In this document: piece by piece, positions 1 through 45,971 of the stretch | How positions within the stretch are numbered: the stretch's first letter is position 1 | Layout: each line of letters opens with the position of its first letter | NCBI GenBank assembly: GCA_013288705.1 | Contig: JABDBI010000013.1 | Span: 1 to 45,971, forward strand | Source: Methanobacteriota archaeon | Lineage (GTDB): Bacteria; Myxococcota; UBA727; JABDBI01 | Direction: 5' to 3' | Length of the DNA: 45,971 bases | Translations under genes and position numbers: made by a program | The notes under the pieces: model-generated | Told to the model about the DNA's origin: nothing | Seen by the model: only the letters and a program-made list of their open reading frames with translations | The model's database searches: none

Positions 1-1
1 A

Positions 2-634
2 AATTTTGGGGAACGGGAGCGCGCAACTAAAAAGGAACTGTCTGGGCTGGGCTTCTTTCAACGTTGGTTTGGAAAGGGATCTGAGCTTCGACGCGAATTA
101 TCCAGGCTTAAAGCCGGACAGGAAATTCAGGCAAAGCGGGTGAGGCTGCTTTCACAACTCGATGGAAAAACGCTCAGTCCACAGGAGCAAAATCTGATTC
201 ACTACGTCGTTATTCAGAATAGAATTGAGAATTTGCCAAACGATCTTAATGTTGTTTTAGAACAAGTTCAAAGAGGAAACAAAATACTGGCACAGGTTCG
301 CAAGGGTTCGCAGCCGGCGGAGCATCTCAGCGCAGGAGCAGCGATGGATCTATCGTGGGCGCTTCTCCAAGAGGCTGTCACGCAGCAGCACGGTTATGCC
401 GCCTCGCTCACCCGGCCTGGTGGCAACGTCATACCCGACGATAGGGATGGTCGGGTTTTTAACTTTCTGAAACAGATGCCAGGCCTAAGATCTGGACGCG
501 CTCCAAAAACTGCATTGAGATTGGATCTCCCAAGATCAACACCTTCGACGGAGCGCTTTCCATTCAACCAAAGCTCCTTCCAGTTTTGGCAGAATAATGA
601 GAGCCCACGATGTGTGTTTCTGCAGTGGTTGTAA
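2..634 (+). CDS. C-terminal part of an unrecognised protein (5' end outside window)
   Basis: An open frame runs without a stop from the left edge of the window to a TAA at 632-634, so the gene starts outside and only the last 210 codons are visible. The first internal start (GTG at 140) is probably not the true start, because the upstream codons read on as a charged, helical segment rich in Arg, Lys, Glu and Leu. The middle (about residues 45-100 of the visible part) is also likely helical or coiled coil. The last 80 residues are rich in Pro, Arg and Ser and look disordered. There is no membrane segment and no motif I recognise. It lies 30 bp upstream of queC on the same strand. Function unknown. 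Confidence 0.6.
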   Translation, partial: NFGERERATKKELSGLGFFQRWFGKGSELRRELSRLKAGQEIQAKRVRLLSQLDGKTLSPQEQNLIHYVVIQNRIENLPNDLNVVLEQVQRGNKILAQVRKGSQPAEHLSAGAAMDLSWALLQEAVTQQHGYAASLTRPGGNVIPDDRDGRVFNFLKQMPGLRSGRAPKTALRLDLPRSTPSTERFPFNQSSFQFWQNNESPRCVFLQWL

Positions 635-664
635 AACGCCATTGTATTTCATAAGGCATGCAAC

Positions 665-1342
665 ATGAAACGCTGCATTGTCCTATTTTCCGGCGGTCTC
701 GATTCCACAACCGTGGCAGCAATCGCCAAAGCAGATGGATTTCAAGTCTGCGCACTATCATTTGCTTATGGCCAACGCCACAGTGTGGAGCTTGAGGCAG
801 CCAAAAGAGTTGTGAAATCGCTGGGCATCATCGATCACCGCACGGTTGATCTTGATCTACGGGCATTTGTAAGTTCGTCGCTTCTGGCAAACATTGATGT
901 GCCCAAAAACAGCCTCGATGAAACCATCCCGAACACCTACGTCCCAGGACGCAACACCATCTTCCTTTCGTTCGGCCTGGCTTTTGCCGAAGTAATGGGC
1001 GCTTGCGACATCTTTTATGGCGCCAATGCTATCGATTACTCAGGTTACCCCGATTGCCGGCCAGAATATCTAGACGCGTTTTCTACACTTGCCAATTTAG
1101 CAACAAAGGCCGGCGTCGAGGGTACACGAACGCGCGTGCACGCACCGCTTTTGCAAATGACAAAAGCCGACATTATTCGCAAAGGACATGCACTTGGTGT
1201 AGACTTTTCCCTAACCCACAGTTGTTATGATCCGGTCGGAGATCTAGCGTGTGGCGAATGTGATTCGTGCCTGATTAGACGTCGTGGATTTGAGGCGGCC
1301 TGCGTGCCTGATCCAACACGCTACGTAAGCCGTTTTGCTTGA
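665..1342 (+). CDS. queC: 7-cyano-7-deazaguanine (preQ0) synthase QueC
   Basis: QueC makes preQ0 from 7-carboxy-7-deazaguanine, ammonia and ATP in the queuosine pathway of tRNA modification. The N-terminus carries the PP-loop ATP-binding motif SGGLDST at residues 9-15, followed by the family segments FAYGQRH and [10 protein letters not shown]. The C-terminus has the four-cysteine zinc site (HSCYDP, then ACGECDSC) near residues 196-212. The 225-residue length is normal for the family. The ATG at 665 fits the usual QueC N-terminus, and an AAGG-like site lies just upstream. The other queuosine genes (queD, queE, queF) are not in the window. The 30-nt leader is too short for a preQ1 riboswitch. 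Confidence 0.96.
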
Positions 1343-1353
1343 GGGAGTCTCGT

Positions 1354-2148
1354 TTGGAGCAAAGTGCAGTTGCCAAAGATCGGGTGCTCTATGCGCATCG
1401 CGGGGCATCGTTGAAGTTGCCAGAAAATACCATGGAGGCTTTTCGCCAAGGCCTGCAAGATGGTGCCACAGCGCTGGAAATGGATGTGCAATGCACCGAA
1501 GATGACATGGTCGTGGTGTTCCATGACGAAGATGGCTTCAGGACTGCGACTCAACCAGATGTGATTGCAGAGACCAGCTCGGCTGTCATCAAAACATGGA
1601 ATGTGGGCGCGGGTCTTTTTCCAAGCTCCGTGCAGAGACACTTTACCGGCCATAAATATCACGTGCCTGAATTTGCCGAAGTTCTCGATGCTTTTTCCAA
1701 TGTACAACTTAACGTCGATATTAAGACGTCAGATACGACCAAGGTTGCCACGGTCATCGATGTGATTAGACGTCACAAAGCTACATCCCGCGTGCTCCTC
1801 ACGAGCTTTTTCTTGCCGATTGTCAACGCTGTGCGCGGGCTTGGCTATGAGGGTCAGATTGGCCTTTCTCGCTGGGAAGTTGCGGCTCTCTTCTTTGTTC
1901 CCGAACGCTATGTTGGCCAATTTCTTCGCGGCAAGGGACATCGGGTTCAAGTCCCCCTCAAATATGGTCCGCTTCAATTTGATGAGCAGAGTTTTATTGA
2001 TAAGTGTCACAGGCTGGGGCTGAAGATCGATTTCTGGACGATCAATCAGCGTGACGTTGCAAAAGAGCTCTTGCGCAAGGGTGCGGATGGGATCATGAGT
2101 GATGATCCTGCCAATCTATTTCCTGCTTTTGCGCCTTATTTCACCTAA
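1354..2148 (+). CDS. Glycerophosphodiester phosphodiesterase (GDPD family)
   Basis: The enzyme hydrolyses glycerophosphodiesters to glycerol-3-phosphate and an alcohol. The GDPD TIM-barrel signatures are present: AHRGAS and PENT near the N-terminus, the metal ligands in EMDVQ, the VVFHDE motif, and a C-terminal FWTINQ strand followed by GADGIMSDDP. There is no signal peptide, so it is probably cytoplasmic. The frame is open from a TTG at 1339 that overlaps the queC stop. The TTG at 1354 is preferred because GAGGGAG (1340-1346) lies 7 nt in front of it, and the ribosome-binding site would then be inside the queC stop region, which suggests translational coupling. It converges on the epimerase gene, with the two 3' ends overlapping by 4 bp. 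Confidence 0.9.
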   Translation: MEQSAVAKDRVLYAHRGASLKLPENTMEAFRQGLQDGATALEMDVQCTEDDMVVVFHDEDGFRTATQPDVIAETSSAVIKTWNVGAGLFPSSVQRHFTGHKYHVPEFAEVLDAFSNVQLNVDIKTSDTTKVATVIDVIRRHKATSRVLLTSFFLPIVNAVRGLGYEGQIGLSRWEVAALFFVPERYVGQFLRGKGHRVQVPLKYGPLQFDEQSFIDKCHRLGLKIDFWTINQRDVAKELLRKGADGIMSDDPANLFPAFAPYFT

Positions 2149-3069
2149 CCAAGATCGTGAAGCGATTGCATCAGTGTCTTGTTGGGCTTGAAGCTGAGCT
2201 CTTTGGTGGCATGAGAACCGTCAACCAAGCAAGTATATTTGAGATGATCAATTTCCCCGGGCCTGTATGTGGTGAGGCCTCTTCTGAATGCGGCTCTAAT
2301 AAATTTGCGAAACAATATCTCCGGCAGTGGTAATGCGCGTGCACCGCGCGCCTCAATGATGCGCGATAGTGGCGCTTGCTCAGCCCCGACAATATTAAAA
2401 ATACCTCGCACTGAAGGTTTGAGTGCCAGTTCAAACGCACGCACCGTGTCAGTTTCGTGCACAACCTGAATAATGGGATCATAACCCAGCAACGTCGGCA
2501 CTGTTTTGAGCTTTAAATAGCGCGTCGGCGCGTTATTGAGGTGCGGCCCCACAATGTGGACGGGACGCAAAATGACAGTCTCGATATTTGGTTGCTTCCA
2601 AAAAAAAAGACTGCACCATAATATCGAGCGCGACTAAATCTCCCTGGTCGGGGATGCTCGCTGCACCATGCAAGGGGGAATCTTCTGATAAAAATCCGGC
2701 GGTGTGCCCTGATGGCCCATATAGATACGACGAGGACAAGAAGATAAATTTGCGCACACCAAGTTGCTCAGCCAGTCGCAACACTTGCGTGGTGGTTTCC
2801 AAATTGAAGTAGGAGGCAGCCGAGTTTTCTCGACGCGGCCGATCGCCTCGAATGACGCCAATGTGGATAATGCAATCAATTTTCTTTTTGCTGAGGAGTT
2901 GAATGGCAGACTTGCGTCGTAGATCCAAATCATGCAGCTCGACATTCGCTGGCTTCGCTGAAAAAGGCCGTTTGTCGATGCCAATGATATGGACCTTGTT
3001 GTGCAGCTTGTGCGTGATGAGTTGGCCAAGCGCACCGCTGATGCCGGTAAACAAAATTGACTCAGTCAT
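2145..3069 (-). pseudogene. NAD-dependent epimerase/SDR protein interrupted by a frameshift in a 9-nt homopolymer
   Basis: Two adjoining minus-strand frames together encode one extended short-chain dehydrogenase of about 307 residues. The first frame (from 3069, or a TTG at 3072) gives the Rossmann motif TGISGALG, the strand ending DLDLR, and FLSSSYLYGP. The second frame, to 2145, gives RPVHIVGPHLNNAPTRYLK, the QVVHETD motif and FNIVGA, then the C-terminal substrate domain. The switch falls at a run of nine A on the plus strand (2600-2608). With eight, the protein reads through as SFFWKQPNIETVILRP, as in relatives. As in that subfamily, the usual YxxxK is not evident. The break could be a real mutation, slippage or phase variation, or a sequencing error. 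A weak GAGGA lies upstream of the start. Confidence 0.8.
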
Positions 3070-3101
3070 CAAGGCACAACAATCCTCGATGCAAAATATA
3101 A

Positions 3102-3914
3102 TTAGATCCCGGGCAAAATATAAATTGTTCGGTTGTTGAGCGGCTGGATTTCTCTGTTGTTGGCACCGATTAGGGCAAGAAAGCCTTCCTTGTTAGCTTG
3201 CGAAATTTGCACTGGAGATGAAAAAACAAACCAATTGACAGCCTCGGAGCAAGGCGGCGTCGTTAAGGAACCGTCATATTCATACACTGTGTTTGTAGTT
3301 GGTAACAATCCGCTCGGATTGAGGAGGCCATCGAGGCAGGTTGCCGGGCCGGATTCGAGTTGTAGAGCCTCGCTCCATACCGTGGCAAAATCGGAGGTTG
3401 TGTTCGGAGCCGGCCCAGTTGGAACCTGCATCAACACACCGAGCACGAGATATTGGCCATTGGCATTTTGGTGAACCAAATGTAGTTCCATATCATACGA
3501 GGCGTTTTGTACATGATGTTCGCCTGGTGCATGCAAGTGGAACTGGCGGAGCGTATATTTGTCGCCGTTGAACATGACGTAGTTTTTGTTGTCGTCTGCA
3601 TTGAATTGGATGGTATGGCCGTTATTCACCACGGAGAATGAGCTGCTCTGATAACTGAGTTGTGGCGCTGATCCCACAGGCGCAGGGGCATTGGGCGTTG
3701 TAATAATATTGATGGGCGATTGGTTTTGCCCAATACAGTCAGGAAAAGCTGTTCCCCACGCGCTTTCATCAATGACTTGCTCATAGCTCCACGCCGCAGC
3801 TGGATTGGTGGCAACGCCCAAGCTCGGCGCTGCCGGACTCGGTGCTGAGTTTTGCTGGCAAGAAATGACGATAGCGAGCAGACAAGCAAGTAGAAAGTGT
3901 CGATGAAAACGCAT
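3102..3914 (-). CDS. cah: Alpha-class carbonic anhydrase, predicted lipoprotein
   Basis: This enzyme interconverts CO2 and bicarbonate, and the signal peptide places it outside the cytoplasm. Residues 1-19 form a signal peptide ending in IVISC, so Cys19 is a likely lipidation site, followed by a Pro/Ala/Ser linker. The zinc ligands of alpha carbonic anhydrases are all present: His126 and His128 in QFHLH and His145 in ELHLVH. Glu132 (GEH) and Thr218 (SLTTPP) match the gatekeeper Glu and Thr of human CA II. Cys60 and Cys221 fit the disulfide of bacterial members. The 270-residue length is usual. An inverted repeat surrounds its ribosome-binding site (see 3918-3935). It stands downstream of yidD on the same strand. 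Confidence 0.95.
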   Translation of the reverse strand: MRFHRHFLLACLLAIVISCQQNSAPSPAAPSLGVATNPAAAWSYEQVIDESAWGTAFPDCIGQNQSPINIITTPNAPAPVGSAPQLSYQSSSFSVVNNGHTIQFNADDNKNYVMFNGDKYTLRQFHLHAPGEHHVQNASYDMELHLVHQNANGQYLVLGVLMQVPTGPAPNTTSDFATVWSEALQLESGPATCLDGLLNPSGLLPTTNTVYEYDGSLTTPPCSEAVNWFVFSSPVQISQANKEGFLALIGANNREIQPLNNRTIYILPGI

Positions 3915-3917
3915 CTT

Positions 3918-3935
3918 ATTACCCCCCTAGGTAAT
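3918..3935 (-). promoter_or_regulatory. Inverted repeat enclosing the carbonic anhydrase ribosome-binding site
   Basis: ATTACC (3918-3923) and GGTAAT (3930-3935) form a perfect 6-bp inverted repeat with a 6-nt loop. On the carbonic anhydrase mRNA the loop and following stem bases contain the run AGGGGGG, which is the only good Shine-Dalgarno sequence before the ATG at 3914. The hairpin could therefore hide or expose the ribosome-binding site, or the site could be a protein operator. The stem is short, so chance is possible. Confidence 0.35.
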
Positions 3936-3970
3936 ATATATGTTAAATCAGGAGCCTATTTGCGCGCAAA

Positions 3971-4198
3971 TTATTTCTGCACAGGATCGTATCCGCCGGA
4001 ATGGAACGGATGGCAGCGCAGCAGTCTGCGCAGTGTTAAGTAGCATCCACGCAGAAATCCATGTGCGCAGATCGCCTCATGCGCATAAGATGAGCACGAC
4101 GGGTAAAAGCGACACGTCGGTCTCTTAAGCGGACTGATCGCCACCTGATAGAAGCGGATCATGCGCAACGCGAAATATGTCCAAATTGGTCGATCCAT
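3971..4198 (-). CDS. yidD: Membrane protein insertion efficiency factor YidD
   Basis: YidD is a small amphipathic inner-membrane-associated protein that assists YidC in inserting membrane proteins. The diagnostic segment [15 protein letters not shown] and the C-terminal GGYDPV are present, with the expected helix [10 protein letters not shown] ahead of them. The frame is open from 4258, but those extra 20 residues overlap the divergent gene at 4257 and do not resemble YidD. The ATG at 4198 gives a 75-residue protein of typical length. A later ATG at 4162 is also possible, and none has a strong ribosome-binding site. YidD usually lies between rnpA and yidC; here it stands alone beside a carbonic anhydrase gene. 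Confidence 0.9.
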
Positions 4199-4256
4199 GG
4201 ATATGATTTGTGTCTGCCAGCTGTTATATGATTGAGAATCATAAGAGGGTGATGCC

Positions 4257-4820
4257 ATGATTGGAATACCGCTTGGTCTACTTTATGCCAATGCCGCAGA
4301 GTGGGCGATTCATAAGTACATTTTGCACGGTGTGGGCAAGGATAGGAAGCGCTTCTTTAGCTTTCATTGGCACGAACATCACCGCAACTCGCGACAAGAC
4401 GAAGGTTTTGATGTGGACTACACGAAGCCGCTCTTGCGCTGGACTGCTCCTGGTAAAGAACTGGCCGCTCTGACCGCGTTGGGCATTGTACACTTGCCCT
4501 TGTTTGCTGTGGCACCGTTTTTTGCCAGTGCGGCGGTATATGGTGCAGTGAACTATTATCGCGTGCACAAAAAAGCACATCTGGATCCGGAGTGGGCACG
4601 TAAACATGTGCCGTGGCACGTCGATCACCACATGGGTCCCAACCAAGATGCCAACTGGTGTGTGACAAAACCCTGGTTCGATATCATCTTAGGCACCCGC
4701 GAGCGCTACGTCGGTACAGTGCGGGAACTCGAAGATGGACAGCGCAAAAGCTTGCGTAAAGCGAAACGTACGCAGCGCGCGCGATCCATCAGTGCTGGGC
4801 AGGTGTTGCAACCAGCTTAA
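4257..4820 (+). CDS. Fatty acid hydroxylase/sterol desaturase-like membrane protein
   Basis: The protein has the spaced histidine clusters of the di-iron membrane hydroxylase superfamily: HKYILH near residue 19, HWHEHH near residue 37, then YRVHKKAH and [14 protein letters not shown] towards the C-terminus. Hydrophobic segments cover residues 1-15 and about 70-95. This supports an integral-membrane, iron-dependent hydroxylase or desaturase acting on a lipid or carotenoid; the substrate cannot be told from sequence. The last 25 residues are basic. The ATG at 4257 has AGAGGG 7 nt upstream. Its stop codon overlaps the stop of the convergent methylmalonyl-CoA epimerase gene by 4 bp. Confidence 0.8.
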
Positions 4821-5224
4821 GGTTGAGACACCAGCTCCACCAGAACACCACCGGTGCCCTTCGGATGTGCAAATACCACTTGGCATCCATGGGCGCCGGG
4901 CCTGGGTGTGTCTGTCGTAAATGGCACGCCCTGTGCGGTCAGCGCTTGCATATCGCTGGCAACGTTCTCGCTTCGAAAGGCGATGTGATGTAAGCCCGGC
5001 CCACGCTTTTGCAAAAAAGCAGCAACCTCGCTCTTTTCGTGCTGACTTTCGATGAGCTCAATCCTGGTGTCGCCGATCGGAATCATGGCAACGCGAATAC
5101 CGCGCTCGGGCAGATCCTCGATATGGGTACACACAAGGCCGAGATTGGTCTCAAAGAAGCGTAGACTCTCTTTGAGGTCCTTGGTCACAATAGCCACATG
5201 GTCTAAACCAGATATTTTCGGCAT
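4817..5224 (-). CDS. mce: Methylmalonyl-CoA epimerase
   Basis: The enzyme interconverts the (S) and (R) epimers of methylmalonyl-CoA, linking propionyl-CoA and succinyl-CoA metabolism. It is a 135-residue vicinal-oxygen-chelate protein. LDHVAIVTKDL at the N-terminus carries the first metal-binding His, GPGLHHIAF the second, and the C-terminal VLVELVS the Glu ligand. The frame is open for another 56 codons upstream, but the ATG at 5224 has AGAGGAC 6-7 nt in front of it and gives the normal family N-terminus. It is divergent from dnaJ, with a 77-bp gap that must hold both promoters. The mutase subunits are not in the window. Confidence 0.93.
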   Translation of the reverse strand: MPKISGLDHVAIVTKDLKESLRFFETNLGLVCTHIEDLPERGIRVAMIPIGDTRIELIESQHEKSEVAAFLQKRGPGLHHIAFRSENVASDMQALTAQGVPFTTDTPRPGAHGCQVVFAHPKGTGGVLVELVSQP

Positions 5225-5301
5225 GTTTTTGTCCTCTTCGCCCTTGCCCATTGCAGATTGATGACTAGGGTTTAAGGTTGCACCCAACAATTGGCAAGAG
5301 C

Positions 5302-6405
5302 ATGGCACAAAAACGAGATTATTACGAAATCCTCGGGATTTCCCGAGATGCTTCTGAAGGCGAGCTGAAAAAAGCCTATCGCAAGCTGGCACATCAGTAC
5401 CATCCGGATAAAAATCCGGGCGATAAAGTCTCTGAAGAAAAGTTCAAGGAAGCGTCGGAAGCTTACGCCATTCTTGCTGACACAGAAAAGCGCGCCCAAT
5501 ATGATCGTTTTGGCCATGCGGGCGTTTCTGGCGCGTCAGACGGTTTCTCCGTCAATATTCAAGACATCTTTGGCGATATTTTTGGTGATATCTTCGGACA
5601 ACGTAAAAGACGTGGCGGCGGCCAACGTGGCGCAGACCTGCGCTATGATCTGGAAGTTGCCTTTGAAGAAGCAGCATTTGGCGTCGAGAAAGAAATCAAA
5701 ATCCAAAGGCATGAAGCATGCGAAGCTTGTCACGGGTCGGGTGCCAAGGCTGGGACACGCCCTGAAACATGTCGCACCTGCGGTGGTGCGGGTGAAGTGC
5801 AAATGGCGCGGGGATTTTTTGCCATTTCGCAAACCTGCCCTACTTGTCAGGGTGCGGGTCAGGTCATCGCTGAGGTTTGCACGCAATGCCGTGGAAGGCG
5901 TAAACGACAAGTTGAGCGTGAGCTGAAAGTTAAAATTCCTGCAGGTATCGACGAGGGCACGCAACTTCGCATGATGGGCGAAGGCGAAGGTGGTTTGCAG
6001 GGCGGACAGCGTGGCGACTTGTATGTGGTGATTGTCATCAAGCCACACCCATTATTCTCCCGCGAGGGTGATACCGTCATTTGCGACGTGCCGATTTCGT
6101 TCGCCGAAGCTGCGCTCGGTGCAACCCTCGAAGTGCCTACTTTGGATGGCAGAGTCAGCATGCAGGTACCAGCGGGTACGCAGCCTGGCACAGTCTTTCG
6201 CTTGCGCAAAAAGGGCATCCCCCATTTGCGCGCCAGCAACAAAGATGCGCGCGGTGATCAGCTGGTGAGAGTGCAGTTGGAAGTGCCGAAGCGACTCAGC
6301 AAAAAGCAAAAAGAGGCGTTGCAGGAATTTGCTAACGTTTCGAGCGAAGATTGCTATCCGCAACACAAAGGATTTTTTGATAAGGTCAAAGAGCTATTTG
6401 GCTAA
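5302..6405 (+). CDS. dnaJ: Chaperone protein DnaJ
   Basis: DnaJ is the J-domain co-chaperone that delivers unfolded proteins to DnaK and stimulates its ATPase. The J domain (residues 1-70) contains the essential HPD in YHPDKNPG. A Gly/Phe-rich linker follows with the repeat IFGDIFGDIFG, then four zinc-binding modules (CEACHGSG, CRTCGGAG, CPTCQGAG, CTQCRGRR) at about 140-205. The last module departs from the CxxCxGxG consensus after its glycine. The C-terminal client-binding domains and dimerisation region end at residue 367. The ATG at 5302 starts right before the J domain; a longer frame from 5278 adds eight unrelated residues. dnaK and grpE are not nearby. The S1-domain gene follows after 18 nt. 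Confidence 0.97.
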   Translation: MAQKRDYYEILGISRDASEGELKKAYRKLAHQYHPDKNPGDKVSEEKFKEASEAYAILADTEKRAQYDRFGHAGVSGASDGFSVNIQDIFGDIFGDIFGQRKRRGGGQRGADLRYDLEVAFEEAAFGVEKEIKIQRHEACEACHGSGAKAGTRPETCRTCGGAGEVQMARGFFAISQTCPTCQGAGQVIAEVCTQCRGRRKRQVERELKVKIPAGIDEGTQLRMMGEGEGGLQGGQRGDLYVVIVIKPHPLFSREGDTVICDVPISFAEAALGATLEVPTLDGRVSMQVPAGTQPGTVFRLRKKGIPHLRASNKDARGDQLVRVQLEVPKRLSKKQKEALQEFANVSSEDCYPQHKGFFDKVKELFG

Positions 6406-6423
6406 ACCAAGCAAGGAACAACC

Positions 6424-8118
6424 GTGACAACAACAGAAAATACGACAAAGCCAAATGGCGCGATTGATACTGGTCGACGTCTTGATTTAGGCCATATGAA
6501 GCCAGGCAGATCAAGCACAATGGTCAGGCATCACGCTGTGCGCGAAGTTGTGATTGAGCCGCAAAAAAAGCAAAAGCGACATCAGCCAAAAGAGCCCGAA
6601 AATGAGGTGCTGGTTCAGGAGAAAGTAGAAAGCCGCGTCGCAGTAGCAAAGCCAGAGCCTGCTGCCATCATTCGGCCCAATCCCGTGGAGTGGGACGAGA
6701 GTGGCGATTTCGCGCAAATGCTTGAAGAAGGCGGCCCCATCGAGTCGTTGCGTTTGCAAGTTGGGCAACGCGTTTCAGCCAAGCTGATTCATCGCGCCAA
6801 AGACACCGCATTTTTTGCCCTGGGCAAAAAACAAGAAGCGTTCATGTTGGCTTCGGAATTGCTCGATGAAAATGGCGAGATGAAGGTTCATCCTGGAGAT
6901 GTTGTGGATGCCTATGTGGTGTCCCTCGAGAACGGGATCGAGCTGAGCAAGAAAGCTGGGCGCAACATGCTGGATGTTTCAGCGCTTGAGGGAGCGCAGT
7001 CTTCCGGGATTCCCGTCGAGGGCAAGGTGCTGTCGGTGAACCAGGGTGGCCTCGAGGTTGCTCTTGCCGGCGTGCGGGCTTTTTGCCCGATTGGTCAAGC
7101 CGACATTCACTACGTGGAAGATCCAAGCCAACTTGTGGGCAAGACGCTTGCGTTTTTGGTGAAGCAAGTGCAAAACGGTGGTCGCAACGTTGTGCTTAGC
7201 AGGCGTGCCTTGCTAGAGCGTGAACGTGGCGAGGCGTCGAGGCGTACACTCGCGACATTAAACGTAGGTGACCGCGTGACTGGCCAGGTCTCGCGCACGA
7301 TGCCCTTTGGTGCGTTCGTTGATTTGGGAGGCATTGAGGGCCTTATTCCGATGTCCGAGCTTTCCTTTGGCCATCGCGCTTCGGTGGAAGAGGTCGTTCA
7401 TGTGGGCGATCAGGTCACGGTGGACGTGAGAAGTATTGAGCCAGATCCGAAACGTGAAGGCCAAATGCGTATCAGCCTGTCGTTGAAGTCGGCGATGCCA
7501 AATCCATGGGATACCTATGGCCATGAGCTTGTGCCCGGTGCAAGCCTGGAAGGGAAAGTCGCTCGTCTTGAAGGTTTCGGTGCATTTGTAGAGTTATTCC
7601 CTGGCATCGACGGCATGATTCACGTCAGTGAATTGAGTGAGCAGCGTGTCCGGCATCCCAGCGAAGTGCTTAAAATCGGCGATGCGATCACCGTACGTGT
7701 GCTCGAGGTAGATCCGGAGAAGCGACGTATCGCACTGAGCCTTCGTGAAAACGTTGAGCGTACCCACACCGAAGCCAAAGCAGCGCCCGGCTTAAAGCGT
7801 GGTGACAAGCGAGAAGGTGTCGTGGAGCGCGTGGAACGTTATGGTGTGTTTTTGCGTCTCGACTCAGGACAAACGGCGCTATTGCCCGGGGCTGAAACTG
7901 ATCAGCCCAAGGGTGCAGATCTTGCTCGCGCCTATCCAATAGGCACCCGCATTGCGGTGCTGGTCATTGATATCGACGACAGAAATCGCGTAAGGGTATC
8001 GATCACGGCGCTCGAAAAAGCTGAGGAGCGCGAGCTCGTCGAAACATACTCGAAAGCCAGCACAAAATCGCAAGGTTTTGGCAAGCTTGGCGATTTGCTC
8101 AAGAACCGGAAAGGATAA
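6424..8118 (+). CDS. S1 RNA-binding domain protein (ribosomal protein S1-like), five S1 repeats
   Basis: The protein binds RNA, probably mRNA, through five S1 (OB-fold) repeats at about residues 113-182, 190-260, 278-355, 366-435 and 455-525. The third and fourth are the most canonical (PFGAFVDLGGIEGLIPMSELS; GFGAFVELFPGIDGMIHVSELS). The first 90 residues are basic, low in complexity and probably disordered. Typical S1 of Gram-negatives has six repeats and no such tail, so this may be a second S1-like factor and not the ribosomal protein. The GTG start at 6424 has AAGGA about 6 nt upstream. It probably shares a transcript with dnaJ and ends 1 bp from the convergent typA. Confidence 0.88.
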   Translation: MTTTENTTKPNGAIDTGRRLDLGHMKPGRSSTMVRHHAVREVVIEPQKKQKRHQPKEPENEVLVQEKVESRVAVAKPEPAAIIRPNPVEWDESGDFAQMLEEGGPIESLRLQVGQRVSAKLIHRAKDTAFFALGKKQEAFMLASELLDENGEMKVHPGDVVDAYVVSLENGIELSKKAGRNMLDVSALEGAQSSGIPVEGKVLSVNQGGLEVALAGVRAFCPIGQADIHYVEDPSQLVGKTLAFLVKQVQNGGRNVVLSRRALLERERGEASRRTLATLNVGDRVTGQVSRTMPFGAFVDLGGIEGLIPMSELSFGHRASVEEVVHVGDQVTVDVRSIEPDPKREGQMRISLSLKSAMPNPWDTYGHELVPGASLEGKVARLEGFGAFVELFPGIDGMIHVSELSEQRVRHPSEVLKIGDAITVRVLEVDPEKRRIALSLRENVERTHTEAKAAPGLKRGDKREGVVERVERYGVFLRLDSGQTALLPGAETDQPKGADLARAYPIGTRIAVLVIDIDDRNRVRVSITALEKAEERELVETYSKASTKSQGFGKLGDLLKNRKG

Positions 8119-8119
8119 A

Positions 8120-9937
8120 TTACTTCTGCGCCCGCTTTCGATCGTTTTCTTTTAAGAAGATTTTGCGTAAACGAAAGAGAGCTGGCGTCACTTCTACCAA
8201 CTCATCGTCTTCAATATAATCAATCGCTTGTTCAAGCGTCATTTTACGGGCCGGAGTGAGAATAATATTCTCGTCCTTCCCTGCTGCTCGCATGTTCGTG
8301 AGCGCCTTCTCTCGTGTAATATTGATAATCAGGTCGTTCTCACGATTGTGTTCCCCGACGATCATCCCCTCATAGGTATCTTCGTTGGGGCTCACAAACA
8401 AAATTCCGCGCTCTTGCAACGCGAAGGATGCATAGGGGGTTACGCGTCCCTGATGCGCAGACAAAAGCACGCCGTTTTTGCGCCCCTCGATATCCCCTTT
8501 CCAAGGTACAAACGCCTCGAAGATGCTCGTCATGATTCCTTCGCCACGGGTCATTGTGAGAAAGTCATGCCGGAATCCCATGATACCGCGCGTCGGAATC
8601 AAAAATTCCATGCGAGTGATAGCATGCTCGTTGGTATCGAAGCTCTGCATTTCACCCTTGCGTCGAGACAACGTCTCGATCACGCTACCGGAGAATTCCT
8701 CGGGAACCTCAAGGTAAACTCGCTCCAATGATTCATTGATGACGCCATCAATTTCTTTGGTGATGACTTTAGGCTTCGAGATACAAAATTCATAGCTTTC
8801 TCGACGCATTGCTTCGATGAGTACCGCAAGATGCAGCTCGCCACGCCCAGAAACACGCATGGCATCTAGCACACCGGGGATTTCCTCTATGCGCAAAGTG
8901 ATATTGGCGCGCTTCTCTCGCAAGAGGCGCTCCTTGATCTTATTCATGGTAACATGCTTGCCATCGCGACCAACAAATGGGCCAGAGTTCACCATAAAGT
9001 TGATGGAAATGGTCGGTTCTTCCACGCGAAGGGCAGGCAGCTGCACCACGTGCTTGGGATCGCACAGGGTATCACCAATCAGAACTTCGGGCATGCCGTA
9101 AATATTGACGATGTCACCAACTGCAGCCTCATCTAAATCAACTTGCTGGATGCCGTGATAACCCCTAATGCGGGTGATGCGAAATGTATGCTCCTCACCT
9201 TGGGCATTCACATGGGTGACCATTGCACCTTTTTGCACGGAGCCATTTAAAATGCGTCCGCAGGCGCCGCGCTGAAGATAATCATCATAAGGTGCCGTTG
9301 CAACCTGCATCAGGAACGGCTTGTCCAAGGATCCCTCTGGTGCATGCACTTCATCCACAATCATTTGCAGCAAGGGAGCCATATCTTTGTGGGGATCATT
9401 GATATCTTTGCACGCGTAGCCATTCAGCCCAGACGCAAAAATATAGGGAAAATTAAGCTGATCATCGTTTGCACCGAGCTCAACAAACAGATCGAAAGTT
9501 TCAGACAAAACCCGATCAGAATCGACATAAGGGCGATCTATCTTGTTGATGATGACAACAGGTCTATAGCCGCGCTTCAGTGCCTGACTCAGCACATAGC
9601 GCGTTTGCGGCATGGGGCCTTCACGCGCATCCACAAGCAACAAAACCGAATTGACCATATCCAGCACGCGCTCTACTTCACCAGAGAAGTCAGCATGGCC
9701 AGGCGTGTCAATGATGTTGATCTTGTAGTCGCCAAAGCGGATAGACGAATGTTTGGAGAAAATGGTAATTCCGCGCTCACGCTCTTGGTCATACGAGTCC
9801 ATGACTCTTTCAGGCACCACCTGGTGGTCACGAAAGATATGCGATTGCTTGAGAAGACCATCAAGGAGCGTGGTTTTCCCGTGATCGATGTGGGCAATAA
9901 TGGCAATGTTACGTATTTTCTGCGGATCGTGAGTCAT
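8120..9937 (-). CDS. typA: Ribosome-associated GTPase TypA/BipA
   Basis: TypA is a translational GTPase of the EF-G family that acts on the ribosome during stress, low temperature and large-subunit assembly. G motifs are complete: [10 protein letters not shown] (G1), RGIT (G2), DTPGHADF (G3) and NKID (G4). The BipA-specific C-terminal half is recognisable, with [12 protein letters not shown] and NREND. The length of 605 residues is normal. The ATG at 9937 lies next to the first conserved residues, although no clear ribosome-binding site precedes it. It is divergent from the small membrane-protein gene that begins near 10005. Confidence 0.97.
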
Positions 9938-10004
9938 GGTTAGTATTGTCTATCAGCAAATTATTTTTTTTGTAAGACCCCAAAATGAAACATTTGCAAG
10001 ATTA

Positions 10005-10415
10005 ATGATATATACTAAAGATGTGACTGAGAAACTAAAAGATCTGAGCATTTCAGATTATGCGCGCATTCGTATCGGACCATTGAGTGGGATTTTGACC
10101 TTCATGTTGTCGTTAAACGCGATTGGCATGACCGCCTCTTTTGCACTGCTTGGTGGAGAGCTGGTCGACTCAGAACGTGCTGCGATTACGATGTTCACGC
10201 TATCCGCCTCTTTTGCGGTACTCTTGGCTCTACTGGCAAAAGGCTACTTAGAGAGTTTAACCCATCGATTTGCTTTGATTGACGCGGATCAGATGGAGTC
10301 TATCGCCAAAACGGCCAAAAGGTTTTATGTTCCATTCATGCTCAGCATGATTGCGGACGTTTCTTTGGTTGTTGTGGGTGTACTTGCGCTAATTTTTCAC
10401 ATGCAAATTTGGTAG
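10005..10415 (+). CDS. Small hypothetical membrane protein
   Basis: About 136 residues with hydrophobic segments near residues 25-45, 60-80 and 108-132, so probably three or four membrane spans. I do not recognise a family. The frame is open from 9936, but that would overlap typA's start and add a non-hydrophobic tail. The ATG at 10005 and the GTG at 10023 are both possible; the TATACT at 10011-10016 would make a transcript starting near 10023. Its stop lies 5 nt before the start of the LarC-like gene, so the two are probably co-transcribed. Function unknown. Confidence 0.6.
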   Translation: MIYTKDVTEKLKDLSISDYARIRIGPLSGILTFMLSLNAIGMTASFALLGGELVDSERAAITMFTLSASFAVLLALLAKGYLESLTHRFALIDADQMESIAKTAKRFYVPFMLSMIADVSLVVVGVLALIFHMQIW

Positions 10416-10420
10416 GTTTT

Positions 10421-11530
10421 ATGTCTTTTGCCCCCGGTGTGCTGCATCTCGATGTCACGCAAGGATGCACAGCGTCATCCATGTGCAGTGCTCTGCTCGA
10501 TCTCGGTGTGGCGACAGAACCAATGGAAATCGCGCTAGCTTCTTTGGGCTTTGCAGATGTGAAGTTGCAAAGGCTAGCACCGGTCATGACGCTTGAAGAT
10601 TTGCAAAATCATCTGCAACAAACTGGGCTTGATCTGATCCCGAAGCAAATCGCGATGCGCGCGCTGGAGATCCTTGCACCACCGCTCGCGGGCGAGGCAA
10701 TGCGTAGAGAAGTGGCCACTCAGTTGCTGAGCGATATAGTCGCGTTCACAGCGCTCATTGCGGAGTTATCGCCTCTTGCGGTGACAGCGACGCGTGTCCC
10801 AATTTCTTGGCCCCAAGATTCACGATCCGCATATTGGCACCATTGCGTGCTCGAGATTTTGGCGGGCGTGCCCACCTACGAGCGGGAGTGGCCGGCACCC
10901 AGTTGCGATGTGGCTGGAGCTGCTGTGCTTAAGGCCGTCGTTTCGCGCTTTGGTCCAAGAGGAAATAGCTGTTTAGTGAGGATGGGCCTTGGCCCAGACC
11001 TGATGTGCCGCGCAATGTGGTGCGAGCCTAGCTTGATGGCAACGCGCGCGACCGAGGGACCGTCTTCCTTGGCACAAGTTGAGCCCGCTTTGCAAATTCA
11101 AGGATTGGTAGGCGTCGCGGTAGATTTGGATGAGCTCTTTCGGCGCTTAGTGACACTTGGCGCCAGGAATATCACCACCTCGCAAGTGTTGCAGGACGGC
11201 AAGTACCCGAAGACGAATGTATGTGCATATGTCCCCCAAAGTCAGCTTGAAACTGCGGCAGAAGCGCTTCTCGTGACAGGGGAATCCGAGTTTGTGATTG
11301 CGACCGGATGTGAGCAGCATGCATTGAGGCAGCGTATTGTAAGTGTACCACTCGGCCGTGGCCAAAGCATTGAGTATTGCCGTGTGGTCGAATCGCTTTT
11401 TGGCGAAAAGATTGTGCGTGCCCAACCAGATGATGAAGATCTGACGGTTTTGATCAAGCAAACCGGTTTTGCGCAAGACGTCGTACGCGGCGATGTTCTC
11501 GCCTCGTGGCGACGTTGGCGCACTAACTAA
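10421..11530 (+). CDS. Divergent LarC-family (DUF111) protein
   Basis: LarC inserts nickel into the pyridinium-dithiocarboxylate cofactor of lactate racemase and related enzymes. This protein follows the LarC plan. The N-terminus has LHLDVTQGCTASSMCSALLDLGV, where LarC normally has the SGISGDM segment. A central PISWP...ILAGVPTY region corresponds to the LarC LPVPAP...ELLKG segment. The end has VGVAVDLDELFRRLVTLGA and a domain that matches LarC's C-terminal half. The His-rich and Asp-rich motifs of LarC are largely missing, so nickel chemistry is doubtful. No larA, larB or larE is in the window. The ATG at 10421 is chosen over a TTG at 10409 because of GGTAGG just upstream and a better family N-terminus. 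Confidence 0.65.
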   Translation: MSFAPGVLHLDVTQGCTASSMCSALLDLGVATEPMEIALASLGFADVKLQRLAPVMTLEDLQNHLQQTGLDLIPKQIAMRALEILAPPLAGEAMRREVATQLLSDIVAFTALIAELSPLAVTATRVPISWPQDSRSAYWHHCVLEILAGVPTYEREWPAPSCDVAGAAVLKAVVSRFGPRGNSCLVRMGLGPDLMCRAMWCEPSLMATRATEGPSSLAQVEPALQIQGLVGVAVDLDELFRRLVTLGARNITTSQVLQDGKYPKTNVCAYVPQSQLETAAEALLVTGESEFVIATGCEQHALRQRIVSVPLGRGQSIEYCRVVESLFGEKIVRAQPDDEDLTVLIKQTGFAQDVVRGDVLASWRRWRTN

Positions 11531-11536
11531 TCTGCA

Positions 11537-12856
11537 CTACAGCAGGTTGGCAGCTATTTCTGCAAGCTCAGAGCGCTCTCCCTTAGCCAATTTCACATGG
11601 CCGGCGATTTTTTCCCCTCTAAATCTGTTCACTACATGGATAAGCCCATTGTTGGTGGAATCCACATAGGGGTGATCAATCTGGTAAGGGTCGCCTGTGA
11701 GAACGATTTTAGTACCCTCGCCTGCTCGCGAAACAATGGTCTTGACCTCGTGTGGCGTGAGATTCTGTGCTTCGTCTACAATCATGAACTGAGATGCAAT
11801 GGATCGCCCTCGAATGTAGGTGAGAGGCTCAATCTGCATGATGCCAAGGTCAATAAGTTCCTTGTAGCTGCGCGAATGTTTTTCGTTCTTGCGGCTGGCG
11901 GTGAGCCCCATCAAGTACTCAACGTTGTCAAAAATGGGCTGCATCCAGGGATTTAGCTTTTCTTCGACGTCGCCAGGCAAGAAGCCAATATCGCGTCCCA
12001 ACGGGAAGATCGGTCTGCTTACCAAAAGTCTCTGAAAGACGCGCTCTTCAGCGACTTTTTGCAAACCTGCTGCAATTGCCAAAAGTGTTTTGCCTGTTCC
12101 GGCTTTGCCAACGAGAGATACCAGCTTGATGCTGTCATCGAGCAAGAGGTCCATGGCAAATATTTGTTCTTTATTACGAGGCCTAACGCCCCATGCGGAG
12201 TGCTTCAACGTCGGAATGGGCATTGCTTGTCGATCATGTAAGTTGGCACGCGCAAGCGCAGTATGCGACGGGTTGTCCCGATTCTTGAGAACCAGATATT
12301 CGTTTGGGCTGTAATAAGGATCCGGCAATGTGAGACAATTCTGCGCATAAAACGCGTCGATATCCGTGCCAGCGACATCAAGTGTACTGAAACCGGTATA
12401 TAACTCGTCCACCTCGATGTGTTCGGGCGCGAAGTTTTCTGTTTCGAGCCCAATGGCATCAGCGCGAATGCGAAGATTGGAATCCTTGGTGATAAAGACA
12501 ATTTTCTGCGTGCTACCAAGCTTTTCTTGCAGGTCCACAGCAACAGCTAAAATGCGAGAATCCTGGCCTCTATCTGTGGTAATTTCCGGCGGTAGGGTGC
12601 GCGACGTGATGGCGACGCGCAGTGTGCCTCCAGAATCGAGCTTAACGCCCTTGGAGAGAGAACCCTCTTCTCGGAGGGTATCGAGATGTCTGCTGACTTC
12701 GCGTGCGTTGCGACCTAATTCCGAAAGCTCCTTTTTGAAGTTATCGATCTCTTCAACAACGTAGATCGGAATGACCACATCGTTGTCTTCAAAGCTAAAC
12801 ATCGCCCTGGGATCGTGTAGAAGGACGTTGGTATCGAGAATAAAGGTTTTTTTCAT
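11537..12856 (-). CDS. PIN-domain/PhoH-like ATPase (PhoH2 type)
   Basis: The protein joins an N-terminal PIN RNase domain (residues 1-140, starting FILDTNVLLHDP, with conserved Asp and a DSRILA motif) to a C-terminal PhoH helicase-like ATPase (from about residue 205). The ATPase has Walker A GKAGTGKT, Walker B MIVDEAQN and TGDPYQID. This arrangement is known for RNA helicase/RNase proteins. The frame is open to a TTG at 12868 that directly abuts the ftsB stop; the ATG at 12856 better fits relatives. It lies downstream of ftsB, within one transcript, and converges on the larC-like gene. Confidence 0.9.
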   Translation of the reverse strand: MKKTFILDTNVLLHDPRAMFSFEDNDVVIPIYVVEEIDNFKKELSELGRNAREVSRHLDTLREEGSLSKGVKLDSGGTLRVAITSRTLPPEITTDRGQDSRILAVAVDLQEKLGSTQKIVFITKDSNLRIRADAIGLETENFAPEHIEVDELYTGFSTLDVAGTDIDAFYAQNCLTLPDPYYSPNEYLVLKNRDNPSHTALARANLHDRQAMPIPTLKHSAWGVRPRNKEQIFAMDLLLDDSIKLVSLVGKAGTGKTLLAIAAGLQKVAEERVFQRLLVSRPIFPLGRDIGFLPGDVEEKLNPWMQPIFDNVEYLMGLTASRKNEKHSRSYKELIDLGIMQIEPLTYIRGRSIASQFMIVDEAQNLTPHEVKTIVSRAGEGTKIVLTGDPYQIDHPYVDSTNNGLIHVVNRFRGEKIAGHVKLAKGERSELAEIAANLL

Positions 12857-12864
12857 GTGAGGCT

Positions 12865-13164
12865 TCAATCCGTGTTGGGGTCAAGTAGGATCAAAACCTC
12901 GTCTTTGCCGATCAAACCGAATTCATCGCGCGCGATCTTTTCTAGATGTTTAAATGAAATTGACGAATCACCGGCGAGAAGTCGGGTTTCAAGGCCAAGA
13001 AGATGAATTTGATCCCTAAGATCTGTGACTTCAGCACGGAGCACTGCCTCTTTTTGCTTCATATAACGCAAGCGCGGCAGCGCCGAGGGTGCTAAAACAC
13101 AGTAACCAACCACAATCATGCATGCTGCGAGAGAAAACATGACCAAATGGTGTGGTCGTATCAT
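12865..13164 (-). CDS. ftsB: Septum formation initiator (FtsB/DivIC family)
   Basis: A 99-residue single-pass membrane protein. It has a short basic N-terminus, one membrane helix at about residues 7-27, then a periplasmic coiled coil (residues 33-63) and a small C-terminal segment with LEKIARDEFGLIGKDEVL, which matches the FtsB/DivIC family. FtsB forms a complex with FtsL and FtsQ at the division septum. Its stop is next to or overlapped by the phoH initiation region, so the two are one unit. The gap to rpsR upstream is only 44 bp, so rpsR may lead this transcript. Confidence 0.82.
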   Translation of the reverse strand: MIRPHHLVMFSLAACMIVVGYCVLAPSALPRLRYMKQKEAVLRAEVTDLRDQIHLLGLETRLLAGDSSISFKHLEKIARDEFGLIGKDEVLILLDPNTD

Positions 13165-13208
13165 AACCCTACATTACCACAGAGAGCCTGAGGTCAACCA
13201 AGAGCGGC

Positions 13209-13475
13209 TTAAAATTCAGCGCTGGTAAATGGCAAGAGACCAATCATACGCGCACGTTTTACAGCTTTGGTCATTTTTCTTTGGTTCGTTGAGGTGAGGC
13301 CTGTTCGACGTGAAGGCAGAATTTTTCCTTCTGGTGTCAAAAAGCGACGCAGCACATCTGCATTGTGATAATCAACCGGCGTTTTATTTTGCAGGTAGAA
13401 ATCAGCGAGTCTGCGTTTGTTGCGGAAAACCCCGCCACGGCCGCCATCATCTTTTTCTGTTAACTCAACGTTCAT
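13209..13475 (-). CDS. rpsR: 30S ribosomal protein S18 (cysteine-free)
   Basis: S18 binds S6 and 16S rRNA in the platform of the small subunit. The core VDYHNADVLRRFLTPEGKILPSRRTG and the C-terminal KRARMIGLLPF are diagnostic. The protein has 88 residues. It lacks the Cys pairs seen in zinc-binding S18 forms. The longer frame from 13517 is rejected: the ATG at 13475 has GGAGG 9 nt upstream. Unusually, it is not beside rpsF and rplI. It may be the only S18 or a zinc-independent paralogue. A TTGAAA-17-CACAAT promoter lies upstream. Confidence 0.93.
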   Translation of the reverse strand: MNVELTEKDDGGRGGVFRNKRRLADFYLQNKTPVDYHNADVLRRFLTPEGKILPSRRTGLTSTNQRKMTKAVKRARMIGLLPFTSAEF

Positions 13476-13498
13476 GCCTAAAAGCCTCCGAAGCGGGC

Positions 13499-13527
13499 AT
13501 TGTGTATGGGTTTTCACTAAGTTTCAA
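13499..13527 (-). promoter_or_regulatory. Predicted sigma-70-type promoter of rpsR
   Basis: On the minus strand, TTGAAA (13522-13527) and CACAAT (13499-13504) are 17 nt apart. They match the -35 and -10 consensus at 5 and 4 of 6 positions. The start would be near 13492, giving a leader of under 20 nt with the GGAGG inside it. Confidence 0.45.
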
Positions 13528-13536
13528 GGGGTCAAA

Positions 13537-13565
13537 TGGGCAAAACAAAAAGAAGTTGTTATAAT
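13537..13565 (+). promoter_or_regulatory. Predicted promoter of the small RNA at 13572-13666
   Basis: TGGGCA (13537-13542) and a perfect TATAAT (13560-13565) are exactly 17 nt apart on the plus strand. The predicted start is near 13571-13573. No plus-strand gene follows before the terminator at 13638-13666, which points to a short non-coding transcript. It runs back to back with the predicted rpsR promoter. Confidence 0.6.
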
Positions 13566-13571
13566 GGGGGT

Positions 13572-13666
13572 AGAAGGCAAACAAGATTGGTCTCGGTAGG
13601 GCTAGTCCCGAAAAGACGATGAGCAATTCGCCTTAGACCAGGGGTTTCTGCCCCTGGCCGTTTTTT
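13572..13666 (+). ncRNA. Putative small RNA of about 95 nt, family not recognised
   Basis: A promoter with TATAAT at 13560-13565 and an intrinsic terminator ending in six T at 13661-13666 bracket about 95 nt that lie in the gap between rpsR and kamA, both on the other strand. The segment can fold: AAGGC (13574-13578) with GCCTT (13630-13634), TGGTCT (13588-13593) with AGACCA (13635-13640), and a GGG/CCC hairpin (13599-13609). The first two pairings would form a pseudoknot. The AGACCA arm shares three bases with the terminator stem, so the folds compete. It is not 4.5S RNA (found at 19000), and lacks features of tmRNA, 6S or RNase P RNA. Function unknown; it could be a trans-acting sRNA. Confidence 0.55.
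13638..13666 (+). terminator. Intrinsic terminator of the putative small RNA
   Basis: CCAGGGG (13638-13644) and CCCCTGG (13651-13657) form a 7-bp GC-rich stem with a 6-nt loop. CCG and six T follow (13661-13666). The T run is on the plus strand only, so the hairpin ends plus-strand transcription and does not serve kamA. Its T run overlaps the kamA stop codon (13665-13667). Confidence 0.75.
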
Positions 13667-14993
13667 AGGGCTCTACATACTTGTAGGTATCCCCCCTGAA
13701 GTTGCGCAATATCCATGTTTTTTCATCGTGACGCTGAACATATTGCGGTTGCAGTGGAATCTTGCCGCCCCCCCCGGGCGCGTCTATCACGTAAGTGGGG
13801 ATGGCCAACCCTGAAGTGTGGCCCCTGAGGTGCTCAATGATGTCGAGCCCAACGCTGACGGGCGTGCGAAAATGGCTGATGCCCTGCGCCAGGTCACATT
13901 GGTAGATGTAATAAGGCCTGACACGCATGAGAAGTAGCCGGTGGTTGAGTTCCTTCACAATGCGCCAGTCATCATTGACGCCTTTGAGAAGCACCATCTG
14001 GTTGCCAATTACACACCCGGCGTCTGCCAACTTGCGACACGCGTCCAGGGCTTCTGCTGTGCACTCTTTGGGATGGTTGAAATGGGTGTTCACAAACACC
14101 GGCTGATGTTTGCGTAGCATCTTGGCAAAATCGTCTGTCACGCGCTGCGGCAAGGTCACCAAATTGCGCGTTCCCATGCGAAAGATCTCAACATGGGGAA
14201 TGGCCCTAAGGCGACCTAGAATATAATCGAGCCGCTCGTCTGACAGCGACAAGGGATCACCGCCGGAGACGACGACATCGCGAACTTCGGTGTGCTTTTC
14301 GATGTAAGCCAGCGCTAGCTCAATTTGCTCTTTATCAGCCATTGAGGTCGGGTCGCTTACTTTGCGCTTGCGTGTGCAATGGCGACAATACACTGGGCAA
14401 TTGTGTGTGGTGTAAAACAACACCCGATCTGGGTAGCGATGGGTAATGCCTGATACAGGCATGTCTTTTTCTTCACCGAGCGGATCTTCGAGGTCGCTCG
14501 GCAAAATATCGAGCTCGGCCAGCTTCGGGACCGACTGTAGCCGAATGGGGCAGTTTGGATCGTCTGGATCCATCAAAGCGGCGTAGTAGGGCGTGATGCC
14601 CATATGAAACATGGCGTCTGACTTGGCAAAAGCTTCTCGCTCCTCGTTGGTCACACGCAAAATGGGCTCAAGCTGGTCGATCTGGCGAAAACGTTTGCGT
14701 TGTTGCCAACGCCAGTCTTGCCAAGACGCATCGTCGATAGGTCCCCAGGCCGCTTCGAGCATATGCCTGGGCGAATGCATGAATCGCTTGGCAAAATGTG
14801 AGGGGATTGGCCGGGTGCCGTCGTATGAATCTGGCAGATCTGAAGCATCCCGATTGGCTGCTTTGGGCTGATACATGAAGCGGACATCGTCTTTGGGTAG
14901 CTCAAAGGGTTCGCCCTTGCTCGGCACGTCAGGAACTCTTCTCAACCACTCTTCTCGAGTCTGACCGCCATCGAGTACTTCCAAGCCTGTCAT
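13665..14993 (-). CDS. kamA: KamA-family radical-SAM lysine 2,3-aminomutase
   Basis: KamA proteins use S-adenosylmethionine, a [4Fe-4S] cluster and PLP to move an amino group, classically lysine to beta-lysine. The CxxxCxxC cluster is CPVYCRHC (about residues 199-206). SGGDPL and the PLP-lysine segment DAPGGGGKIPL are present. At 442 residues it has a long N-terminal part, as in lysine and glutamate aminomutases; the substrate cannot be told apart from sequence alone. Two ATGs are in frame. AAGGAG stands 10 nt before 14993 but only one base before 15002, so 14993 is chosen. There is no epmA/poxA or lysine fermentation gene nearby. Confidence 0.88.
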   Translation of the reverse strand: MTGLEVLDGGQTREEWLRRVPDVPSKGEPFELPKDDVRFMYQPKAANRDASDLPDSYDGTRPIPSHFAKRFMHSPRHMLEAAWGPIDDASWQDWRWQQRKRFRQIDQLEPILRVTNEEREAFAKSDAMFHMGITPYYAALMDPDDPNCPIRLQSVPKLAELDILPSDLEDPLGEEKDMPVSGITHRYPDRVLFYTTHNCPVYCRHCTRKRKVSDPTSMADKEQIELALAYIEKHTEVRDVVVSGGDPLSLSDERLDYILGRLRAIPHVEIFRMGTRNLVTLPQRVTDDFAKMLRKHQPVFVNTHFNHPKECTAEALDACRKLADAGCVIGNQMVLLKGVNDDWRIVKELNHRLLLMRVRPYYIYQCDLAQGISHFRTPVSVGLDIIEHLRGHTSGLAIPTYVIDAPGGGGKIPLQPQYVQRHDEKTWILRNFRGDTYKYVEP

Positions 14994-15073
14994 GTTTGTC
15001 ATGCTCCTTGTTGGCGCGCCAATATAGCGCTAAGATCAAACGAAATAGTATCGGTTAGGGTGAGGGCCATGTG

Positions 15074-16351
15074 ATGCTGTTGAGAAACATATTTTGTTTG
15101 GCCATCCTTATGGGATTTTTTGCGGGGCCGAGTTTTGCCTTGCCCGTCGCCAAAGCTCCTCAAACTACAACATGCGTGCAGAAAGTTCCAAGCGAATTAA
15201 GCCGTGAACAAAAAATGTCTGGCTGGCTGCAAACCAAGTTTGAAGGTGCCATGCACGCGGGGCATATGTGGCTGGCTGCATTATTGGCGCTTCTTGCAGG
15301 ATTTCTGACCGCTCTCTCTCCCTGCGTATATCCACTCATTCCCATCACCCTTGGTGTGATGGGGACGCGTCAGTATTCATCTCGCCTACAGGGTTTTGCT
15401 TTGTCGTCGTCTTATGTGGGCGGTATGGTGGTCTTATTTTCTGCGCTGGGGATTACATTTGCGTCGGTAGGCCTTTTGGCTGGGTCGGCGCTGCAAAACC
15501 AATGGGTTAATTTAGGTGTAGGCCTATTTTTCATTTTGATGGCAGCAAGTTTGTTTGGCGCGTTTAATATTGTGCTGCCCCATTCTCTGATGGCAACTCT
15601 TCACCGTGTTGGTGGCCATGGTTACCTAGGCGCCTTTTTCATGGGACTCGTGGCGGGTATTGTCGCTGCACCATGCACCGGGCCCGTACTCGCTGTAATT
15701 TTGACGCTGATCGCAGCACAAGGTGATCTCTCTCGCGGCGCTGTTTTGATGGTGCTTTACGCCATCGGGATGGGCGTCCCTTTTTTGGTGCTTGGCACGT
15801 TTTCTTCCGCGCTTTCCCATATTCCGAAGAGTGGGCCATGGATGACTGGTATCAAGAATGTTTTTGGCGTCATCATTCTCTTGGCCGGCGTCTATTATTT
15901 GCAGTTTGCCATTCCACCGATCAAGAATACGTTCGATAGAGTACAAGTCGCCATCTTTGGTGCGCCCAAGTTGGCAGTGCAGAGCTGGCATATTTTTGAT
16001 GCAAAGGCTGGCCAATTGACGGATTTCGAACGGCTGCTCAAGGATGCCAAGGACCAGTGCAAGCCAGCGATTATCGATTTCTATGCAGACTGGTGTGTCT
16101 CATGCAAGGAGCTCGAGAAACACACGCTTAAGAATCAGGACGTCGCGCAAATGCTAGAGCCTTTTGTGCGCATCAAAATCGACGCAACAAGGGACACGGA
16201 AATGTTGCGGAGTTTGCAGGTGAGATACGGCGTTGTTGGGCTGCCAACAGTTTTGTTTCTCAATAAGAACGGTGAAATTGTAGAGCAGGCTCGAATTTCT
16301 GGTTTTGTCAATTCTCGCGATTTTATGTACATTATCTCCAAAATCTCGTGA
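15074..16351 (+). CDS. dsbD: Thiol:disulfide interchange protein DsbD, short form
   Basis: DsbD moves electrons from cytoplasmic thioredoxin across the membrane to keep periplasmic thiols reduced. The protein has a signal peptide (1-24), a short periplasmic spacer, a CcdA-like membrane domain of about eight helices (60-280), and a C-terminal thioredoxin domain with WCVSC. The two redox cysteines in the membrane domain are in SPCVYPL and APCTGP. The N-terminal DsbD-alpha immunoglobulin-like domain is missing, so it resembles CcdA-thioredoxin fusions. The ATG at 15074 has GAGGG 7 nt upstream; the GTG at 15071 is less well placed. It is divergent from kamA. Confidence 0.92.
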   Translation: MLLRNIFCLAILMGFFAGPSFALPVAKAPQTTTCVQKVPSELSREQKMSGWLQTKFEGAMHAGHMWLAALLALLAGFLTALSPCVYPLIPITLGVMGTRQYSSRLQGFALSSSYVGGMVVLFSALGITFASVGLLAGSALQNQWVNLGVGLFFILMAASLFGAFNIVLPHSLMATLHRVGGHGYLGAFFMGLVAGIVAAPCTGPVLAVILTLIAAQGDLSRGAVLMVLYAIGMGVPFLVLGTFSSALSHIPKSGPWMTGIKNVFGVIILLAGVYYLQFAIPPIKNTFDRVQVAIFGAPKLAVQSWHIFDAKAGQLTDFERLLKDAKDQCKPAIIDFYADWCVSCKELEKHTLKNQDVAQMLEPFVRIKIDATRDTEMLRSLQVRYGVVGLPTVLFLNKNGEIVEQARISGFVNSRDFMYIISKIS

Positions 16352-16447
16352 TTTGTGTGCAAATTGGACGGGTCACGCATAAAAAAGCGTTTAACTTAGA
16401 GCGATTTCATGCGAGACTAGCGCCTAATATTTCCTGAGGTTATCAAA

Positions 16448-17059
16448 ATGGCCAAAAGTCCTTTGAAAGACAAAGATTTTATTCCCGACGATGAATCTTT
16501 GAGCAAAATTCTCGCAAACCGGTGGCCTCGTTATCAGGAAACAGTGGCAGAGCTTTGCAAGCGCAAGCTGTACCCGGAGATGTATTGGTATGGCCCATCC
16601 AGTGGTTGGGCGCCGCGGTTTTGTATCGGTGAAGTGACCGTATGCGGCATTTATTTGGCACAGAACCCGCTCATGGGGCTTGTGGGTGTAGGCGATAAGG
16701 TGGGTGGGTATCTCGATCGCGATACAGAACTCACGCCGCGCGCGCGTAACCTCTATGAAATGACGCCGAAAAAAGGGCCATTGCGTTGGATTGAAGCGCA
16801 GCTTGCGACGAGAGGTGATCTTGAGGCTTTCTTGTCGCTGGTAGATGGAAAGTTGCGAGCGTTGGCCAAAGAGGGCGTGAAGCCCAAAGACGAGCCACCT
16901 CCGCCACGCATTCGGCGTAAAGAACCTGGTCCACCGAAGGAACCAGGCAAGCCAGGTCGAAAACCGGTGAAGCTGGCTGCGCCTGCTGAGAAGCCCGTTC
17001 AGATGGGCCCGGCAGACAATGTTGCAACGCCAGACATTCTAGCAGCAGGCCGCGGGTAA
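16448..17059 (+). CDS. DUF3788-like protein with a proline/lysine-rich tail
   Basis: The first 145 residues resemble DUF3788: LKDKDFIPDDESLSKIL, the MYWYGPSSGWAPRF strand, a VCGIYL segment, and RWIEAQLATRGDLEAFLSLV. The family has no known function. The last 60 residues are rich in Pro, Lys and Arg and probably disordered, perhaps for nucleic-acid binding. The ATG at 16448 has GAGGT 8 nt upstream. It follows dsbD after 96 bp, in which I see no clear promoter. It converges on dnaX, and a pair of palindromic repeats separates the two. Confidence 0.7.
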   Translation: MAKSPLKDKDFIPDDESLSKILANRWPRYQETVAELCKRKLYPEMYWYGPSSGWAPRFCIGEVTVCGIYLAQNPLMGLVGVGDKVGGYLDRDTELTPRARNLYEMTPKKGPLRWIEAQLATRGDLEAFLSLVDGKLRALAKEGVKPKDEPPPPRIRRKEPGPPKEPGKPGRKPVKLAAPAEKPVQMGPADNVATPDILAAGRG

Positions 17060-17066
17060 GCGCGAT

Positions 17067-17172
17067 CCCCTCTCTCGCTCGCGGGAGAGGGACCAAGGGT
17101 GAGGGTGGGAAGTAGCGACGTGCTTCTTTTCCACCCTCATCCTTAATCCTTCTCCCGCCAGCGGGAGAAGGA
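17067..17172. repeat. Palindromic repeat copies A and B, in inverted orientation, between convergent genes
   Basis: Copy A has a hairpin CCCTCTCTCGC/GCGGGAGAGGG (17068-17091) and a tail ACCAAGGGTGAGGGTGG (17092-17108). Copy B has the reverse: tail CCACCCTCATCCTTAAT (17131-17147) and hairpin CCTTCTCCCGC/GCGGGAGAAGG (17148-17171). With their tails facing each other they form one long imperfect palindrome. The stems are 11 bp with 2-nt loops. The arrangement resembles bacterial REP/BIME elements. No T run follows, so they are not typical terminators. Confidence 0.85.
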
Positions 17173-17202
17173 AATCTTAGCGCCCAGACACGCTATTTAT
17201 TG

Positions 17203-18921
17203 TTACTCCGCTGCTGGTTCTTGCGATATTTTCTTCACCGATCGTATTTCCCCACCAAACATCGATAACGCCTTTTGGATGGTGGGGTCTTCTCGTGTTT
17301 TTGCTTCAAGATCATCCTGCGCTTTTTGCGTCGCGATGTTTCTCGCTTCATCGATTGTAAGAGCTGACGTGGCAGTTGCAGCCAGCACAGGCTCGAGACG
17401 CGCACCTTGGCCATAATGTTGGGCAAGGGTATCTCGTAGACTCTTTTCTGCACGTGCGTCTAACACGCTTTGAAAATGCAGCCGCTTGGTGAACTCCAGT
17501 AGAATCATTGGAGTGCCGCTGCTTGATGATATTTTTGCTACACGCCCATGCTCTAGGTGATGCCCAAGGAGTGGACTTTGCTGCGTCACGGCGTCAACAA
17601 AGGAAAGCCATTTGCTGTCCACCCCGGAGAGTGGTTTGCTCTCCCTCTCCCGCTCAGCGGGAGAGGGATTAAGGGTGAGGGTGGTCGCTTGGGTTGCCGA
17701 GCTTGGTATCGAATCTGTTGCAGATCCACCACCCTCACCCTTGGTCCCTCTCCCGCTGAGCGGGAGAGGGGAAGAAGAAGCGAGCGCTTCGAGCTTGGCG
17801 ATCGCCTCGTTGATATGCATCGCTTCTTGCAGCGACGGCCGATCTGCCATGCGCAGAAAAGTTAGCTCCAACGCAAGTCTTGGCTGCTCCGATCGCGCAA
17901 CTTGCTCGATCCCATCAATGGACATGGCAAACAAACGCTGCAAATCCAGCTTATCAAGACCTTGCGCTTTCTGCGCCACAGCATCGATGTCTTCCTGCGA
18001 CAAATCCGCCAAGTCAGACAACCCACCTGCAGAAGCAGCAATAGCCAAATTGCGAAATTCACCCGCGACCTTATCGATCAACTGCTTTAAATCAAAACCA
18101 TTGGTATGCGCATTGGCCACAACATCCAGCGCATCTTTCACATTGCCTTGAATCAGCGCATCAACAGCGCACAAGATCGCCTTGCGATCCATCAGGCCTA
18201 GGATCTGTGTAACATCGTGCAATGTCGCACGTTCCGGTGAAAAGCTGATCACCTGATCGGTCAGACTCAATGCATCACGCATGCCCCCTTCCGCGGATTG
18301 CGCGATGAGCATCAAACCCGAAGCGTCAATCGTGAGGTTTTCCAAAGCTAAAATCGCCTGCAACTTTTCCACAATAACCTTGGTGGGAATGCGCTTGAAA
18401 TCATAGCGCTGGCATCTCGACAAGATGGTGATGGGGATTTTATGCGGCTCCGTGGTCGCGAAGACAAACTTCACATGTGGTGGTGGTTCTTCGAGAATTT
18501 TAAGCAGCGCATTAAAAGCGTTGGTGGAAAGCATGTGCACTTCATCGATGATGAAGATCTTGAAACGGCAATTGCTGGGTTGATAGCGAGCGGCTTCTCG
18601 CAATTCACGGACATCATCTACGCCGGTGTTGCTAGCGCCGTCGATTTCGATCACGTCTAAGGAAGAACCCGCTGTGACCTCTCGGCAATGTGTGCATGTG
18701 CCACACGGCATAGGCGTGATGCCAGTTTGGCAAACCAACGCTTTGGCCATGAGCCGAGCAACAGTAGTTTTGCCAACGCCGCGGCTACCAGTGAGCAAGT
18801 ACGCGTGGGCAACGCGGCCGCTGGTGAGGGCGCGCGTAAGTGTGTCGATGATGACTTCTTGCCCAACCACATCAGCGAAAGTCTGCGGGCGGTATTTGCG
18901 GGCTAGAACGAGGTAGCTCAT
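17203..18921 (-). CDS. dnaX: DNA polymerase III subunit gamma/tau with an in-frame repeat insertion
   Basis: DnaX is the ATP-driven clamp-loader subunit. The AAA+ domain starts at MSYLVLARKYRPQTF, with Walker A GSRGVGKTT, a zinc module (CQTG...CGTCTHC), the Walker B region DEVHML, and sensor residues in ATTEPHKIP. The tau-like tail follows from about residue 430. Residues 384-427, between clamp loader and tail, are encoded by repeat copies C and D and read SSPLPLSGRGTKGEG and LTLNPSPAERERE; they are unlike any DnaX. The frame is preserved. The ATG at 18921 is chosen; the frame runs to 19011 but through repeat E. The GGTGGGAG before the ATG comes from repeat E. It lies just downstream of the SRP RNA gene. 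Confidence 0.96.
   Translation of the reverse strand: MSYLVLARKYRPQTFADVVGQEVIIDTLTRALTSGRVAHAYLLTGSRGVGKTTVARLMAKALVCQTGITPMPCGTCTHCREVTAGSSLDVIEIDGASNTGVDDVRELREAARYQPSNCRFKIFIIDEVHMLSTNAFNALLKILEEPPPHVKFVFATTEPHKIPITILSRCQRYDFKRIPTKVIVEKLQAILALENLTIDASGLMLIAQSAEGGMRDALSLTDQVISFSPERATLHDVTQILGLMDRKAILCAVDALIQGNVKDALDVVANAHTNGFDLKQLIDKVAGEFRNLAIAASAGGLSDLADLSQEDIDAVAQKAQGLDKLDLQRLFAMSIDGIEQVARSEQPRLALELTFLRMADRPSLQEAMHINEAIAKLEALASSSPLPLSGRGTKGEGGGSATDSIPSSATQATTLTLNPSPAERERESKPLSGVDSKWLSFVDAVTQQSPLLGHHLEHGRVAKISSSSGTPMILLEFTKRLHFQSVLDARAEKSLRDTLAQHYGQGARLEPVLAATATSALTIDEARNIATQKAQDDLEAKTREDPTIQKALSMFGGEIRSVKKISQEPAAE
17643..17770. repeat. Palindromic repeat copies C and D inserted in frame in dnaX
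   Basis: Copy C: hairpin CCCTCTCCCGC/GCGGGAGAGGG (17643-17667) and tail ATTAAGGGTGAGGGTGGT (17668-17685). Copy D: tail CCACCCTCACCCTTGGT (17729-17745) and hairpin CCCTCTCCCGC/GCGGGAGAGGG (17746-17770). They have the same tail-to-tail arrangement as copies A and B, with 43 bp between the tails. The whole lies in the dnaX coding region without breaking the frame and encodes a linker of about 44 residues. Confidence 0.9.
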
Positions 18922-18929
18922 GGGTACTC

Positions 18930-18970
18930 CCACCCTCACCCTTGGTCCCTCTCCCGCTGGCGGGAGAGGG
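18930..18970. repeat. Palindromic repeat copy E at the dnaX start
   Basis: Tail CCACCCTCACCCTTGGT (18930-18946), identical to that of copy D, is followed by the hairpin CCCTCTCCCGC/GCGGGAGAGGG (18947-18970, 2-nt loop). The element ends 9 bp from the dnaX ATG. On the minus strand its tail ends GGGTGG and, with the next bases GAG, makes the dnaX Shine-Dalgarno. This is a single copy without an inverted partner. Confidence 0.85.
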
Positions 18971-18999
18971 GCTTTGGAAAAAGATACGACGATTAGTAG

Positions 19000-19175
<176 letters not shown>

Positions 19176-19176
19176 A

Positions 19177-19267
19177 TGGCGGACAGCGAGGGATTTGAAC
19201 CCCCGAGACCCTTTAGGGGCCTGCCTGATTTCGAATCAGGTGCCTTCAACCGCTCGGCCAGCTGTCC
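19177..19267 (-). tRNA. tRNA-Ser (anticodon CGA)
   Basis: Acceptor GGACAGC pairs with GCTGTCC, with discriminator G and an encoded CCA. The anticodon arm CCTGA-TTCGAAA-TCAGG gives CGA, which reads UCG. The long variable arm (GGCCCC/GGGTCT) fits class II serine tRNA. It is the first gene of the tRNA-Ser, tRNA-Ser, ffs, dnaX series. A possible TTGCGA-17-TAGGTT promoter (19284-19312) is weak. Confidence 0.96.
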
Positions 19268-19365
19268 GCATGATAGCCCACGGAACCTAAACGGAATCAA
19301 GTGCGCTCGCAACCCCCAAACGACTGAAAATTGCTGTAAGCTATAGGAGAACAGGGGGCAAAGCT

Positions 19366-20028
19366 TTGATCGCGCTTTATCACGTCACCAAACGCTATGA
19401 GGGCCTCGCCCGGCCAGCGCTCGACAACGTCACATTTCAGGTCAAAAAAGGTCAGTTTTGCACCATCATGGGTCCGTCGGGGGCAGGCAAAACGACTTTA
19501 CTGCGCTTACTTTTCGCCGATGAGCGACCCAGCTTTGGCAAGATCACGCTTGATGGCAAAGACCTCGTCGCAATGCCAAAGGGGAATATCCCTTTTATGC
19601 GTCGTCAGGTCACAATGGTCTTTCAAGACTATAAGCTGATCTTACACTGGACCACTCTGGAAAATATCGCTTTCGCGCTCGACATCGCTGGAGTTCGCAG
19701 AAAAGAAAGTCTCAAAAGGGCGACTGCCGCGCTCGAGGAAGTAGGGCTTTTACACAAACGTGATGTGCCTTGTTCTTGGCTCTCTGGAGGAGAACAGCAA
19801 CGCGTTGCCATTGCCAGGGCTCTCGTTGTGCAACCTAAGGTTATGCTTTGCGACGAACCTACCGGCAATCTGGATCCGAGCTTGGCCGGTGGCATCATGG
19901 CACTCTTGTTACGACAGCATGCCAAGGGAGTCACCATCGTGTTGGCTACCCATGATCCTACGGTGGCTGCGCGTCATGATGGACCAGCGATTTCGCTCTT
20001 GCGTGGACAGGTGGAGGTCCGAGAATGA
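19366..20028 (+). CDS. ftsE: Cell division ATP-binding protein FtsE
   Basis: FtsE is the ATPase of the FtsEX complex, which transmits a cytoplasmic signal to peptidoglycan hydrolase activators at the septum. It shows Walker A GPSGAGKTT, the Q loop VFQDYKLI, the ABC signature LSGGEQQRVAIARAL, Walker B VMLCDEPTGNLDP and the switch His in LATHD. The 220-residue length is typical. The start is TTG at 19366 with AGGAG/GGGGG upstream (GGGGG at 19353-19358, about 7 nt away). It overlaps ftsX by 4 bp, and envC follows, giving a complete FtsE-FtsX-EnvC module. Confidence 0.95.
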   Translation: MIALYHVTKRYEGLARPALDNVTFQVKKGQFCTIMGPSGAGKTTLLRLLFADERPSFGKITLDGKDLVAMPKGNIPFMRRQVTMVFQDYKLILHWTTLENIAFALDIAGVRRKESLKRATAALEEVGLLHKRDVPCSWLSGGEQQRVAIARALVVQPKVMLCDEPTGNLDPSLAGGIMALLLRQHAKGVTIVLATHDPTVAARHDGPAISLLRGQVEVRE

Positions 20029-20855
20029 GATTAGTTTTTCGCCACACGCTTGGCAATATCGCGCAACGCAAACTGTCTTTTATGGTTTCTGCGCTGATTA
20101 TTGGCTTCGGTATTTTTTTGTGTTTGGCGGTCGCAACGTTTTTATTCAATTTTCACCAACTTTTTGAGCAGACGCTCAAGCACCCATCGGGAATCGCGTT
20201 TCTATCTGTTGATAGCGCCGAAAAGGTGCAGAAAGTGGCGAGCCAGATGATGGACTTGCCGAGCGTGCAAAAGATAGACTTTCTGTCGCCGAAGCAAGCA
20301 GCTTCCTATCTAGCTGGTGCAGGTGTGCCTGCCGCGTTGCTCGAAGATCCCGATCTGAGCATGCCGTGGATGGTGATGGTATATGGCGGTTTTGATCAAG
20401 TTGCCGCGCAAAAAGAAACGTTTAGAAAGGTGTCCTCAATCGAAGGTGTGGATGAGGTAGTTTACCTCGGCGATGACGTTATGCGTCTTAAAAACATGTT
20501 CAATATTGGTGCGTTTGCCGCAGCGTTGGCGGCAATTTTGGTGTCGGTGCTGACGCTGTTTGTGGTCAGCGCTTTTGTTCGCTTGAGCATCTCCAGCCGT
20601 CTCCCCGAGATCGAGATCATGCGTTTGGTTGGAGCGACAGAGAAACTCATCGTGACGCCATTTTTACTTGAAGGTTTGCTGCTCGGCATGCTTGGTTCAG
20701 CTGTTGGATTTCTGCTGCTAAGACTTTGTCAAAGTTTCGCTGTGACACATTTTGCACAGGCCGAATTATTGCCGCTCGAATTTTTACTGCCTTCTTTTGC
20801 CGCAGTGCTTTGTCTCGCGGTTGGTAGCGCTTATGGATCGTTTCGCAGCCATTAA
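20025..20855 (+). CDS. ftsX: Cell division protein FtsX
   Basis: FtsX is the membrane subunit paired with FtsE. There are four membrane helices, at about residues 20-42, 165-190, 205-228 and 246-270. The large periplasmic loop between the first two (residues 50-160) is where FtsX contacts its hydrolase activator. The segment VRLSISSRLPEIEIMRLVGAT, the coupling region to FtsE, is characteristic. The start overlaps the ftsE stop. Its end overlaps the start of envC by 23 bp, so translation is probably coupled. Confidence 0.94.
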   Translation: MRLVFRHTLGNIAQRKLSFMVSALIIGFGIFLCLAVATFLFNFHQLFEQTLKHPSGIAFLSVDSAEKVQKVASQMMDLPSVQKIDFLSPKQAASYLAGAGVPAALLEDPDLSMPWMVMVYGGFDQVAAQKETFRKVSSIEGVDEVVYLGDDVMRLKNMFNIGAFAAALAAILVSVLTLFVVSAFVRLSISSRLPEIEIMRLVGATEKLIVTPFLLEGLLLGMLGSAVGFLLLRLCQSFAVTHFAQAELLPLEFLLPSFAAVLCLAVGSAYGSFRSH

Positions 20856-21792
20856 AGTGTTCGTTTGCGTTGCCTTTGCTCTCTCAGCAGTGCAGCTACA
20901 CGCGCAAGGCCTAACAGAGATTGATCAGCAGCTTGCTACGCAGCGTGCGCATATCAAAGCGCTCACCGAGGACGAAAAGGCGCTGCAGAGCGTTGTCGAC
21001 GTCCAGCGACGAAAACTTGCACATGCGTTAAGTCAGTTGCTTATCGCCTCCGAGAGCGGGTTTTTGAGTACCGTACTCGATTCGGGGTCAACAGAAGATT
21101 TAGCGTTCCATCGCTACATTTTTAACAACAAGGCAAAAAGCGATTTGGCGATTAAACATCAATATCAAGCTCTTTTGGCTGACAAGAAATCGCTCCAGGC
21201 GGAGCTGCAAAAGCAAAACAATAGTCTCGCGCAACTCAAGAAAGCACGACAGGATCAAATCGCGCGAATTTTGAGTGATAAAGCGCTACTTGCCAAGGCA
21301 GCTAGTGAGCGAGCAGAGCAGCAGCACAAGCTGTCTGGCTTTGTCCAAAAACTGTGGCAACATGGATCTAGACACTTACCGGGCCGTGTCGCGTCCTCGA
21401 CCAGGCACCAGTTTCTTTGGCCTGTGAAGGGCTCGCTATTGCATCACTTTGGCGAAACATCGCCTGCGACATTGTCGATAGAATCTCAAGGTCTTCATGT
21501 GCGCGCCAACGAGGGCACTCCTGTGCATGCGATTTCCGACGGCAAAGCAGTTTTTGTCGGTTGGATGCGTGGCTTTGGCCGCATGGTAATTGTCGAGCAT
21601 GACGAGGGATTGCACTCGCTCTATGCGCATCTACAAGACTTTGCCGTTGAACAGGGTGGAAAAGTTGAGCGGGGTCAGGTATTGGGCTACGTGGGTGACA
21701 CCGAGAGTTTAGATGGCGCTAAGCTCTATTTTGAGCTGCGAAAAAAGGGCGTCCCACTTAACCCGCTGCCGTACTTGGAGAGCGTGCAATAA
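20833..21792 (+). CDS. envC: Murein hydrolase activator EnvC-like (degenerate LytM domain)
   Basis: EnvC activates cell-wall amidases when recruited by FtsX. The protein has a signal peptide (1-23, ending LHAQ), two coiled-coil stretches (27-75 and about 90-170), and a C-terminal LytM/M23 domain with GTPVHAISDGKAVFVGW and LYAHLQDF. The LytM catalytic residues are incomplete: the expected Asp in the GxDxxA segment is Val and the final His in LYFEL is Tyr. This matches EnvC, an activator without its own peptidase activity. The frame opens at 20752, but the ATG at 20833 gives the signal peptide. It overlaps rph by 35 bp, tail to tail. Confidence 0.9.
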   Translation: MDRFAAIKVFVCVAFALSAVQLHAQGLTEIDQQLATQRAHIKALTEDEKALQSVVDVQRRKLAHALSQLLIASESGFLSTVLDSGSTEDLAFHRYIFNNKAKSDLAIKHQYQALLADKKSLQAELQKQNNSLAQLKKARQDQIARILSDKALLAKAASERAEQQHKLSGFVQKLWQHGSRHLPGRVASSTRHQFLWPVKGSLLHHFGETSPATLSIESQGLHVRANEGTPVHAISDGKAVFVGWMRGFGRMVIVEHDEGLHSLYAHLQDFAVEQGGKVERGQVLGYVGDTESLDGAKLYFELRKKGVPLNPLPYLESVQ

Positions 21793-22504
21793 CTTCTCTT
21801 TGTAGTTGGCAAAGTGTTGCGATAGCTCTTAGTCCTTGATCTAAAATCTGATCAAGCTGTGCTCGCTTCATCGGCTCTCGCTCTGCGGTTCCTTGAAACT
21901 CCACGATGCCGCCATCTGTGCACGCAACTAAATTTGAATCGGTATTTGCCTCAACATCCTCTGAGTAACACAAATCTGTGTAGATTTCGTCGCCAAGGAT
22001 ACCAAGCGACACCGCCGCAACTTGCGTATGCACGATCTCTTCAATTCGCCGATCTTTAATATCGCCTTTATTGATGAGATGTTGCACACATAACCACAAT
22101 GCGACCCACGCGCCCGTGATGGCCGCAGTTCTGGTGCCTCCATCTGCCTCAATCACGTCGCAGTCAATAGCGATTGTGCGCGGACCGATTGCATTAAGGC
22201 GAATAGCTTGCCGAAGCGATCTTCCAATTAAGCGCTGGATTTCCATGGCTCGGCCGTCAGGGCCCTTGTTGCCCGGACGCGCTTTGCGATCGATGGTCGA
22301 TCCTGGCAGCATGCCATATTCAGCAGTGAGCCAGCCACCTCCAGATTCTTGGCGATGAGGTGGCACGCGGTTTTCTACCGTAGCTGTTACCAGCACGCGC
22401 GTTTTTCCATAGTGCACGAGCACACTGCCGGGGTGATGTGCGATATAGTGTGTCTCGAAACGAATGTCTCGGAGTGCGTCATTGCTGCGGCCATCGCTGC
22501 GCAT
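21758..22504 (-). CDS. rph: Ribonuclease PH
   Basis: RNase PH trims tRNA 3' ends by phosphorolysis. The family segments are all found: RSDGRSNDALR at the start, GSVLVHYGKTRVLVTA, LTAEYGMLPGST, RIGRSLR-like QRLIGRSLRQA, and DCDVIEADGGTRTAAITGA. The length of 248 residues is usual. The ATG at 22504 has AGGAG 5 nt upstream. The 3' end overlaps the convergent envC by 35 bp, so both 3' ends encode protein on both strands. It is divergent from the lpoB-like gene. Confidence 0.96.
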   Translation of the reverse strand: MRSDGRSNDALRDIRFETHYIAHHPGSVLVHYGKTRVLVTATVENRVPPHRQESGGGWLTAEYGMLPGSTIDRKARPGNKGPDGRAMEIQRLIGRSLRQAIRLNAIGPRTIAIDCDVIEADGGTRTAAITGAWVALWLCVQHLINKGDIKDRRIEEIVHTQVAAVSLGILGDEIYTDLCYSEDVEANTDSNLVACTDGGIVEFQGTAEREPMKRAQLDQILDQGLRAIATLCQLQREVIARSPSTAAG

Positions 22505-22590
22505 ATAGGCTCCTGTATGATGGGATGTTCAGGTATTGATCATTGCACTGTGTTTGGCTACCCAGTGGCATACCTAGTGAGGATTTGTCC

Positions 22591-23193
22591 ATGAAGCACG
22601 CGCTCCTGTTAATGTTTTTACTGCCGGCTCTTTTTTCTTTATCTGCCTGTCGTCTATCAACAGCACAAGGCAATACCAAGATCATAGACACCAGCGCCGA
22701 CGATAATCTGGGCGGCAATGGAACGAGTTCCGGCGACGTCAAAGCAATGGCCGAGCGCATGGCACGCGAGATCGCAGGCATCAACTGGCCGCGTCAAGGT
22801 GAATTACCGCGCATCGCTGTCTTGCCTATTGAAAACCAAACGCGTTTTCGCATTGATCCAAAACTTTTGCAAAATAAGCTGGTCAAAGACTTGGTGGGTT
22901 TTGCCGGCGGTAAAGTTATGTTCTTGGCCCGCGACAGTGAGAATGCCGTGATGGCAGAACGCGCCAAGAAGCGTGCTGGCTATTATGATCAAGGAAGACA
23001 AACAAAAGCGCTCGCCGGTGCTGACTACTTGCTCAAAGGTGAAATGCGCGCGTTGTCAAAATCTACGCGGGAAGGCACGAGCGATTATTTGCTTTACAGC
23101 TTTACACTGATCGACGCTGAATCTGGCGGCATCTTGTGGGCTGGTGACTTTGAAACCAAAAAAGTGGGCGATGTGGGAGTGATTTACCAGTGA
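22591..23193 (+). CDS. lpoB: Penicillin-binding protein activator LpoB-like lipoprotein
   Basis: LpoB is an outer-membrane lipoprotein that reaches through peptidoglycan to activate PBP1b. There is a signal peptide with lipobox LSAC (Cys at about residue 20), a short linker, and an LpoB/TolB N-like globular domain with RIAVLPIENQTRFRIDP and YLLKGEMRAL. The C-terminal ILWAGDFETKK is also typical. The ATG at 22591 has GAGGA 8 nt upstream; the frame upstream of it is rejected. The next gene overlaps it by 4 bp and encodes a YcfL-like lipoprotein, the same pair as ycfL-lpoB of Escherichia coli. Confidence 0.88.
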   Translation: MKHALLLMFLLPALFSLSACRLSTAQGNTKIIDTSADDNLGGNGTSSGDVKAMAERMAREIAGINWPRQGELPRIAVLPIENQTRFRIDPKLLQNKLVKDLVGFAGGKVMFLARDSENAVMAERAKKRAGYYDQGRQTKALAGADYLLKGEMRALSKSTREGTSDYLLYSFTLIDAESGGILWAGDFETKKVGDVGVIYQ

Positions 23194-23603
23194 AAAAATT
23201 TCTAACACTATTCTTTCTATCAGCTATCGCCATGTACGTCGGTTGCGCCCAGACTCGGTCTGCACAAACGGGCCTTGGGCAGTCTATCGACAACGCGACG
23301 ACAGTCACATTCGACTGGGGCGAAGTGTATTGCGGCAAGGGCGTTGTGTGCTCCGAAGTCGAAGTGCGTCGGGTAGATATCGAAAGCCGTGACGGCGGCA
23401 AAGTCGAAGTCACCTTGCACAACCGCACCAACAGCCAAGTCGCGGTGCAAATCGCGCTCGAAATTTTGGCAGCCAATGGATCACGTCTCGATAGCACCCA
23501 ATACTACGACGTACCGATTCAGCCACGGGTAGAGAAAGTGTGGACCATGCCAGGTATTTACCGAACTGGGGCCAAGGTGCGTGTATTGCTTAGACGCCTG
23601 TGA
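23190..23603 (+). CDS. YcfL-like lipoprotein (DUF1425)
   Basis: This 137-residue protein has a signal peptide ending in YVGC (Cys19), a possible lipidation site. The rest is a predicted beta-sandwich of the DUF1425/YcfL kind, with VEVTLHNRTNSQVAVQIALEI and a region ending YYDVPIQPRVEKVWT. Its role is unknown, but its genes sit next to lpoB in enterobacteria, and here it overlaps the lpoB stop by 4 bp. This suggests a role in PBP regulation. The gene is followed 35 bp later by the patatin gene. Confidence 0.75.
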   Translation: MKKFLTLFFLSAIAMYVGCAQTRSAQTGLGQSIDNATTVTFDWGEVYCGKGVVCSEVEVRRVDIESRDGGKVEVTLHNRTNSQVAVQIALEILAANGSRLDSTQYYDVPIQPRVEKVWTMPGIYRTGAKVRVLLRRL

Positions 23604-23638
23604 TACCATGTGCAAGTAAATGATGGAGCTTGAGCACC

Positions 23639-24880
23639 ATGGAACATGCTTCTCGGGCGCCGTGGACGGGCCTTGTGCTGTCTGGCGGCGGTGCGCGCGG
23701 TGCCTATGAAGCAGGCGTGATTCGCTATTTGCGCGACGAAATGCCCCCGCGCGTGCGTGCACATATGCGCTTTGAAGTGATTTGCGGGACGTCCATCGGC
23801 GCAGTCAACAGTTGTTTTCTCGCCGCTTACAATCATATTCCTGAAGCTCAGGGGCGTATCCTGGCAGAAACCTGGCAGCGATTGCGCATTGATTCCATCT
23901 ACAAAGTGGGCTGGCAGGAAATTTTTAACCTGCCCAAATTTCTTCTTGGTTCTCGTGGTCGAGGTGAACTGGATGAAAAAGCAGGTCCTGGCCGTCTTGG
24001 CGGGCTGTTAAATACATCGCCTCTCGAACAACTTGTTCGTCGCGATATTCGTTGGGATAATATCTCTGCTAATTTGGCGTCGGGAGATTTGAAAGCGCTG
24101 GCGTTAAATGCCACCCATATTCGCTCTGGTAACACCCATGTATTTGTCCAACTTGCATCGGGTACACTGCCACCGTGGAGTACAGATCCGCGCATCGAGG
24201 CCCACCAGGTAGAGATCGGCCCCAACCATGCCCTTGCCTCAGCTGCTATCCCTTGGTTGTTTCCTGCCGTCGAGATTGAAGGGGAAACATATTGCGATGG
24301 CGCGCTCAAACTCAACACGCCTATTTCTCCAGCGCTGCGTCTGGGTGCAGATCGGTTGTTATTGATTGGCCTACAGTCGGAGGGCCAGCATAACGAATCT
24401 ACACAAAAGAAAGCAGAGCGTATTGATCGCTATCCCTCGGCGGCGTTTTTACTTGGTAAAATTTTAAACGCGCTGATGCTGGATCAAACCGAATATGATT
24501 TGAAACGCCTTGAACGTTTTAACCACTTGCTAGATATACAAAAAGAGAGTTTTGGCCCAGCGTTTCGCACGGCATTTGATCAAAGAATGACGACCGTGCG
24601 GGGAGCACCCTATCGCAAGATCGATACGCTGTTGATTCGGCCGAGTGAAGACATCGCGCAAATCGCTGGCCGCCATTTGCGCATCGGCAGCATTGTGGCG
24701 CGAGCGGGTGGACTGGTGGGTTCACTATTGCGTCGCATGGGAGACATGAGCGAAGGCCAGCCAACCGATTTGCTGAGCTATTTGCTTTTCGACGGCGAAT
24801 TTGCCACAGACCTCATTCGTCTTGGCATGCACGATGCAGATGCGCAGCGACAAAAGATCATCGACTTTTTTAGCACTTGA
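23639..24880 (+). CDS. Patatin-like phospholipase
   Basis: A serine-aspartate dyad lipid hydrolase. The oxyanion motif GGGARG is at residues 16-21, the nucleophile Ser52 in GTSIG, and Asp220 in DGA. The other conserved segment, ALASAAIPWLFPAV, is just ahead. Unlike type III effectors it has no secretion signal, and no membrane anchor is visible. The ATG at 23639 has GGAG 10 nt upstream; an earlier TTG at 23630 has none at a useful distance. The acyl-CoA dehydrogenase gene starts 8 nt after its stop, so the two genes probably act together in fatty-acid release and oxidation. Confidence 0.9.
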   Translation: MEHASRAPWTGLVLSGGGARGAYEAGVIRYLRDEMPPRVRAHMRFEVICGTSIGAVNSCFLAAYNHIPEAQGRILAETWQRLRIDSIYKVGWQEIFNLPKFLLGSRGRGELDEKAGPGRLGGLLNTSPLEQLVRRDIRWDNISANLASGDLKALALNATHIRSGNTHVFVQLASGTLPPWSTDPRIEAHQVEIGPNHALASAAIPWLFPAVEIEGETYCDGALKLNTPISPALRLGADRLLLIGLQSEGQHNESTQKKAERIDRYPSAAFLLGKILNALMLDQTEYDLKRLERFNHLLDIQKESFGPAFRTAFDQRMTTVRGAPYRKIDTLLIRPSEDIAQIAGRHLRIGSIVARAGGLVGSLLRRMGDMSEGQPTDLLSYLLFDGEFATDLIRLGMHDADAQRQKIIDFFST

Positions 24881-24888
24881 GGCAGACC

Positions 24889-26769
24889 ATGGTTTCGCGC
24901 AATTTTTTCGCCGATAACCCCGATATGCAATTTCACTTTCGTCATCTTCCTTGGCAAGATCTCGCTTCGGTGATGTCTATACCTGCAGACGAATTGCGCA
25001 GTGCATCAGAAGAGATGCTGCAGGCGCTTGGCGAATTTGTCGCCAATGAGATCGCTCCTTACACCCACGAACTTGATGCCCAAAGGCCTGTCATCAGGCC
25101 GGATGGCGAAGTCGATGATGCACCGCGCATGAAGACCGTCATCAATGGCCTAGCGAAACTTGGTGCTATGGGATTGACTATGCCCAAGCACATCGGTGGT
25201 TTGGGTCTACCATGGGTGCTATCGAGCGCGCTTTTTGAAGTGTTGGCGCGCGCGGATGTCGCGGTGATGACCTATTATGGTTTCTGCTTGGGTCAAGCTC
25301 AGGTGCTTTTCAGCCAGGCCATTGATGCAGGCGATTTCACTGTCGAGAACGGCGAACTCAAATCGACGTGCTTCGATGCACAGATGAAGCCGATGGCACA
25401 AGGCATTGAAGTTGGCGCGATGGCCATCACCGAGCCTGGCGCTGGTTCCGATGTATCGAAGATCACCACCAAGGCATGGCAAGATGACCATGGCATGTGG
25501 CATGTGAATGGCCAAAAGATCTGGATCACTTGTGGCAACGGAGAACATCACCTGGTGTTAGCTCGCTCCGAGGACACCAAAACCGTCCATGGTCTCGATG
25601 GTCTTTCGCTCTTCTATGTGCCCGCGCATGTAACGCGTGACGGACAGCGCGTGCGCAATATCGAAGTCGCCGGGATCGAGAAGAAAATGGGCCAGCATTC
25701 GATGGTCACGGCAACGATCAACTACAACGACAGCGAGGCCACCCTGCTCGGCAAACGCGGGCGTGGTTTTCAAGCCATGTTGATGCTCATGAACGACGCG
25801 CGTATTGCATGTGGCATGCAGGGCTTGGGCCTATGCGAAGCTGCGCTGCGCATGGCGCGAGACTTTGCTAACACGCGTGTGACTATGGGCAAGCCCATCG
25901 CGGAGCACGAGATAATTGCCGACTACCTCGAGGACATGGACACGCGTGTAAGTGGGCTGCGGGCGATGACTTATTGGGCGAGCTTTCAAGAAGAGATGGC
26001 GACGCGCTACCGCTTTTTGCTCAGACTTTTTCCACCGACGGATGAGCAGAAAAAACGAGAGATGGAAAAAGTGCAGCGCAAGCATCGTTGGAAGAGTCGC
26101 ATGCTCACGCCACTGGTGAAATACACGGGAGCGGAGCTTGCAGTGTATGTGGCACGCATGAACATGCAGATTATGGGCGGTGTTGGTTATATGAGTGAGT
26201 ATGGCGCGGAGAAACTCTTGCGCGATGCTCTGGTGATCCCCGTCTACGAGGGCACGAGTCAGATTCAAGCATTGATGGCGATGAAAGATCATTTGAAAAA
26301 GGCGTTACGCAATCCTGCCTTGTTTTTAGCAGGCTCAGCGAAGGCACGCTTCGACGCGTTGCGTACGACGGATGTGATGGAGAGCGGACTTGCGAGGGTC
26401 AAGGCTGTCTATTTCAGTGCGATTAAAACAATTTTGACGCGTATTATGGCAGACAAGCTTGGCGACTTAAAAGGCAAACCAATTTGGCATTGGCGGACGG
26501 CGTTTTTCAAGTCGTGGGATCCCGCCAAGGACTTCAGCTTTGGCTTGCTACACGCCGAGCGCTTCACCCGAATCGCTGCCGACATGGCGGCGGCCAAGAT
26601 CTTAGTGCACCAAGCCCGCAACACCGCCAAAACACCCGATGGTCCTTGGCGCCGCGGCATCGCCGAACGCTTCCTCGCCCGCGCCGAACCCCGCTGCCGC
26701 GGCCTACTCATCGAAATCGAATCTATCCGCCGATCTCCCTCGCAGATTCAAACAGATCCACGTCGCTGA
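24889..26769 (+). CDS. Acyl-CoA dehydrogenase, long form
   Basis: An FAD enzyme for the first step of beta-oxidation. The 626 residues include the acyl-CoA dehydrogenase fold with AITEPGAGSDVS for FAD and acyl-CoA binding, WITCGNGEHHLV, MGGVGYMSEYGAEKLLRD, and the catalytic Glu in YEGTSQIQ. About 160 residues follow the core, as in the long-chain members related to AcdB/FadE-like enzymes. An unusual feature is an insert of charged residues near position 370 (PPTDEQKKREMEKVQRKHRWK). The ATG at 24889 has GAGG 8 nt upstream; the TTG at 24877 overlaps the patatin stop. The last 40 residues are rich in Arg and Pro. Confidence 0.92.
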   Translation: MVSRNFFADNPDMQFHFRHLPWQDLASVMSIPADELRSASEEMLQALGEFVANEIAPYTHELDAQRPVIRPDGEVDDAPRMKTVINGLAKLGAMGLTMPKHIGGLGLPWVLSSALFEVLARADVAVMTYYGFCLGQAQVLFSQAIDAGDFTVENGELKSTCFDAQMKPMAQGIEVGAMAITEPGAGSDVSKITTKAWQDDHGMWHVNGQKIWITCGNGEHHLVLARSEDTKTVHGLDGLSLFYVPAHVTRDGQRVRNIEVAGIEKKMGQHSMVTATINYNDSEATLLGKRGRGFQAMLMLMNDARIACGMQGLGLCEAALRMARDFANTRVTMGKPIAEHEIIADYLEDMDTRVSGLRAMTYWASFQEEMATRYRFLLRLFPPTDEQKKREMEKVQRKHRWKSRMLTPLVKYTGAELAVYVARMNMQIMGGVGYMSEYGAEKLLRDALVIPVYEGTSQIQALMAMKDHLKKALRNPALFLAGSAKARFDALRTTDVMESGLARVKAVYFSAIKTILTRIMADKLGDLKGKPIWHWRTAFFKSWDPAKDFSFGLLHAERFTRIAADMAAAKILVHQARNTAKTPDGPWRRGIAERFLARAEPRCRGLLIEIESIRRSPSQIQTDPRR

Positions 26770-26832
26770 AATAAATCGTCGACACCTGCCTGTTAGCTCT
26801 CTATTGTCCATCCCCAAACAGGAGGAGTGCCG

Positions 26833-27495
26833 ATGATGCCTTTGCCTTTGCGATCGAGTGATACTCACGCGGACTTGCAAGCATTCGAGGTGGAAGTCAT
26901 GCCTCACGTGCACACCCTGTTTGGCGCAGCATTACGCCTCACGCGATCTTCTTCCGATGCGGAAGACCTGGTGCAAGAAACTTATCTCAAAGCTTTTCGC
27001 TCTTATGAGCAGTTTGAGATGGGCACCAACAGCAAGGCATGGCTGTTTCGTATTCTCACCAACACGTTTATTAATAAGTATCGCCGCAAAGTGAAAGAAC
27101 GCGAGATCATCGACGGTGAATCCCGTGCACCAACGGTTTTTGCTTCTATCGATATTCGCGCCAAAGGCGATATGAATCCGGAAAATATCGTTGCGGATCG
27201 TGGATTATCAGATGAAGTGCTAGGTGCTTTGCATCGGGTACCAGTGGATTTCCGCGTCGTGGTGATCTTGTCAGATATTTACAGCTTCTCTTATAAAGAG
27301 ATTGCCGAGATGGTGGCCATTCCCATTGGCACAGTGATGTCGCGCCTATTTCGCGGACGAAGGCTCATGCAGGAGCAACTCTTTGACTACGCTATTCGGG
27401 AAGGCGTGATTAAAGCACCAAGCAAGATGGAGGGTGCACAAACCTTCTGTTTGGAAAGCTATCGCAAACGTTCCGCACGACAGCAAGCAGCCTAG
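26833..27495 (+). CDS. ECF-type RNA polymerase sigma factor
   Basis: The protein has the two sigma domains: sigma-2 with [20 protein letters not shown] and the adjacent [20 protein letters not shown], then sigma-4 with [33 protein letters not shown]. The 221-residue length includes a C-terminal tail of 30 residues. No anti-sigma gene is adjacent, so control may be by transcription or through the tail. GGAGGAG (26821-26827) precedes ATGs at 26833 and 26836 at 5 and 8 nt. It converges on the fadL-like gene. Confidence 0.92.
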
Positions 27496-27524
27496 CCGTT
27501 TCTAAAATCCGGCGGTAACGGCTA
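27493..27524. other. 8-bp inverted repeat across the convergent 3' ends of the sigma factor and fadL-like genes
   Basis: TAGCCGTT (27493-27500) and AACGGCTA (27517-27524) are perfect inverted repeats with a 16-nt loop. They include the sigma-factor stop codon and the last codons of the fadL-like gene. They could end transcription from both sides, but no T run follows, so the role is uncertain. Confidence 0.35.
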
Positions 27525-28764
27525 ACCCGCCGTTCCAAGCCGAGCCACCGAAGGTATAGCGCGAACCTGCTTTTTCTACAGTCTGATTGGGCATGATGGC
27601 CAACATGCTGTAGACATCCGCGCTAAGCTCTACGTTCTTGGTCTTCACAAAGCGATAGCCAGCGCCAAAAGAAACATTGTGTGAATCAGCATCTAATAAA
27701 TTTGCTGATCCTGTCGGCAAATCAACCGCAGCGGGCCTAAAGCCGTAGCCAGCGCGCACGTGAATGTCCCGTGGAAAGGTGTATTCGACGCCGATTCGCG
27801 GCATAAAAACATTGCGAAAAGAAAATTTCGTATTGTGTGCGCGCACAAATTTCGAGAGAGCAGATTCCGCGGATGCATTCTCTGGAGGTGGTGTAAACTG
27901 CAAAAATGGTCCAGAGTAGTTTGGCCAGTAGTACCAAGTCACGTCTACTCCAACAGTCAATGCTTTCAGCGGCGAATAGGCAGCACCTATGGCAATTTGA
28001 TGCGGCGAATATCCCAAATAGGCTTCCATGGTGGGGTCAATGATCGATTGTATTCCTGCAACCTCGGTGACGATGTGCGTTGGAGCCAACATTGCGCCGT
28101 AGGATTCGCTTCGATAGGTGATTCCCAGGAAGAGACTGTCAAGTGGTTCATACGTGACTCCAGCGATCGCTGCCACTGATGCTGTCGCTGGCCCCGACAG
28201 CAGACTCTGCACCTGTTTTGTCGCGAGCGAGGCATTCATGTCCATGCCAAGCGTCGCTCCTCCCGATAAAGCGAACGCAACACCCACAGACAATTGTTTA
28301 ATCGGTCGATAAGCAATTCCCGCCATCGCTGAGGGCAGCTTCAACCCCGAGCCATACATCATCATGTGAAATTGATCGTCGACAGTCCTAAGGCCTACAA
28401 ACATCGGATTCGGCAATCCAAATGTCACATGAAAGCCAAGCGATATATCATATGGCAGCTTAAAGCATCCACCGAGGCTCACTAACCCTTGCGAACCTAC
28501 CTGGTCAACGGGAACATTTGGCGTGCCATTATCGACGCTGAAATTGCTCTGCACATAATCAGCGGAAAGACTCACAAGGTGAGAAGCGCAGCGGGCTAGA
28601 TTGGCGGGATTATAGTAAACCGATGAATCGTCTGCCGAGAGCGCAGTACCTGCACCGCCCATGGCTCGCATCCGCGCACTTGCGCCTAGCAAGTCCTCGA
28701 TGGGGTGTGCACCAGAAATCGTCGAGATGCATACAGTAAGTAGAGCAATTTTTTTGAATGCCAT
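27502..28764 (-). CDS. FadL/OmpP1/TodX-family outer-membrane transporter
   Basis: FadL-family beta-barrels carry hydrophobic compounds, such as long-chain fatty acids, through the outer membrane. The signal peptide ends near SGA-H (residue 19). The typical start of the mature protein follows, GASARMRAMGGAGTALSADDSSVYYNPANLA. The rest alternates beta strands (AAYSPLKALTVGVDVTWYYW, RIGVEYTFPRDIHVRAGYGFRP) and ends in a Phe. The length of 420 residues is usual. AGGTGA lies 4 nt before the ATG at 28764. It is the second gene after the lipoprotein at 28772, 7 nt apart. Confidence 0.92.
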   Translation of the reverse strand: MAFKKIALLTVCISTISGAHPIEDLLGASARMRAMGGAGTALSADDSSVYYNPANLARCASHLVSLSADYVQSNFSVDNGTPNVPVDQVGSQGLVSLGGCFKLPYDISLGFHVTFGLPNPMFVGLRTVDDQFHMMMYGSGLKLPSAMAGIAYRPIKQLSVGVAFALSGGATLGMDMNASLATKQVQSLLSGPATASVAAIAGVTYEPLDSLFLGITYRSESYGAMLAPTHIVTEVAGIQSIIDPTMEAYLGYSPHQIAIGAAYSPLKALTVGVDVTWYYWPNYSGPFLQFTPPPENASAESALSKFVRAHNTKFSFRNVFMPRIGVEYTFPRDIHVRAGYGFRPAAVDLPTGSANLLDADSHNVSFGAGYRFVKTKNVELSADVYSMLAIMPNQTVEKAGSRYTFGGSAWNGGLAVTAGF

Positions 28765-28771
28765 TGGTCAC

Positions 28772-29824
28772 CTAACGGGCAGCTCGAATTTCTCGCAATA
28801 ATTTAAACAATGCGATGGGTCCTGCGTTCGTGTCGGACACGTAGGCGATTAGGCGCTCGATGGCAACATCCATGTCTTCGTCTTGCCAGTCGGAAAAAGA
28901 TCTCGCTTCGCCACATGCACCCGAGGCGCTCTCGGTGATGGACGCAATTCGAAAGAATGTGTCGCCGAGAACTTGCATGGCAGACGCTCCCTCTTCGGGT
29001 TTTCTCATGAGTGTATGCAGAACAATAGAATGGGAGCGAAACTGCTCTACAGTCAAAAAATCTTGCACGCTGCCATTTGGAATCATTGACGCGGGCATTC
29101 GCGCTAACAACTCGTCCGTGAGAGCATGCAACTCACTATCCAGATTCTGCTGCGCAAATAAGCGCGACGAAATATCGATTAGGGTTTCTGACTTTTCCTG
29201 ACTAAGCCCGGGGTGATTTGAAGAAAAGATCCGCACCGCACGCGTTGTCCCAAGCGAGGTGCAAACGCCAGGAAAATGATTGAGAGCAAACTTAAACCCT
29301 GTCATTTGCCATGGTGTCAAGAGAACAGGGATGAGATGATACAAAAAATCTGCATCAAGCGGATCATTGGCAGCAAGTGCAATCAATGTATCGATTGCCT
29401 CTCTTTCCCTGCCCAGATGCTTACCAAAAGCCAGCAGCTTAGCCCTAACGGATGGCACATTCACATCATGCAAGATTTCAGCGGTCTGCACGAGATTGCG
29501 CTCAATTTGCCCAGAATCAATCAAGGGCAAGATGGTTTTTCCGAGGTGAACAAGCTCGTTCGGATCGGCTATTGGCGCAAGTTCGGCCGATGCAGTCGCA
29601 AGTTGATCGATCGCACCAACGAGCTCACCCTTCCTCGCATCTAGCAATTCCGTCTTCTGCGCCGCACATGTGCTGCGTTCCGCATTAAAGCGCAGCTGCT
29701 CAAAAGCCACCTCACCAGGAGTAGGTGCCTTCTCCGGCTCAGACGTTTCGAATGGGCATGCCACAAGCAACAAAGCCGCCCAGCCGACAGAATATAGGCA
29801 ATATTTTCTTAGTAATATTTTCAT
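28772..29824 (-). CDS. Predicted lipoprotein of unknown function
   Basis: The 350-residue protein has a signal peptide (1-22) with the lipobox VAC, so Cys23 is a likely lipidation site. A Pro/Glu/Thr linker follows, and the rest is predicted to be alpha-helical (for example ELVHLGKTILPLIDSGQIER), possibly an alpha-solenoid repeat. I do not recognise the family. It is co-transcribed with the fadL-like gene 7 nt downstream, which suggests a role in lipid transport or assembly of the barrel. It is divergent from exbD across 86 bp. Confidence 0.7.
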   Translation of the reverse strand: MKILLRKYCLYSVGWAALLLVACPFETSEPEKAPTPGEVAFEQLRFNAERSTCAAQKTELLDARKGELVGAIDQLATASAELAPIADPNELVHLGKTILPLIDSGQIERNLVQTAEILHDVNVPSVRAKLLAFGKHLGREREAIDTLIALAANDPLDADFLYHLIPVLLTPWQMTGFKFALNHFPGVCTSLGTTRAVRIFSSNHPGLSQEKSETLIDISSRLFAQQNLDSELHALTDELLARMPASMIPNGSVQDFLTVEQFRSHSIVLHTLMRKPEEGASAMQVLGDTFFRIASITESASGACGEARSFSDWQDEDMDVAIERLIAYVSDTNAGPIALFKLLREIRAAR

Positions 29825-29910
29825 AATTCAGGCTGGTCTTTCTCTATTATCTATTGATAAGCGTGTCAATTCGGTTGGGACAAAGCGTCCAGAAATGGTA
29901 GGATGCAAGC

Positions 29911-30327
29911 ATGCGCTTTTCCAACTCCGCGGGGCGTGACCGCCGCCATCTTGCTGTAGACATCAATCTAACCAACCTGGTTGACATTATGTTCAACCTG
30001 CTGCTCTTTTTCATGCTGACCTCGAGCATCGCCGAGCACTCAGGCATCAACGTTGATCTCCCCCAAGCGAGCCATGCCGATTCCGAACTCAATGCCAAGG
30101 ATCTCTCTATCGTGCTCACTTCCGATGGATCTATTCTGATCAACGACGAGCAGCGGACCGCCGATCAGCTCAAATCTCAATTAGAGAAAATGCCCAAGGG
30201 CAGCGACCCGCGCGTAGTTTTACACGCCGACAAGGGTGTCCCCTATGGGCGAGTGGTCGAGATCATGGACCTCGTGAAAAGCAAGGGCGTTGGCCATATG
30301 TCCATCGCCACCGAATCTGGGCACTAA
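29911..30327 (+). CDS. exbD: ExbD/TolR-family biopolymer transport protein
   Basis: ExbD/TolR proteins use the proton motive force with an ExbB/TolQ partner to energise outer-membrane processes. The N-terminus is cytoplasmic, with a single membrane helix at about 22-41. The helix contains the essential Asp in VDIMFNLLLFFMLT. The periplasmic domain has the expected VVLHADKGVPYGRVVEIMDL. AGGA lies about 7 nt before the ATG at 29911. No exbB/tolQ is next to it in the window. It converges on tlyA, with the stop codons adjacent. Confidence 0.9.
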   Translation: MRFSNSAGRDRRHLAVDINLTNLVDIMFNLLLFFMLTSSIAEHSGINVDLPQASHADSELNAKDLSIVLTSDGSILINDEQRTADQLKSQLEKMPKGSDPRVVLHADKGVPYGRVVEIMDLVKSKGVGHMSIATESGH

Positions 30328-31077
30328 CTAAGGCACCTTCCAACCGGCAATGTACTCGACGTTTCCATCGGTGCCTGTGATAGGACTTTCAGCGTACCCG
30401 AGCAGATGAAGTCCCTGCGCCTGCGCACAATCAAGTACTTTTTGGAGCGCCATTGCCCGCGCATTCTCGTCACGGACAATGCCCCCTTTTCCCACTTGTT
30501 CTGGCCCGACTTCGAATTGTGGCTTAATCAGCGCGTAAATAACTGCCGCGGGGGCAAGATGCCCCAAAACTGCCGGCAACACTTTCAACAATGAGATAAA
30601 ACTGACATCGATGGTCCCGATAGTCGGAGTGGGGTTAAAAGTGCCCCGAGGCACTTTCAGCATGTGCGTACGCTCCATCGATGTCACACGCGCATCCTGC
30701 CGAAGCTGATAAGCAAGTTGGCCATACCCCACATCGACGGCGAACACGTGCTTCGCACCATTTTTGAGCAGCACATCGGTGAAGCCACCTGTCGACGCAC
30801 CTACATCCAGGCATATAGCGCCTGCAATCTGTGCGGGCCACTTCTGAATGGCAGCTTCCAGCTTAAATCCTCCCCGAGAAACATAGGGGATACTATTTTC
30901 CTTAATGCGAAGCACCGCATCCACTGACACCTGCGTGCCGGGCTTATCCACCCTGTGCTCGCCGACCAGCACGTCTCCAGCCAAAATGCGAGCCTGCGCT
31001 CGAGTACGCGTAAGTTCCAGGCCTCTTGAGACCAGCAGAGCGTCTAACCGCTCTTTATGTGGCTTGGAATTGGTCAT
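30328..31077 (-). CDS. tlyA: TlyA-family rRNA 2'-O-methyltransferase
   Basis: The protein has an N-terminal S4 RNA-binding domain (ERLDALLVSRGLELTRTRAQ, residues 9-60) and an FtsJ-like methyltransferase domain with the SAM motif CLDVGASTGGFTDVLL. This is the arrangement of TlyA, which methylates ribosomal RNA riboses, and which is also often annotated as a hemolysin. The length of 249 residues is typical. Next come conserved ALIKPQFEVG and GKGGIVRD. It is transcribed divergently from the polyhydroxyalkanoate-system gene; a weak TTATAA element lies in the 56-bp gap. Confidence 0.93.
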   Translation of the reverse strand: MTNSKPHKERLDALLVSRGLELTRTRAQARILAGDVLVGEHRVDKPGTQVSVDAVLRIKENSIPYVSRGGFKLEAAIQKWPAQIAGAICLDVGASTGGFTDVLLKNGAKHVFAVDVGYGQLAYQLRQDARVTSMERTHMLKVPRGTFNPTPTIGTIDVSFISLLKVLPAVLGHLAPAAVIYALIKPQFEVGPEQVGKGGIVRDENARAMALQKVLDCAQAQGLHLLGYAESPITGTDGNVEYIAGWKVP

Positions 31078-31133
31078 TGTGAATACTGTAGTTATAAGAA
31101 AGGATGATCACTCTGGCTACTGGAGACAAGAAA

Positions 31134-31412
31134 ATGGCTGATATCTCTCTTTGCATTGCTCACAAGATGGGCAAAGCCCAAGCTAAGAAGCTGATTCAAA
31201 AAGAAATTCTGGCTTCAGCGTTAGGTGATTTCTTCCAAATTGAAGCAGATTGGAAAGGCAATGCCTGCTCCATTTCTGGCCCTGCTCAAGGATCAATAGA
31301 AATCACGGATGATGAAATCAAGGTTGAGCTCGATTTAGGGTTCAAGGCAAAACTTTTCCGCAGCAAAATCGAGAGCAAGCTCAAAGAGCGCGTCGAAAAA
31401 GTTTTGGGTTGA
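31134..31412 (+). CDS. Polyhydroxyalkanoic acid system family protein
   Basis: A protein of 92 residues with the pattern MADISLCIAHKMGKAQAKKLIQKE at the start and VELDLGFKAKLFRSKIESKLKERVEKVL at the end, typical of the PHA_gran_rgn family (associated with polyhydroxyalkanoate granules, role uncertain). The ATG at 31134 has GGAG 8 nt upstream; the longer frame from 31104 is less likely. No PHA synthase gene is in the window. Confidence 0.8.
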   Translation: MADISLCIAHKMGKAQAKKLIQKEILASALGDFFQIEADWKGNACSISGPAQGSIEITDDEIKVELDLGFKAKLFRSKIESKLKERVEKVLG

Positions 31413-31422
31413 ATGACCAGAA

Positions 31423-31728
31423 TTACTTATTTTCTGGTGCCGCTTTTTCTGGCGCTTCCTTGGGCGCCTCTTCGCCCTTGTCCATATGCCACATATGGCC
31501 CGCTCCCTGGTGTCCTTCCCAACCCTTGCAGCTACCGCAACGCGAATGCTCCCAATGGTGCGGGGCGCAAAAGACGGCGAGAGTAAGCACCACAAGAAGA
31601 GCCTGCCAGAATTTCCCCGGCCTTACCTGCAGAATGTCGGCCACGACTTTGTTCCATGAAAAATACAGCAACACCGCCGCAATTATCCACCAAGCGAAAC
31701 CAAAACCACACATCGTCCACATACACAT
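31423..31728 (-). CDS. Small membrane protein with a Cys/His-rich tail
   Basis: About 101 residues. Two hydrophobic spans lie at residues 8-24 and 43-58. The C-terminus holds CAPHHWEHSRCGSCKGWEGH and HMWHMDKG, which could bind a metal ion, followed by a Glu/Lys/Pro-rich end. I do not recognise a named family. The frame is open to 31806, but the ATG at 31728 has AGGGG 6 nt upstream. It is downstream of cca (74 bp) on the same strand. Confidence 0.65.
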   Translation of the reverse strand: MCMWTMCGFGFAWWIIAAVLLYFSWNKVVADILQVRPGKFWQALLVVLTLAVFCAPHHWEHSRCGSCKGWEGHQGAGHMWHMDKGEEAPKEAPEKAAPENK

Positions 31729-31802
31729 AAGCGCCCCTTTTTTTGAGTAGGTTACAAGAATGGATTGATGGTAATCGGTGTAGGCATCCGAGCGCAATAC
31801 AT

Positions 31803-33218
31803 TCATCTAGAATTTAACTTTACCCATTTCAATGCGTTGTCTAGATCGGAGAACTCGCCATCGAGCTGAGCCTCATATGCCTTCGCCAAAATTTCTCCCA
31901 CCTGCGGGCCCGGAGTCATTCCGGCGTCAAGCAAATGGCGGCCCATCAAGATCGGCCGGGGCGCTGCATTTTGCACCGATAGCCGAGACGCTTCGCGCAG
32001 CAACCACACAACCGACGGATCAATTCCCGCTTTGGCGTCTTCGGTCGTGCGACCTAAAAAGTCAGCTTTAGCAACCAAACACAAGCGTGTAATCGGCACC
32101 CGTGCTGACAAGCGTCGGATAGCACCGTCGGAGATTTTCTCGCGTTCTTTATAGAGCTGCACAGGCTTCAAATGATCCCGCACCAAAGGCACCACGGCAT
32201 CAATCAGATCATTTGGCGCTCCGACGCGAGAAAGAAAAGAGCGTGTTGGTTCCTCACCAGCGGCTTCATGGTTCTTGCTCCGGTAACGACCATCTTCAAA
32301 TTTCGTCGTCGGGGGCTTACCCAAATCATGGCAGAGCGCTCCGAAAAGAACCTTGAGCGATTCATCTTCGTCGAGCTGCTCTTCGCGCACAATGCGCGCA
32401 GCTTCATCCGCTACCATAAGCGTGTGCACCCACACATCTCCCTCTGGATGCCATGTGGGATCTTGCTGGCAGCCCATTAACGCAAGTAGCTCAGGAAATA
32501 GCTCGAGTGCGCCGGTGTCCTGTAGCACTTCAAGCCCAATCGAGGGCCTGGCAGCGAAGATAAGCTTCTTAAATTCTTCCCAGATTCTTTCCTTGGGAAG
32601 GGTAGATAGTTCACTGCGCAAGTTTTGACATTTTTTTATCGTTCCCGGATCGAGGGAAAGCGCAAAGCGTGCAGCAAATTGCGCGGCGCGTAGAACGCGC
32701 AGCGGATCTTCATCGAACGCTTCGGAGACATGACGCAAAATACCTTGTCTCAGATCTCGTACCCCACTGTGTGGATCTAGGAGTGTACTGGTCTCCAAGT
32801 CTATGCCCATGGCATTCACTGTGAAATCACGACGCAGAGATGCATCCTCGAATGACAGATTGGAGTTCATCTCGACAAAAAAACCCTTATGCCCTCGGCC
32901 TTCTTTGTTTTCGCGTCGAGGTAAACTGACATCGAAATTCGCGATTTCCGGCCTGGTCATCGAGACTTTGAGCACGCCAAAACTCTTGCCAACCGCATGC
33001 ACATCCCCGAGCGTTGTCAGAACAGCTTCAAGATCATTCAATGCGATGTTGTAGACTTCAACATCAATGTCTTTGGGCGACAGCCCGAGTAAGTGATCAC
33101 GCACACAACCACCCACCGCAACCGGTTTTCCACCTGCTTGCAAGACGGTGTCAACAAGTGCCCGCAGACTTGGTGAGATGGGAAATGGTTGATCGAATCC
33201 TGGAAGTTCGCGTGTCAT
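31803..33218 (-). CDS. cca: tRNA nucleotidyltransferase / poly(A) polymerase family protein with HD domain
   Basis: These enzymes add CCA or A to the 3' ends of RNA. The nucleotidyltransferase domain has GGCVRDHLLG and the metal-binding DIDVEV, with LRRDFTVNAMG and RVLRAAQFAAR after it. A C-terminal HD domain has HDLGKP at about residue 300. This long architecture with the HD domain is typical of bacterial CCA-adding enzymes. The two encoded serine tRNAs here already carry CCA, so the enzyme would serve repair, or other tRNAs. The ATG at 33218 gives an 8-nt gap after dinG; the longer frame from 33269 would overlap dinG. Confidence 0.9.
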   Translation of the reverse strand: MTRELPGFDQPFPISPSLRALVDTVLQAGGKPVAVGGCVRDHLLGLSPKDIDVEVYNIALNDLEAVLTTLGDVHAVGKSFGVLKVSMTRPEIANFDVSLPRRENKEGRGHKGFFVEMNSNLSFEDASLRRDFTVNAMGIDLETSTLLDPHSGVRDLRQGILRHVSEAFDEDPLRVLRAAQFAARFALSLDPGTIKKCQNLRSELSTLPKERIWEEFKKLIFAARPSIGLEVLQDTGALELFPELLALMGCQQDPTWHPEGDVWVHTLMVADEAARIVREEQLDEDESLKVLFGALCHDLGKPPTTKFEDGRYRSKNHEAAGEEPTRSFLSRVGAPNDLIDAVVPLVRDHLKPVQLYKEREKISDGAIRRLSARVPITRLCLVAKADFLGRTTEDAKAGIDPSVVWLLREASRLSVQNAAPRPILMGRHLLDAGMTPGPQVGEILAKAYEAQLDGEFSDLDNALKWVKLNSR

Positions 33219-33226
33219 AGATTCTG

Positions 33227-35269
33227 TTATGATACAGCCTTGAAATGGCCAAGCACATTCTTGAGCCAAAATTCTTCAAGCTGCCTTCTCTGATGTAGCC
33301 GCCGCATGGGCGGAAGTGTTTGTAAAAACACCTGGCCATAATTTTTGTGAATCAACCGGCTATCCAAAACAGCCACAACGCCGGCATCTTCAATGGAACG
33401 TAAAAGACGCCCGACGCCTTGCTTCAAAGCAAGTGCCGCCTCGGGTAAAGACAGATGTGCAAACGCTGACAACTTCTGCTCTTCCAGACGCTCCATGCGT
33501 GCTTGGTAAATCGGATCGGAGGGCGAGCGAAACGGCAACTTATCGATCACCACCATGCGCAATGCCTTACCACGCACATCAACGCCTTCCCAAAAAGAAT
33601 GGGTTGCAAATAAAACGCCACCATCACTTGCATCCGCCTCGACGAACGCTTTGAGCAACTCGAGCTTGGGTGCGTCACCTTGTTTAAACGATTGCAAACC
33701 AAGGTCATCGAAATCAGGCTTCAGACGTTCATAGGACTGCAGCATCGCACGATGGCTGGTGAAGAGTAAAAAGGTACCACCGCCGCTTAGGCGCGCTAGA
33801 AAACGCGCCTCGTCTTCGAAGTGTTCGGCAAAACTCTCATGACTCGGTTCGGGGAAGTGAGGGGGCACATAAAGTGAAGAACGTTGTTCAAAATCGAAGG
33901 GTGCTGGCCAAATTTGCGTCTGTAATTTATCATCATTAAAGAGGCCGATTTTGCGAACAAAAGGCTCGAGGCTGTTTTTGACGGCCAGTGAAGCGCTTGT
34001 AAATACGATGGGATTTTTCCCCGACCACAGATTTTTCCGAAGCACTTCAGCAACATCAATCGGCGCTGCTGAGATGGTATATTCGCGTGCATCATGCTCC
34101 AGAAATGTAACGTAGCCGGCCTGCTTTGCACCATCCTCAAATAAGAAGAGCGCGTCTGTCAGCAATTTTTCTACGCGGCGATTCATCGCTGAAATCTCCG
34201 CTTTTTTTCCCCCTTCAGCAGACCTAGTCGCAACGAGACAAACTAAAATGGTACGAACAGACTCTTTAAATGTGCCGATCAGCTCTACGATCTCTGGCTG
34301 CTGTAGCGCGAGCATAATCCGCGCACGGTTCTCATCGGTGCGCGTCAGCCTGATAAGATTCTGCAGAATGGCCAAAAATGTGCGGGACATTTCGTCGAGT
34401 GCGACCCGAAAAGACGCTTGCTCATGAGCAGGCAGAAGAAGAAAGATCTGGAGCAAATCACGCGCCAGAAGTTTCACCTGGTGCAAGCTCAGCGACACCC
34501 CAAAGTGCTTGGTTGCGTTATCTTCAAGTGAATGCGCTTCATCAATAATCCAAAGATCGGTATCGGGGATGATTTGCGACCAGCCGTCTCCCTCGGCAGA
34601 CTCGGACGCCGATTTGATGCGTAAAGTGCGATCGGCACAGAGTAGGGCATGGTTAACCACAATCACATCTGCCCCGAGCGCGCTCTTGCGCATCTGCGTC
34701 ACGAAGCAATCTTGGTAGAGCTTACACTCCTGTCCGAGGCAAATCTCACCACGCGCATTGAGCTCCGACCAAATCAGCGCGTCGTCGGGCAATCCAGCAA
34801 GTTCAGCCCGATCACCAGTCATCGTTTTGCCAGACCAATCTGTAATCTGTTCGAGCATGCGGTTGACACCGGCATCAAACATGTCGCCAGTGGGCGAAAA
34901 GTTTTCAGCACGATGCAGACACAAATAATTCGCGCGACCCTTCATCAGCAAAGTGCGCTTGCGCTTCTTGGTAAGCTCGTACACGCAATCAAGAGCAAGA
35001 GGCAGATCCTTGTGAAAAAGCTGATCTTGCAGGGTGCGCGTGCCCGTGGAGATCATCACCCTTTTTTCAGAAAGAAGTGCTGCGACAAGATAAGCGAGAG
35101 ACTTGCCGGTGCCCGTTCCGGCTTCGACGATCAACCGACCTTTTTCTTGATCCAGAACACCCGCAACAGCCAAAGCCATTTCAATTTGTGCGGGCCTGGG
35201 CACGTACCCGGAGAGGCGCTTGGCAAGCGGCCCATCTTCAGCAAAAAACTGGCGAATTTGATCTTTCAC
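33227..35269 (-). CDS. dinG: DinG/YoaA-family ATP-dependent DNA helicase
   Basis: A superfamily 2 helicase of the XPD/DinG type. Walker A is EAGTGTGKSLAYL, the DEAH box is IDEAHSLED, and motifs V-VI read FWEGVDVRGKAL and QGVGRLLRS. Cysteines at about 117, 177, 182 and 188 (YLCLH, CLGQECKLYQDC) fit the FeS cluster of the family. The length of 680 residues is usual. Nothing suggests an exonuclease domain. It ends 8 nt before cca and starts 6 nt after the yajQ stop, so yajQ, dinG and cca look like one transcript. Confidence 0.94.
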   Translation of the reverse strand: MKDQIRQFFAEDGPLAKRLSGYVPRPAQIEMALAVAGVLDQEKGRLIVEAGTGTGKSLAYLVAALLSEKRVMISTGTRTLQDQLFHKDLPLALDCVYELTKKRKRTLLMKGRANYLCLHRAENFSPTGDMFDAGVNRMLEQITDWSGKTMTGDRAELAGLPDDALIWSELNARGEICLGQECKLYQDCFVTQMRKSALGADVIVVNHALLCADRTLRIKSASESAEGDGWSQIIPDTDLWIIDEAHSLEDNATKHFGVSLSLHQVKLLARDLLQIFLLLPAHEQASFRVALDEMSRTFLAILQNLIRLTRTDENRARIMLALQQPEIVELIGTFKESVRTILVCLVATRSAEGGKKAEISAMNRRVEKLLTDALFLFEDGAKQAGYVTFLEHDAREYTISAAPIDVAEVLRKNLWSGKNPIVFTSASLAVKNSLEPFVRKIGLFNDDKLQTQIWPAPFDFEQRSSLYVPPHFPEPSHESFAEHFEDEARFLARLSGGGTFLLFTSHRAMLQSYERLKPDFDDLGLQSFKQGDAPKLELLKAFVEADASDGGVLFATHSFWEGVDVRGKALRMVVIDKLPFRSPSDPIYQARMERLEEQKLSAFAHLSLPEAALALKQGVGRLLRSIEDAGVVAVLDSRLIHKNYGQVFLQTLPPMRRLHQRRQLEEFWLKNVLGHFKAVS

Positions 35270-35275
35270 AAAAGC

Positions 35276-35764
35276 CTAGTCGCGAAAGTTATCAAACGAA
35301 AGTTCCAAAGGAAAATCCTTGGCTCTCAACATCGCCATCACAGCTTGCAAGTCATCTTTTTTCTTGCCTGTCACACGCACGCTATCTCCTTGGATAGCAG
35401 CCTGCACTTTCAGCGACTTGTCTTCTTTGATGGTCTGCACAATTTGCTTAGCATTGTCTTTGTCGACGCCTTTCTTAAGCGTCACATCCATGCGCCACAT
35501 CAGCCCACCGGCAGGCTGGGCGTCTTTGTTGTCGAGGAACTTGAGCGATAATTTACGCTTTACAAATTTGTCCATGAGTACATCGTATGCCGCCTTAACC
35601 CGGTCTTCGCTGTTGGCAAGAAGCGTAAAGCCTTTATCCGAGCGTGATAGCTCTACATTGGTGTCACGAAAATCATAGCGCTGCGCAAGCTCGCGTTCAG
35701 TTTGATCAACCGCATTTTGTACCTCATGCGAATTTGCTTCCGAGACGATGTCAAACGATGGCAT
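35276..35764 (-). CDS. YajQ family nucleotide-binding protein
   Basis: YajQ/UPF0234 proteins have two ferredoxin-like domains and bind RNA or, in some species, cyclic di-GMP. The characteristic N-terminus is MPSFDIVSEANSHEVQNAVDQ, followed by QRYDFRDT, and the C-terminal PLELSFDNFRD is also typical. The ATG at 35764 has AGGAG 9 nt upstream; a second ATG at 35770 is only 3 nt from it and less likely. The start overlaps the end of purD by 14 bp. Confidence 0.92.
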   Translation of the reverse strand: MPSFDIVSEANSHEVQNAVDQTERELAQRYDFRDTNVELSRSDKGFTLLANSEDRVKAAYDVLMDKFVKRKLSLKFLDNKDAQPAGGLMWRMDVTLKKGVDKDNAKQIVQTIKEDKSLKVQAAIQGDSVRVTGKKKDDLQAVMAMLRAKDFPLELSFDNFRD

Positions 35765-37070
35765 TGGCATTTGCTCCTGCAGCTAAAATGGTGTGTCCGA
35801 TGTCTTTGCGAATTTGTGCGCCAGCAAAATCAATGTGGCTTGCCATCTGATAACAGGTTTTGAGCGCGCTTGCTATAGTATCCCCGGATGCCGCGAGCGA
35901 TAGGACGCGACCACCTGAAGTGACTAAATTGCCCTCACCGGTTGCCACGCTAGCAAAAAACACCTGACCCCTGTCTGTCTGCTTCGCTTTCTCGAGACCT
36001 ACAATCGCATCACCCACTTGTGTGCGCTCCGGATAACCTCGGCTGGCCATCACGACGACAGCCGTTGGCTCCATCTGATCCGCAAAATCATGATCGGCAC
36101 AAGGAAGTTGTTCACCATCGGCAACCGCCTTCAAATACCCATAATAGTCAAGCTTCGTACCAAATAGCAGCGCTTGTGCTTCCGGATCGCCAAGACGCAC
36201 GTTAAACTCAAGGAGGCTAAAGTCCCCATCGTTCACCATCAAACCAGCATAGAGAAAACCACGATACGGGGTACCACGCGCCTTCATCGCGCGCAGCGTA
36301 GGGAGAAACACACGCTCTTTGACTTGCTGGGAAAAATCTGCAGAAAGGCCATGAACTTTCGTAATCGGCCCGACTACTCCCATGCCTCCAGTATTCGGGC
36401 CACCGTCACCCTCAAGCAATCTTTTATGATCGCGCACCGGAGCGAACAGATTCACACTGTCACCGTCGCAGATGCCAATAACAGAAATCTCGTTCCCGGG
36501 CAAAAATTGCTCGACGACAATTCGCTTGGATGCAACGCCAAATTTGGCTTCCGAATCCACGCCTAGGAACTCCCGTGCCGTCTCTAGCGTATGATTCACG
36601 TCATCGCACACCATTACCCCTTTGCCGGCGCAAAGCCCATCGGCTTTCACAACGTAGCGGCCCTCTTTACCTCGCAAAAACCGCGCGACGTCTGGGCTGT
36701 TATCAAATACGTCGTAATTTGCCGTGGGAATATTGGCCTCTTCACAGAGGGACTTCATCACACTCTTGCTCGCCTCAAGCGCAGCACACGCTTTGGATGG
36801 GCCAAAGGCAGTTACGCCTACATCTTTCAGCGCATCCACGATACCCAAGGCCAAAGGCTCTTCTGGACCAATGACCACCAAGTCGGGATTCGTTTGCTTT
36901 GCCACCCGCACGTGACCTGCAACGCCCTCGGCAGGTAACTTGAGGCATTCAAATTCGTTGGCGATGCCGGCATTGCCTGGCGCTACAATGACCTCATTGT
37001 CAGCACGCAGACAGTGCGCCAACGCGTGCTCTCGCCCACCGGATCCCAGAATTAAAATTCGCTTTGCCAT
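35751..37070 (-). CDS. purD: Phosphoribosylamine-glycine ligase
   Basis: PurD joins glycine to phosphoribosylamine in the second step of purine synthesis. The start ILILGSGGREHALA is diagnostic, and so are VIGPEEPLALGIVD, GPNTGGMG and LEFNVRLGDPEAQ of the ATP-grasp core. The length of 439 residues is usual. The ATG at 37070 has AGAGGT 5 nt upstream; the frame continues upstream to 37118 but with no homology. It leads the run purD-yajQ-dinG-cca on the minus strand. It is divergent from the ThDP-enzyme operon across 126 bp. Confidence 0.96.
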   Translation of the reverse strand: MAKRILILGSGGREHALAHCLRADNEVIVAPGNAGIANEFECLKLPAEGVAGHVRVAKQTNPDLVVIGPEEPLALGIVDALKDVGVTAFGPSKACAALEASKSVMKSLCEEANIPTANYDVFDNSPDVARFLRGKEGRYVVKADGLCAGKGVMVCDDVNHTLETAREFLGVDSEAKFGVASKRIVVEQFLPGNEISVIGICDGDSVNLFAPVRDHKRLLEGDGGPNTGGMGVVGPITKVHGLSADFSQQVKERVFLPTLRAMKARGTPYRGFLYAGLMVNDGDFSLLEFNVRLGDPEAQALLFGTKLDYYGYLKAVADGEQLPCADHDFADQMEPTAVVVMASRGYPERTQVGDAIVGLEKAKQTDRGQVFFASVATGEGNLVTSGGRVLSLAASGDTIASALKTCYQMASHIDFAGAQIRKDIGHTILAAGANANAIV

Positions 37071-37196
37071 GTAAAACCTCTTCGCTGCTTGTGTAAAGCT
37101 TGCTGGGCGACCGTGCAACTACTCGTATCGATTGACGAACGTAGATTTCATATCGCCTGACTTGACCTGACGTTGGACTCCGTGGTCACATTGAAC

Positions 37197-38936
37197 ATGA
37201 AGTTAAGCGATGCCCTTGTATGCGCTCTGCGCCAACTTGGTGTTCGATATGTGTTTGGTGTGAGCGGTGCCAATATTGAACATCTTCACGACGCCATTCA
37301 TCGACTTGGCGGCACCGAGCTTAAGTCTGTGCTGGCAAAATGTGAATCCGGGGCCGCATTCATGGCTGATGCTTACGCTCGCGTACATCGAGAGTTAGGT
37401 GTTTGCTGCGCAACATCTGGTGGCGGCATGACGAATCTGTTGACGGGCGTGGCTGAGTCCTACGCAGAATCTGTTCCAGTGCTTGCTTTAGTAGGACAGC
37501 CACCCATGAGCTTGTGGGACAAAGGAGCGTTTCAAGACTCATCGGGACTGCACAGAACGGTGAAGGGCGAACAACTCTGGCAATCCGTGAGTAAATATGT
37601 TGGCGTCGTCAAATCCGCTTCGGAGTTCTGGCCCTTTCTCTCCACTGCCATACTGGCATGCTTGTCCGGGCGCCCAGGGCCGTCAGTCATTTTGTTACCT
37701 CGAGATATTTACGACCAAGATGTATCCGATCTAACTCCCAATTGGGGGCCTGACCTTCTACGCAGCATTTCATCGCTGCAGCCAATTCTTGAGGACATTG
37801 AGCGACTCAAGAATGCTCTGCAAAATGCGAAAGCGCCCGTTCTGGTGATTGGCCACGGTGTGCGACGTTCGCCATCCGGAAGCGCGGTTATCCAGTTTGC
37901 CACCACCACGGGAATTCCTGTTGCAAGCACATTATCTGCGCGCGGTGAGTACCCGAACGACGCTGATAACTACCTGGGCTGCATCGGTGTCGCAGGGCAT
38001 CCCTCTGTCCATCGCTACATCAATGACAAGGCGGATCTTATCGTTGTGGTTGGTAGCGGGCTCAATATCATGACCAAAGGCCCCCTTGGGGAAGCACTTA
38101 ACAAGAAGCAGGTCGTGTTTGTGAACATTGACACAGCTGCGCTACATCAAAATTATCCGGACAAAATTGCCATCTCCGGCGATGATGGTGAAGTGTTTAG
38201 CGCCTTGCTCGCTGAGATTAAAACTGACCCGCTTCATTTTGACAAGCTAAATTCTTACGCGCTGGAGATTTTCAAACCCACACTCATCACACCACCGGTG
38301 AAGGACAATGAAGAGAGCAGTCTGCTGCAAAGCGAGGCTATCTTTTTACTCAACGAAATTTTACCGGAAAATGGTCACCTTGTTTACGACGCCGGAGATT
38401 GCGCAGCAGCAGCAATGCACTTCTCCTTGGTTCCTCGAGGAACAAGCTCTACCATTGCACTTGGGATGGGAGGCATGGGATATGCCATCGGAGGTGCCAT
38501 CGGAGCTCAAATCGGATCTCCAGCCGGCACGCGCACAGTCGCCTTCGTTGGTGATGGTGCATTTCTCATGTCCGGATTAGAAATCCACACCGCTGTAGAT
38601 CTTGGCCTCCCAATACTCTACGTTGTGTTTAACAACAACATGCACGGCATGTGCTTGGCCAGACAGCGCTTATTTTTTGAAGGGCGCATCGAAGCCTCGA
38701 CATACTCCCCCTTCAGCGTCGCGCAAGTCGCACGCGGCCTTGGCCCTGAGAACAAACTCTGGGTTTCACAGGCTAGTAGCGCAAGCGAACTCAAATCACG
38801 CCTCGAAGAATACAAGCAGAATCTGGACAAACCAGGTGTTCTTGAACTCCGCATCTCCCAGGAAGAACTGCCACCATTTACGCCATTCCTGGCTACAGAT
38901 GCACCAACCACCACACTGTTAAGGAGAAGCAATTGA
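37197..38936 (+). CDS. Thiamine-diphosphate-dependent enzyme of the acetolactate synthase/acyloin type
   Basis: This 579-residue protein has the three-domain ThDP plan. Glu50 (KCESGAAFMADAYAR) is the cofactor-activating Glu. The middle domain resembles acetolactate synthases (VLVIGHGVRR). The C-terminal cofactor motif runs from GDGAFLMSG to NNN. The class condenses a decarboxylated 2-oxo acid with an acceptor, giving acyloins or acetolactate; which one is not clear from sequence. The start at 37197 lacks a good Shine-Dalgarno; a TTG at 37173 is an alternative. It leads an operon with a KAS III-like enzyme that overlaps its end by 4 bp, so a dedicated small-molecule pathway is likely, not valine synthesis. 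Confidence 0.85.
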   Translation: MKLSDALVCALRQLGVRYVFGVSGANIEHLHDAIHRLGGTELKSVLAKCESGAAFMADAYARVHRELGVCCATSGGGMTNLLTGVAESYAESVPVLALVGQPPMSLWDKGAFQDSSGLHRTVKGEQLWQSVSKYVGVVKSASEFWPFLSTAILACLSGRPGPSVILLPRDIYDQDVSDLTPNWGPDLLRSISSLQPILEDIERLKNALQNAKAPVLVIGHGVRRSPSGSAVIQFATTTGIPVASTLSARGEYPNDADNYLGCIGVAGHPSVHRYINDKADLIVVVGSGLNIMTKGPLGEALNKKQVVFVNIDTAALHQNYPDKIAISGDDGEVFSALLAEIKTDPLHFDKLNSYALEIFKPTLITPPVKDNEESSLLQSEAIFLLNEILPENGHLVYDAGDCAAAAMHFSLVPRGTSSTIALGMGGMGYAIGGAIGAQIGSPAGTRTVAFVGDGAFLMSGLEIHTAVDLGLPILYVVFNNNMHGMCLARQRLFFEGRIEASTYSPFSVAQVARGLGPENKLWVSQASSASELKSRLEEYKQNLDKPGVLELRISQEELPPFTPFLATDAPTTTLLRRSN

Positions 38937-39934
38937 AATCAAATATTGGAGCAAAAATCATTGATGTTGCGCGCTTCCTCCCAGAACACATAGCTATTCC
39001 ACAAATGAACGAGGAGGAGAAAAATGACCCGCTCCTGCAAAACGATTTTTTCAAATCTCCGAAAGAACGTCGTTTTGCATTTCCGCAGTATTCTTCTGCC
39101 GATCTCGGCACCATGGCCATGAAAGAGTTGTTAGGCCGAACAGGCATCTCTCCGACAAAAATCGATCTCATACTATATTCCTGCGCGATCACCGACTACG
39201 TCAACATCGGCATTGGCCCGGACATCCAACATCGCTCCGGAGCAACAAACGCCACGGTCTTACAAATTGACACGGGCTGCGTGTCATTTCTATCGATGCT
39301 CAACACAGCGGATGCTTTCATCAGAGCCGGACGTTACAAAACCATTGCGATTGTTACCGTTACAAATTTTATCTCGCGGCTAAAAGACTTCCAGCGCTCA
39401 CCTAAATCTTGGGTTTTGGGTGATGGCGCTTCTGCCACACTTGTGGTGGCAGGAACCCCAAATATTCTGGCGAGCCAGGAACAGTCTTTCGGCGAAAACT
39501 ACGGCCTCATGGTCTGTCAACCGCGCGGAAAAAACAATGAAGTGCAGCACTATTGGGATACCGGGGCAGGCCCACTCCAGGTGGAATTCTCCGAGGGCAT
39601 GATAGAACGGCTAAAGCATAACGCTGTAAGTTTGGTCAGCGAGTCAGTAAAAGCCAGTATCGCAAAGGCGGGCTTTAGGACCGAAGACATTTCGCTTCTC
39701 ATTACCCACCAGCCCAATGTCGGCCTCATCAAGCAGTGGCGGCTAGCAATCGGCATCGATGAGCCGCGGGTTTACGATACATTTCAACGCTATGGAAATC
39801 TCTTTCAAAGTTCCATCCCTGTCACCATTTCTGATGCGGTAGATTGCGGAAAAATTCGCGCCAATGATACAATCGCAATGGGGACGTTTTCCAACGGTGG
39901 TGACTTCGTCGGCTCAATGGTTTTGAGGTGGTAG
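38933..39934 (+). CDS. KAS III-like beta-ketoacyl synthase
   Basis: A thiolase-fold condensing enzyme of 333 residues. The catalytic triad is visible: Cys116 in DTGCVSFL, His259 in THQPN, and Asn289 in RYGNLFQSSIP. The C-terminus GTFSNGGDFVGSMVLRW fits FabH-type enzymes. Unlike FabH it is not next to acp or fab genes, and its sequence around the Cys is divergent, so it likely acts on a special acyl group. TTG at 38933 has AAGGAG 6 nt upstream. It overlaps the ThDP gene by 4 bp, and the next gene starts 1 bp after its stop. Confidence 0.88.
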   Translation: MKSNIGAKIIDVARFLPEHIAIPQMNEEEKNDPLLQNDFFKSPKERRFAFPQYSSADLGTMAMKELLGRTGISPTKIDLILYSCAITDYVNIGIGPDIQHRSGATNATVLQIDTGCVSFLSMLNTADAFIRAGRYKTIAIVTVTNFISRLKDFQRSPKSWVLGDGASATLVVAGTPNILASQEQSFGENYGLMVCQPRGKNNEVQHYWDTGAGPLQVEFSEGMIERLKHNAVSLVSESVKASIAKAGFRTEDISLLITHQPNVGLIKQWRLAIGIDEPRVYDTFQRYGNLFQSSIPVTISDAVDCGKIRANDTIAMGTFSNGGDFVGSMVLRW

Positions 39935-39935
39935 G

Positions 39936-40610
39936 ATGTCAAAGAATATTAATAATACCAAATGGCGACGTGAAGATATCAAGATAGGGAGCTGGCCCCT
40001 CTCAAAAATCCCCGGCCTCTACCGATCCGAGGATCATCCCATGGAAGAGGCGCAACAAAAACTTGCGCAAGAGACCAAAGATCAATACAGCCACGAAGAA
40101 GTCTTTGGAGATTATTGCAACGTCAATCAATATATTAACTGCCCGGTAGATGAGGCGGTTGCCTATGCCTCAAACCCCTACAGTCTCGAGGAATGGACGT
40201 TCAGCGTGCGCGACCTCAAAGAGGTTGGCGGCGGATTGCTCTGCGGCCGAGAAGCCTTGGCCAATAACACCGTCATCTATGTGCGAACGGAAGTTTATAC
40301 CGATGCGCGCGCTGTCGACTACCTGTGTGCTTGGGACCAAGGGCAAGAACTGTGGATGCGCTACTATTGCAGGTTTATTGATGCGATGCCTGCCATCAAT
40401 AAACCAGGATCTATTCTGATGTGGCTTAATTGCAGACATCCCCATTACCTGCGTGGCCAACAAGGCGCGCCAAAGCATATTGTCGATGGGCAAGCCAGGC
40501 AAGACCGGCCCTGGGTGGGAGATATCTGGAAGTTCTTCAAAGTTGGTCATGAGATCGAAGCAGCCAATCTCAAGCAGATCCTCGAGCATCGCTTCGGAAA
40601 GGGAAAATGA
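39936..40610 (+). CDS. Possible START/SRPBCC-like protein in the ThDP-KAS operon
   Basis: Unrecognised 224-residue protein. The central part, YINCPVDEAVAYASNPYSLEEWTFSVRDL onward, resembles the Bet v 1/START (SRPBCC) fold, a cup for a hydrophobic ligand used by polyketide cyclases and lipid-transfer proteins. This assignment is a suggestion from sequence pattern only. The first 50 residues are charged and the protein is soluble. It lies 1 bp after the KAS III stop, and its end overlaps the STAS-like gene by 4 bp. It could cyclise or carry the product of the two enzymes. Confidence 0.55.
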   Translation: MSKNINNTKWRREDIKIGSWPLSKIPGLYRSEDHPMEEAQQKLAQETKDQYSHEEVFGDYCNVNQYINCPVDEAVAYASNPYSLEEWTFSVRDLKEVGGGLLCGREALANNTVIYVRTEVYTDARAVDYLCAWDQGQELWMRYYCRFIDAMPAINKPGSILMWLNCRHPHYLRGQQGAPKHIVDGQARQDRPWVGDIWKFFKVGHEIEAANLKQILEHRFGKGK

Positions 40611-41008
40611 TAGTGTCGGAAGGAGCCGTTACAATTCGAAATGGCGAAATCACACGTTCGCCGGATGGCATTATCTATGGCCGCATCACCGAGCCAGGTA
40701 CCGTACATACGCTCGACGATGCCATTGAAATTACCAATGCCATGAAGAAGCTACGGACTAACGGCAAGCTGGTGATGCTTATCGATATCCGAAATGTCAA
40801 ATTCGTGGAGTCCAAAGCGATTTCCTATTTTACCAGCCCCGAGCATACGGAGCTGGTCTCAGCGCAGGCGTTTCTCGTCGGAAGAGCGTTAACTCGGGCT
40901 ATTGCACGCTTCTTTCTGCAGATTCACCGACCGCCCTATCCGGCACAAATCTTCAGCTCCGAATCAGACGCTGTCGACTGGCTTAGAACCTTCTTGCCCC
41001 ATGTCTAA
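40607..41008 (+). CDS. STAS-like domain protein (first of a paralogous pair)
   Basis: 133 residues in one domain with the alternating strand-helix pattern of STAS-like regulators: LVMLIDIRNVKF is the core strand, followed by LTRAIARFFLQIHRPPYPAQIF and DAVDWLRTFL at the end. The protein at 42889-43272 aligns along its entire length, including the RPP.P...F and A.(D/K)WL(R/K)(T/K)FL segments. Such domains switch partners in signalling. It overlaps the SRPBCC-like gene by 4 bp. Its last 45 bp overlap the convergent histidine-kinase gene. Confidence 0.75.
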   Translation: MIVSEGAVTIRNGEITRSPDGIIYGRITEPGTVHTLDDAIEITNAMKKLRTNGKLVMLIDIRNVKFVESKAISYFTSPEHTELVSAQAFLVGRALTRAIARFFLQIHRPPYPAQIFSSESDAVDWLRTFLPHV

Positions 41009-42910
41009 AACTTCCCGCACTTTTGCGAGAAAATTCTTGGGCATAAATGGTTTTTGCAAAAATGCGGTTCCTTGCTCCAAAATGCCATTATGTGTGATTG
41101 CGTTGTCGGTGTAGCCAGACATGAACAGGACCCGCAGGCCCGGCCGCGCCTTCAGAAGCTTGTCTGCAAGCATCCGACCATTCATCTTTGGCATGATTAC
41201 ATCGGTTAATAGCAGATGAAGGGGATCCTGGTGCTTACTGCTAATATCAATGGCCTCCATGGGACCTTTTGCCTCGATCACGTTGTAACCGTGTCGGCGA
41301 AGCAGCGCACTTGCCACCTCCCGCACAACATCTTCATCTTCGACCAATAAAACTGTTTCGTGTCCTTCGGATATTTCTTTTAGACTTGGCATAGGCAGAC
41401 CGGCAGCGTTCCGTTCCTCAATTCTTGGTAGGTAGACCTTAAACGTCGTGCCGTGCCCGACTTCACTATAGACGAGAATATGACCACCGTTCTGCTTGAC
41501 GTTTCCGTACACGGTCGACAAGCCTAGACCCGTGCCTTTGCCAACCTCTTTCGTCGTAAAAAATGGTTCGTAAATGCGTGACATTACTTCCGGTGTCATT
41601 CCCGTGCCCGTATCGCTTATCGCAAACATCACGTAATGACCTTCTCTAATCTCTGCATGCACTTTCTGAAAGCTCAAATCGAGATCTTCATTTCTTGTCT
41701 CGATAATCAATTTCCCGCCCTTGGGCATTGCATCTCGCGCATTCACAGCGAGATTCATCGCGATTTGCTCAATTTGACCTGCATCAGCAACCACCATGCC
41801 AATGCTTGGATCCATCTTATTAATGAGTTCTATATCCTCGCCGAGCAAACGCCGTAACATTTTTTCCATACGCGTTAAGACATTGTTCAGGTCAAGGACT
41901 TTTGGTTCGATCATCTGCTTCCTGCTAAAAGCCAACAGTTGCTGTGTCAAAGATGCAGCGCGGTTGCCGCAATCCAAAATCGCATCGATTTTTTTTCGAA
42001 GCGGGCTGACCGCTGGCAGTTCATCGGCCGCCATCTGACCGTAATTTAAAATAACCGTAAGCAGGTTGTTAAAATCGTGGGCGACGCCTCCGGCAAGTCG
42101 ACCAATGGCTTCCATTTTTTGTGACTGCCTCAATTGCTCCTCAAGCCCTCTTTGCTCCGTCACATTGGTAATGCTGACCAAGACATTTGGAATGACATCT
42201 CGATGCTGTACCTGCAGCAGAATATTGATACGTCGCCCCTTCATGCTTCTGGCAATTGTCTCGGTATTAAAATTCCCGCTGCCAGCCATCAGGGCAACGA
42301 GGCCACGTCTAAATACATCAGCCGACTCAGGTAAAAATAGATCGTTGAAATTCTCGATCAATATCTCTTTGCTGTCTGCTTCAAACATCTTCAGCGTCGC
42401 ACTGTTGACATCGATGATTTTTGCTTTTGCAAGCAACTCTCCAGCAACTTCCACGTGTTCATCCAAATAACTCTTGAGATCCAAAATTCCCTTTGCCTTC
42501 AGCGCCTCCAAAGATTGGAAGATTTCTGAGAAGTCCTCTTCTAAAAGCGCGACCGCCGTAGACTCAAAAATGTTTCGATATTTCTGCTCACGCGCGCTGA
42601 CTTCTGCTTCGGCGTGCCTTCTTTCCTCAATTTCCAAGTTGAGCAAACGATTTGCTTCGGAGAGTTCCTTCGTTCTCTCTTTTACTTGTTTTTCCAGAAA
42701 TTCTTTTGAAACGACTGAGCGTTGCAATTCCTGGCCAAGCATATTCAAACCAGCTGCTACCGCATTGAAATTTGTATCCTCATAGCCCACGCGAACAGTT
42801 TTGGAAAAATCGAGCGCTGCAAGCGAGAGAATCACGTCGAGAATTTCTTCTGTGAGTCGCTCCGCTTCGCTCAGCGTTGATTCTTGTTTCAGAGGAACTT
42901 TTTTAGCCAT
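40964..42910 (-). CDS. Soluble hybrid histidine kinase with PAS, HATPase and receiver domains
   Basis: A 648-residue cytoplasmic hybrid kinase. Residues 22-66 resemble a HAMP-like region, residues 70-110 form a coiled coil, and a PAS-like region follows at about 108-255. The phosphorylated His278 is in GGVAHDFNN. The ATPase has N-box NLAVNARDAM, G1 DTGTGM and G2 GKGTGLGLS. A C-terminal receiver has phospho-acceptor Asp570 in LLLTDVIMP and Lys620 in FLQKPF. No transmembrane segment is seen. Its start overlaps the STAS-like gene (42889-43272) by 22 bp, so the two proteins are translationally coupled and probably interact. No separate response regulator is present. Confidence 0.93.
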   Translation of the reverse strand: MAKKVPLKQESTLSEAERLTEEILDVILSLAALDFSKTVRVGYEDTNFNAVAAGLNMLGQELQRSVVSKEFLEKQVKERTKELSEANRLLNLEIEERRHAEAEVSAREQKYRNIFESTAVALLEEDFSEIFQSLEALKAKGILDLKSYLDEHVEVAGELLAKAKIIDVNSATLKMFEADSKEILIENFNDLFLPESADVFRRGLVALMAGSGNFNTETIARSMKGRRINILLQVQHRDVIPNVLVSITNVTEQRGLEEQLRQSQKMEAIGRLAGGVAHDFNNLLTVILNYGQMAADELPAVSPLRKKIDAILDCGNRAASLTQQLLAFSRKQMIEPKVLDLNNVLTRMEKMLRRLLGEDIELINKMDPSIGMVVADAGQIEQIAMNLAVNARDAMPKGGKLIIETRNEDLDLSFQKVHAEIREGHYVMFAISDTGTGMTPEVMSRIYEPFFTTKEVGKGTGLGLSTVYGNVKQNGGHILVYSEVGHGTTFKVYLPRIEERNAAGLPMPSLKEISEGHETVLLVEDEDVVREVASALLRRHGYNVIEAKGPMEAIDISSKHQDPLHLLLTDVIMPKMNGRMLADKLLKARPGLRVLFMSGYTDNAITHNGILEQGTAFLQKPFMPKNFLAKVREVLDMGQEGSKPVDSV

Positions 42911-43272
42911 TTCAGGGCGTCCTCTTCATTTAGAAACAGCCGCCCTGGTGTTGGAGGGCGGTTGAAGCCCATAAAGAAATTGCCAATCACTTTGCCAATG
43001 CGTGACTTGGTGATGCCACCGACAGCAGCGATTAAGGTACCGACGGTCTCGCCCGAGTAATATGCCCGTGCCTCTGCATCCATGGAGCGCACAGGCGTGA
43101 AATCAACTAAGAGTGGCCGCTTTTTCTCGGGGCTCAGTTTTTTAATTACCTCGCCGCTTTCCAGCGCATCTTTTAGCGTTTCTTCAGCATTTTCCAAAAA
43201 TATCTTGCGAATAATGCCATCGTCGCCAAGCCAGATGCTCGCTGTTCTTGTTTTGAATACTTCAGCTTCCAC
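42889..43272 (-). CDS. STAS-like domain protein (second of a paralogous pair)
   Basis: The 127-residue protein aligns with the product of 40607-41008, with RPLLVDFTPVRSMDAEARAYY as the core, then KVIGNFFMGFNRPPTPGRLF and DALKWLKKFL. It belongs to the same STAS-like family. Start is GTG at 43272 with AGGGG 7 nt upstream. Its end overlaps the kinase start by 22 bp. It probably binds the kinase and sets its activity; this is inferred from gene order. The 101 bp in front, back to the Fis-like gene, hold no clear promoter. Confidence 0.75.
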   Translation of the reverse strand: MEAEVFKTRTASIWLGDDGIIRKIFLENAEETLKDALESGEVIKKLSPEKKRPLLVDFTPVRSMDAEARAYYSGETVGTLIAAVGGITKSRIGKVIGNFFMGFNRPPTPGRLFLNEEDALKWLKKFL

Positions 43273-43373
43273 AGGCCGCCCCTACGGATGTTCATCCCAC
43301 TTTACGTATTATATACCAAAACTGGCAGCCATCAAAAAATTGCAAGCACAAATTCACACGATCAAACAGAAGC

Positions 43374-43595
43374 TTACTGCTCCTGTGGCTTTTCCCACTG
43401 CTCCACCGGAGTCGGGAAAAGACCATATTTTTCCATTCGATAGCGCAAAGTAAAGCGGCTAATGCCGAGCAGACGTGCTGCCGCAGATTGGTTGCCGAAG
43501 GTTCTTTCGAGTGCTTGGGATATCAAACTTTTTTCTAGCTGCTCCAGATGAATCCCGCCTTCTGGGAGCAAAAACACAGTTTCCACGTTCTTCAA
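43374..43595 (-). CDS. Stand-alone Fis-type helix-turn-helix protein resembling the DNA-binding domain of sigma-54 activators
   Basis: Seventy-three residues, with GGIHLEQLEKSLISQALERT and GNQSAAARLLGISRFTLRYRMEKYGL. This is the typical C-terminal Fis-like DNA-binding domain of NtrC-family activators, including the linker, but there is no AAA+ or receiver domain in front of it. The rpoN stop is directly upstream, so nothing has been lost locally by a simple frameshift. TTG at 43595 with GGGGGG 7 nt upstream is the best start; a TTG at 43616 is possible. It may compete for enhancer sites or help a separate activator. Confidence 0.8.
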   Translation of the reverse strand: MKNVETVFLLPEGGIHLEQLEKSLISQALERTFGNQSAAARLLGISRFTLRYRMEKYGLFPTPVEQWEKPQEQ

Positions 43596-43628
43596 CTGAC
43601 ATCCCCCCTTTCCCAAAGTGTACCAGAT

Positions 43629-45014
43629 TCACACAGAAAGATGGCGACGTCTGCTAGCGGAAAAAATGCCAAGCGTTTCTCTATACTTAGCTACTGTGCG
43701 TCGTGCCAAGTGAATATTCTTGGCCTTCAAAAGCTGCGTCAGCACGTCATCACTGTGCGGGTTCTGCGGACTCTCCAACGCAATTAGCTTTTTGATGGAC
43801 TCTTTCACCGTCTCGCCCGCTGAAGAAAAAAAGTACTTCAATTCAAAAATGCCTTTCTCGGTCATGATGTACTTGCCATTGGTTACGCGGCTGATGGTGG
43901 ATTCATGAAGCCCCAGCTCTTCTGCCACGGTCTTCAAAATCAAGGGCCGCAAGGGGCCTTTATTTTCAAACCAATCTTTCTGCAAATTTCCGATGCATTC
44001 TGTCACTCGGCAGATCGTGCGCTGACGCTGGTAAATGGCGCGGATTAAACAAGATGCAGAGCGCAAATTGGTTTTGAAAAAACGATGTTTGATGTACGCC
44101 GATCCAATCCTAATTTTTGGCAGCCCATGCTCACTTGTGGTGGCGACCAACTCTCCTGCGACGCGCTTTAAATAGACGTCTGGAACGACATACTGTGGAC
44201 CCGTAGCGTCGATTGCGAATGCGCGGCCAGGTTTTGGTTCCAAGCTCTCTAGTGTTTTGATCGCAGCGATGAGCCTTTTTTGTCCAAACCCGGTCACCTT
44301 CATCAATTTGCGATAATCATGACGCTCGACATCGGGTAGAAAATCACGCACCAGAACAGATTCCAGTCCCGCCGAGCGGCACCCGCGTGCTTCAAGCTGC
44401 ACCTGAAGACACTCTTTGAGATCAATGGAGAGACAACCGAGCGGATCCATGCGCATCACGTTTTGCCTCACGTTCTCAACAAATGAACCAGTGACTTGTG
44501 CCTCTTGCGCTACCGCTAAAACCGTCGAGACATGCCCGGCCACAGCGACTTGTTGATCTTGCAATGCTCTTAGGCGATCAATTGTGGTAAGCGCTTTTGC
44601 GGCCGTAAGAAGAGCGAGTTTTTCTTCTTCAAAAGCGATGGATTCAAGATAACCGTCGCTATTCATCTCCCCTAATAAGCGCTCAGCGATTTTTCTCTCT
44701 ACCGCATTCAAATGGCTCATTTGCACTTGCCACAGCAAGTGTTCCTTCAACGTCGGCTTTCGGCTAAAGGTCTGATCCACTGAAGGGTAATCCTCGTCAA
44801 CTCCTGGATGACGCAAGGCTTCCCAGGGCCATAGATCATCAACATCCGGCTCATCCTCTATCTCTTCGAGCACTGGATTTTCTGCAAGCTCTTGCAAAAT
44901 CGCTTCCCGAAGTTCGAGCCGCCCCATCGCCAGCACTTTAAGCGCCATCTGCACCTGCGGCGTCATCATCAGAGACTGGGATAATTTGACCGACTGCCTT
45001 AGCTCAAGCGCCAC
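43629..45014 (-). CDS. rpoN: RNA polymerase sigma-54 factor
   Basis: RpoN directs RNA polymerase to -24/-12 promoters and needs AAA+ activators. Region I is Gln/Leu-rich (LRQSVKLSQSLMMTPQVQMALKVLAM). An acidic region II follows (EIEDEPDVDD). The perfect RpoN box ARRTVAKYRE is at residues 437-446, with the HTH-like LGLHESTISRVTNGKY upstream. At 461 residues it is complete. GTG at 45014 is the start. It leads the minus-strand run to the Fis-like protein, 33 nt away, and the STAS-like and kinase genes. It is divergent from the MBL-fold gene. Confidence 0.96.
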   Translation of the reverse strand: MALELRQSVKLSQSLMMTPQVQMALKVLAMGRLELREAILQELAENPVLEEIEDEPDVDDLWPWEALRHPGVDEDYPSVDQTFSRKPTLKEHLLWQVQMSHLNAVERKIAERLLGEMNSDGYLESIAFEEEKLALLTAAKALTTIDRLRALQDQQVAVAGHVSTVLAVAQEAQVTGSFVENVRQNVMRMDPLGCLSIDLKECLQVQLEARGCRSAGLESVLVRDFLPDVERHDYRKLMKVTGFGQKRLIAAIKTLESLEPKPGRAFAIDATGPQYVVPDVYLKRVAGELVATTSEHGLPKIRIGSAYIKHRFFKTNLRSASCLIRAIYQRQRTICRVTECIGNLQKDWFENKGPLRPLILKTVAEELGLHESTISRVTNGKYIMTEKGIFELKYFFSSAGETVKESIKKLIALESPQNPHSDDVLTQLLKAKNIHLARRTVAKYRETLGIFSASRRRHLSV

Positions 45015-45060
45015 CGAACTCTCTCATTTCAAGTTACTTGCCGTGTGTTAGAATATACCT

Positions 45061-45903
45061 ATGAGCCATACAATGGTAGTCCCACACATCGTTGTGTATC
45101 CGCTACTTTCCGATACCTTGCCGCCAGCGACAACCACCAACGCCACGTTTATTGGCGATCATACTTATATCGTAATTGATCCAGCGACCTCACATCGATC
45201 GGAGCAGGAGCGCTTCGATCAGATCGTGCAAGAAAGGTCTGCCAAAAACCAGCGTTTGCTTGCAGTTGTGCTCACGCATCATCACCCTGATCATGTCGCT
45301 GATGCGGTGCGTGTTGCGCAGAAATTCGACGTTCCTATTTGGGCACACGCTGAAACTGCGAAACGTGTCCCATTTCGAGTTAACCGTTTTCTAAAAGACG
45401 AAGAAAATTTCATCCTGGAAGGCAACCCACAAATCTCGCTGCAAGCAATCTTTACTCCGGGGCATGCTCCAGGACATTTGTGCTTTTACGAACCGACGAG
45501 CAAAACTCTGGTCGCGGGGGACATGGTCGCGAGCTTTGGAACAATTCTGATCGATCCGAGAGATGGGCATCTCGCAACCTATATGGCCAGCCTCAATCGC
45601 TTGTTAAAGCTTGACCTAGGCGTTGTCATTCCAGCGCATGGGAAGCCCATGGAAGACGGCCGCGCGAAAATCGAAGAGACACTGGCGCATCGATTGCTCA
45701 GAGTGGAGCAGGTCCTTCAGTTCCTCCCCAAGGGACACGAGAACGCGGCAGGCGCAGAGCAAATCGCGCAGAGCATCTATGCGCGGGAACTTCCGAAGAA
45801 GCTCCTGTTTCTCGCTACACGTTCTGTACTAGCGACGGCAATTTACTTGTGCGAGCAAGGCCAGGTGAAAACAGACAAAGACAAAGCACTTTTTTGGCGC
45901 TGA
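45061..45903 (+). CDS. MBL-fold metallo-hydrolase (LACTB2-like)
   Basis: The fold is shown by THHHPDH (residues 73-79), the second metal site in FTPGHAPGHLCFY, GDMVASFGT and the final PAHGKP. The 280-residue length and C-terminal winged-helix-like part (residues 195-280) resemble LACTB2, a single-strand RNA endonuclease, though thioesterase or other hydrolase activity is possible. The ATG at 45061 is preceded by TAGAAT (45049-45054) and has no Shine-Dalgarno, so the transcript could be leaderless. Confidence 0.88.
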   Translation: MSHTMVVPHIVVYPLLSDTLPPATTTNATFIGDHTYIVIDPATSHRSEQERFDQIVQERSAKNQRLLAVVLTHHHPDHVADAVRVAQKFDVPIWAHAETAKRVPFRVNRFLKDEENFILEGNPQISLQAIFTPGHAPGHLCFYEPTSKTLVAGDMVASFGTILIDPRDGHLATYMASLNRLLKLDLGVVIPAHGKPMEDGRAKIEETLAHRLLRVEQVLQFLPKGHENAAGAEQIAQSIYARELPKKLLFLATRSVLATAIYLCEQGQVKTDKDKALFWR

Positions 45904-45919
45904 TGCCGAACATGTTGGT

Positions 45920-45971
45920 ATGCCCAACATCAAACGCACTCTCGCTTTTTTGTTTTTGCTTGTCGTTTTAT
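45920..45971 (+). CDS. Start of a secreted or membrane protein (3' end outside window)
   Basis: An ATG at 45920 opens a frame to the window edge reading MPNIKRTLAFLFLLVVL, which looks like a signal peptide or anchor. It is 16 nt after the MBL gene stop. No convincing Shine-Dalgarno precedes it. The other ATGs at 45903 and 45912 are in a different frame that gives no such peptide. Seventeen codons are visible, so the function cannot be told. Confidence 0.4.
   Translation, partial: MPNIKRTLAFLFLLVVL

Follow-up and report, generated by a model that had tools for sequence, protein, structure and literature searches.

The inverted pair of palindromic units that lies in frame within dnaX is best explained as part of a dispersed, non-autonomous REP-like element which entered the linker of DnaX and has been kept there as a disordered, stop-free and frame-neutral peptide, a reading to which we assign a probability of about 0.88. 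The window, meaning the whole 45,971-nucleotide stretch analysed, is contig 13 of a 1.63 Mb genome that is 74% complete and comprises 51 contigs. The repeat shares the defining features of coding palindromic elements that resemble the Rickettsia palindromic elements (RPEs): it occurs in many copies, it sits in frame in several unrelated conserved genes, and the peptide it encodes is missing from element-free orthologs (RluD, ThiL, AsnB, UGDH and CPBP). Protein-coding palindromic elements are thereby extended to a lineage distant from Rickettsia, one of bacteria with small genomes in which many copies lie inside genes.

The palindromic pair in dnaX

The host gene product matches TIGR02397 (dnaX_nterm) with 440 bits against a cut-off of 250 and carries the expected AAA/clamp-loader domains (DNA_pol3_delta2, lid and gamma3), with domain III ending near residue 363. 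The initial annotation described, in this essential replication gene, an inverted unit that adds about 44 residues without breaking the frame, and its coordinates and description are correct. Repeat search returns two arms of 43 nt each, 95% complementary and 42 nt apart, and the frame is open across the residues encoded (SPLPLSGRGTKGEGGGSATDSIPSSATQATTLTLNPSPAERERE), which follow clamp-loader domain III and precede the tau-like tail. The predicted peptide runs SGRGTKGEGG...TLTLNPSPAERE. The RNA is predicted to fold at -106.9 kcal/mol, compared with a shuffle mean of -51.2 (z -13).

Table 1. Palindromic units and associated genes in the window
Feature	Position	Strand	Details
Intergenic pair A/B, 38-nt subfamily	17065..17174		A 17065-17108 (+) and B 17131-17174 (-); lies where convergent genes meet at their 3' ends
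dnaX (DNA polymerase III gamma/tau), host gene of the insert	17203..18921	-	572 aa; open reading frame and translation
Unit C, 39-nt core	17640..17684	+	3-nt apical loop, ATTAAGGGTGAGGG tail; model R1 72.6 bits; dnaX reading TTLTLNPSPAERERE
Pair C/D, inverted palindromic units, in frame, tail to tail	17643..17770		Residues 384-427 of dnaX; arms 17643-17685 and 17728-17770
Unit D, 39-nt core	17729..17773	-	ACCAAGGGTGAGGG tail; model R1 71.3 bits; dnaX reading SPLPLSGRGTKGEGG
Unit E, single 38-nt-type copy	18930..18973	-	8 nt upstream of the dnaX ATG; fifth copy in the window
SRP small RNA gene and two adjacent tRNA genes	18994-19267	-	Immediately upstream of dnaX

A likeness between C/D and the neighbouring intergenic pair A/B, as originally proposed, holds for the tail-to-tail layout but not for subtype, since C/D combines 39-nt units with a 42-nt spacer whereas A/B has 38-nt units, a short spacer and a AAGGATTAAGGATG arm in one of the two. 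The purine-rich tail of unit E (GGGTGAGGGTGGGAG) appears to sit at the position expected for a ribosome-binding site. Unit E lies between the dnaX start codon and the genes for SRP small RNA and two tRNAs; these RNA genes were the only nearby Rfam matches, and the repeat itself has no match in Rfam.

An AlphaFold model of DnaX built with 11 homologs (mean pLDDT 79.7) gives intact and confidently predicted domains on either side of the insert, while residues 383-434 fall below 50 and lack secondary structure. This prediction makes a disordered extension of the linker the best description of the insert. Measured from the conserved LE to the conserved W, the linker has 59 residues here compared with 21-41 in five family orthologs that are free of the repeat (counted from alignments), so that repeat-free relatives do not share a linker of the same length. 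Linkers in other families of the order are longer again, and across the phylum they are fast-evolving and rich in Pro, Ala and Ser. Given this hypervariability the empty site in dnaX, taken alone, is not sharp. The dnaX gene of a genome from another family of the phylum (G026; L047 ~1320-1520) contains in-frame ATCCCCGCTTTCGCGGGGAT hairpin repeats in its linker, encoding peptides like VIPAKAGIQ. This in-frame hairpin is of ATCCCCGC type, and it is an independent palindrome invasion of the same DnaX linker, a parallel to the case described here.

Copies across the genome and among relatives

A 28-nt pattern allowing up to 3 mismatches has 40 matches in the genome and none for the reversed control; the matches lie at unlinked sites on many contigs, many of them inside genes, and covariance model R1 recovers further degenerate copies beyond the 40. 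The count proposed at the outset places the repeat throughout the genome, including many genes other than dnaX, and neither of the two refuting conditions set there holds. Besides dnaX, in-frame copies occur in about 14 genes of recognised family; Pfam supports the assignment of 13, and for FtsY the support comes from solved structures. Hosts include MutL (a pair), TonB, ferrochelatase HemH, ThiL, RluD-type and RluC-type pseudouridine synthases, a chorismate mutase-prephenate dehydratase-DAHP synthase fusion, a DUF6178 protein, a DCC1-like protein, CtaA, MenD, FtsY and an MFS transporter. An FAD-oxidoreductase-like reading frame on C9 and an unassigned one on C35 are likely also hosts, and were left out of the count because their Pfam support is below cut-off or absent.

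Two of these genes have empty sites in relatives. RluD has 16 residues in the element columns compared with 3 in orthologs from six family genomes (+13 aa), and ThiL has 16 compared with 2 in three of four family orthologs (about +14 aa), the fourth, from G007, being split between frames and uninformative. With flanks well aligned in both, the alignments indicate clean empty sites. For CtaA the element columns hold about 4-5 residues more than in relatives. In FtsY, RluC and MenD the copies sit in variable loops of the family alignment and leave their length almost unchanged, and the same appears to be true of HemH compared with solved structures. In addition to the present repeat, the MenD reading frame (G000:C2, L176) encodes another repeat-like peptide, SPLVPLLQRGNFF, which is missing from orthologs.

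In-gene copies are mostly single units, and nine intergenic pairs share a compact layout with a core span of 73-74 nt, many intergenic copies having AGATTTCC or similar at the outer foot. Of 41 aligned units, 14 lie within genes and 27 between them, and the length of the core was scorable in 13 and 26 of these respectively. The core is 39 nt in 12 of the 13 in-gene units but in only 4 of the 26 intergenic ones, the other 22 being 38 nt (Fisher p = 5.2e-6 for this genome, with members of a pair not fully independent). The 39-nt coding core reads CCCTCTCCCGC-NNN-GCGGGAGAGGG-ANN-AAGGGTGAGGG, and its extra base is located in the apical loop. As 39 nt equals 13 codons in any frame, the coding form is frame-neutral. 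Coding units are read mainly in three frames (PLPLSGRG-KGEG, TLTLNPSPAERERE and APSPLIPLP), giving Pro/Ser/Gly peptides with charged residues. The split is an association and not a demonstration of cause, and it may go back to two older subfamilies, one for each length. More speculatively, and with the odds against it, the 39-nt form could be a coding-adapted branch, distinct from the 38-nt intergenic branch in its length and stop-free frames, for which protein genes would be the habitat in compact, reduced genomes and of which each genus of the family would have its own. The split makes an old question testable, namely whether such repeats survive in genes by chance or whether a branch has evolved to be harmless there.

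By a strict pattern none of the seven other family genomes initially seemed to have the repeat, a result overturned by a looser pattern, which finds intergenic copies in G004, and by covariance models, which find a sister form (AAGTCCCTCTCCA....TGGAGAGGGATTTAGGGTGAGG) in G002, G007 and G004. The covariance models detect no repeats in G005 or G006, and exact matching of the long motif against named genomes gave no hit. G002 and G007 represent two other genera of the family, and about half of their sites that were read lie in long reading frames, in frame and mostly with Pfam support, amounting to about 20 in-gene sites. Their hosts include MutL, TruB, RsmG, RsmE, SuhB, TrpE-TrpG, E1, AsnB, UGDH, CPBP, HemD, ThrC and ALDH. 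Relative to G002, G007 has net insertions of +28 in AsnB (a pair), +10 in UGDH and +7 in CPBP; ThrC, an AddB-like protein and E1 are length-neutral. Where loops have about the same length in relatives (FtsY, MenD, RluC, HemH, ThrC, AddB-like and E1), the element replaced a variable loop or was trimmed into it and is not a simple addition, which counts against the favoured reading. Some sites are thus net insertions and others are loops now composed of repeat sequence.

Certain hosts recur, MutL in the genome studied here and in G002, and the TrpE-TrpG and E1 junctions in G002 and G007. One ALDH loop (L345) holds the present sister repeat in G007 and a different repeat-like peptide, of SRVKPGMT type, in G002. 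Together, recurrent hosts and different repeats in one ALDH loop point to insertion-tolerant loops rather than to a function specific to dnaX. Orthologous proteins of different genera thus have different repeats settled at one and the same loop.

Relation to known coding palindromes

A close parallel is that of the RPEs (Ogata et al. 2000, 2002, cited through PMC10969869 and PMC3767692), dispersed palindromes that are tolerated in frame in many unrelated core genes. They are mostly 84-192 bp and reported from Rickettsia and Wolbachia, and nearby sites in orthologs may hold RPEs of different groups. An RPE is described in Rickettsia DnaE, the DNA polymerase III alpha subunit (PMC3767692), so an element in an essential replication gene is not unprecedented. 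The systems resemble one another as in-frame dispersed palindromes in unrelated core genes, including one for a DNA polymerase III subunit. Compared by description, they differ in that the repeat described here has a 38-39 nt unit, a GC-rich CCCTCTCCCGC stem and a home in a family with small genomes. This family probably belongs to Myxococcota, as suggested by large-genome members of its phylum and by the named dnaX matches. The Rickettsia parallel drawn in the initial annotation is apt, and intragenic REPs are also described from other bacteria (PMC3733652).

PMC3733652 describes GTAG/CGTC-tagged REPs within reading frames, REP-sized hairpins present in frame as singles and dimers in genes such as uvrA, uvrB, recB, dnaE and truB. 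Their hosts include Opitutus, Thioalkalivibrio, Xanthomonas and others, with many genes of DNA synthesis and repair and also of tRNA modification. The likeness covers REP-sized in-frame hairpins, single and dimeric occurrence, and genes of replication, repair and tRNA modification. The dnaX repeat family differs in having neither the tag nor an element-flanked RAYT; no conserved GTAG or CGTC adjoins the foot of the hairpin, where aligned copies have ATTTCC/TCTCCC. The parts of PMC3733652 consulted make no mention of a split between 38-nt intergenic and 39-nt coding units. Nematomorph mitochondria also have inverted repeats in translated genes, in their case perfect ones that overlie conserved codons (PMC6649704), whereas here the repeats are dispersed insertions in linkers and loops. 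Coding palindromic elements are therefore a known kind, described chiefly in Rickettsia and in a small number of other bacteria. What sets the present, untagged family apart is its apparently myxococcotal lineage, the extent to which several genera carry it, and the division into 38- and 39-nt units.

Routes of spread and competing explanations

In the model we favour, units of the REP-like element would enter the DnaX linker without shifting the frame. Copies would arrive by transposition, out-of-frame arrivals would presumably be purged by purifying selection, and the insert would be tolerated where the added peptide is disordered and stop-free. One conceivable route, which we propose only tentatively, is that the single-stranded hairpin serves as substrate for a Y1 transposase of IS200/RAYT type acting in trans. 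A search for a REP-associated transposase, suggested at the outset, yielded one intact IS200-type Y1 gene and one degenerate Y1-DnaA fusion, and among the Y1 loci of this 74% complete genome none is flanked by the repeat. The Y1 gene at C15:5183 scores 75.9 for IS200 (cut-off 55) and 24 for REP_Tyr_transpos (cut-off 80), and that at C14:13130, fused to a DnaA-like domain, scores 28.9 where the cut-off is 80. About 0.7 kb separates the C15 Y1 gene from the CtaA copy, which is inside another gene, and in G002 a similar hairpin occurs within a few hundred bp of one Y1 locus but does not form a flanking pair. Repeat-bearing genomes have 2 to 5 Y1 matches each versus 0 or 1 in repeat-free genomes, and G005 and G006 have one Y1 gene each despite having no detected repeats. 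No target-site duplication was established at the sites.

Alternatively, the spread of the repeats may be due to replication itself, through template switching or gene conversion at hairpins, with no transposase involved. Near-perfect arms, the lack of an element-flanked transposase and the length-neutral replacement of loops in several genes are consistent with this route, which we nevertheless consider unlikely as net insertions in RluD and ThiL are about the size of a unit, that in AsnB is the size of a pair, and copies are dispersed to unlinked sites on many contigs. Retention in an essential gene with the frame intact might instead reflect a selected function in DnaX, such as a tuned linker or a binding site. 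Such a role is improbable for an insert predicted to be disordered, the same peptide family being found in functionally unrelated proteins.

Slightly less probable still is a functional RNA hairpin at the boundary of domains III and IV, where ribosomes would pause and a short gamma-like product would result, in a position like that of the E. coli dnaX frameshift signal. The hairpin is very stable and directly follows domain III, and TAA in one forward frame of unit C would offer a stop to a frame-shifted ribosome. Against this, the repeat also occurs in many genes without known frameshifting and is absent from the DnaX of relatives. Near the hairpin there is neither an X XXY YYZ slippery heptamer nor an A/T run of 6 or more, the two heptamers found being at codons 201 and 277. 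Programmed frameshifting in dnaX was rejected for this lack of a nearby slippery site. Ordinary drift of a low-complexity linker, with its likeness to the repeat arising by chance or convergent composition, would fit the fast-evolving Pro/Ala/Ser-rich linkers of the phylum, but is refuted by the genome-wide copy count and has a negligible probability given near-exact 43-nt arms identical to copies elsewhere, no reversed-control matches and the fold z of -13.

Further mobile or repetitive features were seen. An IS200-type Y1 gene (L064 1370-1990) has long flanking inverted repeats, CTCATTCACGCCCTGGGAAGGGCAG, that are unrelated to the dnaX repeat, and another dispersed repeat, encoding the peptide PGHHVRLTTPMFSWAVA in spurious reading frames, occurs at L064 ~1990-2060 and in L180. 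At L065 859-1824 a RAYT-like Y1 domain, in which NEIR replaces the usual NHVH-type motif, is fused to a DnaA C-terminal-like domain and is possibly a domesticated regulator.
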